A stretch of DNA of 64,000 bases from Amyelois transitella. Taxonomy: Eukaryota > Arthropoda > Insecta > Lepidoptera > Pyralidae. Below are positions 1-64,000 of the stretch, piece by piece. Location of the stretch: positions 1,907,501-1,971,500 of the forward strand of contig NC_083525.1 in assembly GCF_032362555.1 (NCBI RefSeq), read 5' to 3'. The notes beneath the pieces were generated by a model, which had not been told where the DNA came from, ran no database searches, and was given only the letters and a program-made list of their open reading frames with translations. Each line of letters begins with the position of its first letter. The first letter of the stretch is position 1. Position numbers and translations under genes: made by a program.

Positions 1-103
1 ACCTCTTTCCAGGTGTCACGATCTTCTGCATACTTCCTTCGCTTCATCCACATTCATAACTCTCTTCATGCAAGCTCGGCGGTTTCGGGTACTTTTGACC
101 TGA
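1..103 (-). mobile_element. LINE 3'-end fragment
   Basis: Minus-strand reading gives the same sequence as the copy at 48506-48654, covering the end of its reverse-transcriptase frame (MNVDEAKEVCRDRGKW-like). Cut by the window edge. Confidence 0.6.
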
Positions 104-151
104 CCCTTTACCAGGACGTCCTTAATTTGATCAGGTCAATAATACAAACCT

Positions 152-535
152 TTTTTCAGTTAATTTATGTTTTCGTCAGGTTCCAATCTGTGCCGTGTGG
201 TTCTCGGCACCAATAGAAAAAAAAGAATAGGATCGCTCCATCCATCTTTTTTCAGTTAATTTATGTTTTTGTCAGGTTCAAATCTGTGCCGTGTGGTTCC
301 CGGCACCAATAGAAAAAATAAGAATAGGATCGCTCCATCCATCTTTTTTCAGTTAATTTATGTTTTCGTCAGGTTCAAATCTGTGCCGTGTGGTTCCCGG
401 CACCAATAGGAAAAAGAACAGGATCGCTCCATTCATCTTTTTTCAGTTAATTTATGTTTTCGTCAGGTTCAAATCTGTGCCGTGTGGTTCCCGGCACCAA
501 TAGAAAAAATAAGAATAGGATCGCTCCATCTCTTA
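152..535 (+). repeat. About 96-bp tandem repeat, four units, containing the SINE 5' end
   Basis: GTGCCGTGTGG recurs near 190, 287, 383 and 478 (spacing 95-97 bp). Each unit also holds a non-SINE segment beginning ttttttcagttaattta. The last unit runs into the rest of a diverged SINE (about 535-655). Confidence 0.85.
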
Positions 536-793
536 CCCACGGACGTTGTAAAAGGCGTCTAAGGGATTAATAAATTTGGCGGGTTTTTAGGCGGTCTGTC
601 ACTGTTTGAATGTCAACGTCATCTTTAAGCCATACAGCTGAACGTGGCAAGTGATGTGACGTCAATTAGTGATACCCTGTATGCAATTTTGATAATAAAT
701 CCATTCTATGGACTCTTGGTTTGGTTGACTGGAAGAGATTGCTTTAGCGGAAAAGTCCGCCTTTGTACCTCTTAACATTTTTTCTTTTTCATA

Positions 794-1059
794 TCTAAAC
801 TAATATTATAAAGCTGAAGAGTTTGTTTGTTTGAACGCGCTAATCTCAATAACTACTGGTTCGAATTGAAAAATTCTTTTTGCGTTGAATAGACCATTTA
901 TGGAGAAAGTCTTTGGGCTATATAACATCACGCTGCAACTTTAAGGAGCAAAGAAATAATGGAATATGTAAAAATAACGGGGAAAATTATTCATCCTTGA
1001 GGGCTTCATTGATGCCGAAAATAACTATTCCACGCGGACGAAGTCGCGGGCACAGCTAG
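794..1059 (+). mobile_element. Non-autonomous Helitron, copy 1
   Basis: Begins TCTAAACTAATATTATAAAG and ends with a short hairpin then CTAG, with A on the left and T on the right, as expected for Helitron insertion between A and T. No coding capacity. Confidence 0.8.
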
Positions 1060-1101
1060 TTAGTGGAGCAATAAAGAGTTTATCTGTCTATATATAAATC
1101 T

Positions 1102-1363
1102 ACATACATACATATGTATGGTCACATCTATATCCCTTGCGGGGTAGACAGAGCCAACAGTCTTGTAAAGACTGATAGGCCACGTTCAGCTATTTGGCTT
1201 TAAGTTAGAATTGAGATTCAAATAGTGACAGGTTGCTAGCCCATCGCCTAAAAGAAAAATCCCAAGTTTATATGCCTACCCCTTAATCGCTTTTTACGAC
1301 ATCCATGGGAGAGAGATGGAGTGGTCCTATTCTTATTCTATTGGTGCCGGAAACCACACGGCA
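1102..1363 (-). mobile_element. (TATG)n-tailed SINE-like element with 16-bp target-site duplication
   Basis: Flanked by perfect GTCTATATATAAATCT copies at 1086-1101 and 1364-1379. The minus strand starts near GCCGTGTGG and ends in the TATG tail. It sits about 50 bp upstream of the exon at 1413. Confidence 0.85.
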
Positions 1364-1412
1364 GTCTATATATAAATCTTTTTTTTTTAAATGTCGGTTG
1401 TTGTGTCGCCAG

Positions 1413-2409
1413 GCGCGCTGATGTCGGTGGACGAGACGCTGATGTGCTCGTTCCAGATCCTGAAGCCGGCCGACAAGCGCAAGCTGTACTCGGGGCTCAA
1501 CATGGGCCGCCCCAACACGCCGCCGCGGGCGCAGCCCAAGAACAAGAAGAAGTGAGTTCCGTGCTACCATAGCCCTAGCCTTACGGGGACGCCGTTGCTC
1601 GGAGGGTTCACTAGCTCTCCAGCTATAACCCCACATTAAGTTCTCTGTAAGACCCAATGGTTGACTGGTAGATAATGCTTCTAGCATTAAGTCCGCCAAT
1701 CGTGCTATACATTTTGTATTTTGTGCAATGAAGTTTAAATAAATAAATACATAGGTTTAAAGAATTTATTCTCAAAAAGATTACAAAATCCACTTACATG
1801 AGAACAAAAGGGATAAAAGTTCTTAAAACTAAACAGCAGTCCCGTATTTGATTAAGGGTAATATCCAGGGTATATTATACATTTTTTTTTTGGTTGAAAG
1901 ATGCCGATAACAAGCAGAAAGAATAAAGCTAAGAACAAACAAATACTAAAAACTAATTCTCATAGAGTGAGCAGTTTTTAATAATATAGTCACGTGTTAT
2001 TATCTGTTTTATTTTATCGTAAGGGATAAACATGTAAATTTGGGATTCCTCTTTGAGGCGATGGGCTAGCAACCTGTCACTATTTGAATCTCAATTCTAT
2101 GTACCAGTGGACCATTTGCCCTCTATTAAATTATTTAAAGTGCACGAAATTTAGGTCATAGATTCCATAGTAATAATGAGTCATATTAGGCCCGAAATAT
2201 ATTTATATTTTTCACATTTTTGAAAGCTCAACTAGTCTTAAAAACGATTGTAGAGGTAAATGCAGGAAAATAAAATTCAAAGAGAATTACTTCTTCCTTT
2301 ACCTAGGTACTTTAAAAATACAAGAGAAATAAGAAAACTTGTCATCCTTTTATTTGTATGTTTTGTCTCTTTATTAACTCATAATTCTCTTTTCTTCCCG
2401 TACAGCTAA
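1413..2409 (+). CDS. C-terminal exon(s) of an unrecognised gene entering from the left
   Basis: A GC-rich open segment starts after an acceptor (cgccag, 1407-1412) and reads on through [18 protein letters not shown] and [17 protein letters not shown]. It ends either at an in-frame TGA (1553-1555) or, more likely, at the donor AA|gtgagt (1551/1552) spliced to the acceptor tacag (2401-2405). The splice gives AAC then TAA (2407-2409), ending the protein in KNKKN. The codon use matches exons of the other genes here and differs from the AT-rich flanks. The tail is basic and proline-rich. Earlier exons lie outside the window: everything to the left is repeat. An AATAAA at 2529-2534 would serve this end. 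I do not recognise the protein family. The exon is well supported; the terminal splice is probable. Confidence 0.6.
2025..2102 (+). mobile_element. SINE internal fragment
   Basis: Shares the family core GATGGGCTAGCAACCTGTCA with full copies; ends missing. Confidence 0.7.
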
Positions 2410-2528
2410 AGGTTAATCGTCGCGCCAGAGTCGACACCACGGCGACTTGCATGGATTCCCCACTAAAATACCACCTACATTCACGGTACCGATGTATTTG
2501 CTGACGTTACGTACGCCAAATTCCGCTC

Positions 2529-2534
2529 AATAAA
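2529..2534 (+). terminator. Candidate polyadenylation signal of the left-edge gene
   Basis: AATAAA lies 120 bp downstream of the spliced stop codon at 2407-2409. Other AATAAA hexamers occur further right, so a longer 3' UTR is possible. Confidence 0.35.
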
Positions 2535-5500
2535 TCCACTTATCGTGGAAATATCTTGCATTTCGAGAGAAGCCCTCATTTCTTGTGCCTTCTCTCATTT
2601 AATCATTAGATTGATAATTGACACAGTGAGATGACAATATATGTGCACAAACTCTGACCAGGGTATGTTAAAAATAGGCATTACAGATTTAAATGTGTGT
2701 TATAATTAAACATTATATAAACAGTTCGTTTTAAAATTTCCTCGTCGTAATTTCGTCAAATACATCGATACGTTAAGCATAACGTGGTCACGTCGCAGGC
2801 AGCGATCCGCTTAGAACGCTTCCACGGTTTGATTAAAGACGACGCGCGTCGCTTCCATATTAGCTTGGAGTTTGAGCTGCGATAGTGGCAACACTGCGGT
2901 TAGAAACTACCATGAATATGTCGATCGATTTGTCGGGCGACGAGTTGAAATGTTTCACTTTTTGTTATGTTTGCAATTTCAAAATTAGAGCTGGCTTATT
3001 CTGGCAAAAGTTGAATGAATTATTTTTTTGCCTTTTGTAAAATGGTAAATGTGACTGTTGGTAAATAAAAGCAGTGTTGCCACTCTGCGGACGTGGTCCA
3101 CATTAGTATGTACTATTTCACTTTTGTATAATTTTTAAATTATGAAATTTTAGCAATCAAGTATTATTTTAACAGCGTTGTGTTGCCCGCTCTCTTTTTA
3201 ATTGGTCACAGTTTATGAGATTAAACCTTACGCTGTTCGCTCAATAACAATTGCTGGAACGATTGTATATAACGTGGTACAAAAATATACATTACGCCAG
3301 TCTATTTAAGATAACATCTTGTCATGTAATTCATGACTGTCCATTTTCATTTTAACCTTTTGGAATGTAATGTGAAAAAAATAATATCTATATGATCTCA
3401 ATTACACATTTAAATAGGGCTTAATTTTGAAAATCAAATTAAGTTTCAACACATCAGAGTCATAATAATTAATAAATATATCATGATTGGTTTCATAAGC
3501 CACATTTTACCAACAAATGATTTTTAAATTAAAATTGTACAATGGCGGCAGACAGCGAAGCGAACAGCGAAAATTCTCAATAAAAAAATATTCCTGTATA
3601 AACATAGTCTTTACTAGCGAACGTTGACGACGTTTTAGTCGCTCGTGTGTAGAGACCTTTATTTATAAAGTCGCCATCAGTAGAAACTGCCAGTGTTGCT
3701 AGTAGTTTATATTTTTATTATTCGAAGTGACACAGACCACAATTAATGTAGACTGCGCATGTCTTGGCGATGATAGATCGCCTGATAAAGTTTGCCATCT
3801 CTGGGCCAATGTTATTAACAGTGTGATTTCAAATTTTTGTGGATATATAATGAAGAATGTCATGACCGCATGTTTGGTACTCAACGTTCTGTGTTTGGTC
3901 GTCAATGACAGTTGACAAAACAATTGTCAACTAAAAGTCGAAACCCTCTCAGATCGTGAAATCGTCCATCGATCAATTTCGTAACTTCGTGACTCTTCAA
4001 ACCATGACATTGGCAGAATCACCGTTAATTTGGTGGAAGCCATAATATAGAAAATAAACTTTTTTTGAAACATTTGTAAGTATCGTTGTAATCTTAGACA
4101 TTGGGATTATGAGATAATTTCTAACTCTACATACATGAGGTTATTAAATCATTCAGTAATCACACTTGCAATTATATCATTGGTTTTTAAATCTGTAATA
4201 TGCCAATCGCATTAAATATGAAAGTATCGAAAGATCAGACGTTCTTGTATGGGCAAAAGTTAAGTTAAAGCCCCTTTCTATTTTACAGTACTTAAAATAA
4301 ATCTAAATCTAAAATGCGTAGTCTATAACCAATGTGGTCTGTGGTAAATAGGGCAGTTTTAGTATGAGTATTGGCTCTGGAGATACCCTTGGGCGTTTTA
4401 AATGTGGACGAATGGTGATGTATGCTGCAAAATATTGTATGGTTGCCTCGCGTTCGCTTGTGTTGTGTTTAATATCCGACAGGATGCGTGAACTGCGGCG
4501 TTTCACATCGGCGACTGTACGAGATTAGTAGCTAAGCCTTTAGAAATTTACACGCACTTAGTTGAGAACTATTAGGATGAGCGATAGAACATTGTCTAAT
4601 TATCGGTTTTAACGTGATGTGAACTAACTTTACGCCTAGCTATAGAATCTTAGCTGTACTCTGTCAAAGTCGAAATGACAATTAATGAAATTTGCCTCCA
4701 TTTCTCTCGCTAGCTTATATTTGTGTCACCATACTTACCTTTTTGACACAATGAGTCGTTTTGCAAAATACCATGCAACATATGAAAAAGCGTAAAAAAA
4801 ATGCGAAAAAGAGAGATGGAAAATCAATTTCGGCGTTGCCACGCCAACTGGAACAGAGTATAGTCAAAAATCGCTTAAAGACCTACATTATGATGCGATT
4901 TCCAATCGTAACAATGTATTTGTTGATTTAATTGTTATGTACGACTAACGCATAGTTGCGTTGTTAATATTATTTTAAAATGTTAGGAGAGTCGCCGATG
5001 TCACACGCCGCGTTTAAAAATATATATATGACATACAAATTATGTAATGGATTATTGGAAGTAATAAAACTCCCTTGTAATAAGTAGTAAGAGTAAGTAT
5101 TGTGAGTGACAGTTAGATTCAGTGCGTTTGTTAAGAGCAACGTTTTGTGTGGTAACGTTGAGTCATGATGTAACCAGCTTGCGAATTGATTTATTGGCCG
5201 GCCCGTGGTTTGAACATCGAGCAATTTGTAAAACATTGTTGGTAATCCATGTCAATTAGAAAGAGTTGTATACTTTTGACTTTTTGGGTTTTGGAAAACA
5301 CAGACAATATTTTTTATTTTTGGTTCTACCGTAGTGTGGAAGATCCCCATTTTTGAAGTCTTGTCTTTAAACTACAATTTCATTTTGTTTAATATTCACT
5401 GTAATAATGTAATGTATGTATCGTAACATAAATGATTTCTCATTGAGCTGAGAAGGCCTAAAAGAATAGCGATTGTGGGGATAAATGTAAAGAAATATGC

Positions 5501-5990
5501 GGAAAAATAAATGTTTAGGCATGAATGAATTTTTAAGGAAAAGCAAAATTAATTAAAATATTCGCTTAATTTGTCATAACTATACACCGAAGCTGTCTCG
5601 AATTTAAAGCATTCAATATATAAAATGTAGCAGTGCTACCATCTATCAAGAAAAATAAATTCTGTATTTTAAAATGCATGAAAGCTTTCAAGTTTCGAAC
5701 GTCACAATACTAGCAGTGACACTAAGCGAAAAAATTTAATACAAATTCTCTACTTATTTTAAAATGACATCAAACATTTCAAATTTCGAACGTCGCATTA
5801 CCAACAGTGTTGCCGTAACAAAAAATACCCGGGTCGCCATACTCGCGTGAGCCGGTACATTGCAACACATTATTTGCGCTAGCCTGGACTGACGTGCATG
5901 GCCTGAGCCTTCAGTTAAATCAGTGATTAATTGATGTATGAACAAGAGAATTGTATATTAATTTCGTAAATAAAATTCTTTCTGAAAATG
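2535..5990. other. Repeat-poor stretch without a recognised gene (possible long 3' UTR)
   Basis: No open reading frame here looks like protein. The sequence is AT-rich and lacks the SINE, LINE and Helitron families seen elsewhere. Short motifs around CAGTGTTGCC recur on both strands. It may be an extended 3' UTR of the left-edge gene or plain intergenic DNA. Confidence 0.4.
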
Positions 5991-5996
5991 TTTTCT

Positions 5997-6002
5997 TTTA
6001 TT
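5997..6002 (-). terminator. Candidate polyadenylation signal of the odorant receptor gene
   Basis: AATAAA on the minus strand about 146 bp beyond the stop codon at 6148; it is the first such hexamer found downstream. Confidence 0.4.
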
Positions 6003-6147
6003 TGTAGTGATCTTAAAAGTATCCTAAAAATTAAGTTTAATTTTTTCAGATATGCCTTGTAGGAGAGGATGTACCTTGTAGGTATCAAATGGCAACCATT
6101 TTGACACTCGTGCACTTCTATTTCTTATTCTATTAATTGTGAACTTC

Positions 6148-9100
6148 TTAATCGTGATTTTCATTTACGTTAACTAGTAGAGTGTAGTAAGAAAATGATG
6201 TCTTGATGATCTGAAAAAAAAAACATTATGCGAGTAATTAAGTATATTATGCAAAAACATAACGTAAAGATATAATCACATCTAAATAAATAATTGCCGA
6301 GTTCTAAACAATCAGTTTTTAATGTGCTTGGTCTAACTACTCACTTTTATAATCTAGAATAGATGTGTTTTGTAATGTTGGTATTTTGGCAAAAAAATAT
6401 GAAGCTGTCCTTATCAACGGATGTCTTGTCCCAAAAAAATGCATGGACCGAAAAAAAAAACAATGTCATGCATTTTTTTTTAATTTTTTTTTTTAATATT
6501 CTGAAGTACTTACAACAACAAATGTGTGCAAGTCCATGGGGAGAAACCTGCCAGCACGGACTATAGTCTGGCGTCTGTTGGCGAGCAAGATGTTAAGCAA
6601 CATGCGCCTGGGACGCACACCCATCGTGTGCCACATGCCTTGGTATGCTGCGGTTGATACGCGATCGGCCTGTAATTGTAATAATTATCTCATTTATTAT
6701 CATCATTTTATATCGGTAGACTATTTCAAGCATAAAAAGGATGTTTGTTCTTTGCACAGTCCACCATATTAAAAACTAACATGTTACAAAATGGCCGTTT
6801 TGAAAAAGGCGGGAATTCAATTTTTATGGCGCTGGATTGCAGGCATAATGGTATGCAGCATAATCGTCGCTATTAATTGTATTTAATAAAAATAATGAAA
6901 AATATACGGCTGTAGTTTGTTAGCCTCGAAGTAATTGGTGAAATAAACTCTTTAATCTAGAAGTACCTGTAATATAATTTGGTTTCCATAATAGCAATAC
7001 ACGAATATGTCGAGAGCAACAGCTGCCAAGTATTCTACCGTCACCATGTCGAACTGCTGTAATATAAATGATAGAATTGTTTTTTTTAAGAATACCATTC
7101 ATAAGTATATAAAATCACGCCTCTTATTCACGTAGGCAGATACTACATCATTTCGCTTCATCCACATACATTCGTAATCTCCTCGGATTACATTACATTT
7201 TTAAGAACAAACTACAGTAGTGTTAATTTAGCCTTTTTTGACATGCATGGACATCTTTTGATGTCTGTTGGATATTAATGGAACGCCCGCGACAAATAAG
7301 TGTCCAAATCCGTAACACTTTCAAACCAAAACATCGTTACGAACAACATCTATCCTGAACTGAAATTGAAGTCGAAAAAATATGGTCGCGGCGTAGGCAC
7401 GTTAGTAATCTTGCAGCTTCAAAAGTTTAAAAAATATTTTGTTAACGATCTGTCTGTTTTAGATATAGTTGACACAAAAATGATAAGTTGAAGAAACAAT
7501 TCAAATAAAGATCATGAAAAATTTATAGTTTGAAATGAATAAGCAAGGTAAGCATGGACCTTTTGTTTTTCGCTGACGGTTTTAACCGTCACTAAGTAAG
7601 TATATTGTTCTATTTATTATAAACACCTGACGTTGTAAGTGTGAAGAAGAAATATATAAAATATATTTTATAGCTGAGATTACCAATGTAGCTGCATACA
7701 ACAGTGTACACAAATATAAGGTGACTTGTATCACGCGCAGGGCCAGAAGCGGTGACACGAATTGCTCGAACTTGTCTTTGTAAACGTTGATTATCTGACA
7801 GACGCGTGCGCAGTCTCGAAGCGCGTCCACTGTCGCCTTGTCATATTTGTTGCTGTAGATATCTGATAAGAACAAAATTTTGTTAATAACTATCAGTAGA
7901 CTCAAGCAGCTCATTCAAGTGACTTGATAGTAAATATATTGGCAGGTTTGAAAAAGAAGGGATTCCTCTTGGAATGTAAAAAGGAATTCAGTCATTCTGA
8001 ACTCCCTGGCTGAAGGCTTGAATTGCATTATTCAAAAGGAATGATGGTGATTATAAAAAATAATAAGAACACTCACCAAAATTCGACATTTTATCCACAA
8101 AATGTGATTGCTGCTTTCCAAAAATTAATACTTACCTATTAGTGTTTGTACAAAATATAAAAATAATTTACTTTTATAAACATGTTAACATTAATTTGTG
8201 CGATTTCGTTGCAAACATTTCAATATTCGTACTTTGTTTGATACCTACATAGAAATTATACCATAGGGTTATGCTATTAAACCATAGGACTTAATTCGAT
8301 AGTTTTGCAGAATGTATAAATTCCGTAAAATAACAAAGAATTCTAAGTTCAAGTAAACAACCACAAATTAGGCAGCCCTCAAAAAAAAATCTATTACATA
8401 CATACATAAATCACGCCTCTTTCCCGGAGGGGTAGGCAGAGACCACATCTTTCCACTTGCCACGATCCCTGCATACTTCTTTCGTTTCATCCACATTCAT
8501 AACTCTCTTTATTTCTTTTTAGCTTTATTAGCTCGTCGGTTTCGGGTACTCTATAACAGTCACAAAATATTACTTTTTTCATAAAAAAAAAAAACCACCA
8601 TCTTTCTCCCATAATGGTTCTCCGACGGCGTCATCTCCGCCGTATTATAAATGTAGTGATGCAGCTCATCATCCAAGATGTCTGCATGCGACTTTGCTAT
8701 GGCCGTGTGAAGAGTTCCGCCTTGCAAGAGCGCGGAGAACCGCGCGTTGCGGACTGAGCAGCAGAGGAGGTCGAGTTGGCCACAGAGCAAGATGGCGTTC
8801 GAGGCGAAGAACACGCCTAGGGCACCAAATATTATGTAAGTATTTTTAACAGGGTTGCGTCTGGTCTGCTGATTTATTATTATTCCTTATTGCTAACATC
8901 GCGTGTGTAAGAAAAACGCCAAGTCAGCGGTGAACGTAAATCCTACTAAGATTATAAATACGAAAGTTTATGAGTAAATCAGTATGGATGTTTGTCCCGT
9001 CCTATGTCTACCCCGCAAGGGATATAGACGTTATTATATGTATGTATGTATTTTTGATTTCGTCCACTGCTGAAATCGCGCCAAGCGTGACTTCCACCAA

Positions 9101-10156
9101 CCATTAGGAAAACATATTTTCACATACCTAACTGTCCCATAGCGAGCCCGATGAAAGCTTGCCCCAGGCACTGACGAATAAACGCGAATTCCAGGAATGG
9201 GGATCTTGTTACGTCGGCGTAAATCCTGTTTTGAAGAGGCAGCTTCTTCCACACTTAAAAAAATGGATTAACCAATAAGACATTAAAAATATTAACCATT
9301 AAAGCGACTCTGTTTTAATGGCGCGAAAAACTATCGCTGTTTCACTTTTCATTATGATGCGAAACGGGATAGCGATTGTAAATAAAAACTGCGTCACGGG
9401 GGCTGGAAACCTGTTGCTAAAAAAAGTTATAGGTACTTAAAAAATAACAAAGTATAGTTGAAAATTGGTTTCTTGAGTGTAATCGTAAATAAAGTTTTTA
9501 AAAAATTCCGACCATAAAATAGAATGCGTTTCAATATTTTCATGACTTCGAAAAACTAAATAAAATATTAGCTAAATTTATCAATTCTCATCAAGAATGA
9601 ATTCATAAAAATACATTACAATTAGTAGGTACATATTAATAAAACGCAACTAAAACTTACAGTTAACAATCTCCGGTATAACATACAATGTGACGCTGAA
9701 CATGGTGCAAGCTGTGTAAAAATAAGCGAAATTCTTCGCTGTCTTGTAGCATCGCAGCATCGTCATGTTAGTCAAGCCGTTCGCCGAGTAATATTCAAAA
9801 TTATTGTTCATAAACCCAATCAAATCGTACATCTTCTTTCTATTCACCACGAAATAACAGACTATTGCTATCGAAACAAGAGAAGGCATGCAATCAGCTA
9901 ATTCATCTAAGCTATCCATCATCCCTGCCCATTCAATGTACAAATTAACGAATAAAGTCATCGGAATGTTCGTGAGAACGAACAAAACCATGCAGATGTA
10001 GACATTATTCAAGATTATTTGATATTCAGACCTCGGTTCTGGATACCAGTCCCAACAACCCACGATTTTTAAAGGGATCTCTAAGAAATGGGTGTAATTT
10101 GTTATCTTTTCGGTGTTGATCGTCGTATTTTGCTTAGGTTTTTTTCTGAAGAACAT
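6148..10156 (-). CDS. Odorant receptor (insect 7tm_6 family), complete seven-exon gene
   Basis: Insect odorant receptors are seven-helix membrane proteins of olfactory neurons that form ligand-gated channels with Orco. Exons on the minus strand are 10156-9661, 9253-9128, 8816-8574, 7862-7684, 7056-6967, 6669-6514 and 6210-6148; total 1353 nt, 450 aa plus TAA. Every junction is AG/GT and all phases close. Family hallmarks include LCGQLDLLCCSVRNARFSAL, RQCLGQAFIGLAMGQL, VALDIFVYCYYGNQIILQ, NILLANRR and RAGRFLPMDLHTFV, followed by the usual short last exon (IIKTSFSYYTLL). The ATG at 10156 is the first in frame, at the N-terminal side of the first hydrophobic segment. Exon 3 is odd: after the conserved part it runs through a T12 tract before a GTAATA donor, adding about 11 hydrophobic residues. 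The gene is otherwise intact. Ligand unknown. Confidence 0.88.
7110..7185 (-). mobile_element. LINE 3'-end fragment, decayed
   Basis: Matches the minus-strand LINE tail with internal deletions. Lies in the odorant receptor gene between exons 4 and 5. Confidence 0.5.
8395..8552 (-). mobile_element. LINE 3' end with (CATA)n tail
   Basis: Good match to the LINE tail. It ends near the unusual end of odorant receptor exon 3 (8574) and lies in its third intron. Confidence 0.7.
9004..9052 (+). mobile_element. SINE 3'-end fragment
   Basis: Holds the CTACCCCGCAAGGGATATAG segment and the TATG tail only, so it is strongly 5'-truncated. In the second intron of the odorant receptor. Confidence 0.6.
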
Positions 10157-10621
10157 GGTGCCTGACTCTTCGAGTTTACAAAGCCGATTGATGAAAATCT
10201 AAATTCAAAGCATAAGTATTGATAATTGCCGTATTAGTGCCGCATATAAAGCGATTTATACACTAGAAAAGATAGGTAGGTACTCTTTGTATGCAATCAT
10301 GATATATTCACGACGACGCTTAGACAAATTAGGTGAAGTGAAAACTGCTTTCCGACTTTACTTCCTTCACACTCGGTGTTCGGAATTCTTTCTTTAGTAA
10401 TTTTTGTTATTAAATATGGTTTAGATTGTAAACATAAGTATGTAATGTAGAAAAAGCTTTACATGGGGAATATTTAATTTCAACTCGTTCAACTTCAAAA
10501 TGTCGATTTGTTTAGCAACTAATTAGTTAATTGTAATTGCAGGTAAGTTTGAAACTTCTACCGTAATTAAAGGGTTTCTAAACTGATTTCAATTGTTCTA
10601 CGAAATTAATAATGATCATAC

Positions 10622-11521
10622 TGTAGCGGGAGCGATGATTCGGCTCGACCGCCACCAAAGGGAAGATCTTCCGCCAGGCTAGGTGTTATGCCTGGGGAAC
10701 CGCGGCTCCAACGATGTTGTGTCGGAGGTTGTATATATAGCTCCAATCCGTGAAATTTCTGAAATCGCGATTTGGGTTCTTCGCTGCTATTGGCTGAGCG
10801 CGTCGATTTCTTCGAGATGATTGACAGTTGTTGTGTGATTTGATGTTGTTGACGAATGGCGTAGAGATGGCGCCACAGTACTCCCCCCCAAGACCGGAGG
10901 TCTGAAGTCTTGATCTTGCTGTGCAATCTGTGCTTCAGTTGTAGCTTGCAAGTGCCAGTTGTCTTCCAGTGAGTCGGAAGTTGCTCGAAGTCCTAGTGAG
11001 TCAGGAGTGAGCCGTTGCGTTGCTCGTAGTCTGCGGTGAGACGAGACAGTAGAGAGCGAAGTCGACTTGTTGGCGCCGGGAGAAATCGTGCAGAGCTGCC
11101 ACGCTGGAGAGAAGAGCGGCCAACGAAGAGATCCAGGCGTGGGCTGCGGTTGATGCGTCGGTCGCCGAAGTCGATGAGAGTGAGTGCGGGTGGAGACAGG
11201 ACCAGGAAGCTCGGTGAGTCGGCTGCGATGGACCTGCTGCGATACCCAGTTGCTGGCTTGCTGTGAGACTGCTTGCAGAGTGAGGAGTGATGCTGAGGAT
11301 TGGAGTTGATGATGATGGAGAAGATTGCTTCCAATCACGTCGGGGTATATAGCAACTTGGGAATAATGTAGAGAAAAATACTATTTATAAAATAAACATA
11401 TATTGGTTGCTATTTTAACAAAAAACTAACTTAAAATATATTGAACGAAAAATGTGACAAGAAACAAAAATCTTTCTATTTATTTATGAAGTATGACGAA
11501 TGGCGTAGAGATGGCGCCACA
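10622..11521 (-). mobile_element. TRIM-like miniature LTR element, copy 1
   Basis: On the minus strand the 3' LTR is 10877-10622 (TGTGGCGCC to CTACA). It is preceded by a polypurine tract (TTGGGGGGGAG) and an interior of about 470 bp without gag or pol. A tRNA-Trp-type primer site lies near 11320-11346. Only 27 bp of the other LTR start is recognisable (11495-11521); 11347-11494 looks unrelated. ATAC flanks both outer ends. Short frames in the interior are not protein-like. Confidence 0.7.
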
Positions 11522-12318
11522 ATACCTACCTTAGGTAAGATATCTACCATATAGGTACAACACTTTTCTCATCATCTTGCAGGCGTTAATTTTGGTTTGA
11601 TTCCTCCTGGTCTTGAGGAGCCACGGTTCTACCTGTGACCTCGGACCCAATCGAGTAGTCAGGTCCACAACATTTGCAGGAGAACCAAATAATCCAGGTG
11701 GCTCATCCAGCTGCCTGAATGTGCGGATCTACACGATTCTCTCTCATCTTAACGTAGGTGATCCCGACTGCATCGTTATAATAAGATGTAGGCGTCAAAA
11801 TACGGGGTCTACTCAAGGCTGGATAATCACTTAGAATTCCCTTTAGAATTTAGAGTCCCTGCTTGCCTATACTTACAATTACTATTGTAGCGGCCGTTCA
11901 GTTCCATGGACAAACACTCTTTGACTTGACAATTTAGATGACCAAAACTGACAAACTTATGAAAAAAAGGACAATCTACATCGACACTAAGACGAGACGA
12001 CGATAAGACGCACCTTGAACAGGCTAAATTCTGTTTAAATTCAGACACAGACAGACAGACAGACAACAGACCCTCGGCCCGTTCAACTCCTTGAACAGGC
12101 TAAATTCTGTTTAAATTCAGACACAGACAGACAGACAGACAACAGACCCTCGGCCCGTTCAACTATCTTTCAAGGAAGAGGTGGATAGCCGTCATTTGAG
12201 ACTGCGTGTAGCACCCACCTTCAACCTTCGGCTTTTTGCGCACTTGGGTCCTTTATTCTTCTAAAAGGGTTTCATCCTACTTATCGAAACAAATAAAATC
12301 ACAAAGAAAAATCAAACA
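11522..12318. other. Intergenic stretch with a 76-bp duplication
   Basis: No coding sequence seen. Contains the tandem duplication at 12013-12164 and a (CAGA)n run. Confidence 0.4.
12013..12164. repeat. Perfect 76-bp tandem duplication
   Basis: Two adjacent identical units starting ccttgaacaggctaaatt at 12013 and 12089, each with an internal (ACAG)n run. Complete identity implies a recent event. Confidence 0.95.
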
Positions 12319-12324
12319 TTTATT
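12319..12324 (-). terminator. Candidate polyadenylation signal of the CCDC42-like gene
   Basis: AATAAA on the minus strand, about 40 bp past the stop codon at 12363-12365. Confidence 0.45.
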
Positions 12325-12362
12325 AAAATGAACACATAATTTACTGTGGCATTCTGTTCAGC

Positions 12363-15300
12363 TCATTGGGTACCCATGGATGACGCGTCTCTGAAAACAA
12401 AATATATTATTTAGATACGTGAATTTATTATTTTCCATCACAATTTCCTAATCGGAGCTCGAAGGCCTGGGCCTTCAAATTAAAAAAAAAGCTGAGAGCC
12501 CGCAATCTATTCGTAGATGTCGAAGTCTTCACATAAATAGCCAGCCCTTTCTTGCTTACAAATCGCAAACCATTCCCTCCTAACTTAAGCCTTGAAACAC
12601 CTTTTGATGTGAAAAACTTACTTCTCCTTAGATCTTTTGGCAGCAATCCTGTAGATCCTTCTCAGCTCTAACAAAGCCCTCATGATCACCACTAATTGCT
12701 GTTCGAAGTCCGACGGCTTCACATCAATAGTCAGCCCTTTCTGCTTACAGATCTTCGTGTATAAACTCCAAATGGCTGATTTAACGTGACAGAGTTCCAC
12801 ATGGCGCCTCGCAGCAGTCTCTTTCAGCCGGTTCAAGGCCAATTCCCATTTTATAACCCGGTTTCGGACTTTGTCGTAACGCCACTGTAATCAGGCCAAT
12901 TTATTTATTTATTTACCTATTAAATTCTACCTTACCTGGAGAGAAACATAAAATAAATTTTATAGAACAAATTACGCAGATTAGGTTTGCCTCGAAGTAG
13001 GTTCGAGACATGTTTTACGAGATGCTAACTGAACGTTATACAATACTTCATAATAAATACTCTATACAAGTAAGCGTCCAAGGCCCAAGCCAATCAGAAA
13101 AAAATATTTTTCCATGATAACTTAACTGGGTATAAACACGGGACCGTTTACTGACACTTAAAAACTGACTTCACCAAAAGTAGTGCAAATAAAATTCACG
13201 AAAAAAGAAAGCAAAGCGTTTCTTTGACGGTTTTCATTTACCCTCAAATTGGCCAGCGTGTTGTTCAGCCCCATGATGAAGAGCTTCTTCTCCTCGGTGA
13301 GATTCGCGATCTCCTGGCGAGCATTCTCCAGCATCTCCAAGTCTCGTTCCTGTCTCTCAGCCAACGTGCTCTTAGCAGCAGCTGGTACAACAATAATTTT
13401 ATAAGATTCTTCCATTCAAGTCAGACATCCACAGATCCACATCTCCGTGTTTGCAAACAAAAAAACATTTTTTGCTAAATGAACAAACGCCAATGTTCTG
13501 TGAGCCGGCATTAAATCGCGCTTCATCTCTTACTGCTGATATAGAAGTCAAACCCTCTGACAAAGTAGAATAAGTAACGACTAGAACAACCAGTACATGT
13601 TCGAGTTCTTTCCAGTAGATCTTTTTGATGACGATTTCATTCCAGTACCTATATTGCTTTCACTCTTTTGCGCTCCAAAGACATGTAGGGTTAGTGCTTG
13701 TGTTACTCGATCAAACATACAAATTCGTGTTAACCTGCAGTAAAACTTGCACTCAACTTAATGTCCTACCTATGTGAATAAATTATATTTTTTTTATACA
13801 AATCAATTCACCTTCTCACTTTAAAGTAAAAGCCTGAACATAGACCCAAAACTTTGGCCTTGTCTACTCATATTGTTGCTGAGCTCAACACTTACCTAAA
13901 GCCTCGTAGCGATTCAATACATCAAGGGGTTGCTTAAACTCCGGGTGACTGTGGACGACTGCCATCAGGTAATCCTAAGAAAAAACGCGACAAACAAAAC
14001 AGTTCTTGTTGTATTTTTTCCTTGATGTAATAAAAAATAAAGAGGTACAACTAGCTTTTAGCGGGACTTCGCTTCCATAGGAATTTCTAGAAATAAAAGT
14101 AGGTCGTACCTATGTAACTACTTGAGGTCATCTCATTTTGTTCCCAGTTACTCTGCCGGTATCCGCTAGGTACGAGTATGTGATTTCTTTATCTGTTTGG
14201 TCCGGTTTAGGACTTCGGACAAAACTTTATGAAAATCGGTCAGGAGAAATTAAAATTACAACATTTTTCCCATAGATAATATTACTGAATGTTTTAGATT
14301 GTTACCTTCCTACTAATGAGAGATTCTAACCTCGTATATAGTATAATCCTTGACTTGTTTCTCCATTAGAGCCTTGACTTCCTCCATCTCCAGTACCCTC
14401 TCCCTCATCGCGTCCGTCTCCCTGGTCTTCCTCTCTAATACTTCAGCGTCCGCCGCCATTTTACGCTCGGCGCGTTCGCGTTTCTCTTGGTTTTCTCTGA
14501 TGAACTGGAAAATAACTAGGGAAATAGTCACTTCTGCGTTTTTTTAGATCTACCATAATATATATGTTACAGTTACTAGTTAAACTAGTTTTAACTGTAA
14601 CATATATACTAAGTAAGAAGATAAAACAGCATTATATTATGGTTAGGGAAATCGTGAGTAAACTTCAGAAAAACTATATGTACCTATCCATTGGCGTAAT
14701 ATATACAGACGAGGGTGGGCAGCCGAGCCGTCCACTTTAGAACGGTCGGTCGCTGGCAAACTGTTATATTCAATATATAGCTTGCAACGTTATAAATTAT
14801 CTATTAAAATGATTTAGAAGTTAGGACTTAAGAAGAAGCCACAATCAACGCGGACTCTATCTCCTCCAGGAAGTGACGCAATCGGGCGGGACATACGCCT
14901 GATGGATAACGTAAATTTTGACAAATTCTTTTTCCTCATCAATTAGTCCTTATGTCTCTGGAGAAGAGACTGTTACTACGACTTTCAAGTCTTTAATGTG
15001 TTACATTTTGCGATTTACATCTGAATTTCTCAAGAAGAACCTTAACCGCTCGATCGCCGACCCTCTAGATATGAACCATACCTTGTTGAAGCTAATAAAC
15101 GACTCCTTTAACATCATCTCTTTCTGACGCAGCTCCTCCCACTTCGCGTCCATAATGACGCGGTTCTTTTGCTCCTCAACCCGCTTCAGCGCCAGTTTCT
15201 CGTCTGCATCCATCAGGTCTCGACGTGCCTGCTCCATCAGGACTTGGGGCGTGGGGCGGGCGACGTCCCATACTGGGTATTTTCTACCGTGTAAAAATAT

Positions 15301-15967
15301 GCAAAGATTATACTTCTTCCTACTGTGTTAATACAGGTTATGTCCTCCTTCACCTCTTCGGACCGGGGTGCGTCTTTTGAACATGATTCAGTTCCGAGAA
15401 AAACTATCGCGGATTCGTTTTTTCTTATGTCGTTAAAACGGGACAGCGATAGTTTATCGCGCGGGCAGGAGTGGTTGAATCAGGTTTTCAAACGAAGAGA
15501 CTCCTATTCTGGCGTCCGCAACCTAGCAGGGAAACACAACACATATTGGATAATGGTAAGATGAATATGCCTTTTCCCACTGGTTGCCTTATTAATGGAA
15601 TTATGTTTCAAATAGTGACAGTTGGCTAGCCCGTCGCCTTAAAAGAAAAATCCAAAGTTTATAAACCACTCACATGATTGGCTTTTATAATCTGCACAGT
15701 AACTAGGTAAGAGAAGCATCTCACACAAAATTTGTTATTATTCGCTACCAAATCGCCTGCTTATAATTGGGTGCCTATTCACTTAGTCGCCTTTTACGAA
15801 ATGGGACAGAGTGTTCCTGTTCTAAAGGCCGGGAAACAAAGAGCAATAGCTACTCACTTCACCATATTGGCGCTTTCCATCAACGATTTATAGTATTCCT
15901 CGGCACATTCCACCGGCGGCCCATGCGGGAGAGCGATTGGAGCAAGATCCTTCATTACTTTCTTCAT
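12363..15967 (-). CDS. CCDC42: CCDC42/CFAP73-family coiled-coil protein (DUF4200)
   Basis: Seven minus-strand exons: 15967-15858, 15283-15082, 14504-14331, 13974-13896, 13381-13242, 12884-12622 and 12390-12363; total 996 nt, 331 aa, close to the roughly 316 aa of vertebrate CCDC42. All splice phases agree. Residues about 50-300 form a highly charged coiled coil. Segments such as KRVEEQKNRVIMDAKWEELR, FIRENQEKRERAERK, DVLNRYEAL and KVRNRVIKWELALNRLKETA follow the order of the CCDC42/CFAP73 family, including the WEEL core, the FI-EN motif and the late V-WE motif. Members of this family act in cilia and sperm flagella; CFAP73 (MIA2) is tied to inner dynein arms and CCDC42 to sperm tail formation. 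Expression mainly in testis is inferred, not seen. It could be either CCDC42 or CFAP73. The ATG at 15967 is the first in frame. Confidence 0.82.
12945..13110 (-). mobile_element. tRNA-derived SINE, 3' part
   Basis: Resembles the body of the full copy at 36486-36742 (shared GCCTCGAAGTAGGTTCGAG-type segment), without the tRNA-like head. In the last-but-one intron region of the CCDC42-like gene. Confidence 0.6.
14560..14607. repeat. Inverted repeat, 48 bp
   Basis: Arms ATATATGTTACAGTTA and its reverse complement surround a second small palindrome around CTAGTTAAACTAG. Lies in an intron of the CCDC42-like gene. Confidence 0.9.
15600..15840 (-). mobile_element. SINE copy interrupted by unrelated sequence
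   Basis: Family segments at 15605-15660 and 15770-15838 are separated by about 110 bp not found in other copies here. In intron 1 of the CCDC42-like gene. Confidence 0.6.
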
Positions 15968-16563
15968 GTTTGCAATTATTAGGTAAAAATAGATTATTCG
16001 TACAAAAGTCGATGATTTTTCGTGTCAAATTGATTGTCTAAAACTAAGGCACCTAATTAATAAAACGTTGCCTAGCAACCATCTTTGTGATAAGCAAGTG
16101 TTATTGATAAGCAATTAGGTATCAACTTTTTAAGTACCTACTTAAATTAACAATCTAATCCTCAATTTATGGATCCTCACTTAGCATGGTCATCTATCTG
16201 ACATATGGAATGCGTGCAGCACATGTGGTACGTGTGTGTTAATTATTCTGTCACACCTGTAATGTAATGAATGGAGAATGTAGTAGATAACTGAAATATA
16301 GCATGAGATAAAATTACAGGGTAAAATGTTATAGACATAATTTAATAAAAGGTAACCATAAAGACTAACCGAAGGTGTATAGACCATTTGGCAAACTCCA
16401 TGCGTCAAGCAAATTTATTTAATGGCAACCCAAAACTTTCTTATTTTTTTAAATAACAATTTTACCAACAAAAAAAAAAAGATTGATATGACAGTCGGAC
16501 AGGCAAAAATCCGGCATGCTTTAGCTTCATTCGAATTCGACGTTTTCGATAGAAGTTTTAGTG

Positions 16564-16749
16564 TTAATTTCCCTGCGTTTTGGATTTCAGTACAATTAGT
16601 ATTGAATGTTTGTTTTTATGAGTGATCGCGTCTCTTATATTTTGCGCCAAATGAGGACAAAGCCTCCCTAATAGTTGGTTGACTCTTTCATCATTATCTG
16701 GTAAAGTCAAAATTTCACTGCCTGTGAAGCTTGTGATCACATTCTGCAT
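16564..16749 (-). CDS. Short open reading frame, 61 aa, doubtful
   Basis: An ATG-initiated frame lies between the CCDC42-like gene and p53. It starts MQNVITSFTGSEILTL, continues through RVNQLLGRLCPHLAQNIRD, and ends at an in-frame stop. Composition is protein-like but no family is recognised. It overlaps, on the opposite strand, a good donor (AAAG|gtaagac at 16755-16759) that could end a p53 5' UTR exon. Both may be transcribed from a shared divergent promoter, or the frame may be chance. Confidence 0.25.
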   Translation of the reverse strand: MQNVITSFTGSEILTLPDNDERVNQLLGRLCPHLAQNIRDAITHKNKHSILIVLKSKTQGN

Positions 16750-16758
16750 CCTCTAAAG

Positions 16759-16760
16759 GT
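16759..16760 (+). promoter_or_regulatory. Candidate splice donor of a p53 5' UTR exon
   Basis: AAAG|gtaagac is a strong donor on the plus strand, 818 bp before the acceptor (tttcag, 17571-17576) of the first p53 coding exon. The p53 frame stays open back to that acceptor, so an upstream exon is needed. No in-frame ATG was found upstream of this donor, so the exon would be untranslated. Confidence 0.3.
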
Positions 16761-17239
16761 AAGACTTCTAAACACCGCAAGTCCCGTGGAAAAGTTTTTA
16801 TTAGCTTTTCTACACAAATAGGTATTCAAACTTGCAACAGTTTTAAAATTACACTACACTTGCTAAAACCTAATCTTTGACACTTGTTGAACACAAACAC
16901 TGGTTTTTATGGTGTATGTTTGTATTATGAAGTTGGGACATTATCCTACAAATAATTCATCTTACAGAATATGTAGTAAGCCTTCCCAAATGTTTTCTTC
17001 TCATGCAACCACCCAGAAAACACGTAGATCTTATCAATCAATCAATATATTTATTATTTGTGAAAACAGATATTGAGTTTTATTTTGTGCTACTCAGTTC
17101 TCTACCACCAAACCAACATCAATTATCAATTTATCATTTGAGATGATGTATCAAAAGAGAAAAGAAAATAAAAAAATACAAAGAAAGAACCAAATGACTC
17201 ACTTCGAAGTTATGTACATTAGTTTCAATACTAACTAAT

Positions 17240-17530
17240 GATCCTAAGAGGAGTGAAAACATAGTGAGAAAACCTGCAAATTTAGGCAACCGGATGTGTA
17301 TCAATCAAATACAGGTTAGGTTAACCAGTGCAAAGGTTGTGGAGATCAGATGGTAGTCTTTTCTTCTTTTCTATATTATGGTTTCCACCAGACTTATGGT
17401 TATTCTGCCAATGTCAAGATGGTAGTCACTTCATGTAAAAACCTGACTCACCCAGTCTAGGATCCATTGTCAAAATGCATACCCCAGGCTCCTCCCAAAG
17501 AGATGAGGATGCAACCAGGACTTGAGCTAG
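17240..17530. repeat. Interspersed repeat (family with CCTGACTCACCCAGTC), copy 1
   Basis: Shares several segments (TAAAAACCTGACTCACCCA, GGATCCATTGTC, CCAGGCTCCTCC) with copies near 17770-18300, 23935-24105 and 63490-63610. Coding not evident. Confidence 0.55.
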
Positions 17531-17593
17531 GAGGAAGAAGATAATAGTGAATTAAATTTATAAATTTTTCTTTCAGATCTCCCAGTGTGGAAA

Positions 17594-20500
17594 ATGTGCG
17601 CTCAACAGTCTTTTGAAGCCCCAGAGACTTACATCATTGAAGAACTTGATGTGCCGTAAGTTGTGTTAATTATCACAGCTACCTACTATTAGATATAAGA
17701 TCAAAAAAAGAAAGAATTGGCATAATTTATGTATATGGTATATAGAGCATCGTAGTCAAATCAATAAAGTGTCTGGTTAAAATGCATGATGCACAGAAAC
17801 GCACAGGTTCATATCCCATCTCGGCCATGTACCAATGACTATTTTAGATGTTATGCTATTACAGTGAGGGAAATCAATGTAAGGAAACCTGCACACTCAG
17901 GCAACTGAATGTGCAACCATGATTTATTCAACAAGTTAGTTTTACCTGAAAAGGTTGCGGACATCATATGGGAGTCCATTCATGTAAAAACTGGACTCAC
18001 CCAATTCAGGATCTATGGTCAAAGGCATACTTCGGGCTCCTCTCCATAGTAGTCAGGATGCATACATACATACATAAATAAAATCACATATATATCCCTT
18101 GCGGGGTAGACAGAGCTAACAGTCTTGTAAAGACTGATAGGCCACATTCAGCTAGTTGGCTTTAATATAGAATTGAGATTCTAATAGTGACGGGTTGCTA
18201 GCCCATCGCCTAAAAGAAGAATTTCAAGTTTATAAGCCTACCCCTTAGTCGCCTTTTACGTCAGGATGCAACTGGGACTAAAGCCCAGAGGCAGAATATA
18301 TGTATTATATAATTAGGATATGGTTTTGATTTTCTTTCAGTTTGCAACATGGTGGTCCGATGTGGTCAATAGGGAACCATTTCAATGAAAACAGGACAGA
18401 ACAGTTCAATGCTGAAATTAACAGGTGATTTTCTACATTTCTATAGTATTATTTTTTTGACAATCATAAAGACTTTGTATGCAATACTTACATACGCAGG
18501 CTGCGTTCAGCTGCTCGGCTTTATGATAGAATTGAGATTCAAATAGTGACAATTTGCTAGCCCATCGTCTAAAAGATGGATCCCAAGTTAATAAGCCTTT
18601 CCCTTAGTCGCCTTTTACGACATCCATGGGAAAGAGATGGAGTGGACCTATTTTTTTATCTATTGGTTCTGGGAACGGTACGGCATTAAAATTAAAAATT
18701 TAATATATTTAATCTATTTCAGTATTCACGATGAAGCCACCAGGCAGTTGCAGGATTCTCCGCCTAGCTTTGTCTTTGTAAGATATTTTTATATTTATTT
18801 AGATGTAAGAACTTTAGAAGACTTAATACATCTATGAGGAGCAAAGAAATAATGGAATATGTGAAAAAAAAACGGAGAAATATATACTAATATTATAAAG
18901 CTGAAGAGTTTGTTTGTTTGAACGAAGTAATTTCAAGATTTACTGGTTCGAATTGAAAAAATCTTTTTTGTGTTGAATAGACCATTTATCGAGGAAGGCT
19001 TTTAGGCTATATAACATCACGCTGCAACTATAAGGAGCGAAGAAATAATGCAAAATGTGAAAAAAAAAACGGGGGAAATTATTCATCCTTGAGGGCTTCA
19101 ATGATGCCCAAAATAACTATTCCACGCGGACGGAGTCGCAGGCACAGCTAGTTTAAGATATTTGCTTCCTGTTCGTACTTAGGTGCTTTGATGATTATTG
19201 TCATTATTTGTCATCAGGTCGATTCTCAAGGCAGCGACACAGATTTGAACAACATAACTCCCAGTTTAATTGCTCCAATTGTAAGTATTCATTTTTTATT
19301 TTAGAGTTATGAATGTCGATGAAGCGAAATAAGTATGCAGGGATCGTCGCAAGTGGAAAGACGTGGTCTCTGCCTAACACACCGGGATAGAAACGTGATT
19401 TATGTGTGTATGCATAATATTTTTTTTTTGGTGATTTATAGACATATTTTTCTGTTAAAACATCTGTTAGAAAATTAATGTTAGAACATTTAACCTTGAT
19501 CAAATCGGGGACTTCATTTCTTTATTGTTTTTTTTTTACATACATACATATAGTCACGTCTATATCCCTTGCGGGGTAGACAGAGCCAACAATGTCAAAA
19601 AGAAGGCTATGTTCAGCTGTTTGGCTTCAATTGAGATTCAAATAGTGACAGTTTGCTAGCCTATCGCCTGCAAGAGGAATCCCAAGTTTATACGCCTATC
19701 CCTTAGTCGTCTTTTACGATATCCATGGGAAAGATATGAAGTGGTTCTGTTCTAAAATTCAGGAAACCGCACGGCCCTGTTACATCCATACAATGAAGAG
19801 AATTGTATGTTTGTATGCACATACATACATACATAAAATCACGCCTCTTTCCCGGAGGGGTAGGCAGAGACTACCTCTTTCCACTTGCCACGATCTCTGC
19901 ACACTTCCTTCGCTTCATCCACATTCATAACTCTCTTCATGCAAGCTCGGCGGTTTCGGGTACTCTTGACCTGCCTGACCCTTTGTTTGTATGTATTTAT
20001 GTATGTAATAATCATTGATTGATCGCAGGTTTACCCAGTGAGGAATAGGACCGGTCCCCCAGCGAGGGGGTCAATGAAGGGGCCCTACGATTTCAGCGTC
20101 ATGATAAACGGAGCTAACACGCACAAGAACAAATTCCTGGTATGTTATTACAATTGTTGCTTCTAAACTCCATACATAAAATAGAAATGAATAGATTTAT
20201 TTTCAAAATTGGATACAAGGTATCACTTATTGACGACACATGACTTAAATCTAATTATAACTACTACCGCTTCCAAAGCGCATGTGTAGAAGAAGCGGCG
20301 GAACAAACTACACTGCAGCATTTTCATAGGACGTCAATTTACAAATATAGATCTCTTAAATCTAAATCGTGGACGAATGCACATTGTCTACATTAAAAAA
20401 CATGAATGAATGTAGAACTGATTATGTCAATACGAATATTTCGTCAAATAAAATATGTACATACCGTACAAATTATGTCAAGATCATGTCAAAAATACAC

Positions 20501-23500
20501 AAGCATTTACGAGGCCATTATGTCAAGCTCGGGCCACGGGTCACGCTTTTTTCCCCAGAGGTGTAGGCAGAGACTACCTACATCTTTCCACTTGCTACGT
20601 CACTGCGTACTTCCTTCGCTTCGTCCACGTTTATAACTCTCTTCATGCAAGCTTCGTTTCGGGTACTCTTGACCTGACCGTTTGTCAGGACGTCATGTGG
20701 TCTTGTGTCCTGGGGTCCAGGTTTTTTTTTAAGTTATGGAATGCACAAAAAGGGGCAATAACAGAAAATGATACTATTATTCACTAAAGATGGATTTTAG
20801 TGAAAGCTTGCATAAAAACATAAGTTTTATTTAATAAATTCAATTGTGAAATTGTATTTAGATTTTACATCCGCAGCATGAAGTTTATCAATATTGAAAT
20901 ATATATTTTTCTTTTGTTTCTTTTTTGCTGCTTTCTCAAGACGAATGCCATCTTGTGTGAACTATTTGCAATACGCCTGAACTATCACCTCAAGAATTAC
21001 AGGTAAAAATTAGGTATTGTTATTATAATGACGTGTCACATCAAGACATACACAGAAATCACGTCTTTATCTATTAACTAGCGACACGTCCCGACTGCGC
21101 ACGGGTGGCGTTTTTATAAAGCTTCTTCAGAAAATTTTCTTTTCAACATATCGAACAGCAACAAAATCCGATCACTATTTTCCGAGTTAAGCGCATACAT
21201 ACATATAATTACAATTATGTAAATAACATAAAAAACATTACAACAATGTTTTTATGATGTCTTTTATCTCTTATTATCTTAGTGATAAAGGTGGACAACC
21301 CTTATCACAAAGGGGTATGAATGAAAAACCCTTAACATTTTTTTAACTAGAAATTTCTTAAAATTTATTTATATATGGCAAAACAACGTTCGCCGGGACA
21401 GCTAAGTATATAAATATATTATATATCAATATGACAATGATTATTATTAATTTAACAGTGGTCGACGAAAGTGCAACGCATGTACGTGGACGCGGAGTGC
21501 GACTTCCCGCTCAGCTTCAGCTGGGCGGACGCGGCGCCCGCGCCGGCGTACGTGCGCGCCACCGTCGTGTTCCGCGAGCCCGACCAGTCTCAGTGCAAGG
21601 TGGAGACATGCATCAATCACCAGAACATACTGAAGAACAGGAATCGTGAGTTTTTTTTTTTTTTTTTTTTGTATAAGCCTTATGCCTTATTCCTGATTAT
21701 TTTTGCCATGTGTAAAAAGAAATGTGTTAATTTCCGTGTCCCGTGGTAATTTTGGGATATGCTCTCTTAACTTAATGTCATTTCTACATACATACATATA
21801 GTCACGTCTATATCCCTTACGGGGTAGACAGAGCCAATAGTCTCGAAAAGACCGAATGGCCACGTTCAGCTGCTCGGCTCAATGATGGAATTGAGATCCA
21901 AATAGTGACAGGTTGCTAGCCCATCGCCTTAAAAAAAAGGATCGCAATTTCATAAGCCTATCCCTTAGTCGCCTTTTACGACATCCATGGGAAAAAAATT
22001 GGAGTGGGACCACTCTTTTTTGTATTGGTGCTGGGAACCACACGGCACTTGTTTATTATTTATGATAATTTCCAGTGCCGCCGTGCCAGAAAAGCAACGT
22101 GCTCCACTCGTCGCGCGCGGCCGGCGCACGCGGCGTTACGTACTGCGGCGGGCCCGACGAGTGGTTCTCCACGCGGGTGATGTTCGACGACGACGTGAGG
22201 ACGCACGCGTACCGGTTCATATGCAAGAACTCTTGTCCGGGCGGCATCAACCGGCGGGCAATTGATATCATTTTCACATTGGAGGATGAGATGTGAGTTT
22301 GTATTGAGAAATTGAAGTTGAAGTCAATTTCAATTTCGAATTGAAATTTCAATTTCGAATTTTCAATTTCGAATTTTAATTTTGAAATTTCAATTTCAAA
22401 TTTCAATTTCAAATTTTAATTTCAAATTTCAATTTCAATTGCAAATTTCAATTTCGAATTCTTTATTGCATCATTCAGAAACGCCAGATATTGGAAGCAT
22501 TTCTTGCTAAGACACATACATGTAATTGATTTAAACTGCATTCATATATATGGGCACGTCTATATCCCTTGAATTGAGATTCATATAGTGACAGGTTGCT
22601 AGCCCATCGCCTAAAAGAAGAATCCCAAGCTTGTAAGTCTATCTTTTAGTCGCCTTTTACGACATCCATGGGAAAGATATGGAGTGGTCCTATTCTTTTT
22701 TTTATTGGTGCCGGGAACCACACTGCACATTAGACACATACAATACATACAAGGTACGTCCTTAATATGTGACTGCCAATGCAAAATAAAATGTGAGTAA
22801 AACAGTCTTAATATTGAAAGATAAAAAAATATCCAATTTTATATCTCATTATGTGTTATCCATATCGTTCCCGCGGATGTCGTAAAAGGCTAATAAGGAA
22901 AAAGGCTAATAATCTTGGGATTCTTCTTGTAGGCGATGAGCTAACAACCTGTCACTATTCGAATCTCAATTCCATCAAGCCATATAGCTGAAAGTCTTTA
23001 ATTATTTTCAAAACAATTGGCTCTGTCTACCCCGCAAAGGATATTGACTGTCAATTAACTTGATAATCATCCTTCATTATCATCGGTGCTATTTTTAAAA
23101 TCGGTGACTCACCCAATGCGAGCTAGTCTCATATTAATCTGATTCGAACGAAAAACAGTCATCTCCCTAGAATGACTCATCACAATAAAAATATTACAAA
23201 AGGGTTAATTAATATTGCGCAAAATAAGTCAAATTTCAATAATTAATCTTCAGTTTCATTTATATTTGTATATAGCATTGCACTCATAAATCAGTTTTCG
23301 TATTTAACAAACGTATGAATGCCGTTTAATCCTATAAATTTAAAATGTACAAGAAATTTCTCGAAAATTCCAGTACAAATAATACTCTATATATAAACCA
23401 ATAGCATTGTTATAACAGTCAGAGTGAGTTCAGTTCAGTTTTGAGCAGGATCGTTTTTAAAACAGTGAGAATTGATGATATCCTTTTTATTTTTGACAAA

Positions 23501-25375
23501 AGAGTTTTATTGTTTTACGTCTAGTAAATAAAGTCTTGAGATAATTAAGGTGTTTCAGTTTTGTTATACCAAAATTGCTCAGGTTAAGTCATGAAAAGGT
23601 ACTAAATCTATACGAATATTATAAAGCTGAAGAGTTTGTTTGTCTGAACGCGCTAATCTAAGGAACTACTGGTTCGAATTGAAAAATTCTTTTTGCGTTG
23701 AATAGACCATTTATCGAGGAAGGCTTTAGGCTGTATAACATCACGCTGCAACTATAATTAGCAAAGAAATAATGGAATATGTGAAAAATACGGGGAAAAT
23801 TATTCATCCTTGAGGGCTTCAATGATGCCCAAAATAACTATTCCACACGGACAAAGTCGCGGGCACAGCTAGTGTATAGATTAGCATACCAAATATTTTG
23901 CCATGTATATCTGGACGATATGGTGTTAGTCCCTTATGCTTCCTCACCTCTCCGGAGAGGAGCCTGTGGGGCACCACAGACTGTTAGAACCATATAACCA
24001 TATTCCTGGATGGAACAGGAGTCGCTTCGTGTAAAAACCTGACTGGGTGAGTCAGGTTTTTACACGAAGCGACTCCCGTCTGACCTCCGCAAGCTTTTGT
24101 AAGAAAATCTAGCCCATATTAAATAATGGTTACACATGTATAAAAAAAAAATAGGACCAATCCATCTCTTTCCCATGGATGTCGTAAAAGGCTTGGAGTA
24201 ACAGTCTTGAAAGACTGACAGGCCACGTTCAGCTTAATGGTTAGACTTATTGATAGAATTGAGATTCGAATAGTGACAGGTTGCTAGCCCATCGCCTACA
24301 AGAAGGATCCCCCAAGTTAATTGGCCTTTCCCTTAGTCGCCTTTTACGACATCCATGGAAAAGATATATAGAGGTCCTATTCTAAAGTACCTACCGGGAA
24401 CCACACGGCACTTAACTTATTTCGGTTTCTGTTTGCCAGGGAAAGGATTTACGGTCGCGAAGAGATCAGCGTCCGCGTCTGCGCATGTCCCAGGCGTGAC
24501 TTGCGCACCGACGAGGAGAACGCGCCCGCCGAGAAACAAGCGCCTTTGAAGAAGAAGCGCAAGATCGAACCGAAGACCGCGGAATCTAAGGTCAAGAAGG
24601 TCAAGATCGAGGTCACTGATGGTGATGATGATAGGGTTGTGACGCTGCCTGAGGTAATGATACAAATCTTTCATTTTGTTTATTATAAACACGAGTACAT
24701 ATATATATGGTCACGTCTATATCCCTTGCGGGGTAGACGAGAGTCAACAGTCTTGGAAATACTGAAAACCATGTTCAGTTATTTGGCTTGACGATAGAAT
24801 TGAGATTCAAATAGTGACAGGTTGCTAGCCCATCGTCTAAAAGAAGAATCTCAGTTTATAATTTTACTTTCCCTTAGTCGCCGTTTACGACATCCATGGG
24901 AACGTGATGGAGCGGTCCTACTCTTTTTTTTTTTATTGTTACCGGGAACCACACGTCATATTTATTTTATTTTTTTACATTTATATTATTTATAACAATC
25001 AAAATGTGATGATCCCTACATAATTTTTGTTTTATTTGTGAAAGAAGATGTAGTTACAGGAAAAGAAAAGGGTATGTTGAGATGGTTCGGTCATGTGGAG
25101 AGGATGAATGAAAGCAGGTTGACTAAGCAGATATACAAGGAGAGTGATTTTATGTATGTTTTTTTTTGAGAAAGACGCTTTATTTTATGTATGTATGTAT
25201 TTTTTAACAGCTAAGAGTCAGAGGAGTGTCGACAGCAATAACAACACTGGAGATGATGAAAGAGTTCACCGCTCAACACAAGAGACTGTCCACAGACCCT
25301 CGGGTGTTGGAGGAAGACGCCGGTATCATAGCTGACCTGGAAACCAAGATTAGTGAGCTCAGAGGCAATATGTAG
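17594..25375 (+). CDS. p53: p53 tumour-suppressor family transcription factor, complete
   Basis: A sequence-specific nuclear transcription factor of the DNA-damage response and apoptosis. Coding exons: 17594-17655, 18341-18424, 18723-18777, 19218-19280, 20029-20139, 21459-21645, 22076-22292, 24440-24653 and 25211-25375; 1158 nt, 385 aa. Every junction is AG/GT and phases close. Residues 1-85 are an acidic N-terminal region. Residues about 88-290 are the DNA-binding domain: YVRATVVFREPDQ, zinc ligands C176/H179 (TCINH) and C237/C241 (CKNSCPGGINRRAI), then SVRVCACPRRDLR. R247 and R272 match human R248 and R273. The human R175 and R282 positions are T and L here. KKKRK (297-301) is a likely nuclear signal. 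The last exon gives a short helical tail probably used for oligomerisation. The start ATG (17594) has A at -3. Introns are full of SINE and Helitron copies. Confidence 0.96.
17770..18300. repeat. Interspersed repeat copy 2, split by a SINE
   Basis: Same family as 17240-17530, with a tRNA-like B-box resemblance (GGTTCATATCCC) near its left end. It is interrupted at 18063-18259 by a SINE with an 11-bp duplication. Confidence 0.6.
18063..18259 (-). mobile_element. 5'-truncated SINE with 11-bp target-site duplication
   Basis: GTCAGGATGCA flanks both sides (18052-18062 and 18260-18270). The head of the element is missing while the TATG tail is intact, as expected for target-primed reverse transcription. 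In intron 1 of p53. Confidence 0.85.
18485..18687 (-). mobile_element. SINE copy in p53 intron 2
   Basis: Contains the family core and the CCTTTTACGACATCCATGGG segment; it ends about 35 bp before p53 exon 3. Confidence 0.7.
18834..19151 (+). mobile_element. Helitron fragment followed by complete Helitron copy 2
   Basis: About 45 bp of Helitron interior precede a complete copy starting near 18883 (TATACTAATATTATAAAG) and ending CTAG|T at 19151. In p53 intron 3. Confidence 0.75.
19302..19426 (+). mobile_element. LINE 3' end
   Basis: Matches the end of the LINE frame (ATGAATGTCGATGAAGCG onward) with a degenerate TATG tail. In p53 intron 4. Confidence 0.65.
19542..19775 (-). mobile_element. SINE copy in p53 intron 4
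   Basis: Full-length-like, from the CATA tail to the CCGCACGGC head. Confidence 0.75.
19818..19982 (-). mobile_element. LINE 3' end in p53 intron 4
   Basis: Well-conserved copy; it ends only about 45 bp before p53 exon 5. Confidence 0.75.
20540..20700 (-). mobile_element. LINE 3' end in p53 intron 5
   Basis: Diverged copy; tail reduced. Confidence 0.6.
21078..21350 (-). mobile_element. Second Helitron-like family, approximate limits
   Basis: The left edge reads CTAGCGACACGTCCCGACTG on the plus strand, the complement of the CTAG-ending terminus seen at 49797-49830. The other end is uncertain. Confidence 0.4.
21784..22048 (-). mobile_element. Full-length SINE in p53 intron 6
   Basis: Runs from (CATA)n to GTGCCG on the complementary strand; it ends about 28 bp before p53 exon 7. 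Confidence 0.8.
22301..22460. repeat. Degenerate AATTTC minisatellite
   Basis: Arrays of AATTTCAATTTCAAATTT-type units start within 10 bp of the p53 exon 7 donor (22293). Confidence 0.9.
22549..22727 (-). mobile_element. SINE copy with internal deletion
   Basis: The left part jumps from TATATCCCTTG directly to GAATTGAGATTC, missing about 85 bp. In p53 intron 7. Confidence 0.7.
22869..23050 (+). mobile_element. SINE copy, diverged
   Basis: Opposite in orientation to its neighbour at 22549. Head and tail partly lost. Confidence 0.65.
23607..23872 (+). mobile_element. Non-autonomous Helitron, copy 3
   Basis: Begins TCTATACGAATATTATAAAG and ends CTAG between A and T. In p53 intron 7. Confidence 0.8.
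23935..24105. repeat. Interspersed repeat copy 3 with 27-bp perfect inverted repeat
   Basis: Same family as 17240-17530. Positions 24018-24044 and 24050-24076 are exact reverse complements with a 5-nt spacer (GGGTG). Confidence 0.8.
24150..24416 (-). mobile_element. SINE copy with inverted SINE head
   Basis: A plus-strand SINE head (24150-24192) abuts a minus-strand copy (24194-24416). The latter ends 24 bp before p53 exon 8. Confidence 0.65.
24700..24955 (-). mobile_element. SINE in p53 intron 8
   Basis: Near full-length copy. Confidence 0.75.
25060..25200 (+). mobile_element. LINE fragments with TATG tails before the last p53 exon
   Basis: The plus strand encodes MLRWFGHVERMNESRLTKQI, typical of the C-terminal region of a LINE reverse-transcriptase protein, joined to a TATG tail. 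A second tail ends near 25200, about 10 bp from p53 exon 9. Confidence 0.7.
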
Positions 25376-25885
25376 TGGTTTTTTTTGTTTTAGAGAAACA
25401 TTCGTTTTTTTTATATAGTTTTAATGTTAATAACAAGTACTTAGAGTTAGGTGGTACGCGTGGAATTAGTTCTAGATCTTAGGCTACTTGCTAACTATTA
25501 AAATAATTGGCTATCATTGGTCAATTGGCCCGAATGTGAATGGTGAACGAGATGGGTCGAGCTGGATGGAGTTAATTATTATTTAATTTTTTTTTTTATT
25601 ATTTATATGGAATCATTATTCATTCGTTCACTCGTCACTAAATTCTACCTATCTTATAGTGAAAAAGTAATAATTGCTGGAAAATACAACGAAAAACATG
25701 AAACGGAAATGTCTATTAAAAATTTTCGTATGAAAAATGAGAAATCTGCGATTACGCGCCCTAACTATATGTATTATATAAATTTTCAACAAATCAAGTC
25801 AAAAAATACGTTATACGATACGTCCTTGTAGTTTTCTTCAGCTAAATAAATTGATAAACATCATTTTTAAAAGTTAAAATAATTT

Positions 25886-25891
25886 TAATAA
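25886..25891 (+). terminator. Candidate polyadenylation signal of p53
   Basis: AATAAA followed by a T-rich run, about 510 bp after the p53 stop codon. An earlier AATAAA near 25844 is an alternative. Confidence 0.4.
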
Positions 25892-26159
25892 AGTTTTTAT
25901 TTCCAACCAGTTCAACCCGTCTCGAATATACACCATTAGGCCGATATTGAATTCAATTATTCGAGACCAGATGACCACTTAATTATTTTAAAAGTTACTG
26001 GGAGTACCCTGGGATCAGTTCCACATAGGCGAGTAGCTACCTCACCCCTTTAATATGGGAGCCGAAGGTAGCTCAAGCGTTTGAGGGGTTAAGATATGAT
26101 GAAAAGTCTTGGTTACTTATTTTTCTGTGTGTTATTTTTGAATTGTACATTTAAACGAT

Positions 26160-26350
26160 AACTTTTAAAAAGGAGAACCGCCTCCAATCGATAGCCTCCT
26201 TTAGTCAAGTCGGTAATATTGCTAAAACCTCCTGAACATTTTTCTGAAAACCCCATCAAAATCGGTTCAGTGAAACGGGAGATAATCGCGGATTAACACA
26301 TACGTATACACATGTCAAACTGAGAATCACCTTTTTTTTAAGGCGGTTAA
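26160..26350. repeat. Interspersed repeat (AAAATCGGTTCAG family), copy 1
   Basis: Shares AAAATCGGTTCAGYGAAAC, GAGATAATCG and TTTTTTTAAGGCGGTTA with 32735-32935. Confidence 0.6.
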
Positions 26351-26988
26351 ATAATTATGTTTATATACAAACTAAAATCTAATAGGGTCAGCCATCTCTA
26401 CTGTTGACAGTATTAGAATAAAAGTTTAACACACATATATAAAATGCGCAATAAACATTGCAAACTTCGTGCTTCAGCTATGAAAAATGGCTTAAAAAAC
26501 TGTCGAATAATCATACAAAATGTTATGATCGCAAGTGCCTAAAAAATTTTAATATATTTTTTTATCAATTGGCTTACAGCAAGAGCTTTTAATATTGGTA
26601 AACGCAATTTTGGTAGATGTACATACAAGAATTAAGTACCATTTAAATTTCGACCCTGTTTAACATAATCGTGAGAAATGTTTACCTACGTAAGAAGTGA
26701 TAATTTTTGATAGAAATGAGAAAGCATAATCGTTTTATAGTCTCGTCATAAAGTACAATGGGTGCCTTATACTATATCTACGTTTTTTCGTAATTCTTTT
26801 TAAACTTTGGTAAAATAGATAGCTTTTTAGTGGATACAAGCCAATTTGTTTAGGTAAATAAGTACTTTTAAATAAACGTAATCTTGAAATGTTTTTTCAG
26901 TAAAAAAAAATATTCTTTTTAATGAAAGTGTTGATAAATTGCAAATTTATTCGTCATTACTTATTTCATTATTCATCGTGACCCACTC

Positions 26989-27150
26989 CATACATTCACA
27001 CAGATTTCGTAAAAGACGACTAATGAAAGGCTAATAAAGTTGGGATTCCTCTAGCAACCTGTCACTGTTTGAATCTCAATCTCATCATTAAGCCATACAG
27101 CTGAACGTGGCCTTTCAGTCTTAACAAGACTGTTCAGTTCAGTCTTTACA
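26989..27150 (+). mobile_element. SINE copy, diverged
   Basis: Recognisable from GTAAAAGACGACTAA to AACGTGGCCTTTCAGTC; both ends lost. Confidence 0.6.
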
Positions 27151-28923
27151 AAACTATTAGAAACCTCAAATATTTTACCATTGAGATTACAACTAGATAT
27201 TCCCACCGATTTAAAACCTTAATCCTTGAACTTATCCACCACTGCACCACTGCCTTTTTCGTGTCAAAAGTTCATACCTATATAATAATATTGATTATTA
27301 AAACCTGACTAGACGACGTACTGAGCGATAATATGTTATTCTATTAGCATTATATTTTTCATGTAAGACCAACTTAATACTATGTATTTTAATTGAACTG
27401 TATTCCTTTAAAAAACTAATTATCTTTGAGTGGATATTTGGTTTTTAGTAAAAACTTTCCTTAACACTAAACCCTTAAAATAGTGTAAACGAGTCATGTT
27501 ATTGCAAGTATAAAAGCTATCATGGATATAAGTTACGACAACGAAATATTTTTGTAAACGTTTTATAATTTAAAATTTTTTATATACAATATGTTTACAG
27601 CAGTTCATACAGTCAAAAACATAATAAACCTAGTATATTATTACCAGTTTCATCATAAGCTTTGTGTACTGTGTCGATGGTACAGTAAAGTATACCACCG
27701 ACTTTATAGTCTACTGTACCTTAAATTTAACCACTTTTATGGTAAGAATAGAGTTACAATAGAATCAAAGTTCAAAATAAAGTTCTAATTTGATTTAAAA
27801 AATTAACTTTTGCACGCGTCTTCGTCCGCCTTAATAGAAATATTAACTTATTAGATCATTCCAATGTCTAAGCTATATCACTGTTAAATTTCCTGAAATT
27901 CCCTTAGTTTTTGCGTGTGTTTTTGCTCAAATACACACACATCCTTGAAAACTTTAGAATTTATAATAAATAAGTCAGTCAAAAATAGTCACGCATATGC
28001 ATACCTAATGATGTTACAAATTAATTAGTTTTTAAGAATTTATTAATATTAATAACATTTTAGTATAATACAGTATTTACGAATAAAAAAAATTGGCAAG
28101 TAATTTGTCTTCCATATTTTATTGGATTTTACATATTCATAGAACTTTTAATAAGTTTAAATCCAATTTCGGATTTTATAATTTTTCATACGTTTTTTGT
28201 TGCTATTATGATTAAGATTAATTTTGATACTGAAGTAGTTGATAAGTTATTTTAAATAGTTGAATTATGTTTTGTAATGTTTTTTTAACAATTTGAAATA
28301 ACTACTTTTTTATTAACAATAATGATATTTTGGGAAACGACTCTATAACTATGTAGCGTGACTGAATTGAAATAAAAATTGAATCAAAATATTAATACAA
28401 GTTTTGTGTTTTTTTACCAAACGATTGGTCCCGTATCAATCTTAATTTTCTTATAAGTTATAAGGTCTTGGAAGTGGTATATGAAAACAAATTACATATG
28501 GATGTTACAAAATGTATGTATAAGCACACAAATCAGATTTATTGCAAGTGCCTTAGTGATGTTGGCAATAAAAAAAACACGCTGTATTGTTTTGTTTCCC
28601 AGAATTTCAATGAAACTGATACTTAAATTTTTTTATTATATTTCACAACAACATTTAAAATATCTGAGATATTACTCACAAATTCAAAAGAATGTGTTAT
28701 TTAAAAATTGTGTTTTATGAAAAAATTGATTAGTTGAAAATTCCGCCTTTGACATGCAGTTTCATCTATTATAGATTTTTGTGAGTAACATTGATCTTGG
28801 GTACAGATATACCTCTAATTCGTTGTGTAGGTACATTAAATATAAAATTCGTTGAATATTCTAAACCGCAAATCGAAGTTGCCTAATTGTGCAATGTTAT
28901 GATTAGTTATTTTTTTTATTGTA

Positions 28924-29015
28924 CAGTCAAGCGCATATCAAGTTACCCTGCATGGAATTATGGAATAGAAGAGAATTTGCAGTTTATTTTCGGTAGGTTT
29001 ATGTGCTGTTGACTG
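28924..29015. mobile_element. TA-flanked MITE, copy 1 (92 bp)
   Basis: Terminal inverted repeats CAGTCAAGCGCATA and its imperfect complement at the right end, flanked by TA on both sides, as for mariner-type MITEs. The second copy is at 55145-55221. Confidence 0.75.
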
Positions 29016-29599
29016 TACCTTTGGTGCTTAACATTCCGCCATACTATTGTAAGCTCTGTATTAGAGCACAGAGAGTCAAGTTCAGGGTAACAGCGGCTGT
29101 ATGCTCTGTGGTTTTTTTTTCTTATAATTTATAGTTTTAATAATGTGCCTTTTGTAAAGAATATACTAATGGTTACTAGGACTATATATTTTTCTAAATT
29201 GTATTTTTTAATTTTTTTAATATAAAGTATTCAACTAAATTTACTACAAATATAATAATGTTGTGAAACTTTTTGAAATTTGTAATGATTAATTTTATCA
29301 ATTTAATAGATGTACAATAATACACACGTCTCGCTCTGAGGCCTACTTATAGTTCAGTGTCAAATTCATATGTAAAACATTACGTATTACTTCAGTAAAA
29401 TATATACCAATGTGCCTTTATTTTTCAATTCAGCTGATTAAATACTTTCGAATGATTTATTTTGTTTCATTTGCTACCAAAATTCGTTATTAGGTATAAG
29501 ACATGAATATAAATTAGTAAACATTTGTTGAAACTATATTTGAAGATGATCTACTAAATAAATAACTGTTGCGAAACCCCTTGGGACAATACTGTTTTA

Positions 29600-29700
29600 A
29601 GGCCAAGATAAGTCTCTCCCTTAATCACTTTTTACGATATCCATGGGAATGATCTAGACGGCCGTATTAAGTGCCAAGAACCTTACGACATAATAGGAGT
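29600..29700 (-). mobile_element. SINE 5' fragment
   Basis: Diverged match to the CTTTTTACGATATCCATGGG segment and head. Confidence 0.5.
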
Positions 29701-29816
29701 CTGCATACGACAAAGAAGTGACTAAGGTTAACCGGCATGGTTCGTGGTTATTGCACTAGCTGCAAATGTGCAATTCTCATAGTCACCTACCTATAAATGT
29801 GCAATATTGTCAATAT

Positions 29817-29861
29817 TCAAAAATTCCACACTATTCAATTTGAATAGTGTGGAATTTTTGA
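29817..29861. repeat. Perfect 22-bp inverted repeat with 1-nt spacer
   Basis: Arms 29817-29838 and 29840-29861 are exact complements (left arm begins TCAAAAATTCC). Lies about 200 bp beyond the PTRH2 polyadenylation signal. Confidence 0.95.
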
Positions 29862-30062
29862 CCCAAATATTTTTATTGAATTAAAAGCACCAATAACTTC
29901 TAGTGTGATGTATATATAAAAAGCACCTGAACCCTGGGTACTATACTGTACCGGGTAATCTATGTTATTAGCTCGATGAGAAAAATCTGATTAAAACACA
30001 AAGGTAATAGAGAAAAATCTATAGAATGAAATAAAACAGACAAGAAATATGTAACAAATTGC

Positions 30063-30068
30063 TTTATT
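30063..30068 (-). terminator. Candidate polyadenylation signal of PTRH2
   Basis: AATAAA on the minus strand about 100 bp after the PTRH2 stop codon. Confidence 0.45.
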
Positions 30069-30165
30069 ACTTCATCTTAGAACATTGCATAATGTTTCCT
30101 CCCATCTTATTCTACAGGGCATAGTCATCACTAGATTCCAACCAGTAACTTCTAAGTCCAAAATC

Positions 30166-30982
30166 TCACAATAACTTCAAATGTCCCGTTACTTTATCAA
30201 TCACATCTTTAGGAGCTGGACCCACACCTAACACTGTTATTGAGTTCGGTGCTATCTGAGTTCTACCCGCATCCCTTATCAAAGAAGTTATGAGTCCCAT
30301 CTGTTTCGCATTATCGGCTATTTGTTTTATTTCTTCAACGGAGTCTATTTTAAGGGCAATCTTAGCTTGACCTGTCAGTTGCCAGCAGTTGAGTCCTTCA
30401 GGGTCTCGTGTCTGTGCCTTTTCGAATGCTCCGACAGCTGCATGACCACACTGAGCCGCAATTTTTCCTTTGCTCATATTCAAGTCAGTTCGAACAACCA
30501 ATACTAATTTGTACTCTGAATTTGAAGCGAACTGAAAAAAATGTTATTGCAACTTAACAAGAAGATCGACATTGATCATTTTTTCTTTGTAAAATTGAGA
30601 TGGGCCAGCAGACCACATATATAGGCTGAAATTTGGAATATTCTAAAATTAATTTTCATTGAGAAACATACAGTATATCTACTTAGTATTCTTATACAGA
30701 TGTGTGGAGAGGAAAGATTATGATTTGATAACATTATGTTTTGTGCGACTCCAGATATGTATAAGTTTAACTATATTGAATTAAATTGTCACTTTTAGCT
30801 TAACTGAAGTGCCGATTTTTATGATAATATACTTAATTGTATTACAAACTTAAATTTTATACCTTTTTGATTGCTTTTGCTGCTTTTGTGGCTGAACCAA
30901 AGTAATTTCTAATAGCAAAGAGGGATATTCCTAAACAAATTCCGCAGCCCAAGCCTGTTAGAAAAGATATGTTGATATCCAT
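30166..30982 (-). CDS. PTRH2: Peptidyl-tRNA hydrolase 2, mitochondrial (PTRH2/Bit1)
   Basis: Releases peptide from stalled peptidyl-tRNA by hydrolysing the ester bond; the animal protein sits at the mitochondrial outer membrane and also has a role in cell-death signalling (family knowledge). Two minus-strand exons: 30982-30863 (40 codons) and 30531-30166 (121 codons plus TGA), total 161 aa; vertebrate PTRH2 is about 179 aa. Exon 1 encodes MDINISFLTGLGCGICLGIS, a membrane anchor as in PTRH2. Exon 2 is the complete Pth2 domain. It includes the signature MSKGKIAAQCGHAAVGAFEK, ALKIDSVEEI, GLITSLIRDAGRTQIAPNS and the C-terminal TVLGVGPAP followed by a final LKLL. The intron is about 330 bp with normal AG/GT ends. 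Gene intact. Confidence 0.96.
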
Positions 30983-31453
30983 TTTGTGTCTTGTTGAAAT
31001 GATTGTTTACTTATAATTTAAGGAAAATATCAAGCAGAGCAGCTGCCGGATGAACAGATTAACCTCAAATTAAGATTTTTTATTAATTGTATGATGCACT
31101 TCATTTTCTGGGTTTCCAACTTTCCACCTAAAAAAACAGGCAGATAGTTTTAGAGAAAAATCTGAAAAACTTTTAAATTAATAAGATGAAAAAAAAAAAA
31201 TTATATTTCAAAATTAAATAATATACAAGCTAAATAATTCATGATAGTGATTGAATGCTAGGGTTGCGCAAAAAAAGCATCTCGGGCGCAGACGTTTGCC
31301 GAGCGACTTGTGAAGCCCTCGCGCTCTACAAACCAAGTGTACTTAATGTCTCAACTCAACCAAACGTCAGTACGTTGCCACTTGATTACCTACCCATGTT
31401 TAGCGGTGACATCTCTGTGATTAGGTCGGACGCGTATTTTGGCTCATTAAATC

Positions 31454-32411
31454 TGTAGCGGGAGCGATGATTCGGCTCGACCGCCATCAAAGGGAAGATC
31501 TTCCGCCAGGCTAGGTATTGTGCCTGGGGAACCGCGGCTCCGACGGTGTTGTGTCGGAGGTTGTATATATAGTTCCAATCCGTGAAATCTCTGAAATCGC
31601 GTCTTAGATACTTCGCTGCTATTGGTTGAGCGCTTCAATTTCTTCGCAATGATTGACATTAGTTGTTTGATTTGATGTTGTGACGAGTGGCGTAGAGATG
31701 TCGCCACAGTACTCCCCCCCAAGACCGGAGGTCTGAAGTCTTGAGATCGTGCTGTGCAATCTGTGCTTCAGTAGCTTGCAAGTGCCAGTTGTCTTCCAGT
31801 GAGTCGGAAGTTGCTCGAAGTCCTAGTGAGTCAGGAGTGAGCCGTAGCGTTGCTCGTAGTCTGCGGTGAGTCGAGACAGTAGAGAGCGAAGTCGACTTGT
31901 TGGCGCCGGTAGATATCGTGAGTAGAGCGGCCGTCGAAGAGATCCAGGCGTGGGCTGCTGTAGATACGTTGGTCGCTGAAGTCGAAGAGAGTGAGTGCGG
32001 GTGGAGGACAGGACCAGGAAGCTCGGTGAGTCGGCTGCGATGGACCTGCTGCGATACCCAAGTTGCTGGCTTGCTGTGAGACTGCTTGCAGAGCGAGGAG
32101 TGATGATGGTAAGGATTGGAGATGATGAAGAAGAAGGTTGCTTCCAATCACGTCGATGTAGCGGGAGCGATGATTCGACTCGACCGCCACCAAAGGGAAG
32201 ATCTTCCGCCAGGCTAGGTGTTATGCCTGGGGAACCGCGGCTCCCACGATGTTATGTCGGAGGTTGTATATATAGTTCCAATCCGTGAAATCTCTGAAAT
32301 CGCGTCTTAGATACTTCGCTGCTATTGGTTGAGCGCTTCAATTTCTTCGCAATGATTGACATTAGTTGTTTGATTTGATGTTGTGACGAGTGGCGTAGAG
32401 ATGTCGCCACA
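31454..32411 (-). mobile_element. TRIM-like element, copy 2, with two LTRs
   Basis: Two nearly identical 255-bp direct repeats (31454-31708, 32157-32411) flank a 448-bp interior. The interior has a polypurine tract (minus-strand TTGGGGGGGAG) beside the 3' LTR. The interior is about as long as in copy 1 and has no gag or pol. The primer-site region retains ATCACGTCG but lacks the last 8 nt before the LTR. AAATC lies left of the element and again 8 bp right of the second LTR. Confidence 0.85.
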
Positions 32412-32639
32412 GTACTCACAAATCTTAATTCACAGCCGGAATTGATTTCTCTTAATGATTTCTAGTCCCTTATCGGCTGGTGCTCACAGTATATACGGAC
32501 GTCTAACACATCCGTTTGGTACCAGTTTCATTACATGATTCAAACAGATCATACCTATTGAAGGTAGCCGGTAGTGGGACCGCTGTTTGTAGATTCAATT
32601 TGAGTTATAACACAATGTATGGTAGGATTCTACCTCTCT

Positions 32640-32720
32640 AATAAGCAGCACTGTAGAATAGGATCGTTCTATCTTTCTCATGGATATCGTAAAATGCGAC
32701 CAAACGATGGCTAGCATACT
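32640..32720 (+). mobile_element. SINE fragment
   Basis: Short diverged match (CATGGATATCGTAAAATGCG). Confidence 0.5.
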
Positions 32721-32734
32721 GTCACGCTCATTTT

Positions 32735-32935
32735 TCTCTTTAATGAATTTTATAAAAAGAGATCCACCTCCAATCAATATCTTCCTTTTTAAAGTCGGTT
32801 AAATTTCTCAAACCGTATCCTAAATATAACAAACACATTTCTGAAAACCGGATTAAAATCGGTTCAGCGAAACCTGAGATAATCGTGGAAAAACTGAGAA
32901 CCGCTTTTTTTAAGGCGGTTAGATTATGAGAGGAA
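32735..32935. repeat. Interspersed repeat (AAAATCGGTTCAG family), copy 2
   Basis: See the copy at 26160-26350. Confidence 0.6.
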
Positions 32936-34046
32936 AACTCAATAACGATACTGAAAAATTAAAAAAAAAAAAAAACAAAAATCGGTGGACATCCCTAAAA
33001 CAAGAAATAAAAATACTCCATTGCCAACCACCACAACAACAACCACTTGACTTAAAAAGTTTACAGCCGTGGAAGCCTTCCGTACTGAAGCTATCAAGTT
33101 TCTGTTTTAAAAACAGCTTCATATAAGTAAATGGCATAAAAGTATGTAGAAATATAGAAGTTGGTAACATTCAACGTCAATGTCATTTTTACAATTTTTT
33201 TGACAATCAAACAAATCGACGTTTAGGTGTGGATTTATCGATTCTTTGATATCGATAACAAATAATGTATTTTGATTGTTCCATATTTCGATCATATGTT
33301 CCATAATATATCCACCAAATAAAGAAACAGAAAGAAAATAAAAAAATTAACAGTGTAAGATTACATTGTTGAGAAAAACACATACTACTTTTAAAATTTA
33401 TGTTATGAAAACGTAATATCGCCAAAAATGACAAATTCGTCGGTCCATTCGAAAGTGTCATAAAATGTATATTACAATAAAGCTCTGCCATGTGGTTCCA
33501 GGCACTTAATAGTAGGATCAGAAGAAAACAACTACCAATAACTATACAAAAAGTATCAACCGTACAGAAATTATTCGATTCTAATCGATTCATAATTTAG
33601 AAAATTCATGAACGCATATATAATTTCACATCACTAGCAATAAGAAAGAATGAGAAAAAAAATAAATGAACTCCGTCTCCAGTGCGCTTCACTTGTATTT
33701 TTTTCTAATTTTACTGTCATTAGGCCGATAATTTAATGCATATTTTGTATGCAACAGTTATTTTGACTGCATATCGTGCGCTATTATGCTCCAATTTATT
33801 GCGGGGAGTGCTCTAAGTGCTTCTATTAACTAAAATCAATAACAATCAGTGACCAACAAAGGTACGCTTGTGTTTGCTTTTCAAGCATATAACCTGTGTT
33901 TTGTGCTAGCGTCCGGTTGGCGTCTGTCACAGTTTTGCGAAAAACTACAATAAGATTCTTATTCAATTGGAATATTCGCGTGGAAATGCATTTATTACAA
34001 GTTGTGGTTTGTGTATTACATAGAGGTGTTTCGTTTTAGTTCCGAG
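32936..34046. other. Upstream region of the HIRIP3-like gene
   Basis: No coding exon seen. It holds a small SINE head fragment near 33482-33525; the transcription start probably lies in the less AT-rich part near 33850-34046. Confidence 0.35.
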
Positions 34047-37000
34047 ATGAATTATGAAGCTGACAGAGCCATGAATCAGAAGCGTTTGCGAATGGAGGGC
34101 GAGCCGGGTCATGTTGTGCAAGGAAATGGTTTACCGCTCAATTATATTGGTGAGTTTTTGAAGTGTTATTGGTAGTAAAAGGCGGGAAGAGTGCGCGATG
34201 AGTGCGCACTCGCGGTTAGCTCGATAAGGCGCCGATCGTGCGATGCTGTGTCGAACCATTTTTCCCGCACATATTTTGGATGAAAATCCGTGAAAGGCTT
34301 GTCTAGATCAGAACTTATAGTAAATATGCCATAAAGATTTTTATTTAGATTGTGTTTGTCTTAATAAATAGACAAACACAAGCAAATAATGCTTACTTTT
34401 GTACAATTACCTGAAAGATGTTCTGTTTTATGAGTAAACTTTTGTTATTTTATGTTCTACTTAAAATATTTGTTCCATCTCATCAATGTTTTAGGCCTAC
34501 AGGCAGTGCAATAAAATATTATTTTCCAATAAGGTAAAAAATATTGAGCTTGATCTGATTCTGAAAAATGTTTTTGTTTTAATTTCTAACTTTGAACTTG
34601 ATTTTGATGTATTTTTTTATTTATGGTTGAAGTTTGGGCAATATGATTCTTATTGGACTACTGGATAACTAAATGATAAAAAGTTATACTAAACCAATTT
34701 TGGGTGTTAATACATTCCTTTTGCCAACTCAACATAAAAAATTAAACCATTCTCTTTTAAAATTGTCTACTGTATAACCCGTAATCACTCTCACTTTAAT
34801 GTTTTATCAAATAATAATGGATATTCAAAAAAGAATACAGACAAACATACAAATGTTCCTCTTGCTTGTAGAATATTATGGATTTTACAATATTATTACT
34901 AAGAAGATGTGTTATAAACTAAGTAAAAGTTGTTTCATATTAGCTCTAGGTTCAACCTACCTACTTACTCGTTTGTCAGATGTTTGCTCAAATGTTAGGT
35001 AAAGTGAAATTAAATGGTACAAGGCCAAAATAATCTCAATAAAACAATTTTTTGGAATATAAACTGTTTTCCTGAAAGGGTAACAATTAAAATAGTGGGT
35101 TTGTTTGTTATATCTATATTAAACAGAGATATAAAATAGTTGGTATTACTATTCACTGATCATCTTACCTGTACCATATTCCCTAAAAAATTAGAGGTCC
35201 ATTCCAGTAATCATAGCATTGTTATTTGACCTTTGTTTCAACAGGGAAACTTAACAAAATTTTGTGCAGGTTTCATTATCTATCTACTAAAGCAGATTTT
35301 TCCTAATGTAATGTCCTTTAGTTAAAAATCTAGGCTTTGCCCATCCTTGCTAGGCCCAAGTAGAAGGTGCAGAGAGATAAATGTCAGTAAGCAGATGATA
35401 TAGGTCCCGCCAGGAGTCAAGAATTAAATGGTGTTGATTATACATGTACCATTGGAAAGAAAAATAAAAGTATTTTTAATTTAATAATATTTTTTTAATA
35501 TGATTTTATTTAACCAATATCACCTAATAGAGTGACACCTACTATATATAATGCTGTTTTCTGAATATATTAAAAACGATTTAACAACTACATACATAAA
35601 AAAAGGAACTAATAAACACTATGTACATACTTTTTACATTCCTGAACAATGCAATACATCAAAAAGGGAAACATTTATATGATCACCCATATTTATGGGG
35701 GCAACTGGGTGTGCGCGGGTAAAGGGAAGCAGGGTGCCGCTGCGTGGGCGCACTCGCCACGCATTTATGATGAAATGCTGCCTGCCCCTCAGACCCACCT
35801 CAATTTACACCTGTTATTCGTCTCTGCGCAGGTTTCTTGATTCGTGGCGACTATTATGCCTCGCACCAGCAATTGAGAACACAAACAATATTTAAGAGAG
35901 ATGTAATTTATATAAGTGCCGTGTGGTTTCCGGCGACTAAGGTATAGGGTTACAAACTTGGGACTCTTTTTTTAGGCTATGGGTTAGCGACCTGTCACTA
36001 TTTCAATCTCAATTCTATCATTAAGCCAAAAAGCTGAACGTGGCCATTCAGTCTTTTCAAGACTGTTGGCTCTGTCTACCCCGCAAGGGATATAGACGTG
36101 ACCATATGTATGTTTGTATGTGATCTATCTGTGTGTGATCTAATGAGAGACATTTTTGGACTCATCACGGACCTCTGCTATCGACTCTCCAACTCAATTC
36201 AAACTGAACATCATTCCTTCAATTCCAGACAATGGCCACCAAATCCCTTACCAGCCTTACGCGGGGGCTTACAACACGCACTACCCGCCTCCGGACGCGT
36301 TCGCGGCGTACGGCCCGCCGCCGCCCGGGGGCTACGCCCCTCAGAACCTGTCGTACGCGCCGCCCGCCCACCAGAACTACCCGCACCACCAGAGCTTCGC
36401 GCAGCAGCCCCAGCAGCTTCACATGCCGCAGACCCACATGGGTAAGTACTGTATGTATTGGCCAATTTTTTATATTTTTCCTCTTTAGGTTTTTTTTTTT
36501 TTTTTTTTATATACGGGACAAATTACACAGATTGAGTTAGCCTCGAAGTAAGTTCGAAACTTGTGTTACGAGATACTAACTCAACGATACTATATTTTAT
36601 AATAAATACGTATATAGATAAACATCCAAGACCCAGGCCAATCAGAGAAAGTTCGTTCCTCATCATGCCCTGGCCGGGATTCGAACCCGGGACCTCCGGT
36701 GACACAGACAAGCGCACTACCGCTGCGCCACAGAGGCCGTCAAAGGTTAAGATTCGATAGTTTAATTAGTTAGTTAGATGTGGTAGTTTGAGTTCAGAGG
36801 CGTTTTCGGGCTTATTATATCTTAACAGCATCCAATTAAAAGTCCTTAAGTGATTACTACTCAATTAGATAGATAGATAAAAGCTTTTTTCACTATCACA
36901 ATACATTTTGGACACATACCTAATTAACAGTAATAAACATGTGAATGTGCAATGTGCATGTATGTAACACGAACAATGATGGACACAGCATAATGTCGCA

Positions 37001-40000
37001 GGTGTAGACACCGCGACGCTGACGATTCTGCCGGAACCGTAGATGAGCTAATATAATGATAATTATCGGCTCCAGTTCACCAATGTCTGAAAAAATCAGT
37101 TTTGATCCGATTCCAATACGGTGGCTTACGAGTACTAATGATTCTTGATCTAGTAACTCACATGGTCGAATGAAGTATCGGCCAACATACATATAGTCAC
37201 CTCTATATCCCTTGCGGGGTAGATAGAGCCAACAGTCTTGAAAAGACTGAAAGGCCATGTTCAGCTACATTTATGGCTTTATGATGGAATTGAGATTCAA
37301 ATAGTGACAAAAAATAAAAGGAAGAACTGAGTGTCTTAGTTTCGTATCTCAACTGAATTAAAAAATCTATTTTGAATTTTCGAAATGCGAATGTAAGTTT
37401 GTATGTTTTTTTTTGTCTCTTCACGCGTTATCTACTAAACCAATCAACTTGCAATTTTACAAATATACAATTAATAGTCTGGAGAAGCAAATAGGTTACT
37501 TTAAAAACTATAGAATAACCTGTGTCTTCTTGTAGATGGCGCTAAATTCGCGCGGGCGAAACTGCGGCTAATATTATAGTAGTTAGTTGAGAATAAAGCT
37601 TGACTCCAAAGTGCTAATCAAGTCATCCTAAATTACACCTCTACTAAAGCCTTCAAAGGGTGTAAAAAAATCTGTGAATCTTTTGACTTCGCAATATATA
37701 TCTTTCCGCAGTCCAAGGATACCCGGACGTGGGTGTCCACAAGCCGGCGTGGCCTCCTCAGTCGCACCTGCTGCCACCATTGGACACACAGAAGCTGGAC
37801 GTGAAGCAGCTCAAGCCGGAGATCAAGTTGGAGCCCACCGACTCCCAGAAGAGACCGCATCCCGAAGCTGATATTATGGTAAGTCTGATATTCTAGAATT
37901 TTCCAAGATGTCTCCATTGTCACACCTGCTGCCACCGCTAGACACACAGAAGCTGGACGTGAAGCAGCTCAAGCCGGAGATCAAGTTGGAGCCCACCGAC
38001 TCGCAGAAGAGACCGCATCTCGAAGCTGATATTATGGTAAGTCTGATATTCTAGAGTTTTCCAAGATGTCTCCATTGTCACACCTGCTGCCACCGCTGGA
38101 CACACAGAAGCTGGACGTGAAGCAGCTCAAGCCGGAGATCAAGTTGGAGCCCACCGACTCGCAGAAGAGACCGCATCCCGAAGCTGATATTATGGTAAGT
38201 CTAATATTCTAGAAGTTTCCAAGATGTCTCCGCAGTCGCACCTGCTGCCACCATTGGACACACAGAAGCTGGACGTGAAGCAGCTCAAGCCGGAGATCAA
38301 GTTGGAGCCCACCGACTCGCAGAAGAGACCGCATCCCGAAGCTGATATTATGGTAAGTCTGATATTCTAGAGTTTTCCAAGATGTCTCCATTGTCACACC
38401 TGCTGCCACCGCTGGACACACAGAAGCTGGACGTGAAGCAGCTCAAGCCGGAGATCAAGTTGGAGCCCTCCGACTCGCAGAAGAGACCGCATCCCGAAGC
38501 TGATATTATGGTAAGTCTATTATTCTAGAAGTTTCCAAGATGTCTCTGCAGTCACACCTGCTGCCACCGCTGGACACACAGAAGCTGGACGTGAAGCAGC
38601 TCAAGCCGGAGATCAAGTTGGAGCCCACCGACTCGCAGAAGAGACCGCATCCCGAAGCTGATATTATGGTAAGTCTGATATTCTAGAATTTTCCAAAATG
38701 TCTCCATTGTCACACCTGCTGCCACCGCTGGACACACAGAAACTGGTCATGAAGGTGTAACATATATACATATATAATATCTGTGGAAGACTGAAGATGG
38801 TAAGGATTGATGATGAAGAAGGTTGCTTGCAATCACGTCGGGGTCACCACTAGTGGAATCGATGATTATGACCGCCATAAAAGGGAAGATCTTCCGCCAA
38901 GCTTGGTGTTGTGTCTGGGGAACCGCCAAAACTTGCCACCAGACCGGACTAGACAACCAGGAACACGTCAAGATTGAGCGGGGTAGACTAAGCCAACAGG
39001 TCATGGTCAGAATATTGGGATTCAAATAGTGAAAGGTGCTAGTTCATCACCTAAAAGAAGAATCACAAGTTTGTTAGCCTTTCCCTTGATCACCTTTAAC
39101 GACATACATGGGAAACTTATAGAGTGATCTGATTCCAAAGTGATGTACACGGATGACACAAAGAAGGCATTTTAAATTAAGATTATTTTTGTGGAAGCAA
39201 CAACCGACTTCTAAATGAAGAGTGTAACGTTTTCTATGTAGCCTGTCGTTTATTCATTAATCTTTGTTTATGCAAAAAAAGCGAATGCTTCATCACGATT
39301 GTAATTCGGCAGGGTGGTGACCTGGACCAGCCCAAGATCAAAATCAAGACGGACATCTTCAAGCCTGACGACCTGGCCCACAGACCCGCCGCAGACAAGC
39401 CTATTGGTAAGCAATGCTAGATATAATTTTATTTTTTATTAATGAATTAAAACAAAAAGAGAAATCAATTGTTTGGTATAATAACTTAAATAACAAATTA
39501 AAACAGCATAACAATGTCTATCTCGTTCACATTTTTTTTCTAATTCTAAGTTTGGCCTATTGTTGACGTTATTGAAGAAAATGTTGCAGTGCAGTTTGTT
39601 ACCGTCGCTTCAGCATCAGCTGACGTTATGGAAGCGGCAGTAAAATTAGTTTTAAGTAATTTATTTGAAGTCAACCAATGTTGTGAAACGAAAAGATATG
39701 GCAATTATTCAGTGATTTTCGAAGTTTCTCGTAATAATTAATAACAATTTTGAATTTGAATTCGAATTTGCAAGCCAAATGCAGAGAGTTATGAATGTGG
39801 ACGAAGCGAAAGAAGTATACAGAGATCGTGGCAAGTGGAAAGATGTAGTCTCTGTCTACCGCTCCGGGTAAAAGGCGTGATTTTATGTATGTATGTATTT
39901 GCAAGCCAATCATATAAAACAAGTGGGGTTCCCACACGTGAATTAAAATTCAATTATGAATTAAAAATGTGAATGTTCGTAATGTACAAGAACATAGGTA

Positions 40001-43000
40001 CGTAAGGCAGTCTTTGTTGTAAGAGAATAATAATGCCGTGTGGTTTCCGGCACCATCAGAAAAGAAAGAATAGGACCACTCCATCTCTTTCCCATGGATG
40101 TCGTAAAAGGCGTCTAAAAGATAGACTTACACACTTGGGATTCTTCTTTTAGGCGATGGGCTAGCAACCTGTCACTATATGAATCTCAATTCCATCATTG
40201 AGCCAAACAGCTAAACGTGGTTTTTTTATCTTTTTAAGACTGTTATCTCTGTCTACCCCGCAAGGGATATGGACGTGATTATATGTATGTATGTATGAAT
40301 AATAAAGGTTAAGTGCGGGTCGTACTGGGAGCCCGTACCATAATCGTTTGCTGTAAACCAACTAGCTCGCTATACTCTAGCGGCTACTTGCCGGATGTGG
40401 TGTCTATGGCTAAACCCCCGACCTCTCATAACTTGTGAAACTAGTCCAAATAAAATATGTCCTTATTCTTTTAAAATTTTTTATCATCTCTCATTTCTCT
40501 TACATGCGACGTTTTACTGAAACGCCACAGTGGCGCCCAACGTGGGGCCACACTGTTTATTAAAATCGAGTCAAAATTTTTCGTTTGGGGACATTTACCT
40601 CTATATTTCAATTTTTTATGGTATTTGTCGTTATAGTGGCAACGTAAATGCGTCATTTGTGAAAATTTATGTTTTTTTTTTATATCGCTTTATGAGTAAC
40701 CTATAGTTTTATGAGATAGCCTGGTGACAGACAGACACCGGTGGCTTAGTAATAAGGTCCCGTTTGTACCTACCTTTTACTTGCGGAACCCCCCTGAAAA
40801 TTACCATACAATGTCTTTTCTTTTCAGAACCTCCTAAATCCTTGGACGCCAACAAACCCGTGGATCAACTTAATAAGGGTATGAAAATTAATTTATACTT
40901 AACATTGAAATTAATATCTGAATAGTTGAAAATAAATTTTAGGTAGAGAAGAAAAACATAACATATTATATCGTATAATCACGTCTATATCCCCTGCGGG
41001 GCAGACAGAGCCGACAGTCATCAAAAGATTGAAAGTCTGCGTTCAGCTGTTTGGCTTAATAATATAGAATTGAGATTCAAATACTGACAGGTCGCTAGAC
41101 CATCGCCTAAAAGAAGAATCCCAAATTTATAAGCCCATCCCTTAGTCGCCTTTTACGACATCCATTGGGAAAGAGATGGCGTGATCCTGTTCTTTTTCTA
41201 TTGGTACCGGGAACTACACTGTATGGTGAAATAAAATAAACATTAATTAAGCGAAGGAAGTATGCATAGATCGTGGCAAGTGGAAAGAGGTAGTTTCTGC
41301 CTACCCCTCCGGGAGAGAGGCGTGATTTTGTGTGTGTATGTACGTATTAACTAACTTTTTCTATGTCACAGATGATGTTCATACCGGGGAAGGCAAGCCG
41401 GGTGATAAACCTGCAGGTATTTGACATTCTTCTTTGTTATTTAATCTACACTAATATTATAAAGCTGAAGAGTTTGTTTGGTTGTTTGTTTGTTTGTTTG
41501 AACGCGCTTATCTCAGGAACTACTGGTTTGAATCGAAAAATTCTTTTTGTTTTTAATAGAACATTTATCGAGGAAGGCTTTAGGCTGTAAAACATCACTC
41601 TGCAACTATTAGGAGCGTAGAAATAATGAAAAATGTAAAAAAAAAGGGGAAAATTATTCATCCTTGAGGGCTTCAATGATGCCCAAAATAACTATTCCAC
41701 GCGGATGAAGTCGCGGGCACAGCTAGTCCATACATATAATAAAATAGTAACTGACCAATGCCTGTACCTACTTGTACGATATTGACAAAAATACTATAAG
41801 AGGGATTTATATAAGATCAACAGAAGTCAAAAATGTACCATACATACATACGTATAATCACTTATATATACCTTGCGGGGTAGACAGGGCCAGCAGTCTT
41901 GCGAAGACTGAAAGGCCACGTTTAGATGAATGATGGGATCGAGATTCAAATATTGACAAGCCCGTCGGCTACAAGAAGAATCCCAAGTTTATTAAGCCTA
42001 TCCTTAAGTCGCATTTCACAACATCCATTGGAAGGATCTGGTAGTGGTCATATTTACCTGATTCCATGTTTTACCTTTCACTACCCAAAGGTTCTCCTGA
42101 AATAGTTTGCTTAGCTATAAGTCCGCCTTTGCTCAACATATTCGTAACGTATGTTTCTACTACATATATATGTATTTTTTATGGGCAATGTAGAAAATTT
42201 GTATCGTATTGAATATATTTTGAAATGCCGGGAACCACACGGCACTTAGTCTCTATTACCAAAAAGGATATCTATACTAATATGATAAAGCTGAATGGTT
42301 TGTTTGTTTGAACGCGCTAATCTCAGGAACTACTGGTTCGAATTAAAAAATTGTGTTCAATAGACCATTTGTGGAGGAAGGCTTTAGGCTGTAAAACATC
42401 ACTCTGCAACTATTAGGAGCGTAGAAATAATGAAAAATGTAAAAAAAAAGGGGAAAATTATTCATCCTTGAGGGCTTCAATGATGCCCAAAATAACTATT
42501 CCACGCGGACGAAGTCGCGGGCACAGCTAGTTTTATAATAATATAATAATGTCATTTTTGTGCAGAAGCGAAGCCCGAGGGCTCTTCAGAAGGGGCTGGT
42601 ATCGCGCAGACATCCTCGGAGCCCAAACCGCCCGGAGAGAAACCGTAAGTTTGACTTTATATATCTATACTAATATTATAAAGCTGAAGAGTTTGTTTTG
42701 TTTGTTTGTTTGAACCCGCTTATCTCAGGAACTACTGGTTCGAATTAAAAAAATGTTTTTGTGTTGAATAGACCATTTATCGAGGAAGGCTTTAGGCTAT
42801 ATAACATCACGCTGCAACTTTGAGGCACGAAGAAATTATGAAAAATGTGAAAATAAAAACGGGGATAATTATTCCTTCTTGAGGGTTTCAATGATGCCCA
42901 AAATAACTATTCCACGCGGTTGAAGTCGCGGGCACAGCTAGTCTTACATAAATACATATATTCATGTCTTAATCCCTTGCGGGTTAGACGGAGCCATGTG

Positions 43001-46000
43001 TCTATAAATCTTTATTAGTAGCTATCGACCTACCTAACTTACCTTGGAATCGAGGACGTCCTGGTGGTCAGGTCAGGTCAGGTCAATTGTACCCGAAATT
43101 GAAAAACTCGCATAAAGAGAGTTATTGGGGTTTAACGGAAGAATTACGCAGGGGTCGTGGTAAATGGGTAGTTTTAGTGTATCTCTGGAAAAGAGACGTG
43201 ATTATGTATGTAATTTTTGTTTTCTAAATAAAATGAATAATTTTATTCTATACAATTAAACGATATATATACTACGTATATCCCGTGTGAAAAACCCTTA
43301 TCAATTAAAATTCATTCCTTCTCATCCAGCCCTGAAGATCGGAAACCGTTCAGCAGTCCAGACCTGAGTAAGCCCGCGTCCACACCGGGCAAAACACCCA
43401 CCCCGGGCTCTGAGGTGAGTGTGAGTAGACCTTTATATGTCCATCGGGCTACATTCACTGTCTCCCTTCCGAAATACACGGACGGGATTATTTTTATATG
43501 TGTTTTCTCTTACAGATTTACGAACAATTTTGAATATAGAATATTATTTGTAATTTAAATCCATAGACTTCGGAATAACATAAAATAATAGAAGTGGCAA
43601 GTACTTGTTAATGTGACGTCGTAATCGATGTTTGATACATAAGGTTTATTTTTAATGATTTATAACTGCGTGTGACGAAGGACTACGATACAATATTCCT
43701 ATAGTATCAAGTATAAAATGGCATTTCTATTGGCTTCTATTATTCCGATTTCTACGTGTGAAGCAAACATTGTTCAACGACATATGAATTAAGCAAATCT
43801 TCTATGTGATTTTTTTACGTTTTCAGCAATCGACGAGTTAAAAAAAAGCATATCATTATATAATTAACAAGATATCTTATTAATCATGTACACAGCCAAT
43901 GCCTTTCTTTCCCTGTCGTGGGCCTGCTGGAAGAAATTTCTCTAGAAATAAGTAGTGCACTTGTACAAAATTTATCTTTAGTTTAAGTTCTATTCTTATT
44001 TAATCCTCAATGTATATAAATATATATAAAAAAACAATAGCTTGGCGGAACCTAGCACCTAAACCAGGTCTTGCCTGTATTTTGGGGACTATGTCCGTCC
44101 GATTAGTTCCGTCCACCAGGCAAATTCACTGAAGCTAATGCTAATAACACATGTTTATCATTTATATAATCCTCCGTGCTGTAATAGGCTTTCCTACAAA
44201 GCTCATCTTTAATGTACTTTTTGCATTTTCATTCATTCATTTCAAGAACACTTCATGGTAATTTGTTAGAAAATCTTATACATACAATTAATCAAAAATG
44301 ATTTCCCTACCTTAGCCAGCCGATGTGCTGGGATCAACAACTTATAATTGTTCCGCAGTGATCTACTAGTACATTCACCTGCTCTTTTGAAAGAGTCTAA
44401 AGTGTTAAGTTTTTCCTAACATGCATAATGTTATGGAATATGTATTGGGAGGGCAACGTTAAAATATTTAGGTTCTTGAAAAATTCTCTAAGCGAATCTC
44501 TTTACTTTAGACCGTAGATAGCTCGAATTGCCCTTTTTTGTAGAATTAAAATATTTTTCAAAATAACTAAAATATACTAGCTTAGCAGTTGTCACATCCG
44601 TCAAATACGACGAATAGCGTATGCTGCAGAACTAAGCCGTATAGAAAGTTTCAAAATGTGAGCATGCCATTTCAAATTTGAATCTAATGTTTTTCCTAAG
44701 AAAGTAGAACTATCAACAAAATCTAATCTTTTACTACTTATATGCAAATAACGCGACGCCAGTCTGTTTCTCAATCATGCAAGGCAGGTCGTTAATATGT
44801 ATATACCAGAAAGAGAAAAGGTCCCAAAATGGAACCTTGCGGTACCCCTATTTATACCTTAGCTCCTTTCGATTTTGTATTATTTAAATCTACCGTTCAT
44901 TATTATAGATTGTTGATTATTCTATATAAAGAAAAATAATAATAATAAAATACAGTTTATTTCTGCGATTTTTGTTTTTTTTTTCATGTAAATATACACG
45001 TACTTACCTTTATATTGTCGACACGATAATGTCTAACATGGCCACGGTCGCGTATATCGATTAGTGCCAGCAACGCCTCGGTGTCAATTTATAATATTCA
45101 ATTTTAAATGTTTATTGCATATCATATACAGAAAATCAGTTGAATAACACTTACTGCTCATAAGTAGACACAAAGCGAACCTTGTCGGGCATCGCAATTT
45201 TAAAGTAAAACGCCTCACACAAGTCCGCCTAACAACAGCCGAAGAAGCGCGGGCGGCCTAAAGGCTCGACGAACAAGCCGAAGCCGCCGGGCACGCCGCC
45301 GCGCGCGCCCGCGCCCGGCCCCGCCGCGGCCCGCGCGCCCCCGCCGCGCGCCCCGCCCGCGCCCGCGCGCCCCCGCGCCCCCGGCTACCAGTACGCCGTC
45401 AGGCCCTTCAGGAAGGACTTCTCCGGGATACAGTTTAGAAGGTGAGGGGATTTTGTTTTGGTTGGTATGGCAAGATTCATGTACCTTTATGCACGGTAAT
45501 CCCACTGGATTGTTTTGATATCTCGTTAAATGATTTAATTGAATCGTGCGAAGGCTAGTCCTATGTCTTTTGTTTTTCCTGTTTTTGTCTGTTATTAAGT
45601 AATTTAATTTAATAACATTACATTTCGATGATGTGTGATCAAAATTATCAATTTTCTAACAATTTTACTAACCACAAAATATCTTTTTAGTGATTTTATC
45701 GCAAATCACGTTTATATGAAATCTTTAGCGCCCCTGTACGCGTCTTAAATGTCAGTTGATCTGAGACAGCTTCGTAACTTAATGTTTTGAAAAATTCTTT
45801 TTTTTTATTCAAACAAAAATTATATAAAAATTACTAACTCCCAATATCTCTGTAATAGCTTTTGAAAGGTAATCAATAGTGTAATATTTTTATTAGTCAA
45901 GTAAAAATTTAAAAAAAAATCGAAAATGACGTCTAAGTTCTCTATCCAACCGACTGCATTTATTTTCTTGTAAAATCCCTCAAGGCGATGGAGCGACGAT

Positions 46001-49000
46001 TGCCTCGACTCATCGCACATACCGAACGAGGTTTACTTCGGCGATGTTGCCGTCTCCATGGAGGTGTTGTTCAACTATTACGACGCTAACGCCGAGCGGG
46101 AGAAGCTGGCAACACAGGCCGCTCACATAGCGGCGCAGAAGGCGGCCGCGGCCAAATTGGCGGCGGCCAAGTTGCAAGCGAGAGGCATTATTTCCAATGA
46201 GGTGATTGCTTTGTCATCTCAGACTGTATTCCCGTTTGGATATGGTCGATATTAGTTTTTTTTTTTGTGTAATCTATACTAATATTATAAAGTGTTTGTT
46301 TGTTTGTTTGAACGCGCTAATGTCTCAGGAACGCTTGGTTCTATTTGAAAAATTATTTTTGCTTTGAATAGACCATTTATCGAGGAAGGCTATATAACAT
46401 CACGCTGCAACTATAAGATGGGTTTTTCGCAAATTCCACTTTAACTATAGTTTTTATGTTCAGACTTTAGGTATATATATGCAAAATTTTAATAATATTG
46501 GTTCAGTAGATAACGCGTAAAGAGGAAATAAATGAACAAACAAACTTTATTTCGCATTTATAATATTACTCTGGTTGGAAATAACAGGGTTCCGTACATG
46601 TCTTTTTCGAATGCACATCACAGACATTCAATAATTGACACAGGATTATTTATCTGTTTGCTATATTCTACTGGTAGAGAATGTAATTAGCATTAAGTCC
46701 ACCTATTGTACATTTGAGGCTCAATAAAGTTTTTAAATTAAAAAAAAATTTTATACCAAAATGTGAATTTATTTTTTGTTTACAGGTGACAACAGTGGAT
46801 TCTTCATCAGACGACGACTCCTCAGGGGAATCCGGCAGCGATTCCGACGACAGCGATGACGTAAGGGTATCCCCTATTTTCTTTTTTAAACTAACCCCTT
46901 GTATATAATAAGTAGTTTTAATTTTAATTAAATTTAGTCGTATAAGTAGCGAGTAGTTTAATTTTTTTTTTTTAATATAAATAAGTGTGTTCGCTTAAGC
47001 CGTAATAATTTGGTATTTCGGAAGGGAGTACTGGGCCCAGATGGGCGTAATTGCTTGTATTTTTTTTTCTTATAAGTGTGTGTATGTTTGTGCTTTTAGC
47101 TAAGGTATTAATTAGACGCTGTACGCAAAAAAAAAATATATATTATATTACCTTACAATTCCAGGACCATTTAATATTTTCCCCGTGGATGTCGTAAAAG
47201 GCGACTAAGGCAAAGGCTAATAATAGAGTACGGATTCTTCTTGTAGGCGATAGACACTAGCGACCCGACACTATTTGAATCTCAATTTCATTATTAAATC
47301 ATACAGATGAACGTGCTTTTTCAGTTTCATCAATAGACGTGTCTACATGTATGTATGTATGTAATGTAGTCGTTCGCAGCGAAAGCGGTCTTCATTTATT
47401 TTGTAAATATCTCGGAAAGGTACTGAACCAATAATTTATTGAATTAATTGCGTCATAGAATATTAAATTTTCTGTCACACGTATGCCATTACGATGCTTC
47501 ACTTTTTTTCAAGCCACATTACGTCTGCTTTTTTTTCTACGTCTATGTGGTCACTTGAAAAAAATATTCTTGTTTGAAACACTCATTTTTGTTCATACTT
47601 CATTTCTCTTCACATTTCTTTCTTTATAGCATAGTGTCTATTCATTCCATTGTAAGCTTTTTGCATCAAAGCTTAAGGCACAAAGTTGACCCATGCCTCC
47701 ACCATCCTATCTTCTTCCTGTCGTTATCTCGGTTACATTCTCACCCCTCAGGAGAAGACTACTACCCAACCTGCGACTTTTAACCATGGTTCTGTATTGG
47801 ACCACCCACCACAATTCCTTCCCATAATACATTTCAATTATACATACATATGTACATATAATCACGTCTATATCCCTTGCGGGGTAGACAGAGCCAACAG
47901 TCTTGAAAAGACTGATAGGCCACATTGAGCTATTTGGCTTAATGATAGAATTGAGATTCAAATAGTGACAGGTTGCTAGCCCGACGCCTAAAAGAAGAAT
48001 CCCAAGTTTATAAGCCTATTCCGTAGTCACCTTTTACAACATCCATGGGAAAGGGATGGAGTGGCCCTATTCTTTTTTCTATTAGTGCCGGGCACCACAC
48101 GGCGCTATACTTATACATACATACATATACATAACAACGTTTTTATCTCTTACGTAGTAAAAAGAGCTACCTAACAGTCTCGAAAAGACTGAAACTTTAT
48201 TGATTTAATAACTGCAGGACGCCCCCCTAAAACGGGGTCCGGGGCGGCCGAAGGGCTCCAAGAACAGCTCCCCGCGGCCGACCGCCGCGCCCGGGGCGCA
48301 GCGCCGCGGCCGCCCGCCCGTGCCGCCGGAGCTGCGGCAGCCCGGCATCACAGACATGAAGAAGTTCTGCAAGGCAGCGGGGATACGGTTCGACTACAAG
48401 AAGCTGGTGGAAGGTAACAATACAATACAAATTATCTTTATTGCCCCAAAAAAAAAAAATACATAATGTTTATAAAAATAAAGTACCCGAAGGTACTTAG
48501 CTAAAAGTACCCGAAACCGCCGACCTTGTATGAAGAGAGTTATGAATGTGGATGAAGCGAAGGAAGTATGCAGAGATCGTGGCAAGTGGAAAGAGGTAGT
48601 CTCTGCCTACCCCTCCGGGAAAGAGGCGTGATTTTATGTATGTATGTATGTATATAAAAATAACGGGGGGATTTGAAAAAAGAACGCTCTAAATTGGGAA
48701 ATTTGATTAAAAAGATCAAAAAAATATAAAAGATCACTATTTTTTCGCTTCGCTTCAAATTGAGCAAAACAAACTAGTGTGAAGTGAGTTTGAAAAAAGA
48801 ACGCTTCGAATTTAGCGCAAGAGGTTGGTGAAAGGCGAGTTTGAAAATAGAATATTTTGAGTGACACTACCACTAGCATGAGTTATTTGAAAATGGAACA
48901 GCTTAGTGAGCTCAATACTGGCATGAAAATGTCTACCTGTTATTTGATAAAAAAAATCGAGATTGAGACATAGGGAATACAAAAAATATCATTGAAGTAA

Positions 49001-50630
49001 TCTTTAATCCATGAATATGTAGGCGTTTGCCTTCAATCTTGTATGTAATGCCATGTTTAACTGACATTCACAAAATTAATTAAAAAGAAACATTCAGACA
49101 TTGTCAAAAATTTGGCATTGGCATAATATTTTTTAAATAACAGTTTTCAATTTTTTTTACAACATCCTTCCTTTCAGGTTGCACAAAGAATAAAGAACGA
49201 GTCCAGAAAATGTTGGACCTCCTCATCGAAGCGGGATTAGAAGGGAAGCCCACGTTAGAGAAGTGTAAAGCGATCAAACAGGCGAAAATAGACAAGAAAG
49301 AACAAGAGAAGCAGTCGAAGAGGGAAGCGAAGGCGAAACATAAAGAAGAAGACGGTATGTTACAACAAATTTTCTTAAATAAATAAATAAATATATACGG
49401 GACAAATTCCACAGATTGTGTTAGCCTCGAAGTAAGTTCGAGATTTGTCTTACTTATTCATCCGTCAGCTGATTGTTGCGTGAATTTGTATCACTTTCAC
49501 TGCATATTATTAAGCAAAGTATAAAGCATCTCTTTCCGCGTCTGTCCCTTTGTATGTATGTATGTGTGCTCAGAACTGTAAAATTAAACATGTACAATTG
49601 TTGTGAGTTATTAAAAGAATAAAAGTAATTTTGCGGGGCACGTTGCATTAAAAAGCGCGGCACACACAGAGAATGACATATGTGATATATGACATATACC
49701 AATTATACAAGAAAAAGTTGCGAAAGTTGCGTAATTTTAAAGATTTAAGCATACAGACAAACAGACTAAAATAGCGACTTTGTTTTATACTATGTAGTGA
49801 TACCCGTGCATAGCCGGGGCGGGTCGCTAGTTTATCACACACCAAACTGAATCTTCTTCTTCGTCGTTACCTTTTCCCACATATACGTAATTTATATCTA
49901 TATGTAGTATATAAGTAATTTATTTGACGTCAACCAATGTTGTGAAACCAAACGTTTTGACAATTATTAAGAGATATCAAGTATTCTATAATAATGAATA
50001 AAAATGAATAAAAATTTTGAATTTTGAATATACACACACACACACACACACACGTGCCGTGTGGTTCCCGGCACCAATACAAAAAATAATAGGACCACTC
50101 CATCTCTTTCCCATGGATGTCGTAAAAGCCGACTAAGGGGTAGGCTTATAAACTTGGGATTCTTCTTTTAGGCGATGGGCTAGCAACTATTTGAATTTCA
50201 ATCCTATCTTAAAGCCAAATAGTTGAATATCAGTCTTTACAAGACTGTAGGCTCTGTCTACCCCGCAAGGGATATAAACGTGATTATATGTATGTATGTA
50301 TGTATGCACACACACACATATACCTACTACACACCAAACTGAATGTTGTTTGACTTCGAATCCGTATATGTAGGTATGTTTGTATGTATGCACACACACA
50401 CACACACACACACATACTTACTACATACACACCAAACTGAATGTTTGACTTGGAATCCGCCAGGCGAGCCAGCGGAGCCGGCGGGGCGGCGCATGACGCG
50501 CGGCGCGACGGGCGTGGCGCCGCGCAAGCACATCGTGATCTCGTCGGACGAGGAGGACGACACGCCCGCCGCGCGCCGCACGCTCTCCAAGCTGCGCTCC
50601 AGCGTCAACGACCACTCCGACGACGAGTAG
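34047..50630 (+). CDS. Nuclear protein with AT-hooks and HIRIP3-like C-terminal segment
   Basis: Fourteen coding exons: 34047-34149, 36229-36441, 37712-37878, 39313-39406, 40828-40878, 41372-41416, 42566-42644, 43330-43414, 45239-45441, 45985-46201, 46786-46860, 48218-48413, 49178-49354 and 50464-50630; 1872 nt, 623 aa. Phases close throughout. In order: a Tyr/Pro-rich low-complexity region (35-105); LKPEIKLEPTD with a SUMO consensus (K144); a Lys/Pro linker; an AT-hook (KKRGRPKGS, ~281); a Pro/Ala/Arg stretch; RWSDDCLDSSHIPNEVYFGD; an acidic Ser/Asp tract (~420-444); AT-hook-like repeats (KRGPGRPKGS, RRGRPP); then MKKFCKAAGIRFDYKKL and GLEGKPTLEKCKAIK. That last part resembles HIRIP3, an H2A-H2B chaperone with a CHZ motif. 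Acidic IVISSDEEDD lies near the end. A role in chromatin is inferred. The name HIRIP3 covers only the C-terminal part. Exon 9 is extremely GC-rich and its acceptor has a poor pyrimidine tract. Confidence 0.82.
34150..35910. other. Part of intron 1 of the HIRIP3-like gene
   Basis: Unique AT-rich sequence; no exon or repeat family recognised. Confidence 0.4.
35916..36120 (+). mobile_element. SINE copy with deletion near the head
   Basis: Jumps from the GTGCCGTGTGG head to GGCGACTAAGG; tail intact. It ends about 110 bp before exon 2. Confidence 0.7.
36486..36742 (-). mobile_element. tRNA-derived SINE, full length
   Basis: The minus strand begins with a tRNA-like head (GGCCTCTGTGGCGCAGCGG, box A; GGTTCGAATCC, box B) and continues about 180 bp to an A-rich end after the ATATACGGGACAAAT segment. 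In intron 2 of the HIRIP3-like gene. Confidence 0.9.
37189..37312 (-). mobile_element. SINE 3' half
   Basis: 5'-truncated after GATTCAAATAGTGACA. Confidence 0.7.
38236..38352 (+). CDS. Possible in-frame alternative exon (array copy 4)
   Basis: Follows ctccgcag and ends ATG|gtaagt. It is 117 nt, phase 0 at both ends, so inclusion between exons 3 and 4 adds 39 residues without a frame change, including a second SUMO-type IKLEPTD site. Intron lengths to its neighbours (357 nt upstream) are normal. Use is not demonstrated. Confidence 0.4.
38552..38668 (+). CDS. Possible in-frame alternative exon (array copy 6)
   Basis: Same structure as copy 4: ctctgcag acceptor, 117 nt, phase 0-0, gtaagt donor. 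It is separated from copy 4 by 199 nt, so both could be included in one transcript. Confidence 0.4.
38795..38937 (-). mobile_element. TRIM relic with intact tRNA-Trp primer-binding site
   Basis: Interior end, primer site and LTR end of the element described at 31454-32411. Plus-strand ATCACGTCGGGGTCACCA (38832-38849) equals the 3' end of animal tRNA-Trp including CCA. The relic lies just after the 158-bp array. Confidence 0.75.
38975..39145 (-). mobile_element. SINE, degenerate
   Basis: Recognisable at GATTCAAATAGTGA and ACGACATACATGGGAAA; heavily mutated. Confidence 0.5.
39781..39897 (+). mobile_element. LINE 3' end with TATG tail
   Basis: Encodes MNVDEAKEVYRDRGKWKDVV on the plus strand, then a stop and tail. 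Confidence 0.75.
40031..40297 (+). mobile_element. Full-length SINE with 8-bp duplication
   Basis: GAATAATA is found on both sides. Intron 4 of the HIRIP3-like gene. Confidence 0.75.
40977..41225 (-). mobile_element. SINE copy
   Basis: Nearly complete. Intron 5 of the HIRIP3-like gene. Confidence 0.75.
41247..41345 (+). mobile_element. LINE 3' end next to exon 6
   Basis: Ends about 27 bp before exon 6 (41372) of the HIRIP3-like gene. Confidence 0.7.
41445..41726 (+). mobile_element. Non-autonomous Helitron, copy 4
   Basis: TCTACACTAATATT start, CTAG|T end; contains an expanded (GTTT)n run. Confidence 0.8.
41841..42060 (-). mobile_element. SINE, diverged
   Basis: Tail and core recognisable, head decayed. 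Confidence 0.55.
42271..42530 (+). mobile_element. Non-autonomous Helitron, copy 5
   Basis: TCTATACTAATATGATAAAG start, CTAG|T end. Its right ~150 bp are nearly identical to copy 4. Confidence 0.8.
42664..42941 (+). mobile_element. Non-autonomous Helitron, copy 6
   Basis: TCTATACTAATATT start about 20 bp after exon 7, CTAG|T end. Confidence 0.8.
43075..43212 (+). mobile_element. LINE 3' end, decayed
   Basis: Weak match with a short tail; just upstream of exon 8. Confidence 0.5.
43415..45238. other. Intron 8 of the HIRIP3-like gene
   Basis: No known repeat family seen. The middle part (about 44040-44900) may be an old element, but I cannot assign it. Confidence 0.4.
46266..46420 (+). mobile_element. 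Helitron 5' half, truncated
   Basis: TCTATACTAATATTATAAAG start, lost after CACGCTGCAACTATAAG. Confidence 0.65.
47165..47370 (+). mobile_element. SINE copy, diverged
   Basis: Core and TATG tail present, head lost. Intron 11 of the HIRIP3-like gene. Confidence 0.65.
47842..48195 (-). mobile_element. Full SINE followed by a second SINE tail fragment
   Basis: 47842-48108 is near complete. 48112-48195 is another minus-strand tail part that ends 22 bp before exon 12 (48218). Confidence 0.75.
48506..48654 (+). mobile_element. LINE 3' end, best-preserved copy
   Basis: The plus strand encodes MNVDEAKEVCRDRGKWKEVV then SAYPSGKEA and a stop, followed by GATT and (TTATG/TATG)n. The 3' segment from CTCTGCCTACCCC to the tail resembles that of the SINE. 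Confidence 0.85.
49388..49450 (-). mobile_element. tRNA-derived SINE, 3' fragment
   Basis: Same 3' segment as 36486-36742 (ACGGGACAAATTCCACAGAT). Confidence 0.6.
49797..49830 (+). mobile_element. 3' terminus of a second Helitron-like family
   Basis: A GC hairpin around CATAGCCGGGGCGGGTCG is followed by CTAG|T. The left limit is unclear, probably near 49450. Confidence 0.5.
50030..50303 (+). mobile_element. SINE inserted in (AC)n
   Basis: (AC)n runs lie on both sides (50030-50052 and about 50305-50318), so the duplication cannot be measured. Intron 13 of the HIRIP3-like gene. Confidence 0.7.
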
Positions 50631-50648
50631 GTCATTATATATTATATA

Positions 50649-51045
50649 TCTATACTAATATTATAGTGCCGTGTGGTTCCCGGCACTATTACAAAAAAGA
50701 ATAGGACCATGGTCCATGGATGTCGTAAAAGGCGACTAAGGGATAGGCTTATAAACTTAGGATTCCTCTTTTAGGCGATGGGCTAGCAACCTGTCACTAT
50801 TTGAATCTCGGTTCTATCATTAAGCCAAATAGCTGAACGTGGCCATTCAGTCTTTTCAAGACTGTTGGCTCTGTCTACCCCGCAAGGGATATAGACGTGA
50901 TCATATGTATGTATGTATGTATATTATAAAGCTGAAGAGTTTGTTTGTTTGAACGCGCTAATCTCAGGAACTACTGGTTCGAATTGAAAAATTCGTTTTG
51001 TCTTGAATAGACCATTTATCGAAGAAAGCTTGAGGCTATACAGGG
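50649..51045 (+). mobile_element. Helitron split by a nested SINE
   Basis: The Helitron 5' end (50649-50664) is interrupted by a complete SINE (50665-50930) and resumes with ATTATAAAGCTGAAGAG. ATATTATA is present on both sides of the SINE. The Helitron 3' part is lost. Confidence 0.9.
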
Positions 51046-54000
51046 TGACATTTAAAACAACTGCATCCTTTTAAACATAGACTATACCCATGCTACTGAG
51101 CCGTTTGAGCCTATTTTTATTTAAATTTAACGTCATCATTTTCACATTTAAAAAACCCACAATAATACGTCACACGCTTTAATACAGACCAATACTACAA
51201 AAAGAAATTAAAACTAAACATGTAAATAAATGTCTGAAAAATAAATTATTTATCTCAATCCGCAGGTAATTAACTTCCCTGCCTGGTGACCTCCATAGTG
51301 GTTGTTTAGGCAGTGAACAGACACTAGCGACCCCTAGAAAGTGCTTCGACGGGAGCCGCATTCCTACTAATATAGGTTAACAAAAAAAAAGGTTAGCACG
51401 TGACACATTTTATTGTATAACAATGACATTTTGGTTAGAATCGACGAATCTATCAGTACGAGTATTTTGATTTGCTATAATAGTGTGCTACTTATAGGAA
51501 AATAACATACTGTGCCGTATTCGTTTACGTAGTGGGAATAGAATGACGGTTGAGTAAGAAGATAGTGTGTTTCGCGGTTTATTTGAATGGATAAAAAGCG
51601 CCTCTAGCGGATATTATATGGAACTACACGAAAAATTACATTGGAGTGTAAAAACAATAATTGTAGTATAAGAGTGCTTTTTTGAATAGAAATCTCTTCC
51701 AGAAGACATGTGAGAGAAGAAATGATTATTTATCAGACGTCAAGTTGAGGGATTAAAGCATTTTGGCGTATAATTTTTTTTTTATTCGCTAGTAATGATA
51801 GTCAAAACTCGTATCAGCCGCGTGAAATAGTTTTTCGTCTAAATATGATGATTTAAGAACTATTTATCAATTAGTTTTGGCCAAAATCTGATAGAAAACT
51901 TTTGTATAAATTTCGGCTGATGTAAATTATTTTTCTTTATCGTGACACAGTATTAAAAATAAAATTTATTAGGCCTACCTATATTCTAAAAATTTACTGT
52001 ATTACGATAATGGAAAATAAGTTTGCAGCTAAGAAACCAGACATATTTTTTTAACAAGATTAAATTAAAATTATTGATATATAATAAATTGTTGGAAGCG
52101 TGCGAAGCCTTAAAAATAATTGTAGTGTGGATTTGGAAGAGAGACGAGACAATAGAGTAATATGTTTCGGAATTCTATAAGTAGTGAGGGTTGCGACAAT
52201 CGGTAGATTTTTCAAAGCGCCAATCGTAATATTGAAGATGTTTCTTAACACAAAATTGACCTAAAAGGGACTTGCATACATATATGACTGAAAAACATTA
52301 AGAAATTGGATAAATAAAAAAGTTGGAAATTCCAATCGGGAATTTTATCGATGTGCTTATTTGCTATTGATTTAAATCTTAATTGGACCTTAAAGCTACA
52401 ATAGGCAAACCTTCTTCTAAAAAATTATTCGTGCCTAATTATCTTATATAAATATGAAAGAATTCATTATTGTGTTTCAATAAAATCTAAAAAAAAAACT
52501 TTTTTTTAAATTACTCTTTAGTGGCTACCCCTTGTTGCAACTCTATAGATGCGTAGATCTTTGGCTTTACAGTTCTTTATAGTTGAGACGTATCGTATAG
52601 CAAAGAAAGCAATGGAAGTTTAGAAATTTTACTGAAGTACTGCTGGTTATTATGCTTATTTAATTTATTTTTAATGGCAACTAACTCATTTGTCGCATTT
52701 ATATGCGTGTAAACGATATCGAAATTATAATGCTAAGCGAGTCAAAAATTTGATTTTAGAATTTTTATTAATACTTGTTTGTTTTATCAGACTTTTTTCG
52801 GCATTAATATTAAGTAACTTTTTTTTTAAATGCAATAAATGATGCGAAACAATGCACAAACACTGTCCGAAGGCAGTTCGATGATCTCTTCCATTCTTAT
52901 TATATATTATTCGAATTTTGAAATAATATTGGCAGTTTTCTTCGCATTAGGTTTGATTTCGAACCATATTATAAGTTTGATAAAGTCGCAGGGACTGGAA
53001 TGATATACAAGGAATTTTTTTTAAGTGTGAATGAATAAGTTTGGATATGGAATGAAGTGTAGGACTAAAATCCCTCGCCTATATAAGTAGAGATAGAACG
53101 TGGCTTGTTGTACTGGCACTCATATTGTTCATTTGTGCCTATAAATTTAACTAATCTATGTGTGTGAGTTCATATATCTATATAATTTTTCATTTATTTA
53201 CATTGTAATAGGAGAATATTTTGAGTGGAGTCAGATTTTATACACTAGTTTTTAATGGAAATATAATAAATTGGTGACACCAAGAAGTTAACATTAGGTA
53301 TCTTTAGGTCGTGTATATATTGAGAAAAAAAATACATAATATTATGTGTCCTACTTTATTTTTGTACAGAATTATATTGGAACGTTTCAGCTTTGTATAT
53401 AGCAATTACAAAATGGCGTGAAATTGCAATGTGAAGCGGATTGGCTGTAGATCGTGTTTATTTATGTTCGGTTCTTATAAGTTTAAGAATTTATTTACAA
53501 CGCTGCAAAATATTTGCATTTAATAAGCAAGACGCGTAAGAAACTATTATTTCTTTAAATTTTTTTTTGGCTTGCAATACTTATATCGTTGCAATTATAT
53601 ATATGGCAACATTTAACTAACAGTAAGTGTTTTAAAAAGGCATTTATAACATTTCGTATTATCACAAGTTATGTCTTAAAAATCTTTACAATTTTACTAC
53701 ATACAAATACTATGTTAATTGCTTCTAATTTCTACGAGGTTGCCAGATACAAAGGTTTTTAACAAAAAGGTACCCATATCTCAACTTATGGAGCTCAGTG
53801 TACTTTATAAGTGTAGAAAGTAGTTGAAGACCGTATACCGTTTTTTTAGCCTAATTATTGCTTTTTTATGACTATGGTTATGGCAAAAAAAAAACGTAAT
53901 CTACTCCAATGTACGTAATTAAAATTGATGGAACCCAATGTCATATATAGTACACATATCGTCAGCCCCCCTTGAATAGGAGGTGATTAATACACAAAAG

Positions 54001-54940
54001 ACACTATTAAGATTTTGTAGGGATTCAAGAGCTCTTTCTGCGCTGATAGAGAGCAAACGCGAGACCAGCGCAGTCCGCCCACGATTCAGCTTCTATTACC
54101 GGAAAGTTGGTATAGACGAGGTGTGGTGAACACTTCGCCTCGTGAAACGTAATTTATGTTGCTATCCCACCACTGACACCATTTTATGTAAAGAGTGGTT
54201 TTGAAAAAATGCTTCACACACGATTGTTACTTAAGCATAAGGTCGAAAATCTGCTGTATTGATGAAGATTATAATTGTCAAATATTTAACTCTTCTAAAG
54301 CTACCAAGTATGCTGGAGGTTAAATCAAAAAGTTCCATTTAACAGTGAAAAGACGTCTAATTTAATAAGCACCTTCGGAGTCGAACTAGTTCAGAGGTTA
54401 TGGAGGAACAGATGTACATCCATACCCACATACATACAGGTCAACATCATGATGGTTTCGTTCGCTATAGGTTAAAAAATAAAACACCGTCATTTGCTTA
54501 CATCTTTATAATTACATTTGATTTATTTAAAAGTACCAGCATTATAGGGAAATCTGAATAGTAAAAAAGGAAAAACTAAAAAATAGTTAATAATACTTTA
54601 TAAGCACACTGACCTCCATAAGCAGATAAAGTTAGACTTTTTAAAATTCATTTCATTGTGCAATTTTCACTGGAAAATTTAACGTGACCTTGTTAATGAC
54701 ACGTTTTATATTCGCTCTTTTTCTATCTCTGAGGATAGTGATAAAGAAAGAAAGAGAGGGAGGACATATGACTTGTCAACGTAGTTTTTCAGTTATACAA
54801 ACGAAGCTATGTTATGTCTTTTTGAATTTTAAATAATAATAAATTTGAACTGGTAATTCTTTTTGGCGGATAATAATGATGAGATGAATCTCAATTCCAA
54901 CGGAAATTTTCATAATCTTGTTTTGTCAGTGCAGCTATCA

Positions 54941-54963
54941 GTATATATATATATATATATATA
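54941..54963. repeat. (TA)n microsatellite
   Basis: About eleven TA units. Confidence 0.9.
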
Positions 54964-55144
54964 TTTATGGTAATATAATATACTTATTTAAAAACATTAG
55001 CAAATGATGAAATCAGACGCAAGCATGTACCTATATCATAAAATCAGAAAAATGTCTGTTGTAAGTCAATCAGTTAAATAAAAGATCTCAAAATTAGTGA
55101 AAAAAATAATAACAATTCAGGAGTCGAAGGCGATATACATAGTA

Positions 55145-55221
55145 CAGTCAACAGCATATCACCTATACAAAATGCCTCTTTTTACTGTGTGATAGAAGCA
55201 AACTTGATATGCGGTTGGCTG
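55145..55221. mobile_element. TA-flanked MITE, copy 2 (77 bp)
   Basis: CAGTCAACAGCATATCA at the left and its near-complement at the right, with TA on both sides; related to 28924-29015. Confidence 0.75.
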
Positions 55222-55773
55222 TAGTAACTATATTTAAAAAAAAAACACTAACATTGAGAGTCACAGTATCTATTAATACATACCTTTTTTTTTAAATTAC
55301 TGTTCAATTGATTTTACACTAGACTCTTGTTATAAATACTATAATAGTATTAACTCCCACTGCATTTAATCAATTTAATTTTTGAGATACGAAGTATGAT
55401 AACTATACATACATATATGCATAAAGTAACTATCACAAGTGACATTAAATAATTTATGAAAAAAATATTTTTCGTTACTATTTTAAGTATCATTTTATTT
55501 ATTCACGAACGATATTTTATTATCGCTAAATTGGGCCGAACATTTTAAATCAAATTAACAGTAAGACAATCAAATATAAGTTTAAAAAAATATATATTGG
55601 TAATGCTCATCTTATGTATTTAAAAGTGTGTTGTAGGATGTCAGATTATATCTTGATTCCAGTAAAGATGTGATTAGTTTTAGACGAGAAAAAAACCCAC
55701 TGACAAAAAACAGCTGAATTTATTAAACAAGGTTTAGTTTGTTACATATAGAGTGTTACATGTAATTTTATGT

Positions 55774-55837
55774 ATATAAACTCAAAACTTAATGTAACGT
55801 GTATACGTTACATTAAATTTTGAGTTACGTTTATATA
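55774..55837. repeat. Near-perfect inverted repeat
   Basis: Arms of about 27-32 bp with one mismatch and one 5-nt insertion around a 4-nt loop (GTAT); the core is CTTAATGTAACGT. Confidence 0.85.
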
Positions 55838-58800
55838 TGTATGATATATAATAATTTTATTATTCGTTTCGCGCCGAAAAATGTATTTAAATACCGGTAA
55901 GGAAATAAAAAAAATGTTTTAATGACTTACTTAGATAAAGGTAGGTACTCATTTAAGTCGAACAAGTTTCGAAAAAAATAATATTTTTTTTAAGTAATAA
56001 TCGATGTCAGTGGGATAATCGGCTAGTTTTGATTGCGACGATGATAAACTATGAGTCATGTACGCGTATGTACGATAGGGAAATCACAATATCATTTTTA
56101 TATTATTAAAAAATTGTACATATTAGTTTTAGTAGAATTAACCTTAAGTTTAACTATCATTTAAGAAATAATAGATATTTGTATTTGTAAGATATGTTTA
56201 GATGTGTTTGTTTTACCATAAAAAAAAAATTAAATATTATTCGACCAATTTAACGAGGCGGCTTATGTTTCCCCCTTCAAAAATATAGCAATGTGCGAAG
56301 CGGCCTTAGCACCTGCCTTTTTGAAATGGTCGAGTTGTAGTCAACTATATATATATAATAAATATTGTAATAATAGCTTAAGAGTAATGCTTTTCACCGG
56401 CATAACTTGTATTTTAATTGAAAATCAGCATAACCCTGCCAATAAAATGAGGCATTAATTGAATTTATTTTTTTATTTTTAATCTAAAGCGTGCAGTAGA
56501 GAAAGGTATTTATTAATCTTAATATCAATTTGTACCCGTGTGTACTGACATTTATCTATTTCTATTAGCAACTTTCAATAGTTTCAAAATCTTTGAAGTT
56601 TATGGGTTAACTACTTACTATCAAAATATCAACAGACAGTACTATCTACTATCAATAGTCATGGGCTTGAAGACTAGTTTCAATTGTTTGGCTTAGTGGT
56701 GAAATTTTGATTGAATCTTAATACCAGCTATTATAAAATTTCTTTCAAAATGTTTTATAAAAATAAGATTTCTTGAAGCGTATATTTGCCTCCTTACCTT
56801 CATGGAAAGTACTATCACTTGGCAGGTTAAAGTGAAAAATGAAATTTACCAAGTTAATCTTTTGACTTAACATGGCGCTGGCGCCTTCTAATAAGCATTG
56901 TTCGCTGGCTGGTTTTAGTCAATTGAATTTATTTCAATTTAGAAGGTATTTACTATACTTATAACATATACCAGCAAAATTTTGCGAATTTTTCACAGAA
57001 CTGATATAAAAATGCATACGCTCGAATTAAATAGGTTAAATCCAAGCTACTTTAGACAAGCCCCATATTTAAACTGATAAAATTTTTCATCGAAAAAATT
57101 TTTGTCCATGATTTTCGTAATTGGGAAAATGCCGCTCTTAGATACACTGATATGTTGTTAAAATTTATATGTCAGCAATATGTACGATTATACGATCACC
57201 AGACGTTACATATCTAATATTTCGTCTTCACAGAAATCTGAGACGGAACAAAAGCGTAGGCTTGCATTTTGTATCATTAAGAGTTTGTATGAAACATGTC
57301 ACACGCAACGCGCAGCCGTAGAAATAACGGCCACCAGCCCGCCTCCGGTTTCTGTATGTTTTTTGATAATGTCTAACACCAGTTGTCAGTTTTAGCATCA
57401 ACCGAGCTATTCCCGAACGTTGATAAGGCATATGTTTTATTGTCTGACTCTTTATCTGAGATTAATCAAAGAATAAATTCATGAACGCTGACTATTTAAC
57501 TCTTTCCATCACTTCGGTTTATTCCAAATAAGGAGAGAAGACATATGCCTTATTTTTTTTCATGTTCGTGAATCAATCCCCAAGTTCAATACTTAATGGG
57601 GTATTGCTATCGGTAAAAGCATACACATTTCTTACCATATTATAAGTTTAAAATTATAAAACCCTAATATTGGAGAAAATTATGAATGAGTGTACGTTGT
57701 ATATAATGTAGCGATACGTTAGTACGTGTGACAAAATGGCGGCTTGTAACAAAATGTCAGTGAACGTGCGGAAAAATTGTTTGCATTAAGATTTTTGTAA
57801 AAATATTAATTTTTCGGTCGTAGAATGCCATATTGTGATTAGTTTAGCTACACGAAGTATTTTTCAAATAAAAATATCTATGTATACATGATGAGGAATT
57901 GTTTTATTTGTGTAAAAATTAGTTTTTAATATTCTACGTAGAATAAGAGAGGCGGTGGCAGAGATTTTAAGGAGTCGAAGCGTATACCATTGTGGTACTT
58001 ATGGTCATGTAAGTACCTAGCTATTACTAAGTACTTTCTCGCTCACTAGTAGCAAGCACCGTGTAATGTAAACCATTTGACACAGGTTGCGTTTTGCGGG
58101 CAGCGGCCAGGTCAAATTGAGCATTTGTCTCAAATCAAAACGAATAAATGTAATATTATTAGTGCAACGCAAACAGGTAAAAGGTGCTTTTGAAATCCTA
58201 AGTAAAGATTATTTGTACTGTAATTCTACAAATTTCCCTCTTCAGTACCTAACATAACGCGCGTGACTGACGGAGTTATGAGAAATTAAATCATCTATTT
58301 GTTTGAACCGATTGGTATAATTGTCGAGTACTATTAGGTACTTGATATACCTAAGTATTTGTAGTTTGCCTGATAAAATTTTGTACTTTCCCATTAGTCA
58401 ACATCGGATCTGACGAAATATTGCACAACCTCATACTTTTATGGCTAATTTCGTAGATTTTAGATACACAGAGTAGCTGAAGATGTGTTTAAATACCGGT
58501 AAGGAAATAAAAAAAATGTATTTAAAATATTTTTATGACTTACTTAGGTAGGTAGGTGTTAACTAAATAACCAAACTTTAAAACTGCCAAATCTTTGGTT
58601 TTATGTCCTGCAATGCATGGAATACGCTACCAAAGAAGGTCGGTTACATTATTATTTGTCGTATCCCTAAACAACTGAAAATTGGGAACACGCTATATTA
58701 ATTACTCCCAGTGTGATTAGAAGGTACATTGCCAGACTATTTCGCAGAACAGTAAGAATTGAAGCCAGTTTTTAGAAAATACTTACGCGGCTTTCGTGCC

Positions 58801-58910
58801 GTTTGAATGGTGGATTTAAACAAAAAAGAAACACCATTACTTACAATAGAAATATGATACAATTGATTTATGGTAAGAAAGGCAATAAGTACCATTTTAA
58901 TCCAACAAAT

Positions 58911-59166
58911 GTGCCGTATGGTTCCCGACACCAATAGAAAAAAGAATAGGTCCGCTCCATCCCTCTCCCATGAATGTTGTAAAAGGCGACTAAGGGGTAG
59001 GCTTATAAACTTGGGATTCTTCTTTTAGGCGATGGGCTAGCAACCCGTCACTATTTGAATCTCAATTATATCTTAAAGCCAAAAAGCTGAACGTGGCTTT
59101 TCAGTCTTTTCAAGATTTTTGGCTCTGTCTGCCCCGTAAGGGATATACGTGATGAAATGTATGTAT
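58911..59166 (+). mobile_element. Full-length SINE with 13-bp target-site duplication
   Basis: TTAATCCAACAAA occurs immediately before the head and immediately after the TATG tail. Confidence 0.85.
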
Positions 59167-59169
59167 GTT

Positions 59170-61586
59170 AATCCAACAAAAACTTCGCGTTGGATGCCTT
59201 ATCATTGAAAAACGTCAAATCACGGAATATCTAGTTAGGTATTCGTTAATTGATTTTGATAACTATACCCAATGACTTTAAAAACGTCTACCAGGTAAAT
59301 AAACAGCAAAAAATAGCCTTTTTGTAACTTATTTACAAATTGAATGTTTTTTTCATAACATCATAAACTAATTTGTTTGTAGACTTTTAGATAAACTGGC
59401 GCCAGGCAGTCTCGTTTCTTAGAGATAAAAAAAAAATGTCTACGATAGATAACGGCGTGGCAGATAAGGTTCATTCATGATCGTAAGTTATATTTCTATC
59501 AAGCTCTTATCAATTTGCAAAAAGGAATGCGTTATGGAAAGTAAGTACGTAGACGTAAGTAGTTTTGTGATAAGGTAATGTTAGTGTAATGTCTTGTGTT
59601 TTTGAATCCACTTGTTAATGTTCATGTAAGTTATGTAATTTTTTTTATTGTTTAAGTGTATTATGAAAATTGTTTTTGGATTTTTTTCTAAAACCATAAG
59701 CAACTTATCTTATAAGTACATTTGTTTCATCAGTTTTGGCAGAGTCTAGATAAACGAAACAATCATTGGATTTAGAATAATATGTACAACTAGCTGTTGC
59801 CCGCGACTTCGTACGCGTGAAAGAGTATCATGGCTCTTCTACGTTGTATGCTACTCGTAAGTAAATGAATATTGTACTTTTGTACAAAATTATTTTTTGT
59901 ACAATGGCGGATTTGACCATTCGGGATATGCCTGCTAATCAACCAAAATGAAAAAGAAAATCCATAAATCAAAAGAAGCAGCGCCCATAAAAAGCATTGA
60001 GGATGCGTTATAATAATCAAATAGGTATGTTACTTATAACCTACTCTGACCTCCAACTGAGTAAAGTTTACTGTTGACCACATAATTGGTCGTGCTATTA
60101 CAGCAAAAGTGAAACCGAACCTACCTATAGCAATAATGATAGTTGCAGAAGGTGATAGTTCTATTCCCATTATAGGCAACTAGCTGTTCCCGCGACTTCG
60201 TCCGCGTGAATTGAAGCCCTCAAGGATGAATAATTTTCCCTGATTTTTTTTCACATTCTCCATTATTTCTTCGCTCCTAATAGTTGCAGCTTAATGTTAT
60301 ATAGTTTAAAGCCTTCCTCGATAAATGGTCTATTCAACACAAAAGGAATTTTTCAATTCGAACCAGCAGTTCCTGAGATTAGCGCGTTCAAACAAATAAA
60401 CAAACTCTTCAGCTTTATAATATCAGTATATATTCCACGTTTACGGGAAAGAACTGGAGTTTTCCAAAGCAGTGGATTGGAACCTAGGTACTAATCACAG
60501 CTGGACGCCAAAATTAACTAATAAAGATCTATGCTACAGGTAAGATTACCCTTTTTAGGACAGCTTATGCGAATTTAATTGGTAAAAGTATTGTCTTTCA
60601 GCGAAGATATTCTCGCATAGATATTATGATGGGTGGGTGGTAAAGGTATCGGATTTGTAATTAAGAGATACTGGATTAGAATATCGAGGTCTAGTATTGA
60701 CGACTCTATAGTTAGATAAGTAGGGGCCATCTTGTGTTCTAGATTACGTCTGACAATACCTTGTATATTTTGAAGCTCTTCGTCCGATTTCCAATATTTT
60801 ATAATTTTTTACTGATATAAGTGAGCAGCTGGCAAATGAATATAATGTGATGAATGAGACAGGGTATGCGTAGGTTATTAATAATCCAATATACTCTCCA
60901 AGTGATAGAAGCCTTGCTTTGAATTCCCAGGTAACGGATTTTTTTGAGGACGACTTCTATAATGTGTCACTGAATTGCGCTGACACATTTATGTTCCCCA
61001 AACATGTCTTCAAAAATCATTGTAAGAGGAAGTATCACGACTAGTGTGCTTATTATTGTTAATATTTCTTTTTTTAATTTCTTTTTGTTAACTTCCAAAC
61101 TGGCCTGGCCTGCTTCCCTAACAAACACATTGTAAATATCAATAGGGGTATTTGAACTCGTCGGTTTTACGTAATCTCAAAGCTTCCGAACTGCTTACGT
61201 AACTATTTAAGGTTAGGATTTGGTTCATGATCCCCACGTGGCCGGTAATGCAAATTTTGTTAAGCATGATAATCATCCAACTCGTGATTATCATGATTTT
61301 CTGCGTGAGGAAATCATTACAATATAAGATAAGGAGGAAAATGCATGAAGATAAAATAAGGTCGACGGAGGTTTGATAAGCCCAGATTGAAACTCTGGGA
61401 TTGTACGGTGTTGTGAGTCATAGAACCAAGAAGGTTGCTGTTTATAATTGCATTCATGATAATGCTGGCCGGTCGAGTGCCCAATGGCGGGTCGCGTCAG
61501 CGACACACCTCCGTCGGGCTTGAAAATGGAACATCTGCGCGCGCAGCGGTCTCCGTATTGAGCGCACGTCACTGCCAAACTAGTTG
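59170..61586. other. Intergenic region before slgA
   Basis: No gene seen. Contains a Helitron 3' terminus (59792-59825, minus) and a Helitron at 60180-60430. Confidence 0.45.
60180..60430 (-). mobile_element. Non-autonomous Helitron, minus orientation
   Basis: The CTAG end lies at 60180-60183 and the TATACTGATATTATAAAGC start near 60430 on the minus strand. Confidence 0.8.
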
Positions 61587-61592
61587 TCAGTT
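61587..61592 (+). promoter_or_regulatory. Candidate initiator (TCAGTT) for slgA
   Basis: TCAGTT fits the arthropod initiator and lies about 60 bp before the slgA start codon in a locally GC-rich segment. There is no obvious TATA box. Weak evidence. Confidence 0.25.
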
Positions 61593-61650
61593 GTCGGTCG
61601 GCGACGACAGGTGTGTGTCGTGTTTGTGAAAAGTGCGCGGAGCTCCGACA

Positions 61651-61857
61651 ATGGCTCTGCTCAGAAGATTGGCCATCACAACCCCAAGCAATGTACGCGT
61701 CTTGTCCAGCTCACCGAATAGAATCCGAGACGAACTCGACCTCAACTTTAATAGCCCCAAAGATGCGTTCAAGAGTAAGAAGACCAGCGAACTGGTGCGG
61801 GCGTATTTAGTCTACCAGATTTGCTCGGTGAATTGGGTCGTGGAGAACAACGATATG
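61651..61857 (+). CDS. slgA: Proline dehydrogenase, mitochondrial, first coding exon (partial gene)
   Basis: Proline dehydrogenase (Drosophila sluggish-A) oxidises proline to pyrroline-5-carboxylate on the mitochondrial inner membrane with FAD. Only exon 1 (69 codons, phase 0) is inside the window. It starts MALLRRLAITTPSNVRVLSS, an Arg/Ser-rich mitochondrial presequence. It continues RDELDLNFNSPKDAFKSKKT and SELVRAYLVYQICSV, which match the conserved start of animal PRODH, and ends at ATG|gtgagt. The start is the only ATG consistent with the presequence. The remaining exons, with the TIM-barrel catalytic domain, must lie beyond 64000; no further exon was found in 61858-64000. Confidence 0.88.
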
Positions 61858-62608
61858 GTGAGTCTATCGATCAGCTGGTGCGTTACATAATGGGAGTATG
61901 TTTACATGCCGGTTCCGAGTTGAGAGAATCCATGAGAGCGCTGAAAGATTTGTAACATTTTTGCCACATCGCACATTTCGCGATTCAATGTGTGAATCGT
62001 TGGAGGTTGCAACGAGCAAAATTGTAAGTAATTATCTATCTTTTAGTGTTTATTGACACGATCGATATTTCATATTGGGGTAGGTACTAGGATATCATGA
62101 CACTCCTTGAAACGTTTGCTAGTACCTGCAAATAATGCAGGTAGGTACTCTAATCGATCTTGCAATGTAGTTATGAATGGGAATGGATTTTTGATCGGGT
62201 GTCACTACGCATGCGTGTTTCTGGAGCCCCAGACGTCGTGCAGACGGCAGCGTGTAGCCGGCCGGCGGTTAACTTGAATTTAGCTAGCACACGCGAAATT
62301 ATTATAAGTTTTAAATAGTTGCAAATCATCGTCTCTGTCTTTATAGTTTTTACTTTCTGTTTTGTTCTATCTTATATGACTGTATCTTATTGATATTGGT
62401 TCTAAAGTCCGCATTGGTGTATAATTTTTTTCGAACTTTCTTGAATATTGACCCATTGATACATGTTTTTACAATGAGTTATAGTAAAAAAAAAATACTG
62501 TCACTTAAACACTTCTTCACTTACAAATTGTGTAATATTAGGGTTTAATGGTTAAATCATTAAAATCTTACATATTTGCATAGGTCGGTATTAAAAAAAA
62601 CTTAAAAC

Positions 62609-62665
62609 TTCAAAATCACTAAATTTGTTAACATTGCAAATGTTAACAAATTTAGTGATTTTGAA
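62609..62665. repeat. Perfect 27-bp inverted repeat with 3-nt spacer
   Basis: Arms 62609-62635 and 62639-62665 are exact complements (left arm begins TTCAAAATCAC); spacer GCA. In slgA intron 1. Confidence 0.95.
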
Positions 62666-62862
62666 TATAATATTAATTATTTTAAAATTGTATTCACGTA
62701 GATATACTACTTTTAAAGGTAAATCTAAAAACCAGATTTATGCCTCAGAACTACCTACTAGACATGCAACTTATTCTTGTGACCTTTGGTCGTGTCTGTT
62801 AGGTAGAATCTACAATTATTACTTTTTGCTACGAAAAGATAAATATGATATGTAAGATCTAT

Positions 62863-63121
62863 AGTGCCGTGTGGTTCCCGGCACCAATACAAAAAAGAAT
62901 AGGACCACTCCATCTCTTTCCCATGGATGTCGTAAAAGACGACTAAGGGATAGGCTTATAAATATGGGATTCTTTTTTAGACGATGGGCTAGCAACCGGT
63001 CACTATTTGAATCTCAATTCTATCATTAAGCCAAATAGCTGAACGTGGACTGGATAGTCTTTTCAAGACTGTTGGCTCTGTCTACCCCGCCAGGGACATA
63101 GATGTGACCATATGTATGTAT
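62863..63121 (+). mobile_element. Full-length SINE with target-site duplication
   Basis: TAAGATCTATA precedes the GTGCCGTGTGG head and follows the TATG tail. In slgA intron 1. Confidence 0.85.
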
Positions 63122-63489
63122 GTAAGATCTATAGATAGAATCTTAATTGCACCATAAAAATAAAACATATAAAACAATTTAAAGAGACAGAGATGGTACA
63201 GAGGCTGATTTAACGCTATTGCAATTGCTTTCAGTCAACGTTTGGGTGGAAGGAAACCAAACAGGAGATTGGCGTTGGCGTATTTTTTATAAGTATCGTC
63301 ATTTGATTCTATATCACTGAGTTCTTATGAACCTTAACATCAATATTAATAATTAAACTTTGAGAATCATGTTTCCGCGCCCAAGGTCCTCTTTCCGACA
63401 TTTCTCTCGATTTGTCTGATCATGGACATATCCAGTGTGCAAATAAATGGCAACTTCAATTATTATTTGAAAGAATTTCAAAACATCGT

Positions 63490-63610
63490 CGTTGGTCGAA
63501 TCGGGTTCAGGTTCCCCTGCAAAGGTTGCGGAGGTCAGATGGGAGTGGCTTCGTGTAAAAACTTAACTTGCCCAATCCAGGGTCCATGGTCCTATAATCG
63601 TAACCGTAAC
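63490..63610. repeat. Interspersed repeat (CCTGACTCACCCAGTC family), copy 4
   Basis: Contains GCAAAGGTTGCGGAGGTCAG and GGGTCCATGGTC, as in the copies at 17240 and 17770. Confidence 0.55.
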
Positions 63611-64000
63611 GGAACCGGGACTATGGTTAAATAGAAAAGAACAAGGATTTCCAACTACAATTGTCAAACTTCTCAAAAGGATCTTACTTAATTTTTTTTT
63701 TCATTTTTGTAACTGCGGTGTGGTTTTTGGTGGCAAGTATATAATCACGTCTTATTATATATATATATCCATCTCAGTTTGGTCCAAAGGTTCGACTGGC
63801 AGAGGATGCGTTATGGCATTAAGTACACCTGTTGTACATTTAACGTTCAAAAAAGTTTAAAAAAAATTATCCGTTATATGTAGAAATCTTGAGGTCAACG
63901 TTCTCGCAACTACTACTGCTGATAAGTCTGAAAACCAAGGTGTGTAGGATAGGTTGATATCGCAGGCTGTCTATAGGCAAGCGAGCATTGACCTTGGATT

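Follow-up and report, generated by a model that had tools for sequence, protein, structure and literature searches.

Tandem copies of an exon end that lie inside the next intron of the same gene raise the question of whether they are spliced into the mRNA and lengthen the protein, or are removed with the intron that carries them. We address this question for an array found in a 64,000-nucleotide stretch of the Amyelois transitella genome (NC_083525.1, positions 1,907,501 to 1,971,500 of the forward strand), referred to as the window, in which all positions are counted from the first letter.

Host gene and array anatomy

The host gene model, hand-built and RNA-free from open frames and GT/AG sites, has 14 coding exons of 45-217 nt between 34047 and 50630 and encodes 623 aa, with consistent phases and no internal stop. 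Exons 12-14 presumably resemble HIRIP3. The HIRIP3-like identity proposed for this gene in an earlier note drew no confirmation from Pfam or PDB searches: no Pfam family matched the whole 623-aa protein at E up to 1 or three pieces of it at E up to 10 (Pfam may lack a CHZ model), and PDB returned one chance-level match to an unrelated protein (E 0.74) for the protein and no match for its C-terminal piece. A GC-rich low-complexity tandem repeat lies within coding exon 9 of the model (45294-45383), and a tRNA-His-like sequence with a GTG anticodon (Rfam tRNA, 39.5 bits) lies in intron 2 on the minus strand, antisense to the gene (36666-36737). Elsewhere on the minus strand of the window, a PTH2 (Peptidyl-tRNA hydrolase) domain was found at 30169-30543 (Pfam E 9.4e-47), and consecutive parts of the DUF4200 profile match 14316-14543 and 15004-15327, the second piece just below the Pfam cut-off (29.6 vs 29.7); the two pieces are probably exons of one gene. 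The features from exon 3 to exon 4 are as follows.

37712 to 37878, plus strand: exon 3, 167 nt, starts in phase 1 and ends in phase 0
37750 to 37907, plus strand: unit 1, the end of exon 3 with the true donor after 37878 and the first 29 nt of intron 3
37908 to 38065, plus strand: copy 2, donor after 38036, AAG/ATG before 37908, P-to-L
38066 to 38223, plus strand: copy 3, donor after 38194, CTAAT in the spacer (A at 38204)
38224 to 38381, plus strand: copy 4, candidate cassette exon 38236-38352, 117 nt, phase 0-0
38382 to 38539, plus strand: copy 5, donor after 38510, encodes IKLEPSD
38540 to 38697, plus strand: copy 6, candidate cassette exon 38552-38668, 117 nt, phase 0-0
38698 to 38757, plus strand: partial copy 7, no donor, AAA/ATG
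38786 to 38926, plus strand: dispersed-repeat fragment, 77% identical to window positions 32095-32238
39014 to 39135, plus strand: dispersed repeat that we take to be SINE-like, about 20 other matches in the window
39313 to 39406, plus strand: exon 4, starts in phase 0, acceptor predicted to join exon 3

Tandem Repeats Finder places a 158-bp array at 37761-38754 (6.3 copies, 94% matches, 0% indels), in agreement with the earlier description of exon 3 followed by five more copies and a partial seventh, which is donorless. The repeat unit combines the exon 3 end, the donor and the opening bases of intron 3, and indels are absent among the copies across both the exon end and the adjoining intron bases. 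Six identical ATTATG/GTAAGT donors follow one another in exact 158-base steps, with the final exon base before each GTAAGT at 37878, 38036, 38194, 38352, 38510 and 38668, as expected from the period without drift that had been reported. The 3' part of exon 3 constitutes copy 1, and copies 2-7 all lie within intron 3 (37879-39312; 1434 nt), together with the dispersed-repeat fragment and the SINE-like piece; the gene holds tandem copies of one of its own exons, and the copied portion is only the 3' part of that exon. From each donor to the next acceptor-like site, the gap is 29 nt for an AAG site, which is the spacer length given previously, and 41 nt for a CAG site, for which that length does not hold.

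Comparison of the array with itself gives 94-96% identity across matches of 206-836 bases, ending with a 46-base match at 87% between copies 1 and 7, a self-similarity far beyond chance. Pairwise differences among copies 1-6 number 2-14 per 158 bases, and no two copies are identical: copies 3 and 5 differ at 2 bases, copies 1 and 4 at 6, and copy 1 differs from each of copies 2, 3, 5 and 6 at 10-14. Copy 7 carries three changes immediately before it breaks off, and the array ends inside this copy about 29 bases short of the dispersed-repeat fragment, suggestive of subsequent loss or rearrangement at this end. Dispersed-repeat pieces at 39014-39135 and 37184-37309 have many more matches on both strands of the window, and the repeats give the genome a lepidopteran look. 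Two other tandem arrays with a period above 50 are present, at 150-530 (97 bp x 4, 94% matches) and 12013-12164 (76 bp x 2, 100%), both outside this gene. A search for relatives gave 11 pattern stretches in viral contigs and 104 in prokaryotic genome contigs, none confirmed; as the two collections consist of viruses and prokaryotes, this absence says little.

Splice sites, coding outcomes and SUMO-type motifs

Acceptors were scored with two matrices built from the gene's own 13 acceptors, one with positions -20 to -5 pooled and the other with each position separate, and were compared with 673 decoy AGs and with the true sites, each of the 13 left out in turn. With the pooled matrix, the CAG of copy 4 scores 6.1 (30/673 decoys as high, 4/13 true sites the same or lower) and the CAG of copy 6 scores 6.3 (26/673 decoys, 5/13 true sites); the exon 4 acceptor, itself among the sites building the matrix, scores 7.0, and the CAG inside exon 3 itself scores -1.3. 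AAG/ATG sites, reported earlier for all copies, are found in copies 2-6, where they score 2.8-4.5 with the same matrix (51-116/673 decoys as high); copy 1 is without one and copy 7 reads AAA/ATG. With the unpooled matrix, the AAG site of copy 2 scores 3.5, and the other four AAG sites, like both CAG sites, lie at or below zero. Acceptor-like sites in the extra copies are, by the pooled matrix, moderate CAG sites in two copies and weak AAG sites in five, with lower scores when unpooled, and their strength is uncertain because there are only thirteen training sites. A branch-like CTAAT word (A at 38204) stands 31 nt before the end of the copy 4 CAG, and no CTRAY match occurs at the -32 position before the CAG of copy 6. 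Donors are supplied by the duplicated segment in 5/6 extra copies and score 11.3 bits, identical to the true exon 3 donor, which is itself one of the 13 donors in the scoring set; the best of these 13 reaches 11.7.

The coding outcome of each splice choice can be read directly from the gene model. Exons of 117 nt in phase 0-0 had been proposed for copies 4 and 6, and 38236-38352 and 38552-38668 bear this out: either one inserted after exon 3 gives 662 aa, in frame, with 2 LKPEIKLEP segments, and both together give 701 aa, in frame, with 3 such segments. An insertion of copy 3 through its AAG site yields 666 aa, and one of copies 3 and 5 yields 709 aa. Replacement of exon 3 leads to a stop after 141 aa (copy 4) or 145 aa (copy 3), use of any of the five distal donors or retention of intron 3 to a stop after 166 aa, and skipping of exon 3 to a stop after 107 aa. 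Since the substitution, distal-donor and retention outcomes all stop early, copies can only be added. Mutually exclusive exon use was rejected on the frame break that follows when copy 4 or 3 substitutes for exon 3; these two copies were the ones run, and the remaining copies share their start phase. Because the copies start in phase 0 whereas exon 2 finishes in phase 1, none can take the place of exon 3.

If introns must span at least 50 nt, a minimum of our own choosing, there are 8 possible copy sets including none, and at most two copies are added. Predicted introns measure 357 nt (copy 1 to 4), 199 nt (4 to 6), 673 nt (1 to 6) and 644 nt (6 to exon 4). Direct neighbours had been judged too close to splice. 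We take a branch A only 10 nt from the donor to be too close for splicing, and the branch-like A in the copy 3 spacer lies at that distance from the copy 3 donor. The 3-to-4 and 5-to-6 introns, at 41 nt, nevertheless exceed the 34-nt minimum that a table of full-length B. mori cDNAs gives for introns (median 730 nt; PMC3755909).

One IKLEPTD segment per copy had been expected. Each full copy carries two SUMO-type motifs (LKPE and IKLE), copy 5 reads IKLEPSD, and copy 2 has HLEAD where the others have HPEAD (P-to-L). In the protein, four clustered sites, LKPE (139), IKLE (143), IKTD (172) and FKPD (177), fit the SUMO substrate consensus of hydrophobic-K-x-E/D, attachment being only predicted. 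In a shuffle test run after the cluster was noticed, four motifs within 42 residues arose in 0/20,000 protein shuffles, four or more motifs anywhere in 2.8% of 20,000, and two strict sites within 4 residues in 0.01%. This motif cluster belongs to exons 3 and 4 irrespective of any use of the copies, and the SUMO observation is somewhat stronger than the earlier note stated. The main text of a paper on human HIRIP3 is without mention of SUMO (PMC10854748).

Variation among the copies and competing explanations

Seven sites vary across the 117-nt exon part of copies 1-6, of which 5/7 are synonymous and 2/7 change an amino acid (T-to-S in copy 5 and P-to-L in copy 2, each in a single copy). Against 80 silent of 351 possible changes, the synonymous excess has a binomial p of 0.0085; three of the silent changes are linked, occurring together in copies 1 and 4, and with these collapsed to one, 3/5 are silent (p 0.08). 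Variation is lower in the exon part than in the spacer, at 6/117 vs 5/29 sites in copies 2-6 (Fisher p 0.042) and 7/117 vs 5/29 in copies 1-6 (p 0.062). All these counts exclude the 12 bases that precede the 117-nt part, which have four variable sites among copies 2-6 and a further three seen in copy 1 alone. Six random changes would avoid any stop with a chance of 0.76, so the intact frames say little. These figures hint at constraint, or at recent conversion from exon 3, but do not prove either. A 316-base higher-order unit of two copies was considered and not established: among copies 2-6, mean differences are 5.33 at lag 2 vs 8.5 at lag 1 and 10% of 120 orderings do as well, and among copies 1-6 they are 7.0 at lag 2, 9.4 at lag 1 and 6.67 at lag 3, with 14% of 720 orderings doing as well.

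A scan of both strands places the sequence TCCGCAGTC at just two positions in the window, 37705 and 38229. The true exon 3 acceptor matches the copy 4 CAG at 11/14 bases, which is equalled by 0.22% of 1387 CAG sites, and the alternative of an exonic origin gives 9/14 (3.5% of CAG sites); the comparison was made after the sequence was seen, and over 20-25 bases support for an acceptor origin fades to 4.3-8.6%. It is possible that the copy 4 CAG came from the true exon 3 acceptor, via a deletion between two CAGTC words in exon 3. A CAG codon also stands at the same place in copy 1, inside exon 3, so copies 4 and 6 may have inherited their CAG as a glutamine codon.

We consider it probable that a module of exon end plus donor underwent a recent and largely neutral tandem duplication, and that the resulting array is normally removed with the intron. 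We infer that the duplication took in the last ~117-125 nt of exon 3, the donor and ~30 nt from the start of intron 3, and that this segment would then have expanded via unequal exchange or gene conversion, all within intron 3. The usual transcript would join donor 1 (37878) to the exon 4 acceptor (39313) and remove the array in the 1434-nt intron; the array itself would be near neutral, with occasional inclusion of copy 4 and/or 6 as splicing noise. In the in-frame 14-exon model, the array stands 3' of the intact exon 3 donor and 5' of the intact exon 4 acceptor. Its edge copies, copy 7 and copy 1 (the latter though only 6 differences from copy 4), are the most divergent, as expected if the inner copies homogenise one another. 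Given the low divergence and the two other arrays of the window outside the gene's exons, recent neutral amplification, one of two readings offered earlier, fits at least as well as the other, a device for varying modification sites. Against neutrality stand the predominance of synonymous sites and the lower variability of the exon part in copies 2-6. Silence of the array is also not guaranteed, because the acceptors of copies 4 and 6 look workable by one of the two scorings and the donors are identical to the true one, and low-level inclusion of either or both, each adding 39 aa with two SUMO-type motifs, is possible.

That copies 4 and/or 6 are working cassette exons, with 1-to-4, 1-to-6 or 1-to-4-to-6 splicing adding 39 or 78 aa, seems to us rather unlikely. 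LKPEIKLEP segments would then rise from one to two or three, and the number of SUMO-type sites would vary by splicing. Frame is kept in both the 662- and 701-aa products, the predicted introns are of 199 to 673 nt, the CAG acceptors exceed ~95% of the 673 decoy AGs with the pooled matrix, copy 4 has its upstream CTAAT, and the cluster of four motifs in 42 residues was matched by none of the shuffles; human duplicated exons of higher identity also had more junction split reads (PMC9013439). Set against this, neither CAG site rises above zero with the unpooled matrix, a CAG is found only in copies 4 and 6 among the extra copies and may be the inherited glutamine codon, the selection signal is weak, and copy 6 is without a branch-like match nearest the site. 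A broader form of the proposal, in which the array is a variable-length coding cassette, is unlikely: the short spacing would forbid neighbour joins, only non-adjacent copies would be usable, giving 1-3 SUMO-site segments, with copy number in the population setting the combinations. The anatomy allows the suggested device for varying modification sites only narrowly, as the addition of up to two copies (introns of at least 50 nt), and nothing in the sequence demonstrates such use: the acceptors are moderate and scoring-dependent and the selection tests weak.

The extra donors might instead act on exon 3 itself, so that distal donor use or retention of the array yields truncated, unproductive mRNA by which expression is lowered or tuned. 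All five distal donors and full retention of intron 3 do lead to the stop after 166 aa, and the copied donors equal the true one at 11.3 bits (best of 13, 11.7), but such use needs exons of 325-957 nt in a gene model whose exons are 45-217 nt, and we regard it as quite improbable. Tandem arrays are a known assembly hazard, and a single copy in the animal could in general be multiplied by an assembler, though nothing here points to an artefact; stuttering of one sequence would not give copies 1-6 that mutually differ by 2-14/158 bases. With every full copy distinct, assembly stutter is highly improbable.

Relation to known systems

Tandem exon duplications are common; PMC9013439 quotes a 2002 study that put them at about 10% of animal genes. 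The array resembles these in that homologous exon copies adjoin in the same gene and may be unannotated and spliced (PMC9013439), and differs in that only the 3' part of the exon and its donor are copied, several times over, with donor-to-acceptor-like gaps of 29-41 nt, and in that the frame breaks when copy 3 or 4 replaces exon 3. Mutually exclusive exon clusters, such as that of Dscam1 and others, likewise consist of homologous exon units that arose by tandem duplication (PMC9013439), whereas here the phase mismatch prevents a copy from replacing exon 3. Recurrent exon duplication near a dispersed repeat is also known from the Drosophila hydra gene, in which initial exons were duplicated beside DINE-1, seven of the copies being flanked by it and four or more capable of acting as transcription start sites (PMC9013439); in the present array, an internal exon end is copied and a repeat fragment is found only after the last copy.

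A potato RdRp gene is alike in that tandem copying across an exon-intron boundary carries splice signals along (PMC4974935). There, the 3' end of an intron and the start of the next exon are present in two copies (PMC4974935), whereas here an exon end and donor are present in 6.3 copies and intron gain is only hypothetical. In fission yeast, 24-bp AGGT arrays have an intron across two or four duplicates, as cited in PMC4974935. Among the open-licence papers listed, no match to a partial-exon, donor-bearing tandem array was recognised, and open-licence searches found nothing on HIRIP3 in Lepidoptera or on partial exon duplication.

The array can be viewed as an exon-end tandem duplication caught young, at a stage when donors, candidate acceptors and reading frames can all still be made out. 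Should copies be included in the mRNA, it would show a simple way in which a repeat in DNA can give rise to a protein whose modification sites vary in number; if they are not, it is a clean example of splice-site-bearing repeats tolerated in introns. In either case, tandem duplication across exon boundaries is seen here in a partial-exon, donor-bearing form whose copies outnumber those of the potato gene.
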